Position numbers and translations under genes: made by a program
The notes under the pieces: generated by a model
The model's database searches: none
Seen by the model: only the letters and a program-made list of their open reading frames with translations
What the model was told of the DNA's origin: nothing
DNA from: an uncultured Flavobacteriaceae bacterium
GTDB taxonomy: Bacteria; Bacteroidota; Bacteroidia; Flavobacteriales; Flavobacteriaceae
Direction of reading: 5' to 3'
DNA: 64,000 bases
Assembly: GCA_947502495.1 (NCBI GenBank)
Contig: CANNAC010000001.1
Coordinates: forward strand, 248,001-312,000
Shown here: positions 1 to 64,000 of the stretch, one piece after another
Numbering within the stretch: position 1 is the stretch's first letter
How the letters are laid out: every line of letters begins with the position of its first letter

Positions 1-145
1 TATTATAATTATTTCTTGATCATTAATAGGTGTTAATTTTTAATGGGATTCGCTGTGATTGAAAATTAACGAAAATATTTTAGGAAGTTGCGCAAGTTTT
101 TTACCCATCTAGCATCTAAAGGAGAGTAACTAAAATATAACTTTT

Positions 146-2422
146 ATGAAACAACTAATTACACTAACCTTATTTTTATTCCTTTTTATAAAATCTTATG
201 CGCAAGAACTGTATGGTATAAATACGATTCAAACCATAGAAATAGAATTTGCAGAAAGCAATTGGGATGCCTTATTGGATGCTGAAAAAGCAGGAGATAA
301 TAATTATACAGAGGCAACATCTGTTACTATTAATGGAACTATTTTTAATCAAGTAGGCGTGAAGTATAAGGGGAATAGCTCGTATAATGCAAATCAAGCA
401 AAGAACCCATTTCATATAGAATTAGATACCTATGTAGATCAAGATTACCAAGGTTATAAAGATATAAAATTAGCGAATGTGATGTTCGATCCTTCTTTTG
501 TTAGAGAAACGGTTGCTTATAATATTGTCAATCAATACATGGATGCACCACAAGCGAATTATGCAAATGTGTATGTAAACGGAACTTTAATTGGCTTATA
601 TACCAATACCGAAGCGATTACTAAAACCTTTGTAAACAAGTATTTTAATTCTAATGACAATGCCTTTTTTAGTTGTAGTCCACCGGATGGTGCAGGACCA
701 CAATCTAATGATTTTCCAAGTTTAGAATATCTAGGAGCTAATAGTACTAGTTATGAAGATGCTTATGAAATTAAATCTGACGATGATACAGATCCAACAG
801 TTGCCCTAGCACATTGGGACGATTTAATTGAATTAACTAACATCTTAAATAATGACATTACAAATATTGAAAATGTTATCGATGTAGATACGGCTATTTG
901 GATGTTAGCGCTAGATAATGTTTTAGTAAACTTAGATAGTTATATTGGTCAATTTAAACAAAACTATTATTTGTATAAAGATGATAATGGCCGTTTTAAT
1001 TCTGTAATGTGGGATTTAAATATGTCTTTTGGAACATTTAGTATGACAGGATCTACTGGACCAGGATCAGGTGGGAATTTAAACTCTACGACACAAAAAG
1101 CACAATTAGATCATTTATTACATGATGATGATTCTAGTTTCCCTTTGTTTTCAAAATTAATGGAAGTGCCAAAATATAAAAGAATGTATTTAGCGCATTA
1201 TAAAACTATTTTAACCGAAAACATAAGTAATTCGAACTACTTAACCTTGGCAAACGATTATCAGGCAATTATTGCAACAGCAGTAACTGCCGATACCAAT
1301 AAGTTTTATACCGATGCACAATTTACAGGAAATATAAACACCGATTATAACGTAGACATGAATACCGCATCTGGTTTAACAAACTTAATGGATGCAAGAG
1401 GAACCTATCTGTTATCTCAAACCGATTTTATCACAACGCAACCTTCTATAAGTAATGTAACTCCGTCTGAAACTACACCATTAATTGGAGATATGATATC
1501 TATTACTGCTAATGTTACAGATGCCAATGATGTTTATATTGGGTATAGAACCGATGAAACGTTACCATTTACAAAAGTGTTAATGACCGCTGCAGGAGGT
1601 GATCTTTATAGTGCAGATATTACTGTGGATGCCGATTATATGCAGTATTATATTTATGCGGAAAACAATAATATTGGTGCCTTCTCTCCAGCGCGAGCAG
1701 AATATGAGTTTTATAGTGTGGAAGCAACATGCCTAACATTAACACCTGGAGATCTTGTGATTAACGAAATTATGGCATCTAATGAAACTACGGTTGCAGA
1801 TCAAGATGGAGAATATGATGATTGGTTAGAGTTGTATAATAATAGTGATGCAACTTTAAGTTTAGATAACTTGTATTTATCTGATGATGCGGATGATTTA
1901 CTAGTTTGGCCATTTCCTTCCGGAATAACTATAGCGCCAAATAGTTATTTAATTGTTTGGTGTGATAAAGATGATGATCAAGATGGTTTACATGCTGATG
2001 TAAAGTTTTCCGTAGGAGGAGAAAGTGCTATATTATCGTATGCAAATGGGACCATAATTGAAAATATCACTTTTGGAGCACAAACCGATGATATGGGTTA
2101 TGCAAGAGTGCCAAACGGAACAGGAGATTTTGCAATTCAGTTACCAACCTATGCAGCAAATAATGAATCTTTATCTATAGACGAAGTAGATTTTAATAAT
2201 CATTTAAAGTATTATCCAAACCCTACAAGTAATATAGTAACTATAGCGAATACTTCTTATTTAATTGAATCGATTAAGGTTTATAATATGCAAGGCCAAT
2301 TATTACTAGATAACAAGCAGACAAGTGCAAATGATATAGTCATAGATTTTTCAGATTTCTCTAAAGGAATGTATGTGGTTTATGTTAATGATAGTACCGT
2401 TTTAAAAATTATACGTAATTAG
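146..2422 (+). CDS. CotH kinase family protein with lamin-tail domain and T9SS sorting signal
   Basis: The 758-residue product begins with a clear signal peptide ending near SYAQ at residue 20, then a CotH-like region (about 25-430) carrying typical features such as VKYKGNSSY and MWDLNMSFG. A lamin-tail-like domain follows (about 545-660, with GDLVINEIMASN). The last ~75 residues (YYPNPTSN onward, ending KGMYVVYV) are a type A C-terminal signal for the type IX secretion system. CotH domains are known as protein kinases that phosphorylate Ser residues in spore coat proteins; the role of secreted bacterial homologues is not established, so I infer only an outer-surface or secreted protein. It stands alone, with no partner gene close by on the + strand except the lipoprotein gene 112 bp downstream. 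Confidence 0.88.
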   Translation: MKQLITLTLFLFLFIKSYAQELYGINTIQTIEIEFAESNWDALLDAEKAGDNNYTEATSVTINGTIFNQVGVKYKGNSSYNANQAKNPFHIELDTYVDQDYQGYKDIKLANVMFDPSFVRETVAYNIVNQYMDAPQANYANVYVNGTLIGLYTNTEAITKTFVNKYFNSNDNAFFSCSPPDGAGPQSNDFPSLEYLGANSTSYEDAYEIKSDDDTDPTVALAHWDDLIELTNILNNDITNIENVIDVDTAIWMLALDNVLVNLDSYIGQFKQNYYLYKDDNGRFNSVMWDLNMSFGTFSMTGSTGPGSGGNLNSTTQKAQLDHLLHDDDSSFPLFSKLMEVPKYKRMYLAHYKTILTENISNSNYLTLANDYQAIIATAVTADTNKFYTDAQFTGNINTDYNVDMNTASGLTNLMDARGTYLLSQTDFITTQPSISNVTPSETTPLIGDMISITANVTDANDVYIGYRTDETLPFTKVLMTAAGGDLYSADITVDADYMQYYIYAENNNIGAFSPARAEYEFYSVEATCLTLTPGDLVINEIMASNETTVADQDGEYDDWLELYNNSDATLSLDNLYLSDDADDLLVWPFPSGITIAPNSYLIVWCDKDDDQDGLHADVKFSVGGESAILSYANGTIIENITFGAQTDDMGYARVPNGTGDFAIQLPTYAANNESLSIDEVDFNNHLKYYPNPTSNIVTIANTSYLIESIKVYNMQGQLLLDNKQTSANDIVIDFSDFSKGMYVVYVNDSTVLKIIRN

Positions 2423-2534
2423 AAGTGATTTAAAACCCTAGTCCCTAAAGGATTTAGTTAGTTTTGATTAATAGCAGGAAAGGCTTTATGATTATGTCAT
2501 AAAGCTTTTCTATTTTTATAGAAATTTAAAATTT

Positions 2535-3605
2535 ATGAAAAATAGTATTCTGCTAGTAGTTGTTCTTTGTTTTTTGTTTTCCTGCGGAAAGAAAGAGACA
2601 CCATTTAAAGTTAAAGAGTATAAAACAGTGGATATCGAAATCTTGTTACAAGACTCTTTGTTGAACGTTAGAGCTTTGGAAGTTTATGAAAATAACTTGG
2701 CATATTTTGCAACGTCTTCAGGGAAAATAGGTGTAATAACGGAAGATGAAGAAGGGCTAGTGGATGTATTGGATTATAAATATTTAACTCAGTTACAACA
2801 AGATACTATTACACCTAATTTTAGATCTTTAGCAGGTACTAAAGACAACGGCTTTGCTTTAAGTATTGGTTCTCCAGCTTTGTTATTTAAAATGGGAGGA
2901 GAAGAAGATGAAGTTGTTTACCAAGAAAACCACGAAAAAGCATTCTACGATGCTATGGATTTCTGGAATGATCAAGAAGGAATTGCTATTGGTGATCCAA
3001 CAGACGATTGCATGAGCATCATAATAACTCGTGATGGTGGAAATACTTGGAACAAGCTATCCTGTGATATTTTGCCAAAAGCAAAAGAAGGAGAAGCGGC
3101 GTTTGCGGCGAGTGATACTAATATTGCAATTGTAGGCGATAAAACGTGGGTAGCAACAGGAGGAAAGGCAAGTAGAATTTTATTCTCACCAGATAAAGGA
3201 AAAACTTGGGAGGTTTTTGAAACGCCAATCGTTCAAGGTTTAGAAACCACAGGAATGTATTCTGTAGCTTTTTACGATGCACTTAATGGATTTGCTATTG
3301 GTGGAGATTATACCAAAGCAGCAGATAGTTCTGCAAATAAAATACGTACGCAAGATGGTGGGAAATCTTGGCAATTGGTTGCACAAAACCAAAGTCCGGG
3401 TTATAGAAGTTGCGTGCAATATGTGCCAAATAGTAATGCTAAAGGGTTGGTTGCTATAGGTTTTAAAGGAATCGATTATAGTAGTGATGCGGGAAATACC
3501 TGGAAACATTTAAGTGATGACGGTTACTATACACTACGATTTTTAAATGATAGTACAGCTTATGCAGCAGGAGCAAGGCGAATTAGCAAATTAACTTTTA
3601 AATAG
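2535..3605 (+). CDS. Lipoprotein with Asp-box (BNR/YCF48-like) beta-propeller
   Basis: A 356-residue protein with a lipoprotein signal (LVVVLCFLFSCGKK, Cys near 17). Four Asp-box motifs are visible: TRDGGNTW, SPDKGKTW, TQDGGKSW and SSDAGNTW, spaced as in sialidase-like or YCF48-like propellers. Flavobacterial relatives are usually labelled oxidoreductase or glycosyl hydrolase without experimental support. Asp-boxes are structural, so they do not prove enzymatic activity. I see no obvious sialidase Arg triad. Likely anchored in the outer membrane facing the periplasm or surface. It ends before a strong bidirectional terminator shared with the convergent ECF operon. Confidence 0.85.
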   Translation: MKNSILLVVVLCFLFSCGKKETPFKVKEYKTVDIEILLQDSLLNVRALEVYENNLAYFATSSGKIGVITEDEEGLVDVLDYKYLTQLQQDTITPNFRSLAGTKDNGFALSIGSPALLFKMGGEEDEVVYQENHEKAFYDAMDFWNDQEGIAIGDPTDDCMSIIITRDGGNTWNKLSCDILPKAKEGEAAFAASDTNIAIVGDKTWVATGGKASRILFSPDKGKTWEVFETPIVQGLETTGMYSVAFYDALNGFAIGGDYTKAADSSANKIRTQDGGKSWQLVAQNQSPGYRSCVQYVPNSNAKGLVAIGFKGIDYSSDAGNTWKHLSDDGYYTLRFLNDSTAYAAGARRISKLTFK

Positions 3606-3653
3606 TTTCATCTCCAAAAGACGGAAAGTAGTAGTGTTTGATTTAAAACAAAA

Positions 3654-3686
3654 AAAACAGCCATTGTAATATACAATGGCTGTTTT
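3654..3686. terminator. Bidirectional intrinsic terminator
   Basis: A perfect 15-bp inverted repeat (core ACAGCCATTGTA ... TACAATGGCTGT) with a 3-nt loop is flanked by A-run on the left and T-run on the right. It lies between the convergent Asp-box lipoprotein gene (+) and the last gene of the ECF operon (-), and can serve both. Confidence 0.9.
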
Positions 3687-3706
3687 TATAAATTATAGTT
3701 TCTAGC

Positions 3707-4150
3707 TTAGTGTTTGGATTCTTTTCTTTTTTTATACTCACTAAACATTTTTCTTTTAAAGTTGTCTTCGGTGTTTTTGAGAAGTAAAATTTGTTTTGCA
3801 GAAAGCACTTTTTTCAATGCTAACATATAGTTATCATTAATGCTGTTACGCTTCGCATTTAAAGCTTCCATTTCACCTAATAATTTTTGAGCTTCCGTTT
3901 CTGTTAACGTATCAAAATGGATATCTCTTTTTATATCGTGATAATCACTTCTTACACTTTGTTGTTGCTCTTCGTATGTATTATAAATTGGCCAAAACTT
4001 TTGTGCTTCTGTAGTGGATAAATCTAAGTTTTCTGTTAAATATGCTATTTTTAAAGCTTTAATTTTATCTTCTTTTTCTTGTCTGTCATTTTGTGAAAAA
4101 GAGGCGACAGAAAGAAATAATATAAATAATGTTATAATTGATTTTTTCAT
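3707..4150 (-). CDS. Periplasmic Spy/CpxP-like or 'sensor of ECF-type sigma factor' protein
   Basis: A 147-residue secreted protein with a signal peptide (MKKSIITLFILFLSVASFSQ). The remainder is charged and helical, with the sequence LDLSTTEAQKFWPIYNTYEEQ, which resembles the LTxxQ-type helices of Spy/CpxP-like periplasmic proteins. It is the third gene of an operon with an ECF sigma factor and a membrane protein, 10 bp after the latter. In Flavobacteria such genes are often annotated as sensor of ECF sigma factor; that role is inferred only from context. It may be an envelope-stress chaperone controlled by the sigma factor. Confidence 0.8.
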   Translation of the reverse strand: MKKSIITLFILFLSVASFSQNDRQEKEDKIKALKIAYLTENLDLSTTEAQKFWPIYNTYEEQQQSVRSDYHDIKRDIHFDTLTETEAQKLLGEMEALNAKRNSINDNYMLALKKVLSAKQILLLKNTEDNFKRKMFSEYKKRKESKH

Positions 4151-4160
4151 TGTTATTGTT

Positions 4161-4685
4161 TTATTCTGTATATAAATCGTTTAGTTCTAAATTATTGTTT
4201 AGGTAATCTTGCATGGCTTCCTCTGTAAAGCTAATACTATTAAAACCGTCTTCTTCTAAAAGGTCTATGTCGTTAAATAAGGTAGCTAAATCATTCGCGC
4301 TATAATCTTCATTAAGAACAAAGTCTTCTACGGTTTCGGTAGATAGAGAAGCGTAGGTTACTTTGGTGTTTAAGGTAGGTAGATTAAAAAATAATACGAT
4401 TGCGGCAGCAATTCCAGATATGTAAATTAGGTTTTGTTTACTAAATAAGGAAATCACTTTTACAGGCTTTTCTATACTCACCTTTGTTAAAATATCCTGT
4501 TCTACATTTTTAAAGTAATCTTTAGGTACTGAAAAACCAGGGTCTGAAATTTTTTCTTTTAAGTTTACATGACTTATAATAGAAGCTTCTAAGTGCTCAA
4601 AATAATCTTTTGGTACTTTGAATCCTGGATCTTGTATGTTGTTTAAATTTGTATTCATCTTCATGTTTAGACTTTTTTTTAGCAC
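4161..4685 (-). CDS. Predicted membrane anti-sigma-like protein with duplicated N-terminal motif
   Basis: A 174-residue single-pass protein. The cytoplasmic N-terminus holds two copies of the motif DPGFxVPKDYFxxxE (about residues 19-35 and 47-63), then a membrane segment (about 88-106, IYISGIAAAIVLFFNL), then an acidic C-terminus. Position directly after the ECF sigma gene (6-bp gap) and the membrane topology suggest an anti-sigma factor. No classical zinc anti-sigma motif is present, so this would be a divergent one. The first ATG is used here; Met8 or Met10 are equally good starts because the first seven residues lie next to the sigma stop codon. Confidence 0.78.
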   Translation of the reverse strand: MLKKSLNMKMNTNLNNIQDPGFKVPKDYFEHLEASIISHVNLKEKISDPGFSVPKDYFKNVEQDILTKVSIEKPVKVISLFSKQNLIYISGIAAAIVLFFNLPTLNTKVTYASLSTETVEDFVLNEDYSANDLATLFNDIDLLEEDGFNSISFTEEAMQDYLNNNLELNDLYTE

Positions 4686-4691
4686 AAAGGT

Positions 4692-5234
4692 TTAATCTTT
4701 AGTTAAATAGTCTTCAATTTTCTTTGTTGCTATATGGTAGGATGCTTTTAGTGCACCTTCACTAGTTTCTAGTATTTCTGACATGTTTTTATATTTAATA
4801 TTTTGAAAATATTTCATGTTAAAAACCAATTGTTGTTTTTCAGGAAGCGTTGCAATAGCTTCTTGTAATTTTAATTGAATTTCGTTGCCTTCAAAATAGA
4901 CATCCGATTGTAAATTATTAATGGCTAGGTCTTGGGTTTCCTGATTTGTTATTTGTAATCGTTTTGCATTTTTATTTATATGTGTAATAGCTTCGTTAGT
5001 TGCTATTCTATACATCCAAGAGTAAATTTTACTATCTCCTTTAAAATTATCAATGTTTTTAAAAACCTTTATAAATGTATTTTGTAGTACATCATCGGTG
5101 TCATCATGCGATTTTACTATATGACGAATGTGCCAATATAAACGTTCTTTATATTGTGTAACCAACTCTTTAAAAGCTTGCTCTTTAGAGTTTTTAGACT
5201 TTAGTTGTTGTAAAAAAACTGTTTCGTTTAACAC
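4692..5234 (-). CDS. RNA polymerase sigma factor, ECF (sigma-70) family
   Basis: 180 residues with region 2 (about 22-88: SHDDTDDVLQNTFIKVFKNIDNFKGDSKIYSWMYRIATNEA) and region 4 (about 120-175: LPEKQQLVFNMKYFQNIKYKNMSEILETSEGALKASYHIATKKIEDYL). This is the standard two-domain ECF layout and normal length. It heads the operon sigma - membrane protein - periplasmic protein, so an envelope signal is the likely input. Upstream lies a structured intergenic region (5320-5530). No TAnnTTTG promoter was found just before it, leaving autoregulation by the sigma factor itself possible. Confidence 0.93.
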   Translation of the reverse strand: MLNETVFLQQLKSKNSKEQAFKELVTQYKERLYWHIRHIVKSHDDTDDVLQNTFIKVFKNIDNFKGDSKIYSWMYRIATNEAITHINKNAKRLQITNQETQDLAINNLQSDVYFEGNEIQLKLQEAIATLPEKQQLVFNMKYFQNIKYKNMSEILETSEGALKASYHIATKKIEDYLTKD

Positions 5235-5332
5235 AGAATTTATTTAGTTTATACTTTTTAGACTCATTAATTTACAAAAAGTTTAAAAAAGAATCCTTTT
5301 TTTTTATTTAACTGAAAAAAAGATTATTTTTT

Positions 5333-5422
5333 GTCGTATTGTAATCTATTAGTAATTAACCTTTTACGGTTTAAAAATACGACGAAATACATTTTTCGCA
5401 TGACGAAGTGCGTATTTTTTTT
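5333..5422 (+). other. Structured intergenic segment with mutually exclusive hairpins
   Basis: GTCGTATT (5333-5340) is complementary to AATACGAC (5376-5383), while the overlapping AAAAATACG (5373-5381) is complementary to CGTATTTTT (5411-5419), followed by a run of T. A small hairpin TTCG-CATGA-CGAA sits inside. Read on the + strand this is laid out like an antiterminator/terminator pair, but no + strand protein gene follows. It is the 5' side of the ECF operon on the other strand. Confidence 0.4.
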
Positions 5423-5451
5423 GGTTGGTATGTTTATTTAATATATATTTA
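5421..5451 (+). promoter_or_regulatory. Possible promoter of candidate small RNA
   Basis: TTG at 5421-5423 and TATATTTA at 5444-5451 (20-nt gap) approximate the Bacteroidota TTG-N19-TAnnTTTG promoter; the last base of the -7 box differs from consensus. It points rightward into a short hairpin-rich segment that ends in a terminator. Confidence 0.35.
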
Positions 5452-5456
5452 CACCA

Positions 5457-5532
5457 ACAAACCTACTTAATGTTAGTCGCCCCAAGTCTAACATAAACAA
5501 AAAAAAGCTAGAATTTCTTCTAGCTTTTTTTA
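5457..5532 (+). ncRNA. Candidate small RNA
   Basis: About 75 nt following a promoter-like sequence. It contains a perfect 7-bp hairpin ATGTTAG/CTAACAT with an 11-nt loop TCGCCCCAAGT, then the terminator hairpin GCTAGAA/TTCTAGC (5507-5524) and a T-run. No ORF of note is present. Alternatively the terminator only serves the ABC transporter gene on the opposite strand, and the first hairpin is incidental. Confidence 0.35.
5501..5531. terminator. Bidirectional intrinsic terminator
   Basis: AAAAAAGCTAGAA and TTCTAGCTTTTTTT form a stem of 7 GC-containing pairs extended by A/T runs around a 4-nt loop. It ends the leftward operon of the ABC exporter and could end the candidate rightward small RNA. 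Confidence 0.85.
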
Positions 5533-5557
5533 TTTTAATTTTTTTGAGATTTAATAA

Positions 5558-7384
5558 CTATTCAAAACTTTGCATTTCTACTAGTTTTCTATATACGCCA
5601 TTTTTATCCATAAGTTCTCTATGTGTACCTTGTTCTGCAATTTCACCTTTTTGCATGACTAGAATTTGGTCTGCATTTTGAATAGTAGAAAGTCTATGTG
5701 CAATTACAATAGAGGTTCTGTTTTTCATCATGTTTTCTAAAGCTACTTGAACTAAGCGTTCACTTTCTGTGTCTAAAGCAGAAGTTGCTTCATCTAAAAT
5801 CATAATAGGTGGATTCTTTAAAACAGCACGAGCAATACTTAAACGTTGTTTTTGTCCGCCAGAAAGTTTCCCTCCAGAATCTCCAATATTGGTTTCTATT
5901 CCTTTTGGTAAGTCTTTAACAAATTCCCAAGCATTGGCTATTTTTAAAGCATCAATTACTTCTTCATCTGTGGCGTTAGGATTTCCTATTAAAATGTTAT
6001 TTTTTACCGTTTCATTAAATAGAATAGAATCTTGCGTTACTAAACCAATCAAGCTACGTAGCGATTTTTTAGTAAGGTTTCTAATGTCTTCGCCATCAAT
6101 AGAGATATTACCTTCATTTACATCATAAAAACGGGTAACCAGATTAGCAATAGTAGATTTACCTGATCCTGATTGTCCGACAAGTGCTACCGTTTTTCCT
6201 TTAGGTACGTGTACGGTAAAGTTTTTAAGTACTAAATCGTCTTCATATTTAAAAGAGATATTATGGATATCTATAGCCTTTGTAAAAGCTGTTTTATTGA
6301 TTGCATTTGGTTTGTCTTCAAGTACAGAAGCTGTTTCAATAATTTCTAAAACACGATCTGCTGCTGCGTTACCAGCTTTTACTTTATAACTAGCTTTACT
6401 TATAGCTTTTGCAGGAGTTAATATTTGATAGGCTAAAGCCATGTAAGTGATAAATGCACCTCCAGAAAGACTTTTATCTATTAATACCATGCTTCCTCCA
6501 TACCATAATAAAGCGGCAATAGTTGCAATACCTAAGAATTCACTGGTTGGTGAAGCTAAATTTTGACGGTTAAGTAAGGTATTTGAAAAGTGATAAAATC
6601 GATTAGTGGATTCTTGAAATTTACTATTAAAACGTTCTTCCGCATTAAAACCTTTTATTACTTTCAATCCGCTTAATGTTTCTTCTAAGGTAGATAAAAA
6701 GACACCTTGCTCTTGTTGTACTCTTCCAGATTTTTTCTTTAAACTTTTTCCAATTCTAGATATAATAAATCCAGCTACTGGTATAAATAGAAAAACAAAA
6801 ACGGTTAGTTTCATAGAAATTGTAAACATGGTTACAATAGCAAAAACAATAGTTAATGGTTCTTTTATTATTAGTTCTAAAACGGCCAATAAAGAGTTTT
6901 TAACTTCGTTTACATCTCCCGAAATACGAGCGATGATATCTCCTTTTTTCTTTTCAGAATAATAGGAAATAGGAAGCGTTAGCACTTTATTATAAATAGA
7001 ATCTCTCAAGTCTTTTAAAACACCGTTTCTTAGAAATGTAATAAAAAATAGCGCGAGATAATTGAATATATTTTTAAGTAAAAACAAACTAATGATTAAA
7101 ATAATCATATATAATAAAGTGCGTTGTGCACCTTCGTTTTCGTTTGTTATGGTTACAAAATAATTTAAATAATCTTCTCCAAAAGATTTTAATTCTCTTA
7201 TACCTTTATAAACTGGTTTTATGTGTAATTTTTTGGTTTCGCCAAACAATACATTAATCATTGGCATTAAGGATACCATAGCTAATGTGCTAAACAAAGC
7301 ATAAAGCACATTAAAGAAAATGTTTAGGTAACCGTATTTTTTGTACGGAATTATAAATGGAGCAATTTTTTTTATATAATCCAT
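5558..7384 (-). CDS. ABC exporter, fused permease-ATPase (MsbA-like)
   Basis: 608 residues with an N-terminal six-helix transmembrane domain (about 1-335) and a C-terminal ATPase domain (about 350-600). Walker A is GQSGSGKST, the signature LSGGQKQRLS, Walker B MILDEATSALD and the switch His is in IAHRLST. Such half-transporters work as homodimers in the inner membrane, MsbA moving lipid A or phospholipid; the substrate here is not proven. Its start codon overlaps the stop of the phosphohexomutase gene (TAATG), so the two are translationally coupled. The gene is the last of a four-gene leftward operon with a sugar mutase and a glycosyltransferase, which fits envelope lipid or glycan work. Confidence 0.9.
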   Translation of the reverse strand: MDYIKKIAPFIIPYKKYGYLNIFFNVLYALFSTLAMVSLMPMINVLFGETKKLHIKPVYKGIRELKSFGEDYLNYFVTITNENEGAQRTLLYMIILIISLFLLKNIFNYLALFFITFLRNGVLKDLRDSIYNKVLTLPISYYSEKKKGDIIARISGDVNEVKNSLLAVLELIIKEPLTIVFAIVTMFTISMKLTVFVFLFIPVAGFIISRIGKSLKKKSGRVQQEQGVFLSTLEETLSGLKVIKGFNAEERFNSKFQESTNRFYHFSNTLLNRQNLASPTSEFLGIATIAALLWYGGSMVLIDKSLSGGAFITYMALAYQILTPAKAISKASYKVKAGNAAADRVLEIIETASVLEDKPNAINKTAFTKAIDIHNISFKYEDDLVLKNFTVHVPKGKTVALVGQSGSGKSTIANLVTRFYDVNEGNISIDGEDIRNLTKKSLRSLIGLVTQDSILFNETVKNNILIGNPNATDEEVIDALKIANAWEFVKDLPKGIETNIGDSGGKLSGGQKQRLSIARAVLKNPPIMILDEATSALDTESERLVQVALENMMKNRTSIVIAHRLSTIQNADQILVMQKGEIAEQGTHRELMDKNGVYRKLVEMQSFE

Positions 7385-9114
7385 TAATTAAGCTTCAAGT
7401 CTTTTAGTATAGCGTCCATTTTTGAAGCTAATTCATTTTGTTTAGTGCTATAATCCGAAGCGTTTTCTAAAGTAGTATTTACACTAATATAGAATTTGAT
7501 TTTTGGTTCTGTACCACTTGGCCTTAAAGCTATTTTACTTCCATCTGCTGTGTAATAAATAAGCACATTAGATTTTGGAATATCGATTACTGTTTCATTC
7601 CCAGTAATTAAATCTTTCGTTATAGATAATTGATAGTCTTCAATCTTGGTGACTTTAGATCCATTTACTTCTTTTAAAGGGTTTTCTCTGGCATCAATCA
7701 TCATTTGTTTGATTTCTTGCGCACCTTCGATTCCTTTTTTTGTGATAGAAATTAAATGTTCTTTATATAAACCATGCGCTACATAAAGTTTTATTAGTTC
7801 TTTATATAAAGTGCTTTCGTTTGCTTTTGCTTGCGCGGCAATTTCAATAGCTAATAGGGAAGAGGTATTGGCGTCTTTATCTCTTACAAAATCACCAACC
7901 ATAAACCCAAAACTCTCTTCGCCACCACCAATAAAATCTAGGTTTGGGAAGTCTTTAATCATTTTAGCAATCCATTTAAAACCAGTTAAACCAATTTTAC
8001 AATCGGTATGATACGCACTAGCTAGAGCAGCGACCATTGGCGTAGACACAATAGTGGTTGCTATAAATTCTTTACCATTAAGTTTATTATTATTTTTCCA
8101 TTGTTTTAATAGAAAATCGGTCATCAATACCATGGTTTGATTTCCGTTTAGAATAATCATCTTTCCATCTAAATCTCTAACAGCAACACCAAGTCTATCT
8201 GCATCTGGATCTGTACCAATTACAATATCTGCATTTGTTTTGTCTGCTAATTCCAAAGCCATTTTTAATGCTTCAGGTTCTTCTGGATTTGGAGATTTTA
8301 CGGTTGGAAAATCACCATTAGGGACGCGTTGTTCTTCAACAATATGCACATTGGTATAACCTGCTTTTTCTAGTGTTTCTGGAAAAATAGTGATAGATGT
8401 ACCATGTAACGATGTAAATACAATACTTAAATCTTTTTTCGCTTTCGCGGAAGTGTCAAAGCTTCCGTTTTTAATGGAGGCATCAATAAAAACAGTATCT
8501 ACTTCTTTGCCGATGTATTTTATTAGATCTTCGTTTGCTTCAAATTTAATTTCCGCATAATCTAGATTATTGATGGTGTCAATTATTTCAGCATCTTGTG
8601 GCGGAACTAATTGTCCTCCATCTTGCCAATATACCTTGTAACCATTATATTCTGGTGGATTATGAGATGCTGTTAAAACAATTCCGCTATGGCAATTTAA
8701 ATGCTTTAAAGCAAAAGACAGTTCTGGAGTAGGACGTAAGTCTTCAAATAAAAATACTTCTATACCATTCGCAGAAAATACGTTAGCTACTATTTTGGCT
8801 AAAGATTTACTATTGTGTCTACAATCAAAAGCGATGGCAACTTTTAGTTTTTCACCAGGAAAAGCTTGGTGCAAGTAGTTGCTTATACCTTGCGTGTTTC
8901 TACCAAGCGTAAATTTATTAATTCTGTTTGTACCAATTCCCATAACACCACGCATTCCGCCAGTACCAAATTCTAAATCTTTATAAAAAGATTCTTTTAG
9001 TTCTGTTGGATTGGTAGCGATTAGGTCTTTTATATATGCTTGTGTTTCGCCATCAAAAGCAGGAGTTAACCATTTGTTTACTCTGTTCAATAATTCTGGT
9101 TCAATGTGTATCAT
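7384..9114 (-). CDS. Phospho-sugar mutase (phosphoglucomutase/phosphomannomutase)
   Basis: An alpha-D-phosphohexomutase of about 576 residues. The phosphoserine loop is [13 protein letters not shown], the metal loop [10 protein letters not shown], the sugar-binding loop GGGEESFGF and the phosphate-binding loop RPSGTEPK, all complete. It interconverts hexose-1-phosphate and hexose-6-phosphate in the cytoplasm; glucose or mannose preference cannot be told. The frame extends upstream to a TTG at 9138, but that codon lies inside a TATTTTTG -7-like box (9136-9143), so I prefer the ATG at 9114 giving [16 protein letters not shown], which matches the usual family N-terminus. Confidence 0.92.
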
Positions 9115-9166
9115 ATTATATGTATCATTATTATGCAAAAATACGGAAATACTAAAAGGCTAAATA

Positions 9167-10123
9167 TTAATGGATTGCCAAATTAATTTCCTCTTTGACT
9201 AAATATCTTTTTTTGCCTTCTTTTGTTCTTAAAATAATTTCACCTAAAAATCCTGCAACAAAAAATTGTGTTCCAATAATCATGGTAACTAAAGAGATGT
9301 AAAATTGCGGACGTTCGGTTATAAGTCTACCTGCGGGATTTAAAAATAGTTTGTCTAGTCCTAAATATAGAGCAAAGCCAAAACCGATAGCAAACATTAA
9401 AAAACCTAAAGCACCAAATAGATGCATTGGTCTTTTGCCAAATCTAGATAAAAACCAAATGGTAATTAAATCTAGAAAACCATGGATAAATCGGTCCATG
9501 CCAAATTTAGTTTCGCCATATTTTCTAGCTTGATGTTGTACTATTTTTTCCCCAATTTTGGTGAAACCGGCATTTTTAGAAAGCACAGGAATATAGCGAT
9601 GCATTTCGCCATTAACATCTATGTTTTTCACCACATTATTATGGTATGCTTTTAAACCACAATTAAAATCATGAAGGCTAACCCCCGAAGTTTTACGTGC
9701 CGCCCAATTAAATAATTTAGATGGTAAGTTTTTAGAAATAACAGAGTCGTAACGCTTTTTTTTCCAACCAGAAACCAAATCGAAACCGTCTTTAACAATC
9801 ATGTTGTAAAGTTCTGGTATTTCGTCGGGATTGTCTTGTAAATCGGCATCCATCGTGATTACGACGTTACCTTTTGCTTTTTCAAAACCAGCATGTAATG
9901 CTTGGCTTTTTCCAAAGTTTTTTAAGAATCTAATGCCTTTAACATTGGTGTCTTTTTGTGATAGTTGCGAAATGATTTTCCAAGAATCATCGGTGCTACC
10001 ATCATCGATAAAAATGATTTCATAAGAAAAATGATTGGAATGCATAACTTTTGCAATCCAATCATGTAACTCTGTTAAAGACTCTTGTTCGTTAAGTAGT
10101 GGTATGACTACTGATATATTCAT
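9167..10123 (-). CDS. Family 2 glycosyltransferase, DPM1/ArnC-like, with C-terminal membrane helices
   Basis: 318 residues: a GT-A domain (about 1-225) with VVIPLLNEQE, the nucleotide-binding DDGSTDDS and the metal site DADLQDNPDE, followed by two membrane helices (about 232-258 and 270-296). This is the layout of polyprenyl-phosphate sugar transferases such as ArnC or GtrB, which load a sugar on undecaprenyl phosphate at the inner membrane. The exact sugar is unknown. It starts 3 bp after the DUF4199 gene and precedes the mutase, so an operon is very likely. Confidence 0.9.
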   Translation of the reverse strand: MNISVVIPLLNEQESLTELHDWIAKVMHSNHFSYEIIFIDDGSTDDSWKIISQLSQKDTNVKGIRFLKNFGKSQALHAGFEKAKGNVVITMDADLQDNPDEIPELYNMIVKDGFDLVSGWKKKRYDSVISKNLPSKLFNWAARKTSGVSLHDFNCGLKAYHNNVVKNIDVNGEMHRYIPVLSKNAGFTKIGEKIVQHQARKYGETKFGMDRFIHGFLDLITIWFLSRFGKRPMHLFGALGFLMFAIGFGFALYLGLDKLFLNPAGRLITERPQFYISLVTMIIGTQFFVAGFLGEIILRTKEGKKRYLVKEEINLAIH

Positions 10124-10126
10124 GTA

Positions 10127-10642
10127 TTATGCTTCTTTTTTCATTACTAATCCTCCAATTAGAGAATAAATTAGACCAAAAAACGCACTTAAAGCAATCC
10201 AAAAAGCACTACCTAATAAAGGGTTAGAGAATTTTTTAATCATTACCATTTGTTGATCTACTAGTTCTTCCGTTAAATTAGGATTTTCTAAAAGTTTGTC
10301 TCTAGTTGCTTCCATAGCTAAACCTTGAAATTCTGGATCTATTATGTAATTGAAAATTAATCCGTAAACCGCAAATACTATTGCGCTAATTACTGCGATT
10401 AATAAACCTATTTTAATAGCCGATCCTAGACTTAAAATATTAGCGTTACTTTTTTTGTATTGGTTTATGGCATAAATAATTACTGTAGGAAAAATTATAT
10501 AATAGATATACATTGGCCATTGTTCTCCTTTAAGTTGTAAACCGGTTACATACATTAAAACAGAAATTAAAATTAATATTAGTCCTAATACTAATCCGTA
10601 ATTTTTAGCAAAACTGCCAACAGATACATTTTGTGATTCCAT
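10127..10642 (-). CDS. DUF4199 domain membrane protein
   Basis: 171 residues with four predicted membrane segments (about 13-33, 40-58, 72-100 and 145-168). The arrangement and the neighbouring glycosyltransferase match the Bacteroidota DUF4199 family, whose function is unknown. It is the first gene of the operon DUF4199 - GT2 - phosphohexomutase - ABC exporter. I cannot assign a role beyond membrane residence and likely connection to the glycosyltransferase. Confidence 0.82.
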   Translation of the reverse strand: MESQNVSVGSFAKNYGLVLGLILILISVLMYVTGLQLKGEQWPMYIYYIIFPTVIIYAINQYKKSNANILSLGSAIKIGLLIAVISAIVFAVYGLIFNYIIDPEFQGLAMEATRDKLLENPNLTEELVDQQMVMIKKFSNPLLGSAFWIALSAFFGLIYSLIGGLVMKKEA

Positions 10643-10710
10643 AATTTATTTTTGGTTTTTTAGTTTATAGAATAGTTAGTAAACAAATATAACAAAACGT
10701 TACATTTTAT

Positions 10711-10728
10711 TCCCACGAAAGTGGGAAT
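10711..10728. repeat. Small palindromic repeat (TTCCCAC-GAAA-GTGGGAA)
   Basis: A perfect 7-bp stem with a GAAA loop in the 261-bp gap between the DUF4199 operon and rpmE2. Two diverged relatives occur at 57308-57325 and 57359-57376 in another divergent intergenic region, so it looks like a dispersed palindromic element. It has no T-run and is probably not a terminator. Confidence 0.6.
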
Positions 10729-10837
10729 CTTAATAAAATTAAGTAATAATAATCTAAAATTAAGCCGTAATCTTGTCCTTTTAAAGGGGGTGTTTTATAA
10801 TTTAAATAATTTAATTGAATAATTTATGCAAAAAGTA

Positions 10838-10867
10838 TTGTTCATTAGTAAAAAATACTTAAATTTG
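10838..10867 (+). promoter_or_regulatory. rpmE2 promoter
   Basis: TTG (10838-10840), 19 nt, then TAAATTTG (10860-10867): an exact match to the Bacteroidota housekeeping promoter TTG-N19-TAnnTTTG, about 37 bp before the rpmE2 start codon. Confidence 0.85.
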
Positions 10868-10903
10868 CACCTCAAAATTAGTAAGAAATAAAAGCATTTA
10901 GCG

Positions 10904-11155
10904 ATGAGAAAAGGTATACATCCAGAGAATTATAGATTAGTAGCGTTTAAAGATATGTCAAATGAAGATGTGTTTTTAACTAAATCTACTGCAAACACGT
11001 CAGAAACTTTAGAAGTGGATGGTGTTGAATATCCATTAGTAAAAATGGAAATTTCAAGAACATCTCACCCGTTTTACACAGGTAAATCTAAATTAATAGA
11101 TACAGCTGGACGTATTGATAAGTTCAAAACTAAATACGCTAAGTTCAAAAAATAA
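10904..11155 (+). CDS. rpmE2: 50S ribosomal protein L31 type B
   Basis: 83 residues beginning [19 protein letters not shown], with [21 protein letters not shown], which is diagnostic of L31. The zinc-binding CxxC motif of A-type L31 is absent, so this is the zinc-independent type B form. It carries its own consensus promoter and a strong terminator, hence a single-gene transcription unit. Confidence 0.97.
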
Positions 11156-11177
11156 TTTAGCTTATAGATATTTTATT

Positions 11178-11208
11178 AAAGCCTTTCAAAATATTGAAAG
11201 GCTTTTTT
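11178..11208 (+). terminator. rpmE2 terminator
   Basis: GCCTTTCAA (11181-11189) and TTGAAAGGC (11194-11202) form a 9-bp stem with a 4-nt loop followed by six T. Confidence 0.92.
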
Positions 11209-11256
11209 GTTTTTAATATTTAAACTACTTTTGATTTATACTTAAATTTTATAAAA

Positions 11257-12435
11257 ATGAATTACATTCTTTTTGATGGTCCTTCTCGTAATCAGTTACT
11301 TCCATTCACGTATACACGCCCAGTTGCAGACATTCGTGTTGGTATTTTAACGATTAGAGAAAAATGGGAAAAACATTTAGGTTCAACAACCACTACAATT
11401 ACAGAAGATTATTTGTCTGAAAAATATCCAATGGTTGAAATGGAAGAAAATGTAATGATTAATGCCTCGTATCTTCCAGATTATGAATTGGTAGAAATGA
11501 TTAAAGCTTTAGAAGAAAACCAAGCCATTTTTAATGACGAAGAAGTTATAGCTTTTTTTACTAAAGAAGCGCAAGAAGATATAGATTTAGATACATACGA
11601 AGCTATTGAGTATAATCAAGAAATATTAAAAATTGAAAATACTTGGGATATATTTTCTAAAAATGGAGAAGCAATTCACGAAGATTTTGAGTTTTTAACC
11701 AAAGGAAGAAAATCCCAACCAATATCGGGTTCTAATAATATAATTGGCGCAGAAAATATTTTTATAGAAGAAGGTGCAAAGTTAGAGTTCGCAACTTTAA
11801 ACGCGAGTGCTGGTCCAATTTATATTGGAGAAGATGCAGAAGTTATGGAAGGAAGTATTATTCGCGGTCCTTTTGCATTATGCGAACATGCAACCGTTAA
11901 AATGGGAGCCAAAATTTATGGACCAACAACCGTTGGACCACATAGTAAAGTAGGAGGGGAAGTTAGTAATTCGGTGCTTTTTGGATATTCTAATAAAGGG
12001 CATGATGGCTTTTTAGGGAATTCTGTTTTAGGCGAATGGTGTAACTTAGGAGCAGATACAAATAATTCTAATTTAAAAAATAATTATGCAGAAGTAAGGC
12101 TTTGGAGTTATGAAACCGAAGGTTTTGCAAGAACAGGTTTGCAGTTTTGTGGGCTCATGATGGGAGATCACAGTAAATGTGGTATAAATACAATGTTTAA
12201 TACTGGCACAGTTGTTGGAGTTTGTGCAAATATCTTCGGAAGCGGTTTTCCAAGAAATTTTGTGCCAAGTTTTTCCTGGGGAGGAAGCAGTGGTTTTACA
12301 ACATACTTAACTAAAAAAGCTTTTGAAGTAGCTTCTGTAGTTATGTCTAGAAGAGATATTGACTTTACAGAAGAAGACAAAGCAATTTTAGAACATGTTT
12401 TTGAAGACACTAAAAAATGGCGAAGTAGTTATTAA
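11257..12435 (+). CDS. GlmU-like putative sugar nucleotidyltransferase/acyltransferase
   Basis: 392 residues. The N-terminus (NYILFDGPSRNQLLPFTYTRPVADIRVGI) is the flavobacterial GlmU-family form of a nucleotidyltransferase domain; the C-terminal half (about 150-345) is a left-handed beta-helix of hexapeptide repeats (GSNNIIGAENIFIEEGAKLE, IYIGEDAEVMEGSIIRGP, ATVKMGAKIYGPTTVGPHSKVG). The classical N-terminal GxGTRM signature of true GlmU is missing, so it may not be the bifunctional UDP-GlcNAc enzyme. A cytoplasmic role in activated-sugar metabolism is likely but unproven. Upstream, TACTTTTG at 11226-11233 may be its -7 box. Confidence 0.87.
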   Translation: MNYILFDGPSRNQLLPFTYTRPVADIRVGILTIREKWEKHLGSTTTTITEDYLSEKYPMVEMEENVMINASYLPDYELVEMIKALEENQAIFNDEEVIAFFTKEAQEDIDLDTYEAIEYNQEILKIENTWDIFSKNGEAIHEDFEFLTKGRKSQPISGSNNIIGAENIFIEEGAKLEFATLNASAGPIYIGEDAEVMEGSIIRGPFALCEHATVKMGAKIYGPTTVGPHSKVGGEVSNSVLFGYSNKGHDGFLGNSVLGEWCNLGADTNNSNLKNNYAEVRLWSYETEGFARTGLQFCGLMMGDHSKCGINTMFNTGTVVGVCANIFGSGFPRNFVPSFSWGGSSGFTTYLTKKAFEVASVVMSRRDIDFTEEDKAILEHVFEDTKKWRSSY

Positions 12436-12461
12436 GTTATTTACTATTGTACTAATTATTT

Positions 12462-13379
12462 ATGAGAAATACATTTTGGATTTGTTTTATAATGCTGTCA
12501 TGCATTACTATTAAAGGGTTTGCGCAAAACGATGCGATTAAAATTGTCAATTTAAAAGTTAATGATGAAAATAATCATTTCGGAGTTTCTCATTTAGAAG
12601 ATAATAAAATTGTCTTTACATCTAATTTATTAAATAGAAGAGGAAAACAAGAATTGCTTAATGATTCGCCATTAGTAACTTTATATCAAGGAGAAATAAA
12701 TCCGGAAGGTGAAATTATTAATGTTTCTCCTTTGCCAAGTAAACTAGACGGTGCTGCTTTTAATATGTCTGCATCTACTTTTTATACTACAGATAAAAAA
12801 TACATTGCGATTACTACCAATGTTTATAATACAACAAGAGATGCCAATTTATCGCAAAAAGCTTCTAAATTAAGAATTGAAATAGGAGAATATATAGAAG
12901 GTGTTGGTTGGACCAATTTTAAAGTGCCATCTTTTTGTAATCCGAGATCTTCTTATGGCCATCCTGCAGTAAGTCCAGATGGTAAGTACATGTATTTTGT
13001 ATCTACTATGCGTGGGACTCTTGGTGGTACAGATATTTTTAGAGTTACTATTAATGAGAATAATGTGTTTGGAAAACCAGAAAATTTAGGTGTACATGTA
13101 AACACTAGAAAAAAAGAGCTTTTCCCGTTTATAGGAAAAGATAACGTACTATATTTTTCATCTAATAGACCAAAAGGAAAAGGGCAACTAGATATTTATA
13201 AATGCGACATTCTGGAAGATGGTACTTTTACTGAAGCAGAATTGTTAGAGGCACCAATAAATTCTAGGTTTGATGATTATAGTTTTATGCTTAACGACGA
13301 TTTAGAATCGGGATACTTTTCTTCGGCTAGACCAAAAGGAAAAGGAGGAGATGATTTGTATTATTTCTTCACCAATTAG
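12462..13379 (+). CDS. Secreted PD40 (WD40-like/TolB-like) propeller protein
   Basis: 305 residues with a signal peptide ending near KGFAQ (residue 22). Blades typical of PD40 repeats are visible: AVSPDGKYMYFVSTMRGTLGGTDIFRV, IGKDNVLYFSSNRPKGKGQLDIYKC and LESGYFSSARPKGKGGDDLYYF. In Bacteroidota these repeats usually accompany OmpA-like domains, but none is present here, so it is a stand-alone propeller. It starts 26 bp after the GlmU-like gene and may be co-transcribed with it. Confidence 0.82.
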   Translation: MRNTFWICFIMLSCITIKGFAQNDAIKIVNLKVNDENNHFGVSHLEDNKIVFTSNLLNRRGKQELLNDSPLVTLYQGEINPEGEIINVSPLPSKLDGAAFNMSASTFYTTDKKYIAITTNVYNTTRDANLSQKASKLRIEIGEYIEGVGWTNFKVPSFCNPRSSYGHPAVSPDGKYMYFVSTMRGTLGGTDIFRVTINENNVFGKPENLGVHVNTRKKELFPFIGKDNVLYFSSNRPKGKGQLDIYKCDILEDGTFTEAELLEAPINSRFDDYSFMLNDDLESGYFSSARPKGKGGDDLYYFFTN

Positions 13380-13531
13380 ACTTTCAATACGTTGTTTCTT
13401 TTAGTACTTTATAAATAATAATTCTAAATTAATTGATTTTTTCATTTTTAGATAGGTGTTTATTGTTTTTTGGTTTAAGTTGCTGTAAATTAAGTCCCAA
13501 AGCTTAAAACAATACTTAGCCATTACATATC

Positions 13532-14251
13532 ATGTTTATTTTAAAAAATAAATTATACTTTTCCATACTATATTTTTCCATTCTTATAATTGATATAATA
13601 GTAAAATTAGGACTGGATACTATTCCTTTTAGATTTATTACCAAACCTTTAGTAGTAATTTCTTTAGTTTTCTTTTATTGGATTAATGCGAATGAAAAGT
13701 CCAAGAGAAAGTTTGTTTTCATGATTTTAGCTTTATTCTTTTTTCTTTTTGGAGATGTTTTTTTCATATTTAAAGACGTTTCGTTGCTTTTTTCACTAGG
13801 AATGTTAGGTTTTATTCTTGGAAAACTGTTTTATACTTTTAGATTTTCGAATCCACATGATTTTAAATTAGTTAGACTACTTCCTATCGTTGTTTTTTGC
13901 TTCGTTTACATATTTATTGTTTTAAATATTATATATGATAATTTGGGAGAGTATTTTTTTCCTGTCTTAATTTATTTGTTTGTTGCGATGCTTACCTTAC
14001 AGTTTGCATATTTAAGAAAATCTGGAGTAGATAAAAAAAGTTACTTAATTGTGGGGGTTGGAATTTTGTTTTCTGTTTTTGCTGATTCTATCGCTGTTTT
14101 AGCGCAATTCTATCGTCACAACTTTCTTTATGATTATATAACAGTTATATTATTCTATGGTATTTCCCAATATTTAATTGTAATGGGTATCATTGAAGAG
14201 AAAGTAAAAATAGAAAAGAGCCTATATGAAGATTTTAGATTAGAAATCTAA
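13532..14251 (+). CDS. YhhN/TMEM86-type membrane protein (lysoplasmalogenase family)
   Basis: 239 residues, about eight predicted membrane segments throughout, with the pattern of the YhhN family (FLFGDVFFIF near 75, LGMLGFILGKLFYTFRF near 95, FADSIAVLAQF near 188). Eukaryotic TMEM86B hydrolyses lysoplasmalogen; activity in bacterial members is mostly not tested. It ends 4 bp from the convergent peptide-binding protein gene, with no obvious terminator between. Confidence 0.78.
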   Translation: MFILKNKLYFSILYFSILIIDIIVKLGLDTIPFRFITKPLVVISLVFFYWINANEKSKRKFVFMILALFFFLFGDVFFIFKDVSLLFSLGMLGFILGKLFYTFRFSNPHDFKLVRLLPIVVFCFVYIFIVLNIIYDNLGEYFFPVLIYLFVAMLTLQFAYLRKSGVDKKSYLIVGVGILFSVFADSIAVLAQFYRHNFLYDYITVILFYGISQYLIVMGIIEEKVKIEKSLYEDFRLEI

Positions 14252-14255
14252 TAGA

Positions 14256-15878
14256 TTATTGTTTAGAGACCTGTTTTAATTCTAATAAGTTAATAGGGTT
14301 TATACCTAAGCCTTTTACCTCTTTTCTTGTAAAACGTACTACTTCGTCATAAAACATAGCAATTATAGGAGATTCTTGCATTACTAAAGAATCCATTTTT
14401 GCATATAATTTTTCTCTTAGTATCGTATTTGTTTCCGTAAAAGCTTGTTCATACCAAAGATCAAATTGTTCGTTTTTAAAATGGGTATAATTCGGTCCGT
14501 TTGGTGCAAAATTCTTACTGTAATATAAGGAAAGGTAATTTTCGGCATCCGGATAATCGGCTACCCAACTTGCTCTAAACATATCCGTTTTGCCATTGGC
14601 CTTTGCTTCTTTTAAAGCAGAAGCAGGAACCACATCTACCTTAATATTTAATCCTGTTTTTTTCAGCTCTCGTTGTATATATTCACAAAAGCTTAAATAA
14701 TTCCCGGTGGTAGTAAGTGTTATTTCCGGATTTTTATTTCCGGTTTCCTCTATATATTGTGCAACTAATTTTTTAGCCTTTTCTGGTTGGTAATCATAAC
14801 CAATATTGGCATTATAACCAGGAAGTCCTTTCGGAATAAATCCTCCATTTGCAGGAATACCAATGCCATTTCTTAAATAGGTCATCATTTTTTTTCTGTC
14901 AAAACCAAAATTCACAGCTTGTCTAAGTAGTTTAGATTGTACTTCGATAGCATCACTTTCCATATAAAAACCAAGATATTCTGTGTTTAAATAAGGACCA
15001 CGAATCATATGAACATCAGAAGCATAAAGATCACGAAGCGCCCCAGTAGCAGTTAATATTTCATCTTTATACGAAGCGTCCAAACCAGAAACGAAATCTA
15101 AGTTTCCTTGTGCAAATTGTAAAAATTCACTTTGCTTATCTGGTAAAAAAGTAATAGCTACTGCTTCTAGATATGGCAATGTGTTTCCTGCGGCATCCTT
15201 TTCAAAATAATGGGCATTCTTTCTAAAAACGAGTTTTATATTCTCTTCCCAACGTTTAAATATAAAAGGACCAGTTCCAATTGGATTTGCTCTAAAGTCA
15301 CTACCATAATGTGCAACAATCTCTTTTGGGACTACAGAGCAATATTTCATGGTCAGTAGCCCTAGAAAAGCAGGAAAAGGTTGTTTTAATTGTATTTGAA
15401 AAACAGAATCGTTTATGGCTAAAAAATGGTCTACTTTATTCAAAACCCAGCTTCCAGACGAGGCAACGTTTTTATCTTTTAAACGGCGGAAGCTGTATTC
15501 AAAATCATCAGCGATAACATTTCTAGTAGAATCTTTTCCAAAAAGAATATGCTTATGAAAGTTTACGTCATCCCGAAGTACAAAAGAGTAGGTGCGTGCA
15601 TCGGGAGAAATAGACCAGCTTTTAGCAATAGAAGGTTGCACGTTTAAGTCTTCGTCCATTTGTACCAAACCATTAAATAGTTGGTTAGTTGCCCAAATAT
15701 CTGCATTGTCTTTTGCAAAGGCAGGATCTAAAGAACCTATGTTTTTGTGTTCGTTATATCGAAATACAGAAGATGTATTCTTAGTGTTTTCTTGACAGGA
15801 GAATAGTAAGAATAGACCAAAAAATAATGCGTAGCTATTGAAAGTAACTTTTATAAAGAGTTTAATCTGTTTTAACAT
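14256..15878 (-). CDS. ABC transporter substrate-binding lipoprotein (peptide/oligopeptide, SBP_bac_5)
   Basis: About 540 residues with a lipoprotein signal (LFFGLFLLFSCQENTK). The body is a family 5 extracellular binding protein: SLDPAFAKDNADIWATNQLFNGLVQMDEDL, then AKSWSISPDARTYSFVLRDDVNFH, and a C-terminal lobe with LRQAVNFGFDRKKMMTYLRNG. No matching permease or ATPase genes lie next to it, so it is an orphan. The frame reaches 15920, but this overlaps the divergent mtaB start; the ATG at 15878 (MLKQIKLFIK) gives a proper signal peptide. Confidence 0.87.
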   Translation of the reverse strand: MLKQIKLFIKVTFNSYALFFGLFLLFSCQENTKNTSSVFRYNEHKNIGSLDPAFAKDNADIWATNQLFNGLVQMDEDLNVQPSIAKSWSISPDARTYSFVLRDDVNFHKHILFGKDSTRNVIADDFEYSFRRLKDKNVASSGSWVLNKVDHFLAINDSVFQIQLKQPFPAFLGLLTMKYCSVVPKEIVAHYGSDFRANPIGTGPFIFKRWEENIKLVFRKNAHYFEKDAAGNTLPYLEAVAITFLPDKQSEFLQFAQGNLDFVSGLDASYKDEILTATGALRDLYASDVHMIRGPYLNTEYLGFYMESDAIEVQSKLLRQAVNFGFDRKKMMTYLRNGIGIPANGGFIPKGLPGYNANIGYDYQPEKAKKLVAQYIEETGNKNPEITLTTTGNYLSFCEYIQRELKKTGLNIKVDVVPASALKEAKANGKTDMFRASWVADYPDAENYLSLYYSKNFAPNGPNYTHFKNEQFDLWYEQAFTETNTILREKLYAKMDSLVMQESPIIAMFYDEVVRFTRKEVKGLGINPINLLELKQVSKQ

Positions 15879-15893
15879 ATAACTTATTAGTTG

Positions 15894-15901
15894 TAAATTT
15901 G
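15894..15901 (+). promoter_or_regulatory. Possible mtaB -7 box
   Basis: TAAATTTG lies 22 bp before the mtaB ATG at 15923, in the 44-bp gap between divergent genes. No TTG occurs at the expected -33 position, so only the -7 element is supported. Confidence 0.45.
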
Positions 15902-15922
15902 CAACTTGGTAAAAATACAAGA

Positions 15923-17251
15923 ATGAACGTTACTAAAAAAGTCGCATTTTATACTTTAGGTTGCAAACTTAATTTTTCGGAAACATCTACTATCGCAAGA
16001 AACTTTAATGACGAAGGTTTTGATCGCGTAGATTTTAAGGAAAAGGCAGATATATATGTGATTAATACATGTTCTGTAACAGAAAATGCAGACAAACGAT
16101 TTAAAACGATTGTAAAACAAGCGCAAAAGAGTAATCCAGATGCCTTTGTTGCAGCAGTAGGTTGTTATGCGCAACTTAAACCACAAGAACTAGCAGATGT
16201 TCATGGTGTCGATTTAGTGCTCGGTGCAACCGAAAAATTTAAAATCACAGACTATATAAACGATCTTTCTAAAAATGATTTTGGAGAAGTACATTCTTGC
16301 GAAATTGAAGAAGCAGATTTTTATGTTGGTAGCTACTCTATTGGAGACAGAACACGTGCTTTCTTAAAAGTACAAGATGGTTGTGATTATAAATGTACTT
16401 ATTGTACCATTCCTTTAGCACGAGGTATTTCTAGAAGTGATGAACTTTTAAATGTACTTAAAAATGCAAAGGAGATTTCAGAAAAAGGAATTAAAGAAAT
16501 TGTACTTACCGGAGTTAATATTGGGGATTATGGTAAAGGGGAATTTGGGAATAAAAAGCATGAACATACGTTTTATGAGCTAGTGCAAGCATTAGATGAA
16601 GTAGAAGGTATAGAGCGTTTACGTATTTCTTCTATCGAACCTAATTTACTGAAAAATGAAACTATTGACTTTGTTTCTAAAAGCAGAACTTTTGTCCCTC
16701 ATTTTCATATTCCTTTACAAAGCGGAAGTAATGAAATTTTAAAGTTAATGCGAAGAAGATACATGAAAGAACTGTATGTAGATCGCGTGAACAGAATAAA
16801 ACAAGTGATGCCTCATGCTTGTATTGGTGTAGATGTGATTGTTGGTTTTCCTGGTGAAACGGATGAATTGTTCTTAGAAAGCTATAACTTTTTAAATGAA
16901 CTAGATATTTCTTATTTACACGTTTTTACGTATTCAGAAAGAGATAATACCGTTGCGGCTACTATGGATGGTGAAGTACCTAAAAACGTACGAGCAAAAC
17001 GGAGTAAAATGCTACGAGGTTTGTCTGTAAAGAAACGAAGAGCTTACTATGAAAGCCAAATAGGTAGTTCCAGAACTGTTTTATTTGAAAGTGAAAATAA
17101 AGAAGGATACATTCATGGTTTTACAGAAAACTATGTAAAAGTGAAAGCACCTTGGAATCCAGAATTAGTAAATACATTACAAGAGGTAATGCTTACTAAA
17201 ATTGATGATGATGGTATCGTGCGGTTTGATTTTATAAAAGAATTGGTATAA
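15923..17251 (+). CDS. mtaB: tRNA t6A37 C2-methylthiotransferase MtaB
   Basis: 442 residues, a radical SAM methylthiotransferase that converts t6A to ms2t6A at position 37 of tRNA. The N-terminal UPF0004 domain (VAFYTLGCKLNFSETSTIA with INTCSVTENAD and AVGCYAQ) holds the three Cys of the auxiliary cluster. The radical SAM cluster motif CxxxCxxC is DGCDYKCTYCTIP (about residue 150). A TRAM domain is at the C-terminus. The frame opens at 15899, but Met9 at 15923 matches the conserved N-terminus and leaves room for a promoter. Confidence 0.94.
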   Translation: MNVTKKVAFYTLGCKLNFSETSTIARNFNDEGFDRVDFKEKADIYVINTCSVTENADKRFKTIVKQAQKSNPDAFVAAVGCYAQLKPQELADVHGVDLVLGATEKFKITDYINDLSKNDFGEVHSCEIEEADFYVGSYSIGDRTRAFLKVQDGCDYKCTYCTIPLARGISRSDELLNVLKNAKEISEKGIKEIVLTGVNIGDYGKGEFGNKKHEHTFYELVQALDEVEGIERLRISSIEPNLLKNETIDFVSKSRTFVPHFHIPLQSGSNEILKLMRRRYMKELYVDRVNRIKQVMPHACIGVDVIVGFPGETDELFLESYNFLNELDISYLHVFTYSERDNTVAATMDGEVPKNVRAKRSKMLRGLSVKKRRAYYESQIGSSRTVLFESENKEGYIHGFTENYVKVKAPWNPELVNTLQEVMLTKIDDDGIVRFDFIKELV

Positions 17252-17282
17252 AAAAAACGGAAGCATTTGCTTCCGTTTTTTA
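17251..17282. terminator. Bidirectional intrinsic terminator after mtaB
   Basis: CGGAAGC (17258-17264) and GCTTCCG (17269-17275) form a 7-bp stem, extended by A-run and T-run on either side, loop ATTT. It separates mtaB from the convergent small gene at 17308. Confidence 0.92.
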
Positions 17283-17307
17283 ATTGTAAACAGTATTTGA
17301 ATACGTT

Positions 17308-17604
17308 TTAAATTCTTAATCCTACAGGTAACATGCTTTTGTATTGCCTGTTTTTTCTAATAAACTTAGCTATTTCCGGACTTGTAGGAACAACGCTTAA
17401 GTTTCTTTCTTCAATATTTTTTAGAACAAGTACTATAAATTCATTTTGAAAATCTTCAGAAAATAAGTTCTCAGGAATTATAAGTTTGGTTAAAAATATT
17501 TTTCTTTCTTGAAGGGAATATTCAATTTTTGCTAATTCATCTTCAATTTTTAATTCATATTGACGTAAGAAGTCATTATCAATTAATTCAGCTGCATCAA
17601 TCAT
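17308..17604 (-). CDS. Small hypothetical protein
   Basis: 98 residues, soluble, charged, predicted mostly helical (DNDFLRQYELKIEDELAKIEYSLQERKIFLTKLI). I do not recognise the family. It lies alone between mtaB and the alpha/beta hydrolase gene, pointing left, with the shared terminator just beyond its stop codon. Codon use looks like that of its neighbours, so I accept it as a real gene. Confidence 0.6.
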   Translation of the reverse strand: MIDAAELIDNDFLRQYELKIEDELAKIEYSLQERKIFLTKLIIPENLFSEDFQNEFIVLVLKNIEERNLSVVPTSPEIAKFIRKNRQYKSMLPVGLRI

Positions 17605-17722
17605 AATTAATTTGTTTTAATTCAATAGAAAAATAAGGAGTCAAAACTTTTTTGCATAGTTTTGTGCAGTAAATTTACGAAAATTAATCGGTTATTTATA
17701 GTTATTAAGAACTTAAAAACTA

Positions 17723-18385
17723 ATGAATCAAGAACTTATACATGTGTATTTAATGCCTGGAATGGCTGCAAATCCTACTATTTTTGAACATATAAAATTG
17801 CCAGAAGACCAGTTTCAAATTCATTGGTTAGAATGGGTGATTCCTCATAAAAATGAATCTATAAGTGATTATGCAAAACGGATGACACTTTTTATCAAAG
17901 AAGAGAATGTGGTGTTACTAGGTGTTTCTTTTGGAGGTATCTTAGTGCAAGAAATGAGCAAGCATATTAAGTTACGTAAGCTAATTGTTGTATCTTCTGT
18001 GAAAACCATGCAGGAGTTGCCAAAACGCATGAAAATAGCAAAACATACAAAGGCTTATAAAATGTTGCCAACTAGTTTAGCTGGTAATATAGATGCCTTA
18101 ACAAAATATACATTTGGTAAAAGCGTTACTAAGAGGGTAGCGCTTTATAAAAAATACATGTCTGTAACTAGTACAGCGTATTTAGATTGGGCAATTGAAC
18201 AAGTAGTATGTTGGCAACAAGAAAAACCAATACCAGGAGCAATTCATATTCATGGGGATAAAGACATGGTTTTTCCATACAAACATATTACCGATTGTAT
18301 TACCGTTAAAGGAGGAACGCATATTATGATTATTAATAAATACAAATGGTTTAATGAAAATTTACCTAAATTGATATTACAGTAA
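17723..18385 (+). CDS. Alpha/beta hydrolase
   Basis: 220 residues with the alpha/beta hydrolase fold: nucleophile elbow GVSFGG (Ser near 71), a late Asp in HIHGDKDMVFP and the catalytic His in GGTHIMI. Beginning VYLMPGMAANPTIFEHI is typical of small flavobacterial hydrolases. It lacks a signal peptide, so it acts in the cytoplasm. The substrate cannot be read from sequence. It ends 56 bp before the lytic transglycosylase gene. Confidence 0.85.
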   Translation: MNQELIHVYLMPGMAANPTIFEHIKLPEDQFQIHWLEWVIPHKNESISDYAKRMTLFIKEENVVLLGVSFGGILVQEMSKHIKLRKLIVVSSVKTMQELPKRMKIAKHTKAYKMLPTSLAGNIDALTKYTFGKSVTKRVALYKKYMSVTSTAYLDWAIEQVVCWQQEKPIPGAIHIHGDKDMVFPYKHITDCITVKGGTHIMIINKYKWFNENLPKLILQ

Positions 18386-18441
18386 TTTGTGGCGTAAATT
18401 TTGCTAGATATTATTTAACTTTATAAAAAAAAATAAGGACT

Positions 18442-19371
18442 ATGAAAAGGATTAAAAATGCACTCGCATTAGTTGGACTATTTGGGATTTGTGGGATGTT
18501 TGTTTTTGCATTGCAAGATGCGCCAACAGACGAGAATTTTGAAAAAAAGATAATAAATGATTATAACGTTTACGCGTTACAAGTCCCTAGTTATTTAGAT
18601 TTTGCTGGTGAGCAAGTACCTTTGCATAATCCAGATATTCTAGAACGTATGGATAGAGAGTTGTTAGTAAATACGTACTGGCAATCTAATGGCTTTTTAA
18701 TGTTTAAACGTGCACGAAAATACTTTCCTATAATAGAACCTATTCTTGCAAAACATGGTATTCCAGACGATTTTAAATACTTAGCGGTTATTGAAAGCGG
18801 ACTTACAAATGCAAGATCACATGCTGGAGCAAGTGGTGTTTGGCAAATAATGAAAGGTACCGGAAGAGAATATGGTTTAGAAGTAAATGATAATGTAGAC
18901 GAACGCTATAATATTGAATTGGCAACAGAGGTTGCTTGTGAGTATTTAAAAAAATCTAAAGAAAAATTGGGGTCATGGACGCTTGCAGCTTCTGGATATA
19001 ATGCAGGAATGGCAGGAATGGCAAGAAGGTTAAAAGAACAAGACGTTTCTGGTTATTACGATTTGCTTTTAGGAGAAGAAACAGGACGTTATGTATTTAG
19101 AATTGTTGCTCTAAAAGAAATATTAAGTCATCCTGATAAATATGGTTTTAATTTTAGAGATAAAGATCTATATAGTTATATTCCTACATATAAAGTAGAA
19201 GTGGATACTGTAGTAACCGATTTTGCTAGTTTTGCTAAAGGTTTTGGTATTAATTACAAAATACTTAAACTACATAACCCTTGGTTACGAGAAGCAAAAT
19301 TAAATAATGCATCTAGAAAAAAATATTTATTAGATATTCCGCGTGAAGGATATTATAACGCAAATCCTTAA
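18442..19371 (+). CDS. Lytic transglycosylase (MltD/SLT family)
   Basis: 309 residues with an N-terminal hydrophobic export segment (about 5-24) and an SLT domain (about 100-215). The catalytic Glu is in YLAVIESGLTN, followed by the conserved GASGVWQIMKGTGREYGL and SGYNAGMAGMARRL. Such enzymes cleave the MurNAc-GlcNAc bond of peptidoglycan with formation of 1,6-anhydroMurNAc. MltD normally carries LysM repeats; here the C-terminus (about 250-305) is short and has no clear LysM, as in several Bacteroidota versions. A terminator follows directly. Confidence 0.9.
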   Translation: MKRIKNALALVGLFGICGMFVFALQDAPTDENFEKKIINDYNVYALQVPSYLDFAGEQVPLHNPDILERMDRELLVNTYWQSNGFLMFKRARKYFPIIEPILAKHGIPDDFKYLAVIESGLTNARSHAGASGVWQIMKGTGREYGLEVNDNVDERYNIELATEVACEYLKKSKEKLGSWTLAASGYNAGMAGMARRLKEQDVSGYYDLLLGEETGRYVFRIVALKEILSHPDKYGFNFRDKDLYSYIPTYKVEVDTVVTDFASFAKGFGINYKILKLHNPWLREAKLNNASRKKYLLDIPREGYYNANP

Positions 19372-19388
19372 ATAGGAGTTTTTGCACT

Positions 19389-19428
19389 AAAAAAGGATAG
19401 CTTTACACACAAAGCTATCCTTTTTTTT
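19389..19428 (+). terminator. Terminator after lytic transglycosylase gene
   Basis: AAAAGGATAGCTTT and AAAGCTATCCTTTT form a 14-bp stem with a 6-nt loop and a run of T. Confidence 0.92.
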
Positions 19429-19512
19429 TGTTTAAAACCGTAGCAATTTTTCATTTCCTAATTAGTTTGTTAAAAAAATCTAATTTAAGCGGGTATCAAG
19501 TATTTATTCTTA

Positions 19513-19520
19513 TATATTTG
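19513..19520 (+). promoter_or_regulatory. -7 box of the riboswitch-controlled transporter
   Basis: TATATTTG matches the TAnnTTTG -7 consensus and lies about 15 bp before the first stem of the riboswitch-like leader. No TTG is present at the expected -33 position. Confidence 0.6.
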
Positions 19521-19534
19521 CCGACTTAAATTAA

Positions 19535-19609
19535 TTATCAAGAATCTCGAAAGGAGATAGCAACCTGCAATAACAAGCAAGGTGCTAAAGCGATAAGCCA
19601 ATATTTTGG
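19535..19609 (+). promoter_or_regulatory. Compact SAM-clan riboswitch-like leader
   Basis: P1 is TTATC (19535-19539) with GATAA (19592-19596). The junction AAGA is as in SAM-I. P2 is a plain hairpin ATCTC-GAAAG-GAGAT (19544-19558). P3 starts AGCAACC and ends AGGTGCT (19559-19586): it keeps the G-C, C-G pairs, the asymmetric AA/U internal loop and the CC/GG pairs that form the SAM pocket in SAM-I and SAM-IV RNAs. There is no P4; instead CCAA-TATT-TTGG (19598-19609) follows P1, recalling P5 of SAM-IV. The kink-turn and pseudoknot arm of SAM-I are missing. It precedes a NhaC/MetT-type transporter. SAM binding is inferred, not shown. Confidence 0.65.
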
Positions 19610-19672
19610 AAAAAATGTTAATTCAATTTCTTCTCTATTTGCTTTTTGTCTTCTTTCTATTAAAAAGAAAAA

Positions 19673-20983
19673 ATGTCAAAATTGAATTCCATTACACCAA
19701 GTTTTAAAGCATTAATCCCCTTATTCGTATTCGTATTTACCTTTTTAGGCGTTGGTTTATACCAAAACGATTTTTATGCACTACCAGCTCCTATAGCAGT
19801 TATCTTGGGTATTATAGTAGCTTTTTTAATGTTTAAGCAATCGGTTAATTCTAAAATTAAAACGCTTTTAAAAGGTTGTGGAGATGATAAAATACTAACC
19901 ATGTGTTTAATCTATTTATTAGCGGGAGCTTTTGCTGCTGTTACTAAAGCTACAGGAAGTGTCGACGCTATTGTAAATTTAGGTTTAGACTTTATTGCCA
20001 TTGAATATATTTATTTTGGCGTTTTTATTATTGCTGCCTTTCTATCTGTTTCTACAGGAACGTCGGTTGGAGCAATTGTTACCTTAGCACCAATTGTTAT
20101 AGGTATTGCAGATCAAGGAGGAACATCTCTTGCGGTGCTTTGTGGTGCATTGCTAGGTGGTTCTATGTTTGGAGATAATTTATCTGTAATATCAGATACT
20201 ACTATTGCTGCAACGCAATCTCTAGATTGTAAGATGAGTGATAAATTTAAAGAGAATATTAAAATAGCACTTCCAGCTGCAATTATTACTTCTATAATTT
20301 TAGTGTTTCAAGGTTTTGATTTGGAAACTAATGCTTCTGAAAATGTGATTTATAATTATAATATAATAAAGATACTACCTTATATTTTAGTTATTTTACT
20401 TTCTGTTTTTGGAGTAAATGTATTTGTAACTCTCCTTTTAGGAATTATTTCTGCAGGTATTTTGGGACTGTTTTATGGCGACTTTACACTGATTGAATCC
20501 ACAAAAATCGCATATTCTGGCTTTACTAGTATGACCGAAATATTTTTACTGTCTTTATTAACAGGAGGTTTAGCCGCTTTGGTAGAAAAAAATGGAGGAA
20601 TAGATTATGTTTTAAATAAAATTAAAACCTTAATTAAAAGTAAAAAATCTGCTCAATTTGGTATCGCAGGTTTGGTAAGTACTATTAATGTTGCTATTGC
20701 TAATAATACGGTATCTATTATAATAGCGGGATCTATTGCGAAAACGATTAATGATGAATATGCTTTAGATAATAAAAAGACAGCTTCTATTTTAGATATT
20801 TTTGCTTGTATTACACAAGGACTATTGCCTTATGGTGCACAAGTATTAATGATCTTAAGCTTTTCTCAAAGTAAAATAAACTATATAGACTTGGTACAAA
20901 ACACATGGTACTTACTATTATTATTAGTAAGTACCATTTTGTTTATTGTTTTTAGAACGAATAGAAAACAGGTAATTCAATAA
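19673..20983 (+). CDS. NhaC/MetT-type Na+-coupled transporter, probably for methionine
   Basis: 436 residues, about eleven membrane helices, with the NhaC-family core (SVSTGTSVGAIVTLAPIVIGIADQGG near 126, LLGGSMFGDNLSVISDTTIAATQSLDC near 160, and the repeat NVAIANNTVSIIIAGSIAKTI near 340). NhaC-like proteins exchange Na+ and H+, but a subgroup controlled by SAM riboswitches (MetT) was predicted to import methionine. The SAM-like leader directly upstream supports the methionine reading here. The 60-bp stretch between leader and ATG is pyrimidine-rich, and TTTCT/AGAAA could pair just before the start codon. Confidence 0.85.
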   Translation: MSKLNSITPSFKALIPLFVFVFTFLGVGLYQNDFYALPAPIAVILGIIVAFLMFKQSVNSKIKTLLKGCGDDKILTMCLIYLLAGAFAAVTKATGSVDAIVNLGLDFIAIEYIYFGVFIIAAFLSVSTGTSVGAIVTLAPIVIGIADQGGTSLAVLCGALLGGSMFGDNLSVISDTTIAATQSLDCKMSDKFKENIKIALPAAIITSIILVFQGFDLETNASENVIYNYNIIKILPYILVILLSVFGVNVFVTLLLGIISAGILGLFYGDFTLIESTKIAYSGFTSMTEIFLLSLLTGGLAALVEKNGGIDYVLNKIKTLIKSKKSAQFGIAGLVSTINVAIANNTVSIIIAGSIAKTINDEYALDNKKTASILDIFACITQGLLPYGAQVLMILSFSQSKINYIDLVQNTWYLLLLLVSTILFIVFRTNRKQVIQ

Positions 20984-20986
20984 GAA

Positions 20987-21565
20987 TTATCTGCTTTTTC
21001 TTTTTTGCGAACGCATAGAACCACCTTGACCATAATGTTGATTTGGTGCTTGTGCGCGCTTCATATTATCTTTCATCATTTTAATTTGCTCTTTTAGCAT
21101 ATCGCGCTTGTCTAATTTTTCAGCTTCCTTTAAAAGGATTTGCGCTTCTTGCTTTCTTCTTTTTGTAAAAGCAATACCAGCTAAGTTTAATTTTGCCATA
21201 GCTAAATCATGATCCATAGATAAACCAAGAGAAATTGCTTTTTTAAATCGTTTTTCAGCTTCACCCATATCCGTTTGGCTAACCATAATACCTTTAAGGT
21301 AATTAAAATAACCTTGCTGTTTTTTCACTAAAGCAGCCTCTGGACTTTTAATTTTATCTAACCATTTGTTAGCTCCTTCAAAATCTTGCTTACGTAATTT
21401 TAAGAAAGCTAATAAAATAATTTCGTTTTTAAAGTATAAGAAAATGAAGATTAAGGATAATAAAATAAACATAATACCGTTGCCAATATAACCTTCTATA
21501 AATTGCCAAATAGCGACTCCTACTATAGCTGCGGCAATAATTAATTTGAAATTTTTGTTGAACAT
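20987..21565 (-). CDS. Membrane-anchored protein with tetratricopeptide-like region
   Basis: 192 residues: two membrane segments near the N-terminus (about 8-22 and 28-54), then helical TPR-like sequence (about 80-165: AEKRFKKAISLGLSMDHDLAMAKLNLAGIAFTKRRKQEAQILLKEAEKL) and a basic tail ending SQKRKSR. The tail could touch nucleic acid or ribosomes, but that is speculation. Family function is unknown. Its stop codon lies 3 bp from the convergent transporter stop codon with no visible terminator between them. Confidence 0.75.
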   Translation of the reverse strand: MFNKNFKLIIAAAIVGVAIWQFIEGYIGNGIMFILLSLIFIFLYFKNEIILLAFLKLRKQDFEGANKWLDKIKSPEAALVKKQQGYFNYLKGIMVSQTDMGEAEKRFKKAISLGLSMDHDLAMAKLNLAGIAFTKRRKQEAQILLKEAEKLDKRDMLKEQIKMMKDNMKRAQAPNQHYGQGGSMRSQKRKSR

Positions 21566-21654
21566 TTTTTACTAAAATTTGTGGATTACAAAGAAACTAA
21601 ATTTTTATTAAAAACACTGCTTTATAAATTTCAAAAAAATATTTATATTTTGGT

Positions 21655-21684
21655 TTGTTAAATAAAAAAGGGTTTGTATATTTG
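21655..21684 (+). promoter_or_regulatory. rpmH promoter
   Basis: TTG (21655-21657), 19 nt, TATATTTG (21677-21684): exact match to the Bacteroidota consensus, 67 bp before the L34 start codon. Confidence 0.85.
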
Positions 21685-21693
21685 CGCGCACAT

Positions 21694-21714
21694 TTGAGGA
21701 AACTCAACCCTGAG
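21694..21714 (+). promoter_or_regulatory. rpmH leader with two alternative hairpins
   Basis: TTGAG-GAAA-CTCAA (21694-21707) is a perfect hairpin with a GNRA loop. Its right arm can instead pair as CTCA-ACCC-TGAG (21703-21714). The two are mutually exclusive and lie in the 5' leader of the L34 mRNA. A regulatory role is only suggested by layout. Confidence 0.4.
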
Positions 21715-21751
21715 AAAATTTATAATTAAGAAGATTTAAAAAAATAAGACA

Positions 21752-21913
21752 ATGCCAAAAAGAACGTTCCAACCATCAAAGAGAAAGAGAAGAAACAAAC
21801 ACGGTTTCAGAGAAAGAATGGCATCTGCTAATGGAAGAAAAGTACTTGCACGTAGAAGAGCTAAAGGAAGAAAGAAATTGTCTGTATCAACTGAAACTAG
21901 ACATAAAAAATAA
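21752..21913 (+). CDS. rpmH: 50S ribosomal protein L34
   Basis: 53 residues, [20 protein letters not shown] and so on, a full-length, highly basic L34 with the invariant GFRxRMA and AxGRKVLxxRRxKGRxxL pattern. It is a single-gene unit here, with its own promoter and terminator. The usual neighbour rnpA is not adjacent. Confidence 0.98.
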
Positions 21914-21936
21914 TGATTAACAATTGTTAATATATA

Positions 21937-21967
21937 AAAGGCGTTACTTAGGTGTAACGCCTTTTTT
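21937..21967 (+). terminator. rpmH terminator
   Basis: GGCGTTAC (21940-21947) and GTAACGCC (21954-21961) form an 8-bp stem with a 6-nt loop, followed by seven T. Confidence 0.94.
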
Positions 21968-21983
21968 TATATCTAATAAATAT

Positions 21984-21991
21984 TATTTTTG
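21984..21991 (+). promoter_or_regulatory. Possible carB -7 box
   Basis: TATTTTTG fits TAnnTTTG and lies 22 bp before the carB ATG; no good TTG occurs at -33. Confidence 0.45.
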
Positions 21992-22013
21992 CAACACACT
22001 ATAATTAAATAAA

Positions 22014-24866
22014 ATGCCAAAAAACACGCAACTAAAATCGATTTTAATTATTGGTTCTGGACCAATTGTTATTGGGCAAGCCTGTGAGTTTGATTATTCA
22101 GGAACTCAAGCCTTACGCTCCTTAAGAGAAGATGGTATAGAAACCGTTTTAATTAATTCTAATCCTGCAACTATCATGACTGATCCTTCTATGGCAGATC
22201 ATGTATACTTGTTGCCTTTAACTAGTAAGTCTTTAATTCAAATATTAAAGGAACATCCACAAATTGATGCCGTTTTACCAACAATGGGAGGACAGACAGC
22301 TCTAAATTTGTGTATTGAAGCCGATGAAAAAGGTATTTGGAAAGATTTTGGGGTAGAAATTATTGGTGTAGATATTGACGCTATTAATATCACCGAAGAT
22401 AGAGAGAAGTTTAGAGAGCTAATGCTTAAAATTGGTGTGCCAATGGCGCCTCAAGCAACTGCAACTTCCTATCTAAAAGGAAAAGAAATCGCGCAAGAGT
22501 TTGGTTTTCCTTTAATTATTAGAGCTTCGTTCACTTTAGGTGGAGCAGGAGCTTCTTTTGTGCATAAAGAAGAAGATTTTGATGAATTATTAACTCGCGG
22601 ACTAGAGATTTCTCCAATCCATGAGGTAATGATTGATAAAGCATTAATAGGTTGGAAAGAATATGAATTAGAACTTTTAAGAGATGCTAATGATAATGTT
22701 GTAATTATCTGTTCTATTGAAAATATGGATCCTATTGGAATTCATACTGGAGATTCTATAACCGTTGCGCCAGCAATGACATTAAGTGATACAACGTATC
22801 AGAGAATGCGTGATATGGCCATTCATATGATGCGTAGTATTGGTGATTTTGCAGGTGGTTGTAATGTGCAATTTGCTGTAAGTCCCGATGAAAATGAAGA
22901 TATAATCGCTATTGAGATTAATCCTCGTGTTTCGCGTTCTTCCGCATTAGCGAGTAAAGCAACAGGGTATCCTATTGCAAAAATTGCTGCTAAATTAGCG
23001 ATAGGTTATCATTTAGATGAACTTCAAAACCAAATTACAAAATCTACTTCTGCTTTATTTGAGCCTACTTTAGATTATGTAATTGTGAAAATACCTCGTT
23101 GGAACTTCGATAAATTTGAAGGAAGCGATAGAACACTCGGACTTCAAATGAAATCTGTAGGAGAAGTTATGGGAATTGGTCGTTCGTTTCAAGAAGCATT
23201 ACATAAAGCAACACAATCTCTAGAGATTAAACGTAATGGTTTAGGTGCAGATGGAAAAGGATATAAAGATTACGATCAAATTTTAAGCAAGCTGAAACAT
23301 GCAAGCTGGGATCGTGTTTTTGTTATTTATGACGCTATTCAAATGGGAATTCCGTTAAGTAGAATTCATGAAATAACAAAGATTGATATGTGGTTCTTAA
23401 AGCAATATGAGGAATTATATATGCTGGAAAAAGAAATTTCCACTTTTAAAATTGAAACCATTCAAAAAGATTTGTTGCTAGAAGCCAAACAAAAAGGGTA
23501 TGGTGACAGACAAATAGCACACATGCTTGGTTGTTTAGAAAGTCAGGTATATAACAAACGTGAAGAATTAGGTGTTAATCGAGTGTATAAATTAGTGGAC
23601 ACTTGTGCTGCCGAATTTAAAGCAAAGACTCCTTATTATTACTCTACTTTTGAAAATGATGTAGAAACTGCCGACGGAAAACGTTATGCAGATAATGAAA
23701 GTGTGGTTTCCGATAAAAAGAAAATTATAGTTCTTGGTTCTGGTCCAAATAGAATTGGTCAAGGTATCGAGTTCGATTATTGTTGTGTTCATGGTGTTTT
23801 AGCTGCCGCGGAATGTGGTTATGAAACCATCATGATTAACTGTAATCCAGAAACGGTTTCTACCGATTTTGATACTGCAGATAAATTATACTTCGAACCT
23901 GTTTTTTGGGAACATATTTATGATATCATTAAACATGAAAAACCGGAAGGTGTTATCGTGCAACTTGGTGGACAAACGGCTTTAAAGCTTGCTGAAAAAC
24001 TAGATAGATACGGAATCAAGATTATTGGTACAACGTATCAAGCTTTAGATTTAGCAGAAGATAGAGGTTTGTTTTCTAACATGCTGAAAGAAAATAATAT
24101 TCCATATCCAGAATTTGATATTGCTACAACAGCAGACGAAGCTTCAGCAATTGCAGATGTTTTAGACTTTCCAATATTGGTAAGACCTTCTTATGTACTT
24201 GGTGGACAAGGAATGAAGATTGTAATTAATAAACAAGAACTAGAAAAACATGTTGTTGATTTATTAAGAAGAATGCCAGGAAATCAATTGCTTTTAGATC
24301 ATTATTTAGATGGCGCAATAGAAGCAGAGGCAGATGCTATTTGTGATGGAGAAAATGTATACATTATTGGTATAATGGAACATATTGAACCTTGCGGAAT
24401 TCACTCTGGAGATAGTAATGCAACATTACCTCCTTTTAATTTAGGAGAGTTTGTGATGCAACAAATAAAAGACCACACTAAAAAAATTGCTTTAGCATTA
24501 AATACAGTAGGTTTAATAAACATACAATTCGCTATTAAAGATGATATCGTGTATATTATTGAAGCAAATCCTAGAGCTTCACGTACGGTACCATTTATTT
24601 CTAAAGCCTATGGGGAACCTTATGTAAACTATGCTACTAAAGTAATGTTAGGGGAGAAGAAGGTTACCGATTTTGACTTTAACCCACAACTTAAAGGATA
24701 TGCAATTAAACAACCAGTATTCTCTTTTAATAAGTTTCATAATGTAAATAAACAACTTGGTCCAGAAATGAAAAGTACTGGAGAAAGTATTTTATTTATT
24801 GATAGCTTAAAAGATGATGAGTTTTACAACTTATATTCTAGGCGTAAAATGTATTTGAGTAAATAA
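22014..24866 (+). CDS. carB: Carbamoyl-phosphate synthase large subunit, short form
   Basis: 950 residues with two ATP-grasp halves (about 1-400 and 550-940) separated by the oligomerisation domain. Each half opens with a nucleotide-loop motif: SILIIGSGPIVIGQACEFDYSG and IIVLGSGPNRIGQGIEFDYC. The enzyme joins bicarbonate, ammonia from the CarA subunit, and two ATP to give carbamoyl phosphate for arginine and pyrimidines. E. coli CarB is about 1070 residues; here the C-terminal MGS-like allosteric domain is absent, with the protein ending soon after FNPQLKGYAIKQPVFSFNKF. That suggests loss of UMP/ornithine control. carA is not adjacent. Confidence 0.97.
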   Translation: MPKNTQLKSILIIGSGPIVIGQACEFDYSGTQALRSLREDGIETVLINSNPATIMTDPSMADHVYLLPLTSKSLIQILKEHPQIDAVLPTMGGQTALNLCIEADEKGIWKDFGVEIIGVDIDAINITEDREKFRELMLKIGVPMAPQATATSYLKGKEIAQEFGFPLIIRASFTLGGAGASFVHKEEDFDELLTRGLEISPIHEVMIDKALIGWKEYELELLRDANDNVVIICSIENMDPIGIHTGDSITVAPAMTLSDTTYQRMRDMAIHMMRSIGDFAGGCNVQFAVSPDENEDIIAIEINPRVSRSSALASKATGYPIAKIAAKLAIGYHLDELQNQITKSTSALFEPTLDYVIVKIPRWNFDKFEGSDRTLGLQMKSVGEVMGIGRSFQEALHKATQSLEIKRNGLGADGKGYKDYDQILSKLKHASWDRVFVIYDAIQMGIPLSRIHEITKIDMWFLKQYEELYMLEKEISTFKIETIQKDLLLEAKQKGYGDRQIAHMLGCLESQVYNKREELGVNRVYKLVDTCAAEFKAKTPYYYSTFENDVETADGKRYADNESVVSDKKKIIVLGSGPNRIGQGIEFDYCCVHGVLAAAECGYETIMINCNPETVSTDFDTADKLYFEPVFWEHIYDIIKHEKPEGVIVQLGGQTALKLAEKLDRYGIKIIGTTYQALDLAEDRGLFSNMLKENNIPYPEFDIATTADEASAIADVLDFPILVRPSYVLGGQGMKIVINKQELEKHVVDLLRRMPGNQLLLDHYLDGAIEAEADAICDGENVYIIGIMEHIEPCGIHSGDSNATLPPFNLGEFVMQQIKDHTKKIALALNTVGLINIQFAIKDDIVYIIEANPRASRTVPFISKAYGEPYVNYATKVMLGEKKVTDFDFNPQLKGYAIKQPVFSFNKFHNVNKQLGPEMKSTGESILFIDSLKDDEFYNLYSRRKMYLSK

Positions 24867-24886
24867 TACTAATACATATAGTATAT

Positions 24887-24924
24887 AAAAAGCGAAGTAT
24901 TTAATTGAAATACTTCGCTTTTTT
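24887..24924 (+). terminator. carB terminator
   Basis: AGCGAAGTATTT (24891-24902) and AAATACTTCGCT (24908-24919) form a 12-bp stem with a 5-nt loop; A-run and T-run flank it, so it may also serve the convergent DUF3307 gene. Confidence 0.93.
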
Positions 24925-24955
24925 ATGTTTTAATCTTTCGTTTTTCTTCCTTTTG

Positions 24956-25660
24956 TTATAAAGCGATTTGAAATAGTATTCCTGTTAATATGGCAATACC
25001 AAAACTAATTAAGGTACCAATAAGTATGTATTCGGTAAGCTTTCTATGTTTCGATTCTTTTAAATCCCCAAATCTAAAAACAGATTTAGCAGTGATTAAA
25101 AATCCGACAGCTTCCCAATGGTCTGCAACTATAAAAATGAATACCAAAATACGTTCTAAAATACCAATGTATTTCCCTGCATCTTTAAGAGATTCATTAC
25201 CTTCTGTAAGTTTCGAAATATCCCATTTAGAAAAAATGGTTTTCATGAGTATAGAAACTGGTTGCGTTAAAAAAGCGAAACAGGTTAATAGAAGTAGGTT
25301 TTCTTCCGTAAAAAGTGCTTTAAAATCCATTTCTGTATTGGTATACATAAAATAGGCGATAAGAATTACTAGTATATGAAGTGCTTGATCTATAAAGAAG
25401 AATAATCGTTTTGTTTTTTTCTTTTGAATTTGAAGCTTAATAGCATCTATAATAAAGTGTGAAACACCAATTAGCAGTACTACTGGCCAAAGCGAAAGAT
25501 CCCAAAGGATTACGAGTAATAATACAATATGAATTAATATATGAAGATATAATTTTGGAGATTTTAACTTTTTGCGCTCTTTATCTTTAACCCATTTTTT
25601 GGGTTGTAAAAAGAAATCGCCAATAATGTGCGCTAATAAAAGTTTAATAAGTAGTATCAT
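24956..25660 (-). CDS. DUF3307 domain membrane protein
   Basis: 234 residues with about six membrane helices. The N-terminus LIKLLLAHIIGDFFLQPKKWVKDKERKK and the segment GVSHFIIDAIKLQIQKKKTKR match the DUF3307 family, a membrane protein of unknown function. Conserved His and Asp in membrane helices (HIIGDF, HFIIDAIK) could bind metal or act in catalysis. It overlaps the satD stop by 4 bp (ATGA), so the two are translationally coupled; this pairing with SatD recurs in many bacteria to my knowledge. Confidence 0.86.
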   Translation of the reverse strand: MILLIKLLLAHIIGDFFLQPKKWVKDKERKKLKSPKLYLHILIHIVLLLVILWDLSLWPVVLLIGVSHFIIDAIKLQIQKKKTKRLFFFIDQALHILVILIAYFMYTNTEMDFKALFTEENLLLLTCFAFLTQPVSILMKTIFSKWDISKLTEGNESLKDAGKYIGILERILVFIFIVADHWEAVGFLITAKSVFRFGDLKESKHRKLTEYILIGTLISFGIAILTGILFQIAL

Positions 25661-26271
25661 AATAAGCTGCTTATTTTTTTCTTATACATGTTATTTAAAG
25701 CTAAAATTTCATCCAGATTCGCACGTTTTATACGTTTACTAATAGCATTTTGATTAGTACCTATTAATTTTGCTAAATCTTCTTGTAATGCTTGAGGGTT
25801 TTCTAAAGTTAATTTAACAATTTCTGCCGAATTGACTGTCCAATGATCCATGCTAATTAATGCTAGTTTGAAATATAGATTTAACTCGTCATTAAGCACT
25901 TGCGATTTGGTTTTTATTTTTAGGTTTTGTTTTTCCTTTTTTAAAGTCTCAAAAGTTTCCCCAGAAAATATAAAAGCTTCTCCATTAGACTCTGTAACAT
26001 CTTTGCCTTGATAGGTTTTTTCGCCAATACCAATAGCCAATCTAACATCTAATCCTTTTATCATTTTAATTGCTGATTTTAGGTAAACAGCAGCTTCAAA
26101 ACTTTTGGTGATGTCTTTAATTTCTATTTGAAAACTATCTCCTCGATAGATTTCCCAATGCTTATTGTCGGTTTCTAAATAAGATAGCACAGCTTTTAAA
26201 TGGCTAAGCCAAATCTCTGGATTTTTTTGTCCGCGGGATTTGATAATATCTCCTGTTAGTATGCTTGTCAT
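25657..26271 (-). CDS. satD: SatD family protein (cyclase-like fold plus helix-turn-helix)
   Basis: 204 residues. The N-terminal ~120 residues resemble a class III nucleotide cyclase: ILTGDIIKSR (Asp8) and YRGDSFQIEI (Asp45) align by eye with the two metal-binding Asp segments, and VRLAIGIGEKTYQG with the conserved glycine-rich strand. Near 162-185 (LQEDLAKLIGTNQNAISKRIKRA) is a clear helix-turn-helix. SatD proteins are named from a streptococcal locus and lack a settled function. I infer a DNA-binding regulator that may sense or make a nucleotide. The upstream 28-bp dyad array is the natural candidate operator. It is the first gene of a two-gene operon with DUF3307. Confidence 0.82.
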   Translation of the reverse strand: MTSILTGDIIKSRGQKNPEIWLSHLKAVLSYLETDNKHWEIYRGDSFQIEIKDITKSFEAAVYLKSAIKMIKGLDVRLAIGIGEKTYQGKDVTESNGEAFIFSGETFETLKKEKQNLKIKTKSQVLNDELNLYFKLALISMDHWTVNSAEIVKLTLENPQALQEDLAKLIGTNQNAISKRIKRANLDEILALNNMYKKKISSLL

Positions 26272-26311
26272 TCGCTTGGATTTTTATCCTCTTTTTAAAT
26301 GATAATTATAT

Positions 26312-26451
26312 TTATCGCTAAATTATGTGATAAATATAATTATCGCTTTATTACGTGATAATCAAATATATTCCTTTTTTATGGAATAATCAAGTTTATT
26401 CCTTTAAAAGGGAATATTTTAATTTATTCCTTAATAGTGGAATAATCACGA
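26312..26451. repeat. Five tandem dyad units with a 28-bp period upstream of satD
   Basis: Units of 22 bp start at 26312, 26340, 26368, 26396 and 26424, exactly 28 bp apart. Each has 7-bp arms around 8 bp: two are TTATCGC-N8-GTGATAA and three are near TTATTCC-N8-GGAATAA. The 6-bp joints are AT-rich. The array fills the gap upstream of the satD start and downstream of the thioesterase gene stop. Arrangement fits a multi-site operator or iteron-like array. Confidence 0.9.
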
Positions 26452-26487
26452 ATGTGTAGTTTGTAGGGAATATTATTAGGAATAAAA

Positions 26488-27051
26488 CTAACTAGAAAAG
26501 TGATCTGGTAAATCAATGCGAACACGATGATCTTTTAAATCATTGAAGTAGTTTTCTAAAGAAAAATCTACATGATTAAACTCTTCTTGTCTTGCTCTGT
26601 GGTTTTCGTTACGATTTATTGCTTTTAAAAAACGAACAACTTCTTTTTTATCATTTAATATTAAACCGGGAACAATTACCGATTTGCCTGCATCGTCTTT
26701 AGCAACCATTGTAAAATAAGAAGAATTACAATGTTTGGTTTCACCAGTTCTAATATTTTCTGCTTCTACACGAATACCAATAACCATAGAGGTACTACCA
26801 ACATAATTAACAGAGGCTTTCATGGTTACAAGATCGCCAATTTCTATCGGACTTAAAAAATCGACAGTATTTACAGACGCAGTAACGCAATAGGTTTCCG
26901 AGTGTTTGGAACCACAAGCAAAAGCAATTTCATCCATTAAACTTAAAATATAACCACCATGAATTTTACCACCAAAATTAGAGTGGGATGGTTGCATGAG
27001 TAACGATATACTTATACGAGAAGAATCTACAGTTTTAAATTTTAGTTTCAT
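26488..27051 (-). CDS. Acyl-CoA thioesterase, hotdog fold
   Basis: 187 residues with a hotdog thioesterase domain: SHSNFGGKIHGGYILSLMDEIAFACGSKHS is the central helix region (Asp near 41), followed by VNTVDFLSPIEIGDLVTMKASVNYVG. This is the BACH/YciA-like group that hydrolyses acyl-CoA to free acid and CoA in the cytoplasm. Only one hotdog domain is present, so it should act as an oligomer. It begins 1 bp after the small membrane protein gene stop and probably shares its transcript. Confidence 0.9.
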   Translation of the reverse strand: MKLKFKTVDSSRISISLLMQPSHSNFGGKIHGGYILSLMDEIAFACGSKHSETYCVTASVNTVDFLSPIEIGDLVTMKASVNYVGSTSMVIGIRVEAENIRTGETKHCNSSYFTMVAKDDAGKSVIVPGLILNDKKEVVRFLKAINRNENHRARQEEFNHVDFSLENYFNDLKDHRVRIDLPDHFSS

Positions 27052-27052
27052 A

Positions 27053-27418
27053 TTAATATCTATTATTTCGGGATGTATCTTCTTCTACTTTTGTGATAAA
27101 ATATTTGGTATCTCCTAACCAAAAGAAGGTTTTATAACGTTCAAAATACGTTAATTTAACAAACTTACCTTGTAAACGATTTAATTCTTTTATGGCTTGT
27201 TCTTCCTTGTCTTCTACAGAAAACTGAAATAATTGTGCTTCAGAAACACCTTGGCTAATTTCGCCTTCCCAAGTTTTAAAGAGTACGCCTTTACTCGTAA
27301 ATTTAACCAATTGTCCAGCTCTAACACCTTCACTATAGGTTGCAAAATAGATAAAGCAGAAATAAGCTGCTACTATTAATGTGATGGTAATAAATGCTTT
27401 TATTAAAAATTTTATCAT
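27053..27418 (-). CDS. Small single-pass membrane protein
   Basis: 121 residues. An N-terminal membrane helix (about 5-27) is followed by a periplasmic beta-rich domain containing YSEGVRAGQLVKFTSKGVLFKTWEGEIS. In flavobacterial genomes this family is sometimes labelled 6-phosphogluconate dehydrogenase, but nothing in the sequence supports that enzyme. Function unknown. It lies between rmuC and the thioesterase gene, all leftward with gaps of 39 and 1 bp, so an operon is likely. Confidence 0.75.
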   Translation of the reverse strand: MIKFLIKAFITITLIVAAYFCFIYFATYSEGVRAGQLVKFTSKGVLFKTWEGEISQGVSEAQLFQFSVEDKEEQAIKELNRLQGKFVKLTYFERYKTFFWLGDTKYFITKVEEDTSRNNRY

Positions 27419-27457
27419 ATTTTTTTTAGTTATTTGGATATTATAAAGCGTAAAATA

Positions 27458-28843
27458 TTAGTCGTCAGACGCTGCTCGTTTTATTATTGTTTCTGGTAAT
27501 GCTTTTTTTGCTTTGGCTCCTAGTTTTTTAATTTTTTCAACACTTGTAATTAGGTTTCCTTTTCCTTCCACCAATTTATTCATAGCAGAAGAATAGTCTT
27601 TTTTAGCATCGTCAATTTTCTTTCCAACTCCTGTTAAATCGGTAACTAAACCATGAAATTTATCATATAAAGCGCCAGCTTGTCTTGCAATCTCTATGGC
27701 ATTTTGTTGTTGCTTTTCGTTATTCCACATACTATCCACCGTTCTTAAAGTGGCTAATAAAGTAGATGGCGTTACAATGACAATGTTCTTCTCAAAAGCT
27801 TTGTTGTATATCGAATTATCTGCATTAATGGCCACTGCAAAAGCAGGTTCAATTGGTATAAATAGCAATACAAAATCCGGACTTTCAATATCGTATAAAT
27901 CTTCGTATTTCTTTTCAGAAAGCTGATCGACATGTCTTCTAATCGAGTTAATATGCGCTTTTAGAAAAACCTCACGTTCATCCTCTTCCGCATTAACATA
28001 ACGTTCATAATCTGTTAAAGACACTTTACTATCAATAATCATTTTTTTGTTATCTGGTAAATGCAAAACAATATCCGGAAGCACGCGTGAGCCATCTTCT
28101 TTAGTGAAGTTTTGTTGTACAAAATACTCTCTGTCTTTTTCTAAACCTGATTTTTCAAGAACGCGTTCTAGTACCAATTCGCCCCAATTCCCTTGCATTT
28201 TACTATCACCTTTTAAAGCGCGAGTTAGGTTGGTTGCTTCTTTAGTCATTTGTTGGTTTAAATCTTTTAAACCTAATAATTGCTCTTTTAAAGCAGAATG
28301 CATACTGATACTTTCCTTTTGTGTATCGTCTACTTTCTTTTCAAATAGTTGGATTTTCTCTTGAAGCGGATTTAAAATGTTTTTAATGTTTTCTTTATTC
28401 TGAAGGGTAAATTTTTCCGATTTAGCATCTAATATTCTATTGGCTAAGTTTTCAAAATCGGTACGAAGCTGTTTTTGGCGTTCTTCTAATTCTTCATCTC
28501 TTTTAAGATTTAGTTTTTGAAGATTTTCATATTCTGAATTTCTACGTGCTAATTCGGTGTTTAAAAAATCCTTTTCCCTACGAATATCTTCGCGTTCTAT
28601 TTCAATTTTAGAAAGCGTTTCTTTTAATTGCGTTACTTGATTTTCAAAGTTTTGATTTTGTTTTTGGTTTTCAGCTTCCGAAAATTGTTTAAAGTCATTA
28701 AACTGTTGTTGCAAGTTATTGTTGCGTTCTTCTAAGGTGCTTCTTTCACTTTTACTTTTCAGTTTTGTGAATAGTATCCCTAAATAAGCGCCAATTGCAG
28801 CAGCGATTAGTATAGCAAGAATGAGAATGAGGTTGTCGTTCAT
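27458..28843 (-). CDS. rmuC: DNA recombination protein RmuC
   Basis: 461 residues: an N-terminal membrane helix (about 4-24), a long coiled coil (about 30-200) and the RmuC nuclease-like domain (about 210-420) with GNWGELVLERVLEKSGL, DIVLHLPDNKKMIIDSKVSLTDYERY and FVLLFIPIEPAF. RmuC limits recombination between inverted repeats in E. coli and its domain is related to restriction nucleases. Its presence beside a reverse transcriptase may be chance. Confidence 0.93.
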   Translation of the reverse strand: MNDNLILILAILIAAAIGAYLGILFTKLKSKSERSTLEERNNNLQQQFNDFKQFSEAENQKQNQNFENQVTQLKETLSKIEIEREDIRREKDFLNTELARRNSEYENLQKLNLKRDEELEERQKQLRTDFENLANRILDAKSEKFTLQNKENIKNILNPLQEKIQLFEKKVDDTQKESISMHSALKEQLLGLKDLNQQMTKEATNLTRALKGDSKMQGNWGELVLERVLEKSGLEKDREYFVQQNFTKEDGSRVLPDIVLHLPDNKKMIIDSKVSLTDYERYVNAEEDEREVFLKAHINSIRRHVDQLSEKKYEDLYDIESPDFVLLFIPIEPAFAVAINADNSIYNKAFEKNIVIVTPSTLLATLRTVDSMWNNEKQQQNAIEIARQAGALYDKFHGLVTDLTGVGKKIDDAKKDYSSAMNKLVEGKGNLITSVEKIKKLGAKAKKALPETIIKRAASDD

Positions 28844-28871
28844 AATTTTTTGAATGTATTAATGTAAAAGT

Positions 28872-28898
28872 AAGAAATTATAAGGGTTATAATTTCTT
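28872..28898. repeat. 12-bp inverted repeat at the 3' end of the reverse transcriptase gene
   Basis: AAGAAATTATAA (28872-28883) and TTATAATTTCTT (28887-28898) pair perfectly around GGG. It lies 2 bp beyond the stop codon of the reverse transcriptase gene. There is no proper U-tract on the transcript strand, so it may be a weak terminator, an RNA 3'-end structure, or the edge of the inserted island. Confidence 0.6.
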
Positions 28899-28900
28899 GA

Positions 28901-30412
28901 TTATAGATCTTTTTTAACATTTGAAAAATCATATTTTTTCATTGTTTTTTGAAGTATTTTCCAATGTTTACGCAATTGCCTTTTTATTTCAGGAGCATCC
29001 AAATCGTCAGCAGCTCTGTAAGCATATCTTAAATAATTTCCTCTAAATTTTCTGTCAAAATATTCGGTTTCAGCTTTACCATTAATATAGCCCGTTCTTT
29101 TTGCAGGTATTAACCTAGATTTTTCTCCTTTAAAACTAAATAATCTATAAATTTTTCTTTTAAATATTGGCGCTTCATCTAAAAGATGTTTTTCTTTAAT
29201 GGTTTCAGCTCTTTTATGTTTGAGTTTTATAGTTTCTTTCATTTCTCTATAAAACTTAGCTAAGTTTTTAGATTTTATTAATGTTTGATAACCATAAAAT
29301 TCAAAACCTAAATAGTTTAAAGGAACATTCTCTTTTAGACTACCATCTTTACCAATTTTATAGCATTGTAATCGGTTTTTATTTTTTTTGAAAAGTGTTT
29401 TTTCTGTTTTCTCTAATGAAACTTTTAATTTATTTTTTTTCATTTCATCTTTAACAAATTCACTTACAAATTGAATTTGATTTTCATTGCAAATCATTAC
29501 AATATCATCGGAATATCTTCTATAAAACACATTGTGTTTTAAAGTTAACTCTTTTAAAACAGACTCATCAAAAGCAAGCATATAAATATTGGCAAGTAAG
29601 GCGCTAATAGGTAATCCTTGCGGAATACCTATTAATTCTTTTTGTTTGTTTTGTTTTTGGTTTTTATGAATTATTATATCCGAATCAATTAAATCTTTAA
29701 TACTATTAAAAAACGTGTGTTTACCTTCTTTTTTAAGCTTGGCTAATTCCTTCTCATCAAAATGACCATTTTTGGTCTTTAAATCTTTGAGTTTTACATA
29801 AGAAAATCTGGTAGTCGCTTTAAAAAGATTAAAGTGATCTTTAGGTAATGTTTTGTTGCCTAATATTTTTGCCCAAGCTAGTTTTAGTTTTTTATGATTT
29901 AAACTAGGAAAGAAATTTTCAATATCTAAAACAAGAGCGACACAATTTTCTCGTCTTTTAATTTCATCAAATACATCTTTTGCAAAATGTACATTGTTTT
30001 TAAACTTTAGTTTATCATCTGTTTCTATTTGTCTGTAAGCCGTAATTGAATTAGAAAGTAAACTATTTTTATTTAGATAAGCTTCATATTTTGGAGTGAT
30101 AATTTGTTGTGTGTAATACGAATAGACATGAGCGTCTAAATGTGTGGCATATAGTATTTCTCTAATTTTTGTATTAGTTACTATTTCTCCATTTTTAAGT
30201 TTTTTGTGAGAGCGTCTTTCTTCTCCATTAAAATTAGATAATTTATAACGTCTTTGTTTAATTTCTTTAAAAATAAGAGGAGAGAAGGAGTGTTGCGCTA
30301 CTTTTTTAGTATTGGAAACATAGTGCTCAATATTTCTTCTAATAGACAATGGTGTCTTATTAGTAAAATGAGGATATCCTCTGTCTTTAAACCAATCTTT
30401 TTGTGCGCTCAT
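28901..30412 (-). CDS. Reverse transcriptase (unclassified/DRT or retron-like)
   Basis: 503 residues with a complete RT palm. Motif 3 is VLDIENFFPSLNHKKL (Asp163), motif 4 GIPQGLPISALLANIYM (about 262-278), motif 5 YRRYSDDIVMI (about 298-306, active site YSDD rather than YADD), then LNYLGFEF (motif 7). The N-terminus (KDWFKDRGYPHF, THLDAHVYSYYTQQII) belongs to stand-alone bacterial RTs. No maturase, HNH nuclease, integrase or primase domain is seen, so it is not an ordinary group II intron enzyme. The C-terminal ~130 residues are basic and could bind RNA. The location on a small island with a repeat-bearing upstream region suggests a defence RT (DRT) or retron; the class is uncertain. Confidence 0.88.
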   Translation of the reverse strand: MSAQKDWFKDRGYPHFTNKTPLSIRRNIEHYVSNTKKVAQHSFSPLIFKEIKQRRYKLSNFNGEERRSHKKLKNGEIVTNTKIREILYATHLDAHVYSYYTQQIITPKYEAYLNKNSLLSNSITAYRQIETDDKLKFKNNVHFAKDVFDEIKRRENCVALVLDIENFFPSLNHKKLKLAWAKILGNKTLPKDHFNLFKATTRFSYVKLKDLKTKNGHFDEKELAKLKKEGKHTFFNSIKDLIDSDIIIHKNQKQNKQKELIGIPQGLPISALLANIYMLAFDESVLKELTLKHNVFYRRYSDDIVMICNENQIQFVSEFVKDEMKKNKLKVSLEKTEKTLFKKNKNRLQCYKIGKDGSLKENVPLNYLGFEFYGYQTLIKSKNLAKFYREMKETIKLKHKRAETIKEKHLLDEAPIFKRKIYRLFSFKGEKSRLIPAKRTGYINGKAETEYFDRKFRGNYLRYAYRAADDLDAPEIKRQLRKHWKILQKTMKKYDFSNVKKDL

Positions 30413-30544
30413 AGTTAAATAAAAGTAAGAGAAGTTCTCGCACGTATTTATTGCAGAATAGAACTTACACCTTAAAAAAGGATTGAACCATTAGCCGAGT
30501 TCTCGACTCACGTTGCAATTGTACGTCTAATAACAAATAACTAT
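30413..30544 (-). ncRNA. Candidate RNA partner of the reverse transcriptase (upstream region)
   Basis: The 132 bp upstream of the RT start contain a repeated motif: AGTTCTCG followed by CACGT at 30433-30445 and again, with a 3-nt insertion, at 30498-30513. On the RT strand this reads ACGTG-CGAGAACT twice. The second copy can form CGAG-AA-CTCG and the first GAGAA-C-TTCTC. Known retron and DRT2/DRT9 loci carry a structured RNA at this position. I cannot define its ends; the RNA could also extend into 30545-30840, where a perfect 18-bp palindrome is found. Confidence 0.4.
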
Positions 30545-30814
30545 ATGATAGCACTCATTAAATTAATAATCAACTTAGTCTTAGAGACCTTAGATATAAA
30601 CCAGATGTTGGTGTTTCTAAAGGACTTTATAAGAATTATTGAGGTATTATCGATAATACCGCAGATAATTTCTTATATTAACTGTAACAAAGTGAACAGA
30701 AATACATTTTACTTAATCACCATATTTATTATCCTTTTTTACTTGAAAAAAGTCGGATTAAGTGATTGGTTAAAAACCAATACAGTAGTTCAACAAATGT
30801 TTTATTCCTTTTAA
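30545..30814 (+). CDS. Small putative membrane protein beside the reverse transcriptase
   Basis: 89 residues, hydrophobic, with one or two possible membrane segments (about 38-48 and 61-75: FYLITIFIILFYL). Divergent from the RT gene. I do not recognise it. It contains the palindrome GGTATTATCGATAATACC (30642-30659), unusual for a coding sequence, so the ORF may be accidental and the segment may instead belong to a structured RNA on the opposite strand. No clear promoter was found. Confidence 0.4.
   Translation: MIALIKLIINLVLETLDINQMLVFLKDFIRIIEVLSIIPQIISYINCNKVNRNTFYLITIFIILFYLKKVGLSDWLKTNTVVQQMFYSF
30642..30659. repeat. Perfect 18-bp palindrome
   Basis: GGTATTATC followed by GATAATACC with no loop, inside the 89-residue ORF. 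It could be a protein-binding site, an RNA hairpin of an RT-associated transcript, or chance. Confidence 0.6.
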
Positions 30815-30885
30815 CTAAAGAACTTCTTTACTTTCAAGTAAATATAACATATATTCTTATCTTTAATAAAAATTAAAAAAAGAAT

Positions 30886-31551
30886 ATGAATGTATTTGAA
30901 ATAGGAGATATAGTAACAATTAAATCACATCCATTATTTAGTTCTACTCCCAAACGAATTAATGAATTTCCAGCTCAAGTACCACCACTAATGTTAGTAA
31001 AAGAGGTTATATATGAAAAAGAGGATAAAAAGAAAGTTTATAGTGATGTAATTGAAAAAGCACAAATAGCAGATGTAGTGAAATATGTATGTGTTTTCTT
31101 TAATGCAAATAAAAGTGAATTTGTAGAAAAGGAGGTTTACCATTCACTATTAGATTCTTATTTGAAATTAAAGTATTATAAAGAGTTTAAAGATGATGCA
31201 GGAGTAACTTTTGCGATAGATAAAACATTAATAGATGAAGTAATAACTTATAATAAAGCGGAAGCTTATGTTTTTGGTAAAAGGGTTCAATTTGTCACTA
31301 AAAAATTAGAACAAAGAAAATCATATAATCCTTCTTCTGAAAGAATTCCAAGTTCATCATTTCAAACACCAGATTTTATATTATCTGGAATAAAAAATGA
31401 AGAACAAAAGGATTTATTTTTTCAAGATGGAAAACCAAAAAGACAGATAACCAAACAGTCATATAAAGTCATGTGGTTTAATCATGTCCAACAAAAATTT
31501 AGTGAACACTATTTACCAAAAGAATTTTTTGTGGAAAAATTAGAAATTTAA
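30886..31551 (+). CDS. Hypothetical protein of the reverse transcriptase island
   Basis: 221 residues, soluble, without signal peptide. The N-terminus FEIGDIVTIKSHPLF and LMLVKEVIYEKEDKKKVYSD resembles a small SH3-like or KOW-like beta barrel, followed by a second half rich in Lys, Glu and Ser. I do not recognise the family. It lies on the far side of the RT locus before the ABC importer genes. An A-rich leader precedes the ATG as usual in Bacteroidota. It may be part of the same accessory island; no evidence ties it to the RT functionally. Confidence 0.65.
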   Translation: MNVFEIGDIVTIKSHPLFSSTPKRINEFPAQVPPLMLVKEVIYEKEDKKKVYSDVIEKAQIADVVKYVCVFFNANKSEFVEKEVYHSLLDSYLKLKYYKEFKDDAGVTFAIDKTLIDEVITYNKAEAYVFGKRVQFVTKKLEQRKSYNPSSERIPSSSFQTPDFILSGIKNEEQKDLFFQDGKPKRQITKQSYKVMWFNHVQQKFSEHYLPKEFFVEKLEI

Positions 31552-31623
31552 TTCAAATAATTTCAAAGATTGATTAATTTAATAATTTATTTGAGATGCT
31601 GAAACAAGCACAAGATGACAAGT

Positions 31624-32418
31624 TTACTTCTTTACTCTAAAACTTCTAGTTTTCTCATCGAAAGTAATTAAGTCTTCTGGGAATAATGTATTAAATGTTC
31701 CTTGTTCAATGAGTGTACAAGGTGTGTTGGAAATGACTTCCGTTTTAGTCATTACAATCATGGTATCACATAACTGAATGGCTAAATCTATTTCATGAGA
31801 AGAAAATAAAATGGTTTTCCCTGTTTCTTTCACCAATCTTTGAAGCAGTTTTAAAATGTACGCTTTGTGGTACATATCTAAATGTGTCGTTGGTTCATCT
31901 AGAATAATCAAATCTGTATCTTGTGCTAAAGCACGTGCAATCATCACTTTTTGGAGCTGTCCATCACTAAGCTCAAAACATTTTTTATGTTTTAAATTGT
32001 CAATATTTGTTTGGGTAATAGCATGGTTTACTTTGCTAATATCTTCTTCCGATAAATTACCAACCCAATTGGTGTATGGCTGTCTTCCTAAAGCAACAAG
32101 CTCAAAAACGGATAAATTTTTGGAAGCAATAGTTTCGGTTAAAACCAAACTCATAGCTTTTGCTAAGTCCATGTTAGCGTAGTCTTCTAAAGGTTTTTCA
32201 TTTAAATATAAAGCTCCAGATAATTTTGGTTGCACTTGTGTTAGTGTTCTTAATAAGGTAGATTTACCAATACCATTTCCGCCAACTAAGCCAATAAGTT
32301 CTCCTTTTTTTAAGGCGATATTTATGTTAGTAGCGATTGTAGTTTCTTCTTTTTTGGTTTTGTAACCAATAGAAAGATTTTCGGTTTTAAGGATGATATG
32401 TTGGCTGGTTTCTTTCAC
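31624..32418 (-). CDS. ABC importer ATPase, cobalamin/iron-siderophore type
   Basis: 264 residues, a complete ABC ATPase: Walker A GGNGIGKST, Q-loop in VLTETIASKN, signature LSDGQLQKVMIARAL, Walker B LIILDEPTTHLD and switch His in SSHEIDLA. This is the FecE/BtuD group that powers a FecCD-type permease. It is separated from the permease gene by 99 bp containing two hairpin repeats, but shares direction. The nearby cobalamin riboswitch favours vitamin B12; iron chelate is the alternative. Confidence 0.9.
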   Translation of the reverse strand: MKETSQHIILKTENLSIGYKTKKEETTIATNINIALKKGELIGLVGGNGIGKSTLLRTLTQVQPKLSGALYLNEKPLEDYANMDLAKAMSLVLTETIASKNLSVFELVALGRQPYTNWVGNLSEEDISKVNHAITQTNIDNLKHKKCFELSDGQLQKVMIARALAQDTDLIILDEPTTHLDMYHKAYILKLLQRLVKETGKTILFSSHEIDLAIQLCDTMIVMTKTEVISNTPCTLIEQGTFNTLFPEDLITFDEKTRSFRVKK

Positions 32419-32430
32419 TAAATTTTATAT

Positions 32431-32492
32431 GTTTTGTCTTCCTGAACTGGTTTCAGGATCCAATTAGATTCCGTATCAAGTACGGAATGACG
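32431..32492. repeat. Two adjacent palindromic repeat units
   Basis: TCCTGAA-CTGGT-TTCAGGA (32440-32458) and TTCCGTA-TCAAG-TACGGAA (32469-32487). Both stems are 7 bp with 5-nt loops, 10 bp apart. Such gtc-ttcctgaac... and ttccgtatcaag... texts recur between genes in many bacteria as dispersed palindromic elements. Here they sit inside an ABC importer operon. Confidence 0.75.
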
Positions 32493-32517
32493 GTTATATA
32501 ATATTAATTTTTTCATA

Positions 32518-33546
32518 TTAAAACACCATCTTTCTTTTTCTAACCAATAACCATATCACAACAGGAGCACCAATTAAACTAGTAATAGCATTAATAGGTA
32601 AGGTATAATCACTGGTTGGTAATTGTGCAATACTATCGCAAATAAGCATTACTATGGCGCCAAATAAAAATACGGCTGGTAATAATATTTTATGATTGGA
32701 GGTATTAAAAATTTGTCTGGTTAAATGCGGTACAGCCAATCCGATAAAAGCAATTGGTCCTGCAAAGGCGGTTATGGTTCCTGCCAACAAACTGGTTGCT
32801 AGGATAATGATTATACGACTTCGCTTAATATTTAATCCCAAGCTTTTTGCATAATTTTCTCCAAGTAATAAGGTGTTTAGCCCTTTTATAGCCAAGATAC
32901 TAAGTAGTATTCCGAAGGAATAAATGACAAAGAAAATGAAGACTTCGTTCCAAGATAAGTTTCCTAAACTACCAAATCCCCAAAAGATATATTGTTGTAA
33001 TTGTTCGGCAGAACTAAAATAGGAGAGTACACTCACTACTGCAGATGTGATGCTTCCAAACATAAGTCCAATAATAAGAATAGCCATCGTATCTTTTACT
33101 CGAGACGAAACGATTAAAACCGCTAATAGAACCAGAAAACTTCCTAAACTAGCTGCGATAACTATGGTCCATTTTGAAATTAATAAGGAAGCGAAAATAC
33201 CGCCAAAAAGGCCACCTCCCAAAATCACCAAAGCAACACCTAAACTTGCGCCAGATGTGATACCAAGAACAAATGGTCCTGCTAAAGGGTTTCTAAAAAG
33301 CGTTTGCATTAATAATCCCGAAATACCTAAACCAGAACCAACTAAAATTGCTGTGACTGCTTTTGGTAATCTATAATCTACAATAATATATTGCCAAGAT
33401 GCATTAGACGAAGCACCTACTAAACTATTAAAAATTTCTTTTAATGGAATAGATACAGAGCCTAAGCTAATGTTCGCAAAGAAGCATACTATTAATGTAA
33501 GGATTAAAAGTATAAAGGAACCTTTATATGTATTGGTTTCGGACAA
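32518..33546 (-). CDS. FecCD-family ABC permease (cobalamin or iron chelate)
   Basis: 342 residues, about ten membrane helices, with the FecCD hallmarks DYRLPKAVTAILVGSGLGISGLLMQTLFRNPLAGPFVLGITSGASLG, LGLNIKRSRI and GPIAFIGLAVPHLTRQIF. BtuC-like proteins form a homodimeric channel in the inner membrane, working with BtuD and BtuF partners. It begins 1 bp after the binding-protein gene stop, so the two are coupled. Confidence 0.92.
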   Translation of the reverse strand: MSETNTYKGSFILLILTLIVCFFANISLGSVSIPLKEIFNSLVGASSNASWQYIIVDYRLPKAVTAILVGSGLGISGLLMQTLFRNPLAGPFVLGITSGASLGVALVILGGGLFGGIFASLLISKWTIVIAASLGSFLVLLAVLIVSSRVKDTMAILIIGLMFGSITSAVVSVLSYFSSAEQLQQYIFWGFGSLGNLSWNEVFIFFVIYSFGILLSILAIKGLNTLLLGENYAKSLGLNIKRSRIIIILATSLLAGTITAFAGPIAFIGLAVPHLTRQIFNTSNHKILLPAVFLFGAIVMLICDSIAQLPTSDYTLPINAITSLIGAPVVIWLLVRKRKMVF

Positions 33547-33547
33547 A

Positions 33548-34714
33548 TTATTTTAAAGGTTTAAAAAAGTAAGGGGTATAATCTGGTAATAATTCTGGGT
33601 GACAGATTTTAATAATATCTTTTAAAACAATATCTGGTCTTGCGGTACCAAGTTCGTAATATAAAACACCGCCAGTTTTTCCTGTTGTGTTTGAAAAGGT
33701 ATAGATTTTTTTATTTTGAAAAGCATCAAATTTCGTATAATGGGCATTTGCTTTTTCTAGCGCTTCCATACTTGTGTAATACGAAGGACTTAACCATAAT
33801 TCGGCATGTTTTGCTTTCTCAAAAACCGTTTCAAAGTTTAGTGCTAAACTACCACTTCCTGTAGTTTCACTATATAAATAGTTTACGTTGGCGTCTTTTA
33901 AAATTTGTGCTTCCGGACTTGTACCATTAGGTAAATACCAAGTGTCTTTATGCATTGCTCCGCTTATAACGGTTGGTTGGCTTTCTACTTTTGATGCAAG
34001 CGCTTTTGCTTCTTGATAATTTTTTTCAATAGAATCAAAAATAGTATTTGCTACTTTTTCTTTGTTATATAGAACGCCAAAGAATTTAACCCATTCTGCT
34101 TTTGCTAATGCCGATTTTTCTACCCAATCGCCATTGTAGATTACAGGAATTCCTGCTTTTTTAATCGTTTCAAAGGTTTTGTTATTTCCATCTATACCAT
34201 AACCAATGACTACATTTGGTTGTAGTTCTAATAAAACTTCGGTGTTTATACCTTCGTTTTTTCCTAGTTCTCTAATGCTTTCATTATCAATTCTAGTTCT
34301 CGTTTTTAAGGAAGAGACATAATCTGTTCCAGGGAAACCAACTAGTGTTTCTTCTACTTCTAAAAGCTCTAAAGCAGGAATATGTGTGGTAGATGTAACT
34401 ACTATTTTTTCAATAGGAATCGTTATTATACCATCAAATTCATCTTTGTTTAACGTTATTTTAGAGGCTACATTTTTGGGAACTAAAGCATATCTATATT
34501 CCTTTTCTGCTTTAGGCCAAGGATTATTTATGGTTAGGACTTTAAAGTTTTCATTATGTGTAATAGCAAATCCTTCGGCATATTTAAATGCTGTTTCAGC
34601 AAAATCTTGCTTGTTTTCAGGAATTGCTTTTACTTCCTTTTTACACGCAGTAAAAGATAATAAAAGACAAAGTAGTAGGGAAGTGAAAGTTTTGTTTTGT
34701 AACATTAGTGACAT
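33548..34714 (-). CDS. ABC importer substrate-binding lipoprotein (BtuF/FepB-like)
   Basis: About 388 residues from the ATG at 34714, with a lipoprotein signal (LLLCLLLSFTACKKE). The body has the two-lobe periplasmic binding fold: VVTSTTHIPALELLEVEETLVGFPGTDYVSS, LLELQPNVVIGYG and KKAGIPVIYNGDWVE. It should deliver cobalamin (or an iron chelate) to the FecCD permease. The open frame continues to 34759, but that start overlaps the divergent 35-residue gene and would put extra residues before the signal peptide, so I reject it. Confidence 0.9.
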   Translation of the reverse strand: MSLMLQNKTFTSLLLCLLLSFTACKKEVKAIPENKQDFAETAFKYAEGFAITHNENFKVLTINNPWPKAEKEYRYALVPKNVASKITLNKDEFDGIITIPIEKIVVTSTTHIPALELLEVEETLVGFPGTDYVSSLKTRTRIDNESIRELGKNEGINTEVLLELQPNVVIGYGIDGNNKTFETIKKAGIPVIYNGDWVEKSALAKAEWVKFFGVLYNKEKVANTIFDSIEKNYQEAKALASKVESQPTVISGAMHKDTWYLPNGTSPEAQILKDANVNYLYSETTGSGSLALNFETVFEKAKHAELWLSPSYYTSMEALEKANAHYTKFDAFQNKKIYTFSNTTGKTGGVLYYELGTARPDIVLKDIIKICHPELLPDYTPYFFKPLK

Positions 34715-34757
34715 ATAAATAGATAGGTTTCTTTTAAATTTATATAAAATTTTAGTC

Positions 34758-34865
34758 ATGAGAGACGGTTCAAATTTAACAATATATATAGTAGGAGGAA
34801 TTATAATAGCACATTTTTTAATTGGGTTTATTTTTCTTATTTATAAAATGAATAAGAAAAAGTAA
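34758..34865 (+). CDS. 35-residue single-pass membrane peptide
   Basis: A short ORF MRDGSNLTIYIVGGIIIAHF..., one membrane helix (about 8-29) and a basic tail ending KMNKKK, the topology of a small inner-membrane peptide. It lies between the divergent importer operon and the cobalamin riboswitch. It is outside the usual size limit of gene finders. Reality is supported only by its clean membrane-anchor shape. Confidence 0.45.
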   Translation: MRDGSNLTIYIVGGIIIAHFLIGFIFLIYKMNKKK

Positions 34866-34911
34866 TTTTAATTAGTTTGCATTTAAAAAAGAAATTACTT
34901 TTGCACAGAAT

Positions 34912-35092
34912 TTTGGTTTGACTTCGCAATGAAGCAAAGTCGATTAAAAGGGAATCTAGTTAAAATCTAGAACTGTTCCCGCAACTGTAATCTTTGTTCA
35001 CTTAGTGAATACTTATTATTACCCTTCAAGTCACTGGAAAAATTTTCTGGGAAGACAAATAATAAGATGAGAGTCAGGAGACCTGCCAATTT
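34912..35092 (+). promoter_or_regulatory. Cobalamin riboswitch (B12 element)
   Basis: Conserved pieces occur in order: AAAAGGGAAT (34946-34955), AACTGTTCCCGCAACTGTAA (34971-34990), AAGTCACTGG (35028-35037), GGGAAGAC (35049-35056) and the B12 box AGTCAGGAGACCTGCC (35072-35087). Together these are the core of the adenosylcobalamin riboswitch. It controls the TonB-dependent receptor gene directly downstream, whose start codon is about 45 bp away; high cobalamin should lower its expression. Confidence 0.96.
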
Positions 35093-35131
35093 CAACATCA
35101 AATGAATCTTCGGGAGAAAGATTTTAAGATT

Positions 35132-36967
35132 ATGAAAAAAGGTATTCTATTTTTATTTGGTATTATTTTTAGTTTAAGCTGTTTCTCGCAAACAAGGCTA
35201 GACTCTGTCCAACAATTGGATGAAGTGGTTTTGAAGTCGGATAAATTCCTTAAAACGTTTTCCAATACACAATCTATAACGACTTTAAAAGATACGTTGT
35301 TATCTAGAAGTGCTCCCTCATTAACACAATTGTTAAACTACAATTCTAATATTTATTTTAAAGAGAATGGTTTAGGAATGGTGTCTTCACCTTCTTTTAG
35401 AGGAACCACAGCGCAACAAACTGTTGTAGCTTGGAATGGTATTAATATCAATTCACAATTTAACGGTCAAACCGATTTTAATACCATTAATATTCGAAAT
35501 TTTGATGCGGTAAGTATTAGAAGTGGTGGTGGAAGTGTGCTTTACGGAAGTGGTGCCATTGGCGGTTCTATTCATCTAAATAATGATATCGCTTTTAATC
35601 AAGGTTTTGAGAATTCTATATATGCCAACTACGGAAGCTTTAATACTTTAGATTTAGGAGTAAAGTCTGGATTTTCTTCCAAAAAATTTAGTGCAGATGT
35701 AGCAATCAGTAGATCGAGTTCTGATAACGATTATGACTATGTTGATAGTGATAAAACGAACTTAAATGGCGCGTTTTATAATCAGAGTGTATCTGCTAAT
35801 TTTGGATATAAAGTGAATGCGAAGAATGTAATTAAACTCTACAGTTACCTATATGATGGCGAACGCGAGTTTTCATTTATATTTCCTTCAGAAACACCTA
35901 CAAAATATCAAGATTTAAATTCTAGAAACATGCTAGAATGGAATGGTTTATACGGAAAATTCATCTCTACTTTAAAACTAGCATATCTCACCGAGAAGTA
36001 CAAGTATTTTCCAAACACAAACCTGGATAATTACTCGTATGGCGAAGCTAAAACCCTTATTGGAAAGTACGATTTAAGTTATACAATATTTAAAGATGCC
36101 ATGCTTCAGGGAGTTATGGATATTACAAATACTTCTGGTGAAGGCTCTAGTATTGGTAAAAGCGATAGAACAATTTCAAGTTTCAGTTTGTTGTATAAAC
36201 AAGAGATTAAATCGTTTTTATATGAAGCTGCTTTACGAAAGGAAATTACCAATAATTATGATAGTCCGTTACTATATAGTTTAGGATTGCAATATAAATT
36301 TGGGAACCATTATACGGTAAATGTAAATGGTTCTAAGAATTTTAGAATTCCTACCTATAATGATTTGTATTGGGCAGGAAGTGGTAATACCAATTTAAAA
36401 CCTGAAACTTCGAATCAAGTAGAAATGGGACACCAATTAGATTTTAAACACGTGTCTTTTTCTGCAACAGTTTTTTATAATGATATAAAAGATATGATTC
36501 GTTGGCTTCCTACTGGAAGTAACTGGCAACCTGTAAATACCGATCATGTAAAAACCTATGGTTTAGAGTCTACATTAGATTTAAAATATCATTTAAAAAA
36601 GCATCAGTTTACTTTAGGCGGCACGTATGCGTATACTGTTTCAAAAAATAAAGCAACAGATTTACAGTTAATTTATGTTCCAAAACACAAGGCAACATCT
36701 ACTTTGAACTACCAGTATAATCGTGCTTCTTTATATTACCAAACGCTCTATGTTGGAGAGGTTTTTACTCTATCGGATAACAATCCTAAATACATATTAG
36801 ACGCTTATTTTGTTTCTAATATCGGACTTTCTTATGCTTTAGGAAAAGAGAAACAATTCACTTTAGGAGGGCAGATTAAAAATATTTACAACGAAAACTA
36901 TCAGAGTGTAGCAAACCGCTTCATGCCTGGGATTAACTATAATTTTTACTTAAACTTTAATTTTTAA
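35132..36967 (+). CDS. btuB: TonB-dependent outer-membrane receptor, BtuB-like
   Basis: About 611 residues with a signal peptide (MKKGILFLFGIIFSLSCFSQ), a plug domain (about 30-150: LNYNSNIYFKENGLGMVSSPSFRGTTAQQTVVAWNGININ, GGGSVLYGSGAIGGSIH) and a 22-strand barrel ending in Phe (NFYLNFNF). The riboswitch upstream indicates cobalamin as substrate. Met at 35102 is in frame but would add ten charged residues before the signal peptide; Met at 35132 is preferred. It is followed after 3 bp by a surface-lipoprotein gene. Confidence 0.92.
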   Translation: MKKGILFLFGIIFSLSCFSQTRLDSVQQLDEVVLKSDKFLKTFSNTQSITTLKDTLLSRSAPSLTQLLNYNSNIYFKENGLGMVSSPSFRGTTAQQTVVAWNGININSQFNGQTDFNTINIRNFDAVSIRSGGGSVLYGSGAIGGSIHLNNDIAFNQGFENSIYANYGSFNTLDLGVKSGFSSKKFSADVAISRSSSDNDYDYVDSDKTNLNGAFYNQSVSANFGYKVNAKNVIKLYSYLYDGEREFSFIFPSETPTKYQDLNSRNMLEWNGLYGKFISTLKLAYLTEKYKYFPNTNLDNYSYGEAKTLIGKYDLSYTIFKDAMLQGVMDITNTSGEGSSIGKSDRTISSFSLLYKQEIKSFLYEAALRKEITNNYDSPLLYSLGLQYKFGNHYTVNVNGSKNFRIPTYNDLYWAGSGNTNLKPETSNQVEMGHQLDFKHVSFSATVFYNDIKDMIRWLPTGSNWQPVNTDHVKTYGLESTLDLKYHLKKHQFTLGGTYAYTVSKNKATDLQLIYVPKHKATSTLNYQYNRASLYYQTLYVGEVFTLSDNNPKYILDAYFVSNIGLSYALGKEKQFTLGGQIKNIYNENYQSVANRFMPGINYNFYLNFNF

Positions 36968-36970
36968 ACT

Positions 36971-38035
36971 ATGAAAAAACAATTTAAATTTTTAGCTTTT
37001 ACTCTCTTGATGGGATTATTAATCACATCTTGTAGTAATGATGATGATTCTTCAGGAGGATCTACAAACTTAGGAGAGTATGACAATGGGTATTTTGTAT
37101 TGAACGAAGGTAATGCAAATCCTGCAACAGCATCTGTAACTTTTGTTGGTGATGATGGTATTGTTGTAGAAGATGTATTTAGACTAGTTAACCCAACTGC
37201 AGAGGAGATTGGTTCTTATTTACAAGATATCTTTTTTGATGATACTAGAGCATTTATTGTTTCTGGTTCTGCAAATCAGGTAACTGTTGTTAATCGTTAT
37301 AGCTTTGAATATATAGCTACAATTAATACTAACTTTTCAGCACCAAGATATGGTACGGTTGAAAATGGAAAAGCATACGTAACTAATTCTGCAGAATGGA
37401 ATACAGGTACTGATGATTTTCTTACTATAATTGACCTAAATGATTACTCTACATCCACAATGATTGTAGGAGATTATTCAGAAAAAATTACTTCAGACGA
37501 TGATTATGTGTATATTTCTAATGGATATTATGGAAGCGGAAACGCGCTAACTATATTAAATACAAATACACAAGAATTAACAAGTATTGATTTAGGTGCA
37601 GGAAACTCGCCAAATTCAATAATAGAAGAAGATGATGATTTATATGTATTATCTTATAACAATGCATCTAACGGAAAGATTTTTAAAATCAATACAGCTA
37701 CTAATGCTATTGAAAATACAATAGATCTTCCAGCTTCATTAGTTGATGCTAAAAATTTAGTAATAGAAGATGATACTTTTTACTTTACTGTAGACGCTTC
37801 GGTTTATAGTGCTTCTATGAGTAGTACTACTATTTCTGATACTGCTTTATTAACGTATAATTCTACATCTACTTATGGTGTTATGTGGGGATTTAACGTA
37901 GAAGATGACAAGATTTTTATTTCTGATGGAGGTGATTTTGACTCTAACAGTAATGTTTACGAATACTCGTTAAATGGTACTTTATTGAACACAATTACAG
38001 TAGGAGTAGGACCAAATAGTTTTCATTTTAACTAA
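36971..38035 (+). CDS. DUF5074/YncE-like beta-propeller lipoprotein of the B12 operon
   Basis: 354 residues with a lipoprotein signal (LLMGLLITSCSNDDDSS, Cys near 21). The rest is a YncE-like propeller of repeated blades (DDTRAFIVSGSANQVTVVNRYSFEYIATI, YVTNSAEWNTGTDDFLTIIDLNDY). Acidic residues follow the lipid Cys, a Bacteroidota signal for export to the cell surface. It follows the BtuB-like receptor by 3 bp in the same riboswitch-controlled operon, so a surface-exposed aid in cobalamin capture is a reasonable inference. Confidence 0.85.
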   Translation: MKKQFKFLAFTLLMGLLITSCSNDDDSSGGSTNLGEYDNGYFVLNEGNANPATASVTFVGDDGIVVEDVFRLVNPTAEEIGSYLQDIFFDDTRAFIVSGSANQVTVVNRYSFEYIATINTNFSAPRYGTVENGKAYVTNSAEWNTGTDDFLTIIDLNDYSTSTMIVGDYSEKITSDDDYVYISNGYYGSGNALTILNTNTQELTSIDLGAGNSPNSIIEEDDDLYVLSYNNASNGKIFKINTATNAIENTIDLPASLVDAKNLVIEDDTFYFTVDASVYSASMSSTTISDTALLTYNSTSTYGVMWGFNVEDDKIFISDGGDFDSNSNVYEYSLNGTLLNTITVGVGPNSFHFN

Positions 38036-38056
38036 TGAATATCCTTTTATTATAAT

Positions 38057-38087
38057 TAAAAGCCACTCGATCGAGTGGCTTTTTTTA
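38057..38087. terminator. Bidirectional terminator of the B12 receptor operon
   Basis: AGCCACTCGA and TCGAGTGGCT (38061-38080) form a perfect 20-bp palindrome with A-run before and seven T after. It also serves the convergent ATP pyrophosphatase gene. Confidence 0.92.
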
Positions 38088-38798
38088 TGCAATTAAATCA
38101 CAAAACCAAAAACCGGTTTTTTCATTTTTAGCATTAGGAGTATCATATTCGCGATATACTTTGTCTCCAATAGTAAAAGGAATTGGTGATTTAAATATTG
38201 GGCCATCGTAACAAAAAGTATGGAACTCGCCATTTTCGCCACAAGGATCTACATCTTTTGGCAGGTTTTCAATAAGTGACTTGGTAATGGTTTTTCCAAC
38301 AAAGTCTTCCGAGAAATATTTGGCACTAGCACAAACGATTACCGCTTTAAAACCTAAGTCTAGAAATTCTGTAATCAATGCTTTAGTGTTTTTTTTCCAA
38401 AGCGGAAATACAGTAGAAATGCCAATTTTACTTAAATTATCTTCTCGGTACTTTTTTAAATCCTCTAAAAAAATATCTCCAAAAGCACTATGTGTAAAGT
38501 GTTCTGTTTTTAATTTGTTTAACGCAGTATGCATGATGGTTTCATAATCGGTCATGCTGGGCTGCTCTGGCAACTCTATAATTTGTAACGGAATTCCAAG
38601 AGCCTGCGTTTGTTTTTGTAATAAGGAAACAGGCAAACCATGCATTGTTACTCTTTGGTAATGTGCGTTAATAGTGGTTACCAATTTATCTATAGAAAAA
38701 TTTTCGTCTTGAAGTAAATGGTGTAATGCTAAAGCAGCATCTTTTCCTGTGCTCCAATTAAAATATGTTTTATTAATCAATGTACATGCCGTTTTCAA
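38085..38798 (-). CDS. COG2102/DUF71 ATP pyrophosphatase (diphthine ammonia-ligase-like)
   Basis: 237 residues with the PP-loop FNWSTGKDAALALHHL (about 13-28), HSAFGDIFLEDLKKYREDNLSKIGISTVFPLW and CGENGEFHTFCYDGP, the signature of the DUF71 family. In eukaryotes and archaea this enzyme amidates diphthine on EF2, a modification bacteria lack. Bacterial members cluster with B12 transport genes and were proposed to act in cobalamin salvage; the position here, convergent to the riboswitch operon, fits. It overlaps the S41 protease gene by 26 bp. Confidence 0.85.
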   Translation of the reverse strand: MKTACTLINKTYFNWSTGKDAALALHHLLQDENFSIDKLVTTINAHYQRVTMHGLPVSLLQKQTQALGIPLQIIELPEQPSMTDYETIMHTALNKLKTEHFTHSAFGDIFLEDLKKYREDNLSKIGISTVFPLWKKNTKALITEFLDLGFKAVIVCASAKYFSEDFVGKTITKSLIENLPKDVDPCGENGEFHTFCYDGPIFKSPIPFTIGDKVYREYDTPNAKNEKTGFWFCDLIA

Positions 38799-40194
38799 AA
38801 GGTTGGTAATCTACTTTTGTGTTTAGTTTATTAAAGTTATTTATTCTAGGTTGTACATATCTTCCGTTTTCCAAAATATGCTGTAAAGCAGCTGCAAGTA
38901 ATGGTTCGTTTGCATTTCCTAAAATGCCATAATTATTTGGTGTTTCTTTTAATATAATGTCTGGAGTTAGCCCTTCATTTGGAACACTAACATCCAATTT
39001 ATTTACTGTTTTTGCTACTAATGGCTGCATTGCATAGGTGTGTAGTGGGTTTGCACCACTTCGTTTAAAATCGGGAGAATCATAAATAGTTATCGATGCT
39101 TGCGATTTCCCTCTAGTTTCAACCCCAATTTGTACAACTTCTATTTGCGAGTAGGCTTTTAGGCTATTGATCACCATTTCGCTTGCAGAAGCAGAAGCAT
39201 TGGTAGTTAGTATGTACACCTTTTGTAGATTCAGACTATTTATACTGTTTCCGTCGAAGGAATCTGTAAAACGATATTCGGTATTACTACTTTGTAAATC
39301 GTCGTTATATATTAGTTTGGCAAAGGTCTCTCCGTTAAATTGTCCGGTAATCATACTTCCCAAAAGCGTTGCCGTATTTACAGATCCTCCAGGATTATAG
39401 CGTAAATCTAAAACTAAGTTTTGCACATTATTACTTTGTAAGGTTGCAAAGGCATTATTTAGTTGGTTGTTAAAATCTGCAGTAAAACCATTATACATTA
39501 AATAACCAACGTTTTGATTGTTGACTTCTAGTATCTCGGTTTTATACACAGGATTTTCGGTAAAGGCAACTTTATTTAATGTAACTGTTTCTGAGGTTGC
39601 CTCAATAGTATCATCACTATCCTCATCTGGCGTATTATTATCATTATAGTTTGCAAGATTTAAGGTGTATGTATCGCCACTAAATAAAGAATTAATATTG
39701 TTTTCTGTTAAAGCGACACCATCAACGGCTGTGAATATTTGTCCGCGTTGCAAATTTTGATTTTCCGCAGGGCTATTGTTTAAAACTAGTTTAATAATAC
39801 CAAACACATTGGTAGTACTTCCGGGTTCAAAATAAAAGTCAAACTCTAAACCAGTACTTTTTCTTATGCCATTAAAGCTTTCCTCTAATGCTATGTAGTC
39901 ATTAGTAATCCAACTGAATCGATCTACATTTTGCCTGTCATAAATTAAGTTTTCAAATAAAGACTCCGGAGATTCAAATCCATTTAAATAACTAGCGTAA
40001 TCACTGTCATTAGAAAATCGATTATTTGCTAAATCCGGTTTGTTTTCTTTGTATAAATAGGCATAATTCATTCCTTTGTAAACAAAGTCTTTAATATCTG
40101 TACTGGTAACCGGATTATCATCTAAATCTTCAAAACAAGCAGTACATAAGGACGCTGCAAAGAATAGAAGCGTTATTCTTTTTATAGTATTCAT
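38773..40194 (-). CDS. S41 (C-terminal processing) peptidase, lipoprotein
   Basis: 473 residues with a lipoprotein signal (LLFFAASLCTACFEDLDD). A PDZ domain (about 125-215, GIIKLVLNNSPAENQNLQRGQIFTAVDG) precedes the S41 catalytic domain (about 235-430), where the Ser is in TNASASASEMVINSLK and the basic residue in GVETRGKSQASI. It acts in the periplasm or at the outer membrane on protein C-termini. Its last 26 bp overlap the start of the COG2102 gene, so the two leftward genes are coupled. Confidence 0.9.
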   Translation of the reverse strand: MNTIKRITLLFFAASLCTACFEDLDDNPVTSTDIKDFVYKGMNYAYLYKENKPDLANNRFSNDSDYASYLNGFESPESLFENLIYDRQNVDRFSWITNDYIALEESFNGIRKSTGLEFDFYFEPGSTTNVFGIIKLVLNNSPAENQNLQRGQIFTAVDGVALTENNINSLFSGDTYTLNLANYNDNNTPDEDSDDTIEATSETVTLNKVAFTENPVYKTEILEVNNQNVGYLMYNGFTADFNNQLNNAFATLQSNNVQNLVLDLRYNPGGSVNTATLLGSMITGQFNGETFAKLIYNDDLQSSNTEYRFTDSFDGNSINSLNLQKVYILTTNASASASEMVINSLKAYSQIEVVQIGVETRGKSQASITIYDSPDFKRSGANPLHTYAMQPLVAKTVNKLDVSVPNEGLTPDIILKETPNNYGILGNANEPLLAAALQHILENGRYVQPRINNFNKLNTKVDYQPFENGMYID

Positions 40195-40338
40195 AGCAAT
40201 AAGGGTTTCTTTTTCACTTTAAAAATAGGTATTATATTGGCAACTAAAAATTTATTGTAACAAAATATAGAGTTGTTCGTCTTAATAGAAACCGCCCTTA
40301 CCAAGCCGTTTTATAACTAGAACCAATTAATAATTGGA

Positions 40339-40863
40339 ATGAAACCAAAAATAATGACACAAACAGAGTTTTTACATATTGTAATGCCCTTTAAAGATAA
40401 GGTGTTTCGTTTAGCAAAGCGATTGTTAGTGTCTAGAGAAGAAGCAGAAGATGCAACACAAGAAGTACTTTTAAAATTATGGAAGAATAAAACCAAGATT
40501 CAAGAGTATAAAAATGTAGAAGCATTTTCTATGACGATGACGAAGAATTTTTGTTTAGATAAATTAAAATCGAAGCAAGCACAGAATTTAAAGTTGGTGC
40601 ACAGTAATTACCAAGACAATAATACGTCTTTGCAAAAGCAATTAGAATTTAGTGATAGTGTTAATTGGGTTGCTAAAATAATGGAAGATTTACCAGAGCA
40701 ACAAAAAATGGTAGTACAATTACGAGATATTGAGCAATATGATTTTGACGAAATCGCCAAGATGCTGGATATGAATAATACAGCAGTGCGAGTAGCATTG
40801 TCTAGAGCAAGAAAAACAATAAGAGAAAAATTAACAAAAACACACAATTATGGTGTTAAATAA
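40339..40863 (+). CDS. RNA polymerase sigma factor, ECF family (second operon)
   Basis: 174 residues with region 2 (VMPFKDKVFRLAKRLLVSREEAEDATQEVLLKLWKNK, about 15-55) and region 4 (MEDLPEQQKMVVQLRDIEQYDFDEIAKMLDMNNTAVRVALSRARKTIREKL, about 115-165). Met6 at 40354 (MTQTEFLHIV) is a good alternative start. The gene overlaps the next one by 14 bp and heads an operon with two DUF4252 proteins. Confidence 0.93.
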   Translation: MKPKIMTQTEFLHIVMPFKDKVFRLAKRLLVSREEAEDATQEVLLKLWKNKTKIQEYKNVEAFSMTMTKNFCLDKLKSKQAQNLKLVHSNYQDNNTSLQKQLEFSDSVNWVAKIMEDLPEQQKMVVQLRDIEQYDFDEIAKMLDMNNTAVRVALSRARKTIREKLTKTHNYGVK

Positions 40864-41287
40864 TATAGAACAATTACTAGAAAAGTACAACAATGGCGAA
40901 ACATCGTTAAAAGAAGAGCAGCAGTTAAAAGACTATTTTAAACAAGAGACTGTAGCGCCACATTTAGAAATGTATAAACCAATGTTTGCCTATTTTTCGG
41001 TAAGCCAAGAAGAAAAGTTTACTAAAGACGTTCCATTAAAATCTAACAAAAACAATTTGTATAAATGGATTTCTGTCGCAGCAGTAGCAGTTCTTATGTT
41101 AGGATTTTATTTTAAATCGCCTCTAACTTCTGCAGAAGATTTAGGTACTTATGATGATCCTGAAATGGCATATCTTGAAGTGAAAAAATCTTTAGAAATG
41201 ATTTCTAAGCAATTTAATAAAGGCGCTTCAAGTATTAATTATCTAGCAGAAGTAGATAACACAACACGTTTAATCTTTAAAAAATAG
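40850..41287 (+). CDS. Membrane protein after ECF sigma, likely anti-sigma
   Basis: 145 residues: acidic cytoplasmic N-terminus (LLEKYNNGETSLKEEQQLKDYFKQE, about 7-31), one membrane helix (about 72-88, WISVAAVAVLMLGFYF), and a short periplasmic tail. The segment resembling YxxGxxSxxEExxLxxYF is shared by many Bacteroidota proteins behind ECF genes. Overlap with the sigma gene and topology argue for an anti-sigma factor. No catalytic motif is seen. Confidence 0.78.
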   Translation: MVLNNIEQLLEKYNNGETSLKEEQQLKDYFKQETVAPHLEMYKPMFAYFSVSQEEKFTKDVPLKSNKNNLYKWISVAAVAVLMLGFYFKSPLTSAEDLGTYDDPEMAYLEVKKSLEMISKQFNKGASSINYLAEVDNTTRLIFKK

Positions 41288-41418
41288 AAAAAAGGAAGCG
41301 AGCTATCCATCTTATTTTTAAACAAATCTAAAAGAGGAATAGGCGAACACATTTTTACAATTAATAACAAATAAATACTACAAAAATGAACACACAAATA
41401 AATAATAAAAGAAACAAA

Positions 41419-41979
41419 ATGAAAAAGAATGTAATTTTAGTCGCAATGGCTTTATTAATGATGCCTTTAACATCTATGGCACAAGATATTTTTTCGAAAT
41501 ATAGCGACAATGCAGATGTAACCTATGTAAACATTAAACCAAAAATGTTTCAAATGTTGGCTAAGATGGATATCGATAGCGATGATCCTGAAGCAAATGA
41601 ATATCTAGCAATGGTAAACAGTATTACTAGTTTAAAAACTATTATTACCGAAAAAGGTGCCATTTCTGCAGATTTAGCTTCTTGGGTAAATTCTAAAGCA
41701 AGTAGCTTAGAAGAATTAATGGAAGTTAAAGATGATGGAACTGTAATTAAATTCTTTGTTAAGGAAGGAAAAGATGAAGACCACGTAAAAGAGCTTTTAA
41801 TTTTTGTTAACGGAATAAGCAAACACATGGAAGGATCTGATATTTCTGTAAATGGGGAGCAACGTAAATTTGAAACGGTTATCGTGTCTTTAACAGGAGA
41901 TATTGATTTAAAACAAGTTTCTAAACTTACCAAGAAAATGAACATTCCAGGAGGAGAACATTTAGACGATAAAAAATAA
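41419..41979 (+). CDS. DUF4252 protein, secreted
   Basis: 186 residues from Met at 41419, with a signal peptide (MKKNVILVAMALLMMPLTSMAQ). The rest (YSDNADVTYVNIKPKMFQMLAKM, IVSLTGDIDLKQVSKLTKKMNIPGGEHL) fits DUF4252, a Bacteroidota family of unknown function. An in-frame ATG 33 bp upstream (41386) would lengthen the signal peptide head. It is the third gene of the ECF operon; 5 bp after its stop begins the 88-bp tandem repeat. Confidence 0.82.
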   Translation: MKKNVILVAMALLMMPLTSMAQDIFSKYSDNADVTYVNIKPKMFQMLAKMDIDSDDPEANEYLAMVNSITSLKTIITEKGAISADLASWVNSKASSLEELMEVKDDGTVIKFFVKEGKDEDHVKELLIFVNGISKHMEGSDISVNGEQRKFETVIVSLTGDIDLKQVSKLTKKMNIPGGEHLDDKK

Positions 41980-41983
41980 AAAT

Positions 41984-42159
41984 ATGAAACTTCTTTAACC
42001 AGCATTCGATACCTAATGGAATGACAATTAAAGAAGCAACATGTGACCAATAAAAAACAAATAATATATACATGAAACTTCTATAACGAGCATTCGATAC
42101 CTAATGGAATGACTATTAAAGAAGCAACATGTGACCAATCAAAAACAAATAATATATAC
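41984..42159 (+). repeat. Two tandem 88-bp direct repeats with internal inverted repeat
   Basis: Copies span 41984-42071 and 42072-42159 and differ at 4 positions. Each opens with ATGAAACTTCT and codes the mini-ORF M-K-L-L-stop, and each includes an inverted repeat (CTTCTTTAA 41990-41998 with TTAAAGAAG 42028-42036 in copy 1; CATTC with GAATG inside). Each copy ends AATATATAC just before an ATGAAAC, so the real start of the next gene at 42160 is the third occurrence of the same start context. Confidence 0.93.
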
Positions 42160-42702
42160 ATGAAACCATCAATCAAAAAACTATTGGGCGGCTTACTAAC
42201 AATAACCTTGTTAGTGAGTTGTAACAATAAAGAATCTTTACAAACGTACTTTGTAGATAATCAAGAAACAGCAAGTTTTACAACCGTAGATATACCTACA
42301 AGTATTGTAGATTTTGAAAATGCAGATCTTTCTGAAAGCGAAAAAGAAGCATATAACTCTATCGAAAAACTTAATTTTTTAGGTTTTAAATTAGACTCCA
42401 GTAATCAAGAAACCTATAAAGTAGAAATGGCTAAAGTAGCTTCTATTTTAAAAGATGAAAGATATATAGAGCTAGGTGATTTTAATATGTTTGGTTCCAA
42501 ATTATCGGTAAAATATATTGGCGATGATGACCTAGCAGATGAGTTTATCGTTTTTGGAAGCTCTAAAGAATATGGCTTTGGTGTTTTACGTGTCTTAGGA
42601 GAAGATATGAGCCCTGCAAAACTAGTAAGACTTGCAGAATCTATGAATAAAGGAAAAGTAGATGACACACAGTTAAAAGGTCTAATGGAATTTTTTAAGT
42701 AA
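42160..42702 (+). CDS. DUF4252 lipoprotein, paralogue of the preceding gene
   Basis: 180 residues from the ATG at 42160, with a lipoprotein signal (LLGGLLTITLLVSCNNKE). It shares the DUF4252 pattern (FVDNQETASFTTVDIPTSIVDFENADLSE, DMSPAKLVRLAESMNKG). The frame is open back to 42109 inside the second 88-bp repeat, but that would put 17 unrelated residues before the signal peptide. Function unknown; probably a target or sensor of the ECF operon. Confidence 0.85.
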   Translation: MKPSIKKLLGGLLTITLLVSCNNKESLQTYFVDNQETASFTTVDIPTSIVDFENADLSESEKEAYNSIEKLNFLGFKLDSSNQETYKVEMAKVASILKDERYIELGDFNMFGSKLSVKYIGDDDLADEFIVFGSSKEYGFGVLRVLGEDMSPAKLVRLAESMNKGKVDDTQLKGLMEFFK

Positions 42703-42724
42703 AAATCAGTTAGTTAATTTTCAA

Positions 42725-42760
42725 TAAAAAAGGCTTACCTAAATGGTAAGCCTTTTTTTA
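42725..42760 (+). terminator. Terminator of the second ECF operon
   Basis: AGGCTTACC (42731-42739) and GGTAAGCCT (42745-42753) form a 9-bp stem, with a T-run; A-run upstream allows use by the convergent small gene too. Confidence 0.93.
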
Positions 42761-42779
42761 TGTATAAATTTTTATTTTT

Positions 42780-43001
42780 TTAGACCTCTTCAGAAGCAGT
42801 TTCTTTTGCTTTTTTAATTTGTTCTAGCTCTTCGGCTTCCGGAATTCTTTTGGTTACAATCAAATTCACAACAACAACAAGAAAGCCTATAACAATAGGT
42901 CCAGCAATAAAAATAGTATCCAAAATGTCTAATATTCCAAAAAAGACAAAGGATAGTGTTACTATTCCGCAAATTAATATCGATTGATTGTCTTTAAGCA
43001 T
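42780..43001 (-). CDS. Small two-helix membrane protein
   Basis: 73 residues with two membrane segments (about 7-28 and 30-50) and an acidic, Lys/Glu-rich tail (RIPEAEELEQIKKAKETASEEV). I do not recognise a named family. It follows purB by 7 bp in the same direction and should be co-transcribed with it. Confidence 0.7.
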   Translation of the reverse strand: MLKDNQSILICGIVTLSFVFFGILDILDTIFIAGPIVIGFLVVVVNLIVTKRIPEAEELEQIKKAKETASEEV

Positions 43002-43008
43002 AAAAAAA

Positions 43009-44352
43009 TTATATTCCTGTATAGTTACTAGGCGAAATCACTTTTAACTCTTCTTTAATTTCGTTAGATACTTCTAAGGTATCAATAAAATTTGAAATAG
43101 ATTGTTTTGTAATCTTTTCATTGGTTCTTGTTAAACCTTTTAAAGCTTCATACGGATTAGGATATGCTTCTCTTCTTAAGATTGTTTGAATGGCTTCTGC
43201 AACAACGGCCCAATTATTTTCTAAATCTTCCGCAAATTTAGCCTCGTTCAATAACAATTTATTTAATCCTTTTAAAGTACTTTTAAAGGCGATTAATGTA
43301 TGTCCGAAAGGTACTCCAACATTACGTAAAACCGTACTGTCTGTTAAATCACGTTGTAGTCTAGATATTGGTAATTTGGCAGATAAATGCTCGAAAATAG
43401 CATTTGCAATTCCTAAGTTACCTTCCGAGTTTTCAAAATCAATAGGATTTACTTTATGTGGCATTGCGCTACTTCCAACTTCACCAGCTTTAATTTTTTG
43501 CTTAAAATAATCCATAGAAACATAAGTCCAGATATCTCTATCTAAATCTATTAGAATCGTGTTTATACGTTTTAAAGCATCAAATAATGCAGCCATATGA
43601 TCATAATGCTCAATTTGTGTGGTTGGAAACGAGTGTTGTAAACCTAATTTTTCTTGTACAAATGTACTTCCAAAAGCTCTCCAGTCTATATTTGGATATG
43701 CCACTTTGTGCGCATTAAAGTTTCCGGTTGCTCCACCAAATTTAGCCGCGCTTGGTACATCATTTAATAAATTAAATTGTTCTTCTAAACGCACCACAAA
43801 TACCTCGATTTCTTTTCCTAATCGCGTTGGAGAAGCAGGTTGACCATGCGTTCTTGCTAGCATGGAGATATGTGCCCAATCTTTTACTAATTCTTTTAAA
43901 CGGTTAAGAACAATAAAATATTCTGGTACATACACATCGTTCATAGCATCTTTAATGCTTAACGGAATTGCTGTATTGTTGATGTCTTGAGAGGTTAATC
44001 CAAAATGGATAAACTCTTTATATGCTTGTAAACCAAGTTTGTCGAATTTTTCTTTTATAAAATATTCAACGGCCTTTACATCATGATTCGTAACTTTTTC
44101 AATGTCTTTAATTGCTAAAGCATCTTCGGTTGAAAAATTGGTATAAATAGCTCTTAACTCTTCAAAAATGGATTTGTCTACAGATTCTAATTGCGGTAAA
44201 GGAATTTCACAAAGCGCAATAAAATATTCGATTTCTACTAAAACGCGATATTTTATAAGCGCTTCTTCCGAAAAATATTTACCTAATTCATCTACCTTAT
44301 TTCGGTATCTTCCATCAATAGGAGAAATGGCATTTAGTGTGTTTAAAGACAT
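43009..44352 (-). CDS. purB: Adenylosuccinate lyase
   Basis: 447 residues of the fumarase/aspartase superfamily. The signature loop is GEVGSSAMPHKVNPIDFENSEGN, the catalytic His region LARTHGQPASPTRLGKE, and LTSQDINNTA the third conserved region. The enzyme cleaves adenylosuccinate to AMP and SAICAR to AICAR, releasing fumarate, in purine synthesis. Length is normal for the E. coli-like class. Confidence 0.97.
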   Translation of the reverse strand: MSLNTLNAISPIDGRYRNKVDELGKYFSEEALIKYRVLVEIEYFIALCEIPLPQLESVDKSIFEELRAIYTNFSTEDALAIKDIEKVTNHDVKAVEYFIKEKFDKLGLQAYKEFIHFGLTSQDINNTAIPLSIKDAMNDVYVPEYFIVLNRLKELVKDWAHISMLARTHGQPASPTRLGKEIEVFVVRLEEQFNLLNDVPSAAKFGGATGNFNAHKVAYPNIDWRAFGSTFVQEKLGLQHSFPTTQIEHYDHMAALFDALKRINTILIDLDRDIWTYVSMDYFKQKIKAGEVGSSAMPHKVNPIDFENSEGNLGIANAIFEHLSAKLPISRLQRDLTDSTVLRNVGVPFGHTLIAFKSTLKGLNKLLLNEAKFAEDLENNWAVVAEAIQTILRREAYPNPYEALKGLTRTNEKITKQSISNFIDTLEVSNEIKEELKVISPSNYTGI

Positions 44353-44424
44353 AGTGTATGTTGTTTTTTAAGTGCATCTTCATAAAAATTTCGATGCATT
44401 TTTGAAAGTGGCAAAGATAGGTTT

Positions 44425-44460
44425 TAGAATTGCGAATTACGAATTTAGAATTACGATTTT
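44425..44460. repeat. Short low-complexity AT-rich direct repeats
   Basis: GAATTGCGAATTACG then AATTTAGAATTACG are near-repeats of a 'gaattacga' unit, ending in the final codons of the neighbouring gene. Such tracts recur between Bacteroidota genes. Confidence 0.45.
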
Positions 44461-45023
44461 TTCGATTTCACCTTTTTTATAATCTGTTTCGCTCTCGCTT
44501 TAAATCCAGAACTTTGCATCTGGAAATCACGCTCTAAAATTAAAACCAATTCGGCATGAATCCAATCATAATCTTTACCAAGTAAATACAGAGAATGCAT
44601 GGCGTATGCTTTTGGAGCAATTTTTTCGTCATTAATCATATAATCAAAACAGACTGCTATAATTTTTTCACGATGTCTCGGAAGTAATTCCGTTTTCATC
44701 CTATTATCGGTTCTAGAATAATATGCTTTTACTAAATACTCGCAGACTTTTGCAACGGGTCTAACCGCAGAATCTTGATGTACTTTATGCATGTTCTCTG
44801 TGAAATAATCAAGATACGGAATCGCTTCTTCCAGGTTTTCTTTACACATAAATTCAAAAACCCAAGCAGCACGAGGCGAAATTTTGTCGTCCACCATAAA
44901 GAGGATTTTTAGTAATTTTTCAATTAAATCGGGATTAGCAATTACCAGATTAGCATAATGCAAGCGTTTCTCACGCGAGTGATTTACATAATTTAATTCT
45001 TCGTAGAGTTGCGCTGTAGTCAA
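44451..45023 (-). CDS. HEAT-like helical repeat protein
   Basis: 190 residues, entirely helical, with repeated two-helix units (LIEKLLKILFMVDDKISPRAAWVFEFMCKENLEEAIPYLDYF, IAPKAYAMHSLYLLGKDYDWIHAELVLILERDF) as in HEAT/ARM proteins. The family occurs beside purB in flavobacteria and is sometimes wrongly labelled adenylosuccinate lyase; it has none of that enzyme's motifs. Its role is unknown. The tail is basic (KARAKQIIKKVKSKKS). Confidence 0.72.
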   Translation of the reverse strand: MTTAQLYEELNYVNHSREKRLHYANLVIANPDLIEKLLKILFMVDDKISPRAAWVFEFMCKENLEEAIPYLDYFTENMHKVHQDSAVRPVAKVCEYLVKAYYSRTDNRMKTELLPRHREKIIAVCFDYMINDEKIAPKAYAMHSLYLLGKDYDWIHAELVLILERDFQMQSSGFKARAKQIIKKVKSKKS

Positions 45024-45067
45024 AAGATTTAGTATTTTTAAAGTCTAAAATTAATAAAAAAAAATAG

Positions 45068-45541
45068 ATGAAAATTATTAGAAAGATACTTTTGGCTTTA
45101 CTAGTAGTATTTGTGATCGCTCAATTTTTCGGGCCAGAAAGAAATGAAGGGGATCTAACATCTATTACCGCTTTTGAAACGGAAACCAATCCGCCAGAAG
45201 ATGTGAAACTTATTTTACAAACGAGCTGTTATGATTGTCATAGTGATGTAACCAGCTATCCTTGGTACAATAAAATAACACCAGTAAATTATTGGCTAGC
45301 AAGTCATGTAAAAGATGGTAAAAAACATTTTAATGTATCTGGTTGGGAAGCTAATTCTGTGAAAAAGAAAGACCATAAGTTTGATGAACTTATAGAAATG
45401 GTAGAAGAAAAAGAAATGCCTTTAGATTCGTATACTTGGACGCATAGCGAAGCAAATCTTACCGAAGCGCAGCGAGCATCTGTTATTCATTGGGCAAAAA
45501 ATGTACGATTAAAATATGGTTTAATGCCAAAACCGCAATAA
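45068..45541 (+). CDS. Haem-binding domain protein, membrane anchored
   Basis: 157 residues with an N-terminal membrane helix (about 5-22) and a c-type haem site CYDCHSD (Cys58 and Cys61, His62). Flanking sequence (TNPPEDVKLILQTSCYDCHSDVTSYPWYNKITPVNYWLASHVKDGKKHFNVSGW) is the Haem_bd domain of Bacteroidota. It should lie in the periplasm and carry electrons or sense redox state. It is a single gene. Confidence 0.9.
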   Translation: MKIIRKILLALLVVFVIAQFFGPERNEGDLTSITAFETETNPPEDVKLILQTSCYDCHSDVTSYPWYNKITPVNYWLASHVKDGKKHFNVSGWEANSVKKKDHKFDELIEMVEEKEMPLDSYTWTHSEANLTEAQRASVIHWAKNVRLKYGLMPKPQ

Positions 45542-45585
45542 CTAGAGTTCAGTATTCCGTTAACAATCCAAAAAAATAAATATTC

Positions 45586-46818
45586 GTGTCAAAAAACGTA
45601 CTAATTATAGGATTTGTTTGGCCAGAGCCTAAGAGTTCTGCAGCAGGAAGTAGAATGATGCAGCTCATTCAAGTCTTTTTAAATCAAAACTATCAGATCA
45701 CCTTTGCTAGTCCTTGTGCAAAAAGTGATAATGCTTTTGACTTAACAACTATTGGCGTTTCACAAGTTGTTATCGAATTAAATAATACGAGTTTTGATAC
45801 TTTCATTCAAGAATTAAATCCAAATATTGTTTTATTTGACCGGTTTATGATGGAAGAACAATTTGGCTGGCGTGTTGCCGAAAATTGTCCGAGTGCATTA
45901 CGAATTCTAGATACCGAAGACCTTCACTTTTTACGAAAAGGAAGACAGCAAGCTTTTAAGGATAAACAACCTTTTACAGACCAATATTTGTTTAGCGATA
46001 CTGCAAAGCGTGAAATTGCAAGTATGTATAGATGTGATGTCACATTGATTATTTCGGAAGCGGAAATAGAAATTTTGAAGCATCGTTTTAAAGTAGATGC
46101 AGCATTATTACATTATTTACCATTTATGCTCGATCCAATTACTTCGGAAGGGATACGTAAACTTCCAAGTTTTGAAGAAAGAAGTCACTTTATAACCATT
46201 GGTAATTTTATACATGAACCGAATTATAATGCCGTTTTATATTTAAAAGAAACGATTTGGCCTTTAATACGCAAGCAAATACCAAAAGCCGAAATGCATG
46301 TTTATGGATCGTATGCTAGCCAGAAAGTAAATCAGTTACATAATAAAAAAGAAGGTTTTTTAATAAAAGGATTTGCTGAAGATGCAAATCAAGTCATGCA
46401 AGAAGCAAAAGTATGTTTGGCGGCTATTCGATTTGGAGCCGGACTAAAAGGGAAACTTACAGAAGCCATGCAAAACGGAACGCCTTGTGTTACTACAACT
46501 ATTGGAGCAGAAGGGATGTTTGGTGATATACAAACCAACGGATTTGTTTCAGATAATACCCAAGAATTCGCAGATAAAGCAGTCGAACTTTATACGAATG
46601 AAAACCTTTGGGTAGAAAAACAGCAAAACGGTTTTCAAGTAATTAATTCACGTTTTAATAAAAACGAAATTGAAAAAGGATTTATTACCATTCTGGATGC
46701 GACTATTCAAGAACTAAAGAATCACAGACAAAATAATTTTACCGGACAAATACTCATGCATCACACGTTGCAAAGCACGAAGTTTATGAGTAAGTGGATT
46801 GAAGAGAAGAATAAATAA
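45586..46818 (+). CDS. Glycosyltransferase, GT4-like (GTG start)
   Basis: 410 residues. The C-terminal half has the GT-B layout: FITIGNFIHEPNYNAVLYLKETIWPLIRKQIPKAEMHVYGSY, then GFLIKGFAEDANQVMQEAKVCLAAIRFGAGLKGKLTEAMQNGTPCVTT, typical of family 4/GT1 retaining transferases. The start is GTG at 45586 (GTG TCA AAA AAC), since no ATG precedes the conserved KNVLIIGFVWPEPKSSAAGSR. Sugar and acceptor unknown. Confidence 0.86.
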   Translation: MSKNVLIIGFVWPEPKSSAAGSRMMQLIQVFLNQNYQITFASPCAKSDNAFDLTTIGVSQVVIELNNTSFDTFIQELNPNIVLFDRFMMEEQFGWRVAENCPSALRILDTEDLHFLRKGRQQAFKDKQPFTDQYLFSDTAKREIASMYRCDVTLIISEAEIEILKHRFKVDAALLHYLPFMLDPITSEGIRKLPSFEERSHFITIGNFIHEPNYNAVLYLKETIWPLIRKQIPKAEMHVYGSYASQKVNQLHNKKEGFLIKGFAEDANQVMQEAKVCLAAIRFGAGLKGKLTEAMQNGTPCVTTTIGAEGMFGDIQTNGFVSDNTQEFADKAVELYTNENLWVEKQQNGFQVINSRFNKNEIEKGFITILDATIQELKNHRQNNFTGQILMHHTLQSTKFMSKWIEEKNK

Positions 46819-46854
46819 GCTTATAATTGTAAACGCAATGACTAGACTTTCTAA

Positions 46855-47373
46855 ATGCAAAATCTAAAAACCCATTATCATCCGGAAGTACAAACTTTAG
46901 AGAATAAATCTGTTTTCACAAGACTAGCGACTAGAAGTATCGCTGTTCAAGGAAATAACATTTTATTGATGTATACGCAACGATATGAAGATTACAGTCT
47001 TCCTGGAGGAGGTTTAGATCTAAACGAGGATAAAGTCGATGGTATGATGCGTGAGCTTAGTGAAGAAACTGGAGCCAAAGATATTAGAAACATCCAAGCC
47101 TTTGGTGTTTATGAAGAGTATAGACCTTGGTATAAACCAGATTTTGATGTGCAACACATGATTTCGTATTGCTATACCTGTGAGGTAAATAAAGAGCTTG
47201 GCGAGTCAAAATTAGAGCTTTATGAAACTAAAAATGGTATGAAAGCGGTTTGGATTAATATTCATGAAGCTATAAAACATAATAAAGAAACCATGGCTAC
47301 TAGCGATAAAAAAGGAATGTCTATTGAAAGAGAAACTTTTTTATTAATGCTAATTGCTAAAAATTTAAAGTAA
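46855..47373 (+). CDS. Nudix hydrolase
   Basis: 172 residues with a full Nudix box GGGLDLNEDKVDGMMRELSEETGA (about 58-81), fitting Gx5Ex7REUxEExGU. It hydrolyses a nucleoside diphosphate-linked compound; specificity cannot be read. It follows the glycosyltransferase gene by 36 bp and may share its transcript. Confidence 0.9.
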   Translation: MQNLKTHYHPEVQTLENKSVFTRLATRSIAVQGNNILLMYTQRYEDYSLPGGGLDLNEDKVDGMMRELSEETGAKDIRNIQAFGVYEEYRPWYKPDFDVQHMISYCYTCEVNKELGESKLELYETKNGMKAVWINIHEAIKHNKETMATSDKKGMSIERETFLLMLIAKNLK

Positions 47374-47502
47374 CCCTTTAATCTAACAAATAAGTCACAA
47401 GATATAAGTAATTTGTACAGGAGAAACGCTTAAAAATCTTGTCTTAATTAGTCGCAAATAGGTCAAGAATATAAACGTAAGTTTAATTAATAAGAAACAG
47501 AA

Positions 47503-48954
47503 ATGAATTGGATTCTAATTGCGCAAGTAGTTTATGTAATAGTACTCATTTTTGTTTGCTTTCGTATTATTTTTGATACCGATAATGCAACGAAGACCAT
47601 AACCTATATACTGCTAGTTATACTTTTACCTTTAGTAGGAATGATGTTATATTTTTCTTTTGGAGTCAATTATCGAAAACGAAAATTATATGATAAAAAG
47701 CTGATTAGTAATGGACAACTCCAAGAGAATTTAGAAACAGAACTTATTAAGTATTCTGAAGAAATTCTAAAAGAAGGAGATGCTGCTGTAAAGAGTAATA
47801 AGAAACTGGTTCATTTAGTTCTAAATGAAAATTTAAGTCCGTTAACAAACAGTAATGATGTACAGTTACTAATTAATGGGGAAAACAAATTTCCCGAAGT
47901 TTTTAAAGCAATAGAAGGAGCAAAACATCATATACATATTGAATATTATATTTTTAACGATGACAAAATAGGAAACCAACTGGTTGATTTGTTAATTAAA
48001 AAAGCAGAAGAAGGGATTAAAGTAAGATTCATTTATGATGATTTTGGTAGTCGTTCTATTCGGGAAAAATGCATTCCAAAACTAAAAGAAGCAGGAGTAC
48101 AAGCTTCTCCTTTCTATGAAATAAAGTTTTATGCATTGGCTAGTAGAATCAATTATAGAAACCATAGAAAAATTATTGTTGTAGATGGAACAACTTCATT
48201 TGTAGGCGGAATAAATGTAAGTGATAATTATATTAATACCGAAAATAAAAAACTTTTTTGGCGAGATACACACTTAAAAATACAAGGACCAGCTACTTGG
48301 TACTTACAATTTCTATTCTTGTGTGATTGGAATTTTTGTGCAAACGATGCAATTAAAATAGATGATAATCTGTTTCCAAAAGAAGAGAAATTTATTTGTA
48401 ATCAGGATAAAACCGTTCAGATAACTGCAAGCGGACCAGATTCAGATACACCAACTATTCTTTTTGCTTTATTTCAAGCTATTGGTTTGGCAAAAAAAGA
48501 AATTCTAATTACTACTCCATATTTTATTCCTAATGATAGTATTTTAGATGCGCTAATTATTGCAGTAAAAAGTGGCATTTCTGTAAAGATTCTTGTTCCA
48601 GGTAAATCCGATTCTAAATTAGCTAATTTAGCTTCTAATTCCTATTACGCATCGCTTCTTAAAGCTGGAATTGAAATTTATAAATATCAAAAAGGTTTTG
48701 TGCATGCTAAAACTGTAGTCATTGATAATCAAATAAGCATCGTTGGTACTGCAAATATGGACTATAGAAGTTTTGATCTTAATTTTGAAGTAAACGCTAT
48801 TGTTTATGATGAAGAAATAACGCTGCAACTTAAAAAGGTGTTTTATCAAGATTTAGAAAGTGCAGATACAATGAATTATGAAACCTGGGAAAGCAGACCA
48901 AAGTATCTTCAGTTTTTAGAAAAAGTAGCGCGTCTTTTTTCTCCATTGCTCTAA
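47503..48954 (+). CDS. cls: Cardiolipin synthase
   Basis: 483 residues with two N-terminal membrane helices (about 5-22 and 34-54), then two phospholipase D domains. The HKD motifs are NHRKIIVVDGTTSFVGG (about 220) and VHAKTVVIDNQISIVGTAN (about 400). It condenses two phosphatidylglycerols (or PG with PE) into cardiolipin at the inner membrane. Length matches ClsA-type enzymes. Confidence 0.94.
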   Translation: MNWILIAQVVYVIVLIFVCFRIIFDTDNATKTITYILLVILLPLVGMMLYFSFGVNYRKRKLYDKKLISNGQLQENLETELIKYSEEILKEGDAAVKSNKKLVHLVLNENLSPLTNSNDVQLLINGENKFPEVFKAIEGAKHHIHIEYYIFNDDKIGNQLVDLLIKKAEEGIKVRFIYDDFGSRSIREKCIPKLKEAGVQASPFYEIKFYALASRINYRNHRKIIVVDGTTSFVGGINVSDNYINTENKKLFWRDTHLKIQGPATWYLQFLFLCDWNFCANDAIKIDDNLFPKEEKFICNQDKTVQITASGPDSDTPTILFALFQAIGLAKKEILITTPYFIPNDSILDALIIAVKSGISVKILVPGKSDSKLANLASNSYYASLLKAGIEIYKYQKGFVHAKTVVIDNQISIVGTANMDYRSFDLNFEVNAIVYDEEITLQLKKVFYQDLESADTMNYETWESRPKYLQFLEKVARLFSPLL

Positions 48955-49043
48955 AGTTTGTTTGTACGTGAAATAAGAAGAAATACAACCTAATAAAATA
49001 TTAATCATTACTTTTAGTGTACGTTTAATCCATTTTAGAAATC

Positions 49044-50603
49044 ATGAAATATACCCAAGCTAAACATCTAAGTCTTTTACTATTTGTATTACTGTTTACC
49101 AATACTGTTTTTTCGCAAGTATCTTCCAAACAAATCGATTCTATAGTGCACTATGCGATGACAAAGTTCAACGTTGCTGGATCTGCAATTGCTGTGGTTA
49201 AAGATGGAAAGATAATTCATAGTAAAGGTTATGGTGTAAAATCTATTGTAACTAAAGAACCTGTAAATGAACATACACAATTTGCAATTGCTTCTAATAG
49301 TAAAGCGTTTACCACTGCGGGATTGGCTATTTTAGTAGAAGAAGGTAAAATAAATTGGGAAGATAAAGTAAAAGATCACATTCCAGAATTCACGATGTAT
49401 AATGACTATGTAGAAGCTAATTTTAGTATTCTAGATTTAGTTACACATCGTAGCGGATTGCCTTTAGGAATGGGAGATTTAATGTTTTTTCCTGACGGAA
49501 CAGATTTTACAATGGACGATTTATTGTCCAGTTTTCAGCATTTTAAAGCATCGTCAGCCTTTCGTACCAAATGGGATTATGATAATTTATTATATATCGT
49601 TGCAGGAGAATTGATTGCTAGAAAAAGTGGCATGACTTGGGAAGCGTTTACCAAAACAAGAATTCTGGAACCTTTAGAAATGGACAATACATTTTCCTCT
49701 TTAACAGATATAAAAGATACTTCTAATTTATCTGCATCGCATGCTACGGAAGCAGGAGTTATTCGAGTGATACCAACTTTTAAAGAGATGATGAATGGCG
49801 CTGCAGGAGGAATATTTTCTAATGTAGACGATTTATGCCAATGGATGTTTGTACAATTAAATGCTGGGAAATATGGCGAAAAACTAGATAAAGAACTTTT
49901 TTCTGCTACCAATCATGATGAAATGTGGAAAATGCATACCGTGATGGGCGTACGTAAAAATCCGAGATATAATTCGCATTTTTCAGGGTATGGATTGGGT
50001 TGGTTTTTGTCGGATGTTTTAGGGAATATGAAAGTGGAACATACTGGAGGTTTACCAGGAATGTTATCCGAAACTATTTTAATTCCAGATATGAATTTAG
50101 GTATCGTTATTTTGACGAATACCAGTGATGATGGCGCCGGATTATTTTCTTCTGTATCCCAAACTATTTTAGATCTGTATTTGGGCTTAGATAATTTTGA
50201 TTGGATGGATAAGTATGCTGATTATTTAAAATCGAAAGAAAGTGGAGGAGATGCCGTAACCGATAAAGTGTGGGAAACGGTAGAAAATCTAAAAGATAAA
50301 TCCATCGATACTAAAAAATATATCGGCTTGTATAAAGATAGCTGGTTTGGGAATTGCGAAATTTTTATGAAAGATGACCAACTATGGTTAAAATTTCATC
50401 GCTCTCCAAAATTAAATGGACCATTGCGTTTTTATGAAGATGAAACCTTTGCTGTAAAATGGGAATACCAGGATATGAATGCAGATGCATTTGTAACTTT
50501 TGCTTTAGGTGAAAAAGGAAAAGCGCAAAGCATAAAAATAAAAGGAATCTCACCGAATATAGATTTTAGTTTTGATTTTCATGATCTGGATTTAAAAAAA
50601 TAG
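49044..50603 (+). CDS. Serine hydrolase, beta-lactamase/class C family, with DUF3471-like C-terminus
   Basis: 519 residues: signal peptide (LLFVLLFTNTVFSQ), class C penicillin-recognising domain (about 25-375) with SxxK in SNSKAFT (about 85), YxN equivalent YDN, and the third motif HTGGLPGM. A C-terminal ~110-residue beta domain (KKYIGLYKDSWFGNCEIFMKDDQLWLKF) matches DUF3471. Such proteins act as periplasmic peptidases or esterases; a true beta-lactamase activity is not implied. Confidence 0.92.
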   Translation: MKYTQAKHLSLLLFVLLFTNTVFSQVSSKQIDSIVHYAMTKFNVAGSAIAVVKDGKIIHSKGYGVKSIVTKEPVNEHTQFAIASNSKAFTTAGLAILVEEGKINWEDKVKDHIPEFTMYNDYVEANFSILDLVTHRSGLPLGMGDLMFFPDGTDFTMDDLLSSFQHFKASSAFRTKWDYDNLLYIVAGELIARKSGMTWEAFTKTRILEPLEMDNTFSSLTDIKDTSNLSASHATEAGVIRVIPTFKEMMNGAAGGIFSNVDDLCQWMFVQLNAGKYGEKLDKELFSATNHDEMWKMHTVMGVRKNPRYNSHFSGYGLGWFLSDVLGNMKVEHTGGLPGMLSETILIPDMNLGIVILTNTSDDGAGLFSSVSQTILDLYLGLDNFDWMDKYADYLKSKESGGDAVTDKVWETVENLKDKSIDTKKYIGLYKDSWFGNCEIFMKDDQLWLKFHRSPKLNGPLRFYEDETFAVKWEYQDMNADAFVTFALGEKGKAQSIKIKGISPNIDFSFDFHDLDLKK

Positions 50604-50775
50604 CAGAATAAAATCCAATAAAAGGTAAAACAAAGATCCAAATAGGTAATTTTGAAAATCACTTAAGGTAATTCTTCCTTAGTTAAACAACTATTTTCCG
50701 GTACTCAGGATATAAGCCTTGTTGCCATTCTATGATTGTACTACTATTGTCTCGAACAATTAAACTATTCAAAAA

Positions 50776-51525
50776 ATGGAGACCATGAAAAAAACGAATC
50801 GAGAATTAGTAATCTTAAGAACATTTACAGCAAGTACAGTAGCTATTATGGCTGTATTCCTTTTGTTTTCCTTTAAAACAGATGAAAATAAAAAGTTCGG
50901 TACTATTGATGTCGAACGCATTAATATTGTGGAAGCCGATGGTACTATTAAAATGATAATTACCAATGTAGAACAGTTTCCAAATGGAACAAATACAGTG
51001 AACAACAGAGAAGTTACTAAGGATAGAAAAAAACGTTCGGGAATGTTGTTTTTTAATGAGGATGGGATTGAATGTGGCGGATTTATATACGACGGAGCAA
51101 AAAATGAGAACGGACATAGCTCCGGATTGTCATTAACATACGATCAATATGATGGTGACCAAGTAATGCAACTCTTAACTACAGATGTTGGGAATGGGGA
51201 CGAAAGAAGAGTGAGCAGCGCATTAACGTTTAATGATCGTACTGCAAATGTATCCCAAAAGGAAACCACCAAGATCATGGAAGAAATAAACAGTATTACA
51301 GATCGAAAATTAAGGAAACAAAAATATAAAGAATATGCAGATCAAGGACTTATTGGAGCAACACCAAGAATAATGCTTGGAAAAACAGGAAGTCAGAATA
51401 ACGGGTTATTTCTATTTGGCGAAAATGGGGAAACCAAAGCAATGTTTTATGTAGATAGAAATAACAATGTAAAACTGGAAGTGTATGATGATCAAGGAAA
51501 AATAACCAACTCCTGGCCAGAATAA
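50776..51525 (+). CDS. Hypothetical membrane-anchored protein
   Basis: 249 residues with one N-terminal membrane segment (about 15-33) and a soluble exported domain with repeated Gly/Asp-rich beta strands (RSGMLFFNEDGIECGGFIYDG, GLFLFGENGETKAMFYVDRNNNVKLEVYDDQGK). I do not recognise an enzyme motif. The start at 50776 or Met at 50785 are both possible. It precedes a LytS/LytTR pair by 73 bp, which may be regulatory linkage or chance. Confidence 0.75.
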   Translation: METMKKTNRELVILRTFTASTVAIMAVFLLFSFKTDENKKFGTIDVERINIVEADGTIKMIITNVEQFPNGTNTVNNREVTKDRKKRSGMLFFNEDGIECGGFIYDGAKNENGHSSGLSLTYDQYDGDQVMQLLTTDVGNGDERRVSSALTFNDRTANVSQKETTKIMEEINSITDRKLRKQKYKEYADQGLIGATPRIMLGKTGSQNNGLFLFGENGETKAMFYVDRNNNVKLEVYDDQGKITNSWPE

Positions 51526-51598
51526 TGTAATAGTAATGTAAAACTTTCTGAAAGCATAGTAAAAACGGTTTTCAGGAAGTTTCTTAATTTGCCTACCA

Positions 51599-52645
51599 AT
51601 GAAAAAGCTATTAAAATATATACAAATGGATAAATATTTTATCCTATTTATTTTTGTAATAAGCTATGTCCTTGTTGTTAATAACAGGATTAGTGCAGGT
51701 CAAAAATGGGATGTGGTTTTTTTACCAGACGGACCATTTTTTACCTTTTTAAGCGCTTTTATTATATTCGCTTACCTCAAAGTGGTGATAAAGTATGTTG
51801 GGGAAAAAGATGCGCAAGATGCAAACCTGCTTCAAACCTATTTGAAATATTTTAGCATCACATTTGTAGTATATCTATTTGCTTCAAACCTATTTGGGTT
51901 TATAATCGCAACCATATTCGATACGGTTTCCAGAAATTTTAATGTACAGACCTTAATCGCTGTTAATATGGATCGAGTTGTAGAGTTTGTGTTATTTGGA
52001 AGTTTATATCTAGCCTATTTATATTCCAAAGAAAACGATTCTTATAGAATCAAGATTAACGCCTATGACAAGGCATTAGCATCTAGTAAAATACAACAAC
52101 TAAAGGCGCAGTTAAATCCGCACTTTTTATTTAATAATCTCAATACATTAGATCAACTTATAGAGGAAGATAAAGATAAAGCGAGTAATTTTTTACACGA
52201 TTTTTCAGAACTATATCGCTATTCTTTAATGACATCAGAAAAAAAGTTGGTGTCGTTACAAGAGGAAATTCAGTTTACAAAAAGTTATTTTAAATTGATG
52301 GAAGAAAAGTATTTGGGTTGTTATACCTTAGAAATTCAGCAACATGAAAAAGCACCAGATATACAAGTTCCTCCTTTTTGTCTGCAAGTATTGATTGAAA
52401 ACGCCATAGATCATAACGTAGGGATGTTAGATAATCCGGTGCATATTGTTATTTCTATGGATGAGGATATACAGGTGACTAATAATAAAATTGTAAAACA
52501 ACATAAAAAAACAACTGGCGGTAGAGCACTTAAAAACCTATCTACCCAATTCACTTTATTAGGAAATAAAGACCTTGTTATTGAAGAAAATGAGACTCAT
52601 TTTAAAGTAAGATTGCCATTTATAAATAAGCCGACAGATGTATAA
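51599..52645 (+). CDS. LytS/YehU-type sensor histidine kinase
   Basis: 348 residues: four membrane segments in the first ~150 residues, then a His_kinase domain with the phosphoacceptor QLNPHFLFNNLNTLDQL (His near 179) and an N-box LIENAIDHNVG. The G-box region is degenerate: GIGLxN is replaced by GGRALKNL. ATP binding may therefore be weak. It overlaps the response regulator gene by 8 bp. Confidence 0.9.
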   Translation: MKKLLKYIQMDKYFILFIFVISYVLVVNNRISAGQKWDVVFLPDGPFFTFLSAFIIFAYLKVVIKYVGEKDAQDANLLQTYLKYFSITFVVYLFASNLFGFIIATIFDTVSRNFNVQTLIAVNMDRVVEFVLFGSLYLAYLYSKENDSYRIKINAYDKALASSKIQQLKAQLNPHFLFNNLNTLDQLIEEDKDKASNFLHDFSELYRYSLMTSEKKLVSLQEEIQFTKSYFKLMEEKYLGCYTLEIQQHEKAPDIQVPPFCLQVLIENAIDHNVGMLDNPVHIVISMDEDIQVTNNKIVKQHKKTTGGRALKNLSTQFTLLGNKDLVIEENETHFKVRLPFINKPTDV

Positions 52646-53414
52646 AATACTAATCATTGAAGATGAAGCACCAGCTAGAAAAAAGCTAAAACGATATATC
52701 GAGCAAGTCTGCAATTCGTATGAAATTGTAGCAGAATTAGAAACGGTTGCAGCTACCAAAGCGCTTTTAAAACAGCCGCATGATTTGGATCTTATTTTTT
52801 CGGATATAGAATTAAGAGATGGAAATGTTTTTGAAGTATATAATGAGGTGACCTTAAACTGCCCGATTATTTTTACTACTGCATACAATGCGTTTTTGAT
52901 GCACGCATTTGAAGCAAACGGCATAGAATATCTTTTAAAACCATATTCGTTGGAACGATTTTCGAATGCTTGGGATAAATTCATCCGATTAAAAGGAAAT
53001 CCGCCAGAGAATTATAAGGATTTAATGCAAACTGTAAATCAATTGCTAAAAGGAAATGTGGAAAATAATGTGACATACAAAGATCAGTTCGCAATCAAAT
53101 CTAACAAAGAAATTTACTTTTTAAAAGTGGAAGATATTGTGTGTTTTCAAGCAGATAACGGAATTGTTTTTGCGTTTGATAAAACGAATAAAAGACATAT
53201 CATGCCACAAACCGTTTTAAAAGAAATAGAACTGGTTTTAGACCCTAAACTGTTTTTTAGAATTAATCGTAGTGAAACTGTGCATCGTAAATTTATTAAT
53301 AAGCTAGAAAGATATAATAAAAATACGGTATCTATATTCTTAAATGCAGGAAGTAAAGTGCTAAGAACCAGCCAAAATAAGACTGGGAATTTTAATGCTT
53401 GGCTAGAGATATAA
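52638..53414 (+). CDS. LytTR-family response regulator
   Basis: 258 residues: receiver domain (about 1-120; ILIIEDEAPARKKLKRYIEQVC, phosphoacceptor Asp in IFSDIELRDG, Lys in EYLLKPYS) and a LytTR DNA-binding domain (about 150-255; IYFLKVEDIVCFQADNGIVFAF, FFRINRSETVHRKFINKLERYNKN). It pairs with the overlapping LytS-like kinase. Targets are unknown; the neighbouring Crp-like gene may be one. Confidence 0.93.
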   Translation: MYKILIIEDEAPARKKLKRYIEQVCNSYEIVAELETVAATKALLKQPHDLDLIFSDIELRDGNVFEVYNEVTLNCPIIFTTAYNAFLMHAFEANGIEYLLKPYSLERFSNAWDKFIRLKGNPPENYKDLMQTVNQLLKGNVENNVTYKDQFAIKSNKEIYFLKVEDIVCFQADNGIVFAFDKTNKRHIMPQTVLKEIELVLDPKLFFRINRSETVHRKFINKLERYNKNTVSIFLNAGSKVLRTSQNKTGNFNAWLEI

Positions 53415-53507
53415 TGGTATTCCTTTCTTTTAAAGCGGAGGAATTCTGTTTATTATTCTTTAGATTAGCGTAATAATTAAAACGAGATCTCATTTTAAAA
53501 TACATCA

Positions 53508-54077
53508 ATGAAAAGCTTACTACATTATATTCAATCCCGATTTCCTGTCACAAAAGACGACATTACTCTGCTAGAAAAATGTTTTATAGCCGAAGATGTT
53601 ACTGCGCAAACCAAACTTTTAGAAGCGGGAAAAGTAGAACGATATGTTTATTTTTTAAATAGTGGTATTGTAAAAGGGTATCAGAATATAGATGGTAAAT
53701 TAGTCATTCAACATTTAGTTTCCGAACAGGATTTCTTTACCTCTTTAGATAGCTTTATGAGTGCAACACCATCTTTAGATTATTATGAAACGATTACCGA
53801 TTGTAAACTGATAAAAGTTTCCAAAGAAGACTATGATCTTTTACTAGTAAGTACTAGCTTTTGGAGTGATTTTATAAAAGAAGTTACAAATGAACACTTA
53901 AGCTGTAAGTTGGAACGCGTTAAAGATTTTCAAATCTTATCTGCTAAAGAACGCTATTTGAAGTTTTTAAATCAAAATCCGAAATTAGCGCTACATGTTT
54001 CTGTAGATAATATCGCTTCCTTTTTAGGTATAGAACCGCAATCTTTAAGTCGGATTCGAAAACAAATCACTTTCTAA
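53508..54077 (+). CDS. Crp/Fnr-family transcriptional regulator
   Basis: 189 residues: an N-terminal cyclic-nucleotide-binding-like beta barrel (about 20-115; AQTKLLEAGKVERYVYFLNSGIVKGY) and a C-terminal helix-turn-helix (about 148-185; SVDNIASFLGIEPQSLSRIRKQI). The cAMP phosphate-binding cassette is incomplete and there are no Fe-S cysteines, so the ligand is unknown. It lies 57 bp before the SDR gene in the same direction and may control it. Confidence 0.88.
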   Translation: MKSLLHYIQSRFPVTKDDITLLEKCFIAEDVTAQTKLLEAGKVERYVYFLNSGIVKGYQNIDGKLVIQHLVSEQDFFTSLDSFMSATPSLDYYETITDCKLIKVSKEDYDLLLVSTSFWSDFIKEVTNEHLSCKLERVKDFQILSAKERYLKFLNQNPKLALHVSVDNIASFLGIEPQSLSRIRKQITF

Positions 54078-54134
54078 CAAATGTTATTTTTAACGACTTG
54101 AAAACGATGGACCTTTGCTTAAACAAAAATAAAG

Positions 54135-55148
54135 ATGAGCAAAGAAATTTCATTAGTAACAGGAGCAAACGGACATTTAGGAAATAACTTGGTACGGTTA
54201 TTACTTTCTAAAAACCAAAAAGTAAGAGCAACGGTACGAGATAATTCGAATCAAGAACCTTTTAAAGGATTAGATTGTGAAGTATTTCAAGCAGATATTA
54301 CCAATCGAGAATCTCTAAGAAAAGCATTTAAAGGCGTCACCAATATATACGCGGTAGGTGCTAACTTTAGTATGTGGGCGAAAAATCCCAAAGTTGCTAT
54401 TTATGATAACAATGTACAAGGAACCCAAAATGTATTTGATATTGCAAAGGAATGTGGCATCCAAAATATCGTATATGTAAGTTCGGTTGCTTCGTTAGAC
54501 TTTACAAAGTTACCAGCAAATGTCGCTAATGGTTATAATAAAGATCGAAGAAACTGGTATTACAATTCTAAAAATGATTCCGATAAACTGGCGATTACCT
54601 TAGGAGCAAAATATGGTATTAGAACGGTTTTAATTTTACCTGCTGCAATGATTGGGAGTGAAGCATATAAATTGAGTTATACCAACAGACTTGTATCTCA
54701 AATTTTAAAGGGTGAAATTCCTGTAGACACCAATGTTACTTTAAATTGGATCGATGTAAAAGATGTTGCTTTTGGTGCATATCAAGCCATGCTAAAAGGA
54801 AAAAATGGGGAACGTTATATCTTGGCTAATGAACAACATACTACTTTACAAGAAAGCGTAGAAATTGCGGCAGCGTTATATCCAGAATTGCATCTAAAAA
54901 CGCCTAAGAAAGTCCCTAAGTGTTTATTATACTCGGTAGCAGGATTAATGGAGTTTACAAGTAAACTAACAAGAAAAGAGCCTTTATTACAACGACATTA
55001 TATCGATATGTTCTACGGATTAAAACAGGATTACGACATCTCCAAATCTAAACAAGAATTAGGGTTTCATCCCAAATCGTCTAAAAAAGCACTATTAGAT
55101 GCTTTAATCTATTTGAAGTCCGATTGGAAAAACCCCGAAAATAAATAA
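54135..55148 (+). CDS. NAD-dependent epimerase/SDR family reductase
   Basis: 337 residues of the extended SDR type: VTGANGHLGNNLVRLL is the dinucleotide loop, then VYVSSVASL and YxxxK in YYNSKNDSDK. The best guess is a dihydroflavonol-reductase/3beta-HSD-like oxidoreductase with unknown substrate. It forms a pair with the preceding Crp-like regulator. A strong hairpin ends the unit. Confidence 0.85.
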   Translation: MSKEISLVTGANGHLGNNLVRLLLSKNQKVRATVRDNSNQEPFKGLDCEVFQADITNRESLRKAFKGVTNIYAVGANFSMWAKNPKVAIYDNNVQGTQNVFDIAKECGIQNIVYVSSVASLDFTKLPANVANGYNKDRRNWYYNSKNDSDKLAITLGAKYGIRTVLILPAAMIGSEAYKLSYTNRLVSQILKGEIPVDTNVTLNWIDVKDVAFGAYQAMLKGKNGERYILANEQHTTLQESVEIAAALYPELHLKTPKKVPKCLLYSVAGLMEFTSKLTRKEPLLQRHYIDMFYGLKQDYDISKSKQELGFHPKSSKKALLDALIYLKSDWKNPENK

Positions 55149-55154
55149 GCTAAA

Positions 55155-55190
55155 AATAGCGATTGGCGTTTTAAACCAATCGCTATTCTT
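55155..55190 (+). terminator. Terminator after SDR gene
   Basis: AATAGCGATTGG (55155-55166) and CCAATCGCTATT (55176-55187) form a 12-bp stem with a 9-nt loop, followed by CTTTT; the U-tract is short. Confidence 0.8.
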
Positions 55191-55288
55191 TTGGATTCCA
55201 TTTGATTATCTAAAATAAAACGTGTAACTTAGTTTTGTTAATCTACTTATAGTAAGTGAATTACGAAGTGGTTTGAAATATTTAAAAT

Positions 55289-55480
55289 ATGAACTTAAGA
55301 ACGGTTTTTGGGTTGGTTGCTGTCTGTTATGGATTAATCTCTATCTATTTTAAGATGGATATAATTCATCGGTATATAGAGAAAGGTGATAGTCCTTTAC
55401 AGCAATTATTCCTCCCAATAATCCTTTTAATTGTTGGTTTCTATTTATTATTTCGAAGATCTAAAACGGAAACCAAATGA
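55289..55480 (+). CDS. Small two-helix membrane protein
   Basis: 63 residues with two membrane helices (about 3-18 and 38-57) and a basic end (FRRSKTETK). Overlaps the next gene by 4 bp (ATGA), the usual sign of coupling. Family unknown. Confidence 0.68.
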   Translation: MNLRTVFGLVAVCYGLISIYFKMDIIHRYIEKGDSPLQQLFLPIILLIVGFYLLFRRSKTETK

Positions 55481-56055
55481 AAACGAAAACGCTATTTTTA
55501 GTATTTGTGCTTATTATTCAAACTATAAATGCACAAACTTCGGAAGTGACCATACCCAATGGAATCACTAATTTTATTTCATGGATTACTAGTTTAGACG
55601 AACAAGTAGATGAAATTTATAAAGTCCAAAAGAAAAACAAACTCATCCGACAATTAGGATATGTTGGCACCGATCTAGATTATTTAGCCGAAGAAAAAAG
55701 ACTACTTGCTGCAACTGTAATCTCGCAACATCATTTAAGTAAAGATGCTATTTCTATTGAATTACTTCAAGAATACAAAGAAAGTATAGATAACTTAAGT
55801 AGGAATCTTTCGAAGCTTATTGTCTTGCTAAATGATCAATATCAAATAGATGGAAATGAAATATTAGATGCTATTCGATTAGATTTAACCAGCAGAAAAG
55901 AAGTAGAGTTAAAAGAAATTACTAAAATGATAACGAACGAAAGTGAATTTAATGAAACGCTAATCCGGGAAAGCGCAGAAAGAGCGAGACTTCACGCGAT
56001 AGGTGCCAAAAATGCTGTTTTTGATTTAAGAGCAAAACTATTAGCAACCCAATAA
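55477..56055 (+). CDS. Secreted helical protein of unknown function
   Basis: 192 residues: signal peptide (LFLVFVLIIQTINAQ), then mostly amphipathic helices (LNDQYQIDGNEILDAIRLDLTSRKEVELKEITKMI). No recognised motif. It is translationally coupled to the preceding small membrane protein, so the two probably work together at the cell envelope. Confidence 0.7.
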   Translation: MKTKTLFLVFVLIIQTINAQTSEVTIPNGITNFISWITSLDEQVDEIYKVQKKNKLIRQLGYVGTDLDYLAEEKRLLAATVISQHHLSKDAISIELLQEYKESIDNLSRNLSKLIVLLNDQYQIDGNEILDAIRLDLTSRKEVELKEITKMITNESEFNETLIRESAERARLHAIGAKNAVFDLRAKLLATQ

Positions 56056-56211
56056 ATTTCTACAGACTGGTAGTTGCGGGTTTTGCAATAAGCATTTCGA
56101 ACGGTTTACTAAATGGTAGTACATTTTCTATTTCGTTTTTGTTGGTGAAGTAGTGTATTCATGGCATTCCAAAATTAATAGCGATATTTGCTTATTCTAA
56201 AAGGATAAAAC

Positions 56212-56595
56212 ATGTTTACTTTTTCATTCAATCACATAGCTATTTCGGTAAAAGATGTCGACAAATCTGTTGCGTTTTACCAGAAAGTACTACAACTAGA
56301 AGAGATTGCCAATACAGCTTCCAATTCTAAAACGAGATGGTTTTCTTTAGGAGAAGGCAAACAATTGCATATCATTCCTAGACCTAATGAAGAAGTAAAG
56401 ACCAATAAGGCGGTTCATTTTGCTTTAGCATTAACAGCGTTAGACTCTTTTGTAAAGCACCTAAACACATTAGGTATAGCGAATAGCGATTGGCTTGGTA
56501 CGGTAAATAAAGATTATGTTCGAAAAGACGGTATTCAACAAATTTATTTTCAAGATCCAGATGGGTATTGGATTGAAATAAATAATGCAACATAG
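56212..56595 (+). CDS. VOC (glyoxalase/bleomycin-resistance) family protein
   Basis: 127 residues, two beta-alpha-beta-beta-beta units. Metal ligands fit His in FNHIAISVKDVDKSVAFYQKVLQL, His in KQLHIIPRP or AVHFALAL, and Glu in DPDGYWIEINN. It could be a lactoylglutathione lyase-like or dioxygenase-like protein; substrate unknown. Convergent with the sirtuin gene. Confidence 0.88.
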   Translation: MFTFSFNHIAISVKDVDKSVAFYQKVLQLEEIANTASNSKTRWFSLGEGKQLHIIPRPNEEVKTNKAVHFALALTALDSFVKHLNTLGIANSDWLGTVNKDYVRKDGIQQIYFQDPDGYWIEINNAT

Positions 56596-56610
56596 AAACC
56601 GACTTAAAAC

Positions 56611-57288
56611 CTAAGTTTTCAATAAACAGACAACTTCTTGAACACCAATTGTTGCAGGTTTTGCAATAACCGTTACCTGTTTGTTCGCACCAATTGCAGG
56701 TTTTGGATCTATAAAATAAGTAGCAGTATTTTCTGGTACATAATCCATTAAACTCGCAGCAGGATAGACTTGCATACTGGTTCCGATAATAATAAGTATA
56801 TCTGCAGTTTCACAAATAGTTACAGCTTTATCCATCATAGGCACCGCTTCGCCAAACCATACAATATGTGGTCGCATTTGATGTCCTTTAACATCCAAAT
56901 CACCAAGTATCATATCGGTTTTCCATTCTTGAATATTGGTTTTGTTAAAGATGCTTCGTGCTTTTAATAATTCGCCATGCAAATGGATAACCTTACTACT
57001 TCCTGCACGTTCGTGTAAATCATCTACATTTTGAGTAATGATAGTGACTTGATACTCTTTTTCTAAAGCAGCTAAATCAAAATGTGCTTGGTTAGGAGCT
57101 ACTTCTAAGAGTTGCTTTCTGCGTTGGTTATAAAAATCTAAAACCAGTTCCGGGTTATTTAAAAATCCTTGTGGTGATGCCACTTCCATAACATCGTGGC
57201 CTTCCCATAAACCATCGGCATCTCGAAAGGTTTTAATACCGCTTTCGGCACTTATTCCAGCTCCTGTTAATACTACAATGTGTTTCAT
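56611..57288 (-). CDS. cobB: Sirtuin, class III-like NAD-dependent deacylase without zinc cysteines
   Basis: 225 residues from Met at 57288 (MKHIVVLTGAGISAESGIKTFRD). NAD site motifs GAGISAESGI, TQNVDDLHERAG and HLHGE are intact. The YxxR pair (FYNQRRKQ) marks the desuccinylase/demalonylase subclass. The four zinc Cys of CobB are absent; the segment between HGELLKAR and RPHIVWFGE has none. The frame is open 31 residues further, but those lack homology and lie over a hairpin repeat. Confidence 0.9.
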   Translation of the reverse strand: MKHIVVLTGAGISAESGIKTFRDADGLWEGHDVMEVASPQGFLNNPELVLDFYNQRRKQLLEVAPNQAHFDLAALEKEYQVTIITQNVDDLHERAGSSKVIHLHGELLKARSIFNKTNIQEWKTDMILGDLDVKGHQMRPHIVWFGEAVPMMDKAVTICETADILIIIGTSMQVYPAASLMDYVPENTATYFIDPKPAIGANKQVTVIAKPATIGVQEVVCLLKT

Positions 57289-57307
57289 AAAAATAGATTC
57301 TATTGTA

Positions 57308-57376
57308 TTCCCACGTAAGTTGGAAACCCTTAAAAATATAAAATTACTTTTTTTGTCTTTGCCACGGAAGTGGTAA
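57308..57376. repeat. Two diverged copies of a small palindromic element
   Basis: TTCCCAC-GTAA-GTTGGAA (57308-57325) and TTGCCAC-GGAA-GTGGTAA (57359-57376), each with one imperfect pair, related to the perfect copy at 10711-10728. They lie between the divergent sirtuin and TrmH genes. Confidence 0.5.
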
Positions 57377-57416
57377 TCCATTCTTTTTTAATTAAATTTG
57401 ATTTTTAGTAAAAAAT

Positions 57417-58079
57417 ATGACAGACATAAAACTTCTAGAATATCTAGAAACCTATTTAACCGAAAACCGAAGAAGTCGTTTCAGTGAAGTGATTAAACAA
57501 CGTACCAAGTATTTTACGGTTGCTACCGAAGATGTATATCAATTACATAACTCGAGTGCTGTAATGCGTAGCTGTGATGTTTTTGGAATTCAAGAAATGA
57601 ATATCGTAGAAGAGGTGAATAGCAAAACGATAGATCGAGAAATTGCAATGGGAGCACAGAAATGGGTAGATTTAAATCGGTTTCACTCTATTAAAGATTG
57701 TATTGCTGCTGTAAAAGAGAGTGGTTATCAAATTGTAGCAACAACGCCGCATACAGACGATTGTGAGTTGCAAGATTTTGATTTTACTAAAAAGTCTTGT
57801 TTTTTCTTCGGGCGAGAAACCGAAGGGTTAAGCCAGGAAGTTATGGATGCTGCAGATTGTTATTTAAAAATACCAATGGTCGGTTTTACAGAAAGTCTGA
57901 ATATATCTGTAAGTGCCGCGATTGTTTTACAAGAAGTAACCGCCAAATTAAGACGAAGTGATATTGCTTGGCAGCTTACCGAAGAAGAGCAAAATGAAAA
58001 GCGATTGGATTGGGTTAAAAAAACAATTAAAAGCTATGACCAGATTGTAGAACGTTATTATGAAGATAATGAGTTCTAA
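57417..58079 (+). CDS. trmH: TrmH-type tRNA 2'-O-methyltransferase (SpoU superfamily)
   Basis: 220 residues with the trefoil-knot SpoU core: NSSAVMRSCDVFGIQ, FFFGRETEGLSQEVMDAADCYLKIPMVGFTESLNISVSAAI. This fits tRNA (guanosine-18-2'-O)-methyltransferase; methylation of another RNA is possible. The C-terminal extension RSDIAWQLTEEEQNEKRLDWVKKTIKSYDQIVERYYE is the helical tail typical of TrmH. Confidence 0.9.
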   Translation: MTDIKLLEYLETYLTENRRSRFSEVIKQRTKYFTVATEDVYQLHNSSAVMRSCDVFGIQEMNIVEEVNSKTIDREIAMGAQKWVDLNRFHSIKDCIAAVKESGYQIVATTPHTDDCELQDFDFTKKSCFFFGRETEGLSQEVMDAADCYLKIPMVGFTESLNISVSAAIVLQEVTAKLRRSDIAWQLTEEEQNEKRLDWVKKTIKSYDQIVERYYEDNEF

Positions 58080-58080
58080 A

Positions 58081-58640
58081 ACAGCTTCGCATTTTAAGTC
58101 AAACTTTCCGATTGCGTTAAAACGGAACCACCTCTCTTTAGTTAAAGAGAGGAGCAGGTGTTAATTATAATTTTGGTTGTAAGAATAATAGTTTGATTAA
58201 AACAACATTGTTTTCTAACTATATAAAAAGATTCTCGTAAAAGGCTCTCCTCTTATTTTAAGAGGAGAATGAATTTCAATTTCCATAAAGGAAATTGTAA
58301 GAAAGAGGAGTTAATGAAAATTAGGCTTTTAGGTATTAAAATAGCTTCGTGTTTTGTGTCAAACTCTCCGTATTTATTTTCAATAAATCCACCTCTCTTT
58401 AGTTAAAGAGAGGTGCAAGTGCTAACTGAAATGATACGAACTAAATAGCTCTCCTCTTTTTGTAAAGCGGAGAATGAATTTAAATACTTTTTGGTATTTG
58501 AAGAAAGCGGAGTTAGTAAAATAGGGTTGTGTCTGTAAAAATAGTTACCTATTTTAGGTTAAACGCTTCGACTTTTATTTTCAGAAAATTCACCTCTCTC
58601 TTATCGAAAGCGAGAAGAGGAAGGCTAATGTAATCCGTTA
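58081..58640 (+). repeat. Three imperfect tandem copies of a hairpin-rich repeat
   Basis: Copies begin near 58081, 58341 and 58540. Copy 1 and 2 share AGCTTCG...GTCAAACTxTCCG, then a strong hairpin (CCTCTCTTTA/TAAAGAGAGG at 58131-58152; extended to 12 bp at 58390-58415), then GGCTCTCCTCTT.../AAGAGGAGAATGAATTT (stem 58246-58268). A following stem is kept with different bases: CAATTTCC/GGAAATTG (58277-58297) in copy 1, AAATAC/GTATTT in copy 2. Copy 3 is short and degenerate. No ORF of note. Confidence 0.85.
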
Positions 58641-58653
58641 TTAAAACAAAAAA

Positions 58654-58685
58654 AAAGCGTAACCAAATAAATGATTACGCTTTAT
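58654..58685 (-). terminator. Terminator of the CarboxypepD_reg gene
   Basis: AAAGCGTAA (58654-58662) and TTACGCTTT (58675-58683) form a 9-bp stem; A-run on its left is the U-tract for the leftward gene. Confidence 0.85.
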
Positions 58686-58706
58686 ATCTTGAATTTTATT
58701 TCCTTT

Positions 58707-59489
58707 TTAAAACTTTCCAGATCTACTTCTGCTTAACACTTTATACTCTTCATAACATTCGCTAATAGCGTCTAGTACTTGAAGATCGTTTGCAGAGTTA
58801 ATAAACTCCTTAGAATAATTACACTGACTTACAATTTCATCTAAATCTACTTTGTTTACTTGCAGTAAAGCCATCAGCATTTCTCGGTCAAAACGAGTAG
58901 CAAGTAAGCTACGTATTTCGTCATCTTGCTTCATCTTTTTCAGCTTACGCATCTCGTTAGGTTGTCTACCAAACATACGGAATAGAAAGTCTGCAGGATT
59001 AAAAATAGCACCTAATACTTTGGTTACCGCACTTGGCGAACTGTTTCCAGCTTCGTAACCTGTACTAGGTAAACCAGAAATAGCGTACCTGTAATTATTG
59101 TTTTTCGGCATGTTTTTAATATCTACTTCCAAAAAACCAGTAAGCTTAAATTGATTTACTACTACTTCTTCTAATGCTAAAGCAAGTTCGGTTAAAGCTA
59201 TATTAGAACTACCATATTTTAACCAGTCATTGGTTACCTTAACTTTTATAGATTTAAAACCTAAATACGAAAAGTGTAACGTATCACTTACTTTTGCAGT
59301 AAGTTCAAACTCTCCTTTTTCGTTTGTTGTAGTACCAATTACTTGTGTAAGATTTACAATATTTACGCTTTCTAGAGTGTTATCATCTGCAGCATTAATT
59401 ACTACACCAATTACTTTAGTGGGCGCATCTTGTGCTTGACTAAAAGTTAGGGTGAATAGTAAAATAAATAATGTAAACCAGTTCTTCAT
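58707..59489 (-). CDS. CarboxypepD_reg-like domain protein, secreted
   Basis: 260 residues from Met at 59489, with a signal peptide (LFTLTFSQA) and a CarboxypepD_reg-like domain (about 25-105: VIGVVINAADDNTLESVNIVNLTQVIGTTTNEKGEFEL, DTLHFSYLGFKSIKVKV), as in TonB-dependent receptors' N-termini, but with no barrel. The C-terminal half is helical. It probably lies in the periplasm. The frame is open 10 residues upstream but without a signal-like start. Confidence 0.83.
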   Translation of the reverse strand: MKNWFTLFILLFTLTFSQAQDAPTKVIGVVINAADDNTLESVNIVNLTQVIGTTTNEKGEFELTAKVSDTLHFSYLGFKSIKVKVTNDWLKYGSSNIALTELALALEEVVVNQFKLTGFLEVDIKNMPKNNNYRYAISGLPSTGYEAGNSSPSAVTKVLGAIFNPADFLFRMFGRQPNEMRKLKKMKQDDEIRSLLATRFDREMLMALLQVNKVDLDEIVSQCNYSKEFINSANDLQVLDAISECYEEYKVLSRSRSGKF

Positions 59490-59576
59490 AATGGTGTTTG
59501 TCGTTTTATAAAGGTACAAACATATTTATAAATATGGCAGTACCTTTACATTTTGACTTAAAATTAACAAAAAGGT

Positions 59577-61451
59577 TTAACGTCTAGAACGTTTTGGTCT
59601 AGCATGTGTTGTCTTAAATTCTGATTTATCTCTACTAGAATCCGATCCTCTTGAAGAAGAACTTTCTGAACTACGTCTGTCTCCTCGGTTAGAATCACTT
59701 CTTCTAGAATCGCTTCCAGAATCACTTCTTCTTCCAGAACTACGTCTGTCTCCACCACCTCTTGGTCTGTCAGATCCACCACGTCTTCTTTCTCCACCGC
59801 CGTCACGTCTTCCGCCACCACGATTTCTTCCGCCACCGCCTCCGCGGTTTTCACTAACTTCTACATTAACAAAACGTCCTTCATGTTTGTAATCAGTAAA
59901 GAATGCAATAATTTTTTCTTGGTGTTCTTTTTCCGTATTAAAAAAGGAGAAGCTTTCTTTTACATCTACTTTAAAGACATCATCTCTACCAAGTTCTAAT
60001 ATTTCTTTTAAGAAATCTTTTAACTTCATCCAGTCAAAACCATCTTTCTCACCTACATTAATAAAGTAACGAGAATCACTACCGCCACCACTACTTCTTC
60101 CGCTTTCGCGATCGCTACCTGCAGAAGCAGATACATTAAGGTTTTTAGATTTTTGGTAGTAGTTAAAGAATCTTGTGAATTCTACAGAGAAGAATTTTTT
60201 AATCAGCTCTTCTTTAGTAGTTTCTTCAAATAAGCCATTAATATCTTCTAAATACTTATCAATTTCATGATTGATTTCTGTATTATGAATTTTATTTGCT
60301 AAAGACATTAGTTGTACTTCGCAAATCGCCATTCCGTTAGGAATTTCTTTTAATTCAAATTTTTGGTTAATAATACGTTCAATACTTTTTAAACGTCTTA
60401 CTTCACTCTTAGAAACAATAACCATAGAAACACCAGTTTTACCAGCACGACCAGTTCTACCAGAACGGTGCGTATACGTTTCTATTTCATCACTTAATTG
60501 GTAGTTAATTACGTGTGTAATATCATCTACATCAATACCACGAGCAGCAACATCTGTTGCAACAAGCATTTGTATTTGACGAGATCTAAATTGTTTCATC
60601 ACAATATCACGTTGATTCTGACTTAAATCACCGTGTAATGCACCAGCGCTATATCCATCTTCGATTAAGTTTTCTGCAACTTTTTGAGTATCACGTTTCG
60701 TTCTACAAAAGATTACTGAAAATATATCTGGATTAGCATCTGCTAAACGTTTTAATGCTTGGTAACGATCTCTTGCGTTTACTAAATAGTATTCGTGAGA
60801 AACAGTATCTGTACTTTGATTTTTATGACCAACCGTAATTTCTTGTGGATCGTTCATAAATTTCTTTGCAATCGTAGCAACCTCTCTTGGCATAGTTGCA
60901 GAGAACAACCAAGTGTTTTTATCATCAGGAGTTCCAGAAAGAATATCAGTAATATCTTCTTTAAAACCCATGTTAAGCATTTCATCTGCTTCATCTAAAA
61001 CGGCATATTGAATTTTGGTAATATCTACCAAACGCCTTTTTATCATGTCTTTCATTCTACCTGGCGTAGCTACAATAATTTGTGCGCCACGTTTTACCTC
61101 ACGTGCTTGATCTGTAATACTAGATCCACCATAAATAGCGACAACGTTTAAGCCTTTACAGTATTTACCGTATGCTTTCATTTCATTTGCAATTTGCAAA
61201 CAAAGTTCACGAGTAGGAGAAAGTATTAAACCTTGAGTAGTACGACTATCTACGTCGATTTTTTGTAACATTGGAAAACCAAATGCTGCAGTTTTACCAG
61301 TTCCAGTTTGCGCTAACGCAACTAAATCGGTCTCTTCGTTTAATAAAATTGGGATTGCTTTTTCTTGTACTTCAGATGGAGTTTCAAATCCTAAATCTGT
61401 AATACCTTTTAATAGTTCTTCGTTAAGACCTAAATCTTGGAATGTGCTCAT
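59577..61451 (-). CDS. deaD: DEAD-box RNA helicase with RG-rich tail (DeaD/CsdA-like)
   Basis: 624 residues: helicase core with Q motif FETPSEVQEKAIP, Walker A AQTGTGKTAAFG, PTRELCLQ, DEADEMLNMGF, SATMP and HRSGRTGRAGKTG; a DbpA-type RNA-binding domain (about 455-540, RYFINVGEKDGFDWMKLKDFL); then an Arg/Gly/Ser-rich tail (about 545-624: many RGG and SDS repeats). Such enzymes unwind rRNA and mRNA, often in the cold. The tail likely binds RNA. A ~135-nt 5' leader precedes it. Confidence 0.96.
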   Translation of the reverse strand: MSTFQDLGLNEELLKGITDLGFETPSEVQEKAIPILLNEETDLVALAQTGTGKTAAFGFPMLQKIDVDSRTTQGLILSPTRELCLQIANEMKAYGKYCKGLNVVAIYGGSSITDQAREVKRGAQIIVATPGRMKDMIKRRLVDITKIQYAVLDEADEMLNMGFKEDITDILSGTPDDKNTWLFSATMPREVATIAKKFMNDPQEITVGHKNQSTDTVSHEYYLVNARDRYQALKRLADANPDIFSVIFCRTKRDTQKVAENLIEDGYSAGALHGDLSQNQRDIVMKQFRSRQIQMLVATDVAARGIDVDDITHVINYQLSDEIETYTHRSGRTGRAGKTGVSMVIVSKSEVRRLKSIERIINQKFELKEIPNGMAICEVQLMSLANKIHNTEINHEIDKYLEDINGLFEETTKEELIKKFFSVEFTRFFNYYQKSKNLNVSASAGSDRESGRSSGGGSDSRYFINVGEKDGFDWMKLKDFLKEILELGRDDVFKVDVKESFSFFNTEKEHQEKIIAFFTDYKHEGRFVNVEVSENRGGGGGRNRGGGRRDGGGERRRGGSDRPRGGGDRRSSGRRSDSGSDSRRSDSNRGDRRSSESSSSRGSDSSRDKSEFKTTHARPKRSRR

Positions 61452-61585
61452 TCTTGTTTTATGTATTTCAATGTCAATCTATTTTGGTGTTACGAATAGA
61501 AGTGCATTGAACATACTTAACCTAAAACTTCTAGTAACACATCCTCTCTCTGAGGAGTAATCAAACCACATGGTTTTTCAAGCTG

Positions 61586-61611
61586 CAAAGGTACTCTTTT
61601 ATTTAATACAA
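61586..61611 (-). promoter_or_regulatory. deaD promoter
   Basis: On the minus strand TTG (61611-61609), 15 nt, TACCTTTG (61593-61586), close to TTG-N19-TAnnTTTG though the spacer is short. It gives a leader of about 130 nt containing a hairpin CCTC-AGAGA-GAGG. Confidence 0.5.
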
Positions 61612-61640
61612 GCACTATGTATTGCGTTTATTAATTTTTT

Positions 61641-61722
61641 GGGCGTTTTAACACGCTATTCGTTGTATCTTTTTTTGCCATATACGGCAGCAAAAAAAGG
61701 ATGCCACTGCTATCGTTAACGC
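61641..61722. repeat. REP-like element with terminal GCGTT/AACGC and long hairpin
   Basis: An 82-bp segment opens GGGCGTTTTAACACGC and ends TATCGTTAACGC, with imperfect terminal inversions, and holds the stem TTTTTTTGC/GCAAAAAAA around an 11-nt loop. Text of this kind (GGGCGTT...GCTATTCG...GGATxxCCACTxCTATC...TAACGC) recurs, from memory, between genes in other Flavobacteriia. Function unknown. Confidence 0.65.
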
Positions 61723-61945
61723 GAAGAAAGGCTAGTCTGAAAGGAATAAAGTTGTTGGTTTTATTTTTTGTTTTCGAAATTAATTAAACGGTTCGTATAT
61801 GGTTTTTTTCGTGGCTAAGTAACTAATTTAGCTAGTACAGACCGAATACAAAATCTGCGAAGATTTTTTTAAGTAGGCTAGAACTAGCAATAAAATATAC
61901 ACGTCGTTGTATGACTTTTTTCTTTTTTTCTAATTATTAATTTTT
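61723..61945. other. Intergenic stretch with no recognised feature
   Basis: Between the REP-like element and the TrkH gene stop I see only AT-rich sequence with several T-runs, and no ORF, promoter or hairpin that I can support. Confidence 0.5.
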
Positions 61946-63298
61946 TCAGACAGCCAAATCATCAGTTCTAATTTTTTTAGAATCGTTCTCTTTTTGTTTC
62001 AATAATGCAAAACCAAAAGTTAGAACTCCAACTCGTCCAATGAACATCAAAATAATAATCAATATTTTTCCAATATTTGTTAAATCTCCTGTAATTCCTG
62101 TGCTTAATCCAACTGTTCCTAAGGCGGATGCTACTTCAAATAATATGCTTTCAAAAGTAAAGTTTTCAAAGTAAGAAAGTAAAAATGAAAACAAGAAAAT
62201 TAAACTCGTGTAGAGCATAAAAGTAGATGTCGCAACATATATTCTTTCAAATGGAATAAGTCTGTTTAAAAATGTGATTTTTTTCTGACCAAACAATCGG
62301 CTTTTTAATATCGATAGCATTGCCGTCAATGTCGTTATTTTCATTCCTCCAGCTGTCCCTGAAGGCGAAGCTCCGATATACATAAGAAAGGTTACAAGCA
62401 ATAATATAGGCAAGGATAATTCACCTATAGGTATCGTGTTAAACCCAACTGTTGTCATAGCCGACATTGATTGAAAGAACGAGGTCATTAGTGAGCTATT
62501 TGAACCAAGAATAGATGATGACTCTGATGTGTAAATGAGTAAAGTACCTAAAAAAAGCAAAAGCAAAAAGCCATAAATAATGATTTTAGTTGTAAATGAA
62601 ATTTCTTTTGATTTACCCTTAATTCGATACCACAAATCTGTAATTACAATAAAACCTAAAGAACCAGAAATGGCTAATACCGAAATAATTATATTTATAA
62701 AAGTATTGTCTTGATAGCTTTCAAAACCATCATTAAACAATCCAAATCCAGCTGTACAAAACGATGAAATACTATGAAAAATTGAAAACCAAATTGCTTT
62801 TAAGCTTCCCATTCCAGAATTGGTAAAGGCAAAGAAGAAAAGTATTGCTCCAATAGTTTCCATTATTACGGTAAATACAATAACGCTTTTGATAAAATCT
62901 TTTATCTGAATTGTATTAGGTAATGTAAATTCCGTTCCTATTAATTTGCTATGCCAATGCGTTATTTTTTTTGTAGTAAATATTAAATAGTAAGTCGTTA
63001 GCGTCATATATCCAATTCCGCCAATTTGTATTAATGCCATAATAACAAATTGACCGAAAAAATTATAGGAATCGAAAACGCTTATAGTCACAAGACCAGT
63101 AGTTGAAATAGCAGAAGTTGAAATAAATAAATTATCTAAAAAGGAAATGTCGGTTTTGTGAAATAAAGGAATAGACAGTAAAATAAATCCAATTAGCGTA
63201 TACAAAAAGAATCCCCAAACTAAATTCATTTGAGGTGATTTACTAATTTGGATTTTTCGGTACCAATTAGATATTTTCTTGTATGTTTTATTTTCCAT
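61946..63298 (-). CDS. trkH: TrkH/KtrB-type potassium uptake channel subunit
   Basis: 450 residues with the fourfold M1-P-M2 plan. Pore loops are visible: STSAISTTGL, CTAGFGLF, MTTVGFNTIP and SALGTVGLSTG. The short length and N-terminal KISNWYRKIQISKSPQMNLVWGFFLYTLIGFILLSIP fit KtrB. K+ uptake needs a cytoplasmic TrkA/KtrA partner, which is not adjacent in this window. Confidence 0.92.
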   Translation of the reverse strand: MENKTYKKISNWYRKIQISKSPQMNLVWGFFLYTLIGFILLSIPLFHKTDISFLDNLFISTSAISTTGLVTISVFDSYNFFGQFVIMALIQIGGIGYMTLTTYYLIFTTKKITHWHSKLIGTEFTLPNTIQIKDFIKSVIVFTVIMETIGAILFFFAFTNSGMGSLKAIWFSIFHSISSFCTAGFGLFNDGFESYQDNTFINIIISVLAISGSLGFIVITDLWYRIKGKSKEISFTTKIIIYGFLLLLFLGTLLIYTSESSSILGSNSSLMTSFFQSMSAMTTVGFNTIPIGELSLPILLLVTFLMYIGASPSGTAGGMKITTLTAMLSILKSRLFGQKKITFLNRLIPFERIYVATSTFMLYTSLIFLFSFLLSYFENFTFESILFEVASALGTVGLSTGITGDLTNIGKILIIILMFIGRVGVLTFGFALLKQKENDSKKIRTDDLAV

Positions 63299-63564
63299 TC
63301 TTTGTATTCAGTTTCTTGTTTGTAATTCCACACAACTACTCCCTTGATAAGTTATCGTTTTAATGATTTATATCAGCAGTTCAAAAAATTTCGAAGTTAG
63401 TAGATTTTTATTAAAAAGTCAAAAACAATTTTGTGTGCAGTCTTTATAATAAATAAGGCTTTGTTGTTTTAGTTTTAATAAATTTAAGTAAGTGATTTTG
63501 CTTCCTTCTTGTTTAAGTTTTTACCTTAGCTGCATAATTAATGATAAAAGAAGATAGACGATAG

Positions 63565-64000
63565 ATGTTAGATTATATTATAATTGGTGGCGCACAAGCA
63601 GGATTATCGATGGCTTACCATTTAAAAATATTAGAAAAGGAGTTTGTAGTACTCGATGGCGAAAATGAAATTGGCGCTTCCTGGTTAAACCGATGGGATT
63701 CTTTAAAATTATTTACACCAACCGAATATAACCATTTGCCTGGTTTAAAATTTGATGCACCAAAAGGACATTATCCGACTAAAGTAGAGGTAAGTGATTA
63801 TTTTAAAACTTATGTAGATACCTTCCAAATCCCGGTGCAGCTAAATACCTTAGTTACTTCCGTAAGGAAAACAGAGAAAGGTTTTTTTGTAACCTATAAA
63901 GATGGCGAATTGCAAGCCAAAAATGTGATTGTTGCCACAGGACCATTTCATATTCCATACACACCGCCTTGTAATACTAAAATAGCCAAAAGCGTACTGC
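63565..64000 (+). CDS. FAD-dependent monooxygenase/oxidoreductase (truncated by window end)
   Basis: The first 145 residues of a longer protein: FAD loop LDYIIIGGAQAGLSMAYHLK, then ASWLNRWDSLKLFTPTEYNHLPGL, and the second-strand motif NVIVATGPFHIPYTPP. This is the N-terminus of a flavin-containing monooxygenase-type or thioredoxin-reductase-like enzyme. The start is the ATG at 63565; an earlier ATG at 63541 is closed by a stop codon after seven codons. The product is incomplete here. Confidence 0.88.
   Translation, partial: MLDYIIIGGAQAGLSMAYHLKILEKEFVVLDGENEIGASWLNRWDSLKLFTPTEYNHLPGLKFDAPKGHYPTKVEVSDYFKTYVDTFQIPVQLNTLVTSVRKTEKGFFVTYKDGELQAKNVIVATGPFHIPYTPPCNTKIAKSVL

Follow-up and report, generated by a model that had tools for sequence, protein, structure and literature searches.

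Which kind of system is formed by a reverse transcriptase (RT) gene and the repeat-bearing region upstream of it in an uncultured Flavobacteriaceae bacterium, and what might its upstream RNA encode? A first-pass annotation of the 64,000-nt stretch of DNA that we analysed as a whole (the window) had described a stand-alone RT and drawn parallels to both retrons and DRT2-type systems. Computation on the window and its relatives revealed the kinship of the RT, the structure of its RNA, frame and promoter patterns, and templates that differ on a constant scaffold. The RT, a pseudoknotted noncoding RNA (ncRNA) and a YodC-like partner probably make up a DRT2-type antiphage module.

A divergent DRT2-type reverse transcriptase in a discrete insert

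The two protein-coding genes of the predicted module are:

28901-30412, minus strand, DRT2/UG2-type RT of 503 aa with active site YSDD (open reading frame plus profile and PDB matches)
30886-31551, plus strand, YodC-like partner gene (PADLOC RTasYodC, 241.3 bits), divergent from the RT gene

The open reading frame and its YSDD active site agree with the first-pass annotation, and a grouping with DRT2/UG2 was borne out by a PADLOC Drt2 match of 445.8 bits and by DRT2 chains as the best PDB matches (E 7e-73 to 1e-70; next best 8e-10). The NCBIfam model Drt2 (NF041746) gave 366.9 bits, under its curated cut-off of 390, which was passed by none of 397 family genomes, suggesting that the local clade is divergent as a whole. 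Among the other UG models UG17 (= DRT10) reached 84 bits and Drt3a 74 bits, and Drt9 was not among the best 25 of 36 PADLOC matches. The retron reading found no support in the family scores (St85, 57 bits against a cut-off of 235; Ec107-like, 40.4 bits), and a group II intron was rejected at 62.4 bits for group_II_RT_mat against a cut-off of 300, with no Rfam intron family in the window at gathering score. Judged by its sequence, the RT is a divergent DRT2 (UG2) enzyme and neither an intron nor a retron RT.

That the RT stands alone is correct insofar as it is the single RVT_1 match at E <= 0.001 in the genome of the window (4.07-Mb assembly, 60 contigs), but incorrect in that the YodC-like gene is adjacent. 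A genome scan yielded 50 related loci (49 from Bacteroidota and one from Psychrobacter), and in 48 of these, as in the window, a YodC-like gene lies next to the system in varying orientation; the two without it are L074, which is cut short upstream, and L080, the Psychrobacter locus. The association of YodC with an RT is already catalogued, since the neighbour matches the PADLOC RTasYodC families; a literature search for YodC and reverse transcriptase gave no paper on this association, and YodC is absent from PMC11100668, as is DUF2158 from PMC8934634. A model of the YodC-like protein contains SH3/Tudor-like parts, as seen by weak matches. The whole module (~28850-31570, borders approximate) is flanked by rmuC and an ABC ATPase gene, and we regard it as a discrete insert of ~2.7 kb because rmuC directly adjoins the ABC ATPase gene in one genome of the same genus (L087), in which the site is empty. 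As in the window, rmuC is located downstream of the system in 25 of the 50 relatives' loci.

Three further RNA elements were found in the window, the first of them just 5' of a long open reading frame that looks like a TonB-dependent receptor gene:

34897-35104, plus strand, cobalamin riboswitch (95.6 bits)
19530-19625, plus strand, SAM-I/IV riboswitch (62.1 bits)
61645-61737, minus strand, Flavo-1 RNA (60.8 bits)

A pseudoknotted RNA upstream of the reverse transcriptase

The upstream regions of 48 of the 50 loci and of the window were aligned (49 rows), and 42 rows were used for the structure. Over the RNA, no alignment was obtained for the Tenacibaculum locus L051. The predicted elements, with pairs counted as double-changed where both sides vary among the loci, are:

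30430-30835, minus strand, pseudoknotted ncRNA of ~400 nt (alignment and covariation), ends approximate
30838-30846, minus strand, candidate -7 box of the ncRNA promoter, TATATTTAC, read from the sequence
30819-30827, minus strand, P1 5' strand (8/9 pairs double-changed, 94.4% of cells paired)
30430-30438, minus strand, P1 3' strand, pairing with 30819-30827
30786-30793, minus strand, P2 5' strand (4/8 double-changed, 94.6% paired)
30483-30490, minus strand, P2 3' strand, pairing with 30786-30793; coordinates counted on from the position of the GUCGAG hairpin
30766-30780, minus strand, P3 hairpin (6/6 double-changed, 92.8% paired)
30712-30762, minus strand, P4 stem just 5' of the template, 30756-30762 with 30712-30718 (5/7 double-changed, 99.3% paired); coordinates obtained by counting on
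30510-30513, minus strand, crossing (pseudoknot) helix, 5' strand (4/4 double-changed, 92.9% paired)
30442-30445, minus strand, crossing (pseudoknot) helix, 3' strand, pairing with 30510-30513
30494-30507, minus strand, GUCGAG hairpin of the 3' scaffold (2/6 double-changed, 99.2% paired)

The 5' end of the RNA is deduced from the -7-like box. Alignment of homologues, which had been proposed as a check of the upstream RNA candidate, found it conserved and covarying across the 42 loci. The named structure including the crossing helix was paired in 91.3% of cells compared with at most 51.9% in slid controls, over which it has the advantage of having been drawn from the window sequence and the consensus fold. 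Double-sided changes occurred at 36 of its 49 pairs, and the covariation score was 0.389 versus 0.202 in shuffles, none of 500 being as high. RNAalifold recovered P1, P2, P3, P4 and the hairpin unaided, with 24 of 36 pairs double-changed; the crossing helix comes from the named-structure test, as RNAalifold cannot show crossing pairs. Helix 8 was poorly supported (55.4% paired).

The repeat that had drawn attention to this region is present, with AGTTCTCG at 30433 and 30498, 65 bp apart, and CACGT at 30441 and 30509. Its parts CGAGAACT and ACGTG supply strands to helices that covary, namely P1, the GUCGAG hairpin and the crossing helix. The repeated 8-mer as such is not widely conserved, and only 9 of 45 rows, the window among them, retain it in two exact copies. 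These results do not bear out the idea that the repeat serves as the template-jump site. The sequence also contains the letters of both small hairpins, one near 30817 and the other near 30829.

A predicted template with a stop-free antisense frame in relatives

Patterns of frame, promoter and cassette borders in the relatives point to the following template:

30525-30705, minus strand, predicted reverse-transcription template (repeat unit), 181 nt
30643-30660, 18-bp perfect palindrome inside the predicted template, GGTATTATCGATAATACC

The jump is predicted to be bordered by two GTA motifs, one at 30703-30705 and the other at 30522-30524, with the template ending just before the second; the sequence between the two motifs is poorly conserved. 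GTA is found at both ends in most rows and ACA on the 3' side only in some; ACA at both ends was not seen. In 40 of the 49 loci the unit has a length divisible by three, and all 40 units have exactly one stop-free antisense frame when joined end-to-end, compared with ~2% of their shuffles and 3 of 40 on the sense strand. Relative to the scaffold the phase of the frame varies (20, 12 and 8 of the 40 units), and it nevertheless agrees at both ends because the length is a multiple of three. The nine exceptions are the window, L032, L033, L053, L051, L052, L074, L077 and L079, of which L052 (Tenacibaculum) and L074 have neither a length divisible by three nor an open frame. Shifting a border by one or two bases left 0 or 2 of 45 units open instead of 39, and moving the 5' border 30 nt outward reduced the 39 to 24, moving the 3' border outward to 34. 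The antisense peptides are hydrophobic, with a GRAVY of 0.79 versus 0.25 (SD 0.39) in shuffles and -0.11 in the other antisense frames, and of 16 selected pairs, 13 had a dN/dS below 1 in the antisense frame and three a value above 1. As a sequence pattern, the stop-free joined antisense frame of the relatives is the Neo signature of DRT2.

Promoters of Bacteroidota carry a -33 element, TTTG, at a defined spacing from the -7 box. The -7 box of F. psychrophilum is TAnnTTTG (PMC9723704). Throughout 45 concatemers, all ten matches scoring at least 10 of 11 fell at the junction, and four junction promoters were perfect (L038, L045, L049 and L081). Scores of at least 9 were reached at 14 of 45 junctions but at only 1 and 0 of 45 of the unjoined ends, and junctions averaged 7.96, compared with 6.36 and 6.11 for the unjoined ends and 5.26 for other scanned segments. 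The best match of a concatemer was at the junction in 23 of 45 and elsewhere in 22. Joining the ends can, by these predictions, rebuild a Bacteroidota promoter in many relatives; the junction of the window itself scored 6 of 11 (65th percentile).

The perfect palindrome, which had likewise been recognized early, measures 18 bp as against a mean of 8.6 in dinucleotide shuffles and was matched in 2 of 100. The longest perfect palindromes of the units average 11.9 bp versus 8.3 in shuffles, many being singly no longer than those of the shuffles. Their centre lies 24-36 nt from the 5' end of the template in 26 of 44, at 51-54 nt in 11 of the 12 templates of classes 0 and 3, and elsewhere in seven, and their sequences differ between templates.

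Templates appear to be exchanged on a constant scaffold

Grouping the 44 templates gave 15 classes, of which seven have a single member. Two Mariniflexile loci, L033 and L037, have RTs that are sisters on the RT tree and templates that are unrelated. Their 5' scaffolds are similar, the likeness breaks at the predicted template borders, and identity is complete over ~160 nt that cover the 3' scaffold and reach into the beginning of the RT gene, followed by 85-100% identity in 20-column steps. Full identity beside the template that declines further into the RT gene is the pattern expected of a recent recombination tract. Across the complete scaffold, L037 shares 92% identity with L033 and 94% with L032, compared with 36% in the template for both pairs. 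Because scaffolds this similar carry unrelated templates, relatives appear to swap the template like a cartridge on a fixed scaffold. On the RT tree, a quick tree with 10 open forks, 18 changes are needed to place eight classes on 35 rows, whereas 200 shuffles averaged 24.0 and never fell below 20, so the templates follow the RT loosely.

A finite frame in the lineage of the window

In the window the joined unit would encode a protein of finite length:

30545-30705, plus strand, predicted coding segment of Neo (58 aa), with its ATG at 30545; the frame would cross the jump (30705 to 30525) and close at 30540

With 181 nt the unit is not a multiple of three, and a stop-free junction frame is absent. 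The window, L032, L033 and L053 have in common a finite frame of 56-58 aa, a stop 13-16 nt past the junction, the same junction phase and a near-identical stop, and they share their template class with the endless L036, L043 and L064. In the window and L032, a jump that dropped one nucleotide or added two would yield an endless frame. In L033 a stop is met in every frame within 21 nt after the junction, and in L053 within 71 nt, so no jump register makes these two endless.

Proposed mechanism and alternative explanations

We infer that the RT would bind the RNA scaffold and copy the template with the 30705 side last. At the GTA of the template 5' end it would jump back to the GTA of the 3' end and repeat, and the concatenated DNA, made double-stranded, would bring the end of one unit up against the start of the next. 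In many relatives the junction would thereby assemble a Bacteroidota promoter and open the hydrophobic antisense frame (Neo), whose product might slow or kill the infected cell in defence, with a putative role for the YodC-like protein. At the junction of the window, the product would be a finite 58-aa protein and not an endless one. A plausible reading, which in our estimate falls short of an even chance, is a swappable effector template on a fixed RT-scaffold chassis that has given rise, in the lineage of the window, to a tandem array of discrete genes of 56-58 codons, the stop lying only across the repeat junction and each repeat encoding a normally terminated toxin.

The finite frame might instead be a lesion in a DRT2-type system whose RT and RNA work or worked, the template of the window being a frameshifted, decaying Neo. 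We consider this possible but rather doubtful. The endless relatives of the same class, the 181-nt unit, the weak junction promoter and a dN/dS of 1.22 on 17 differences between the window and L032 speak for decay, and stop codons placed in the repeat of Klebsiella pneumoniae (Kp) DRT2 are described as abolishing defence (PMC12039810; PMC11100668), which disfavours a working finite Neo in Kp. Decay is harder to reconcile with a finite frame, ATG and stop phase shared by four loci, including Lacinutrix, Mariniflexile and Mangrovimonas, with their full-length RTs (502-504 aa), with dN/dS values of 0.55 (L053 and the window) and 0.58 (L033 and L032), and with the stops in L033 and L053, where no change of register restores endlessness. 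We judge it about even whether the finite protein of the window works or is a broken Neo.

The other alternatives concern the template itself. Fast point divergence rather than exchange could have produced the template differences, and in Kp-like DRT2 RNAs the template is also described as the least conserved part (PMC12039810), yet L033 and L037 are identical over their ~160-nt tract and still carry unrelated templates, of two classes common to other lineages, making point divergence improbable. An 89-aa frame open on linear DNA (30545-30814) might suggest an ordinary small antisense chromosomal gene without any template jumping; this is very unlikely given that unit lengths are mostly multiples of three with phases agreeing at both ends while varying against the scaffold, that strong promoter matches arise only once the ends are joined, and that frames are lost when either border is moved outward. 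Even less probable is another UG-class or retron mechanism with a coincidental frame, for which remote HMM hits to the Drt3a, UG17 and retron families might be quoted: these reach 84 bits at best versus 445.8 for Drt2, and the frame pattern is far above that of shuffles.

Comparison with known systems

If true, template exchange on a constant chassis would show how hidden effectors diversify, and a finite Neo would separate toxicity from endlessness. DRT3, DRT9 and DRT10 are also UG-class systems with a repetitively reverse-transcribed ncRNA (PMC12632851; DRT3 from abstracts), but the products described for them are homopolymers or short repeats, unlike those predicted here. The closest counterpart is the DRT2 of Klebsiella pneumoniae, which resembles the window in its RT lineage and its upstream pseudoknotted ncRNA, and the relatives in the hydrophobic antisense frame across the junction, the unit length divisible by three and the promoter at the junction. 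In both RNAs the two partners of the pseudoknot are a stretch that shortly follows the template and another close to the 3' end of the RNA, and our crossing helix occupies the same place as the Kp pseudoknot, given as G155-C159 with G250-C254 (PMC12596737). The window differs from the Klebsiella system in the lengths of the RT (503 versus 425 aa) and the ncRNA (~400 versus 280 nt), and its clade in the units (171-192 nt, one of 105, versus 111-129) and the promoter (Bacteroidota -33/-7 versus -35/-10). The borders are GTA in this clade versus ACA in Klebsiella, the template of 42 close Kp-like homologues being described as flanked by two ACA trinucleotides (PMC12039810). A P1 stem joining the RNA ends and a YodC-like neighbour further set the clade of the window apart from the Klebsiella system, and its lineage has the finite frame, unlike Klebsiella. 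According to the DRT2 preprint, Neo is harder to annotate as clades become more divergent, and other mechanisms are suggested for such clades (PMC11100668); the relatives of the window represent one such divergent clade with clear, testable borders and frames and a phylum-specific promoter.
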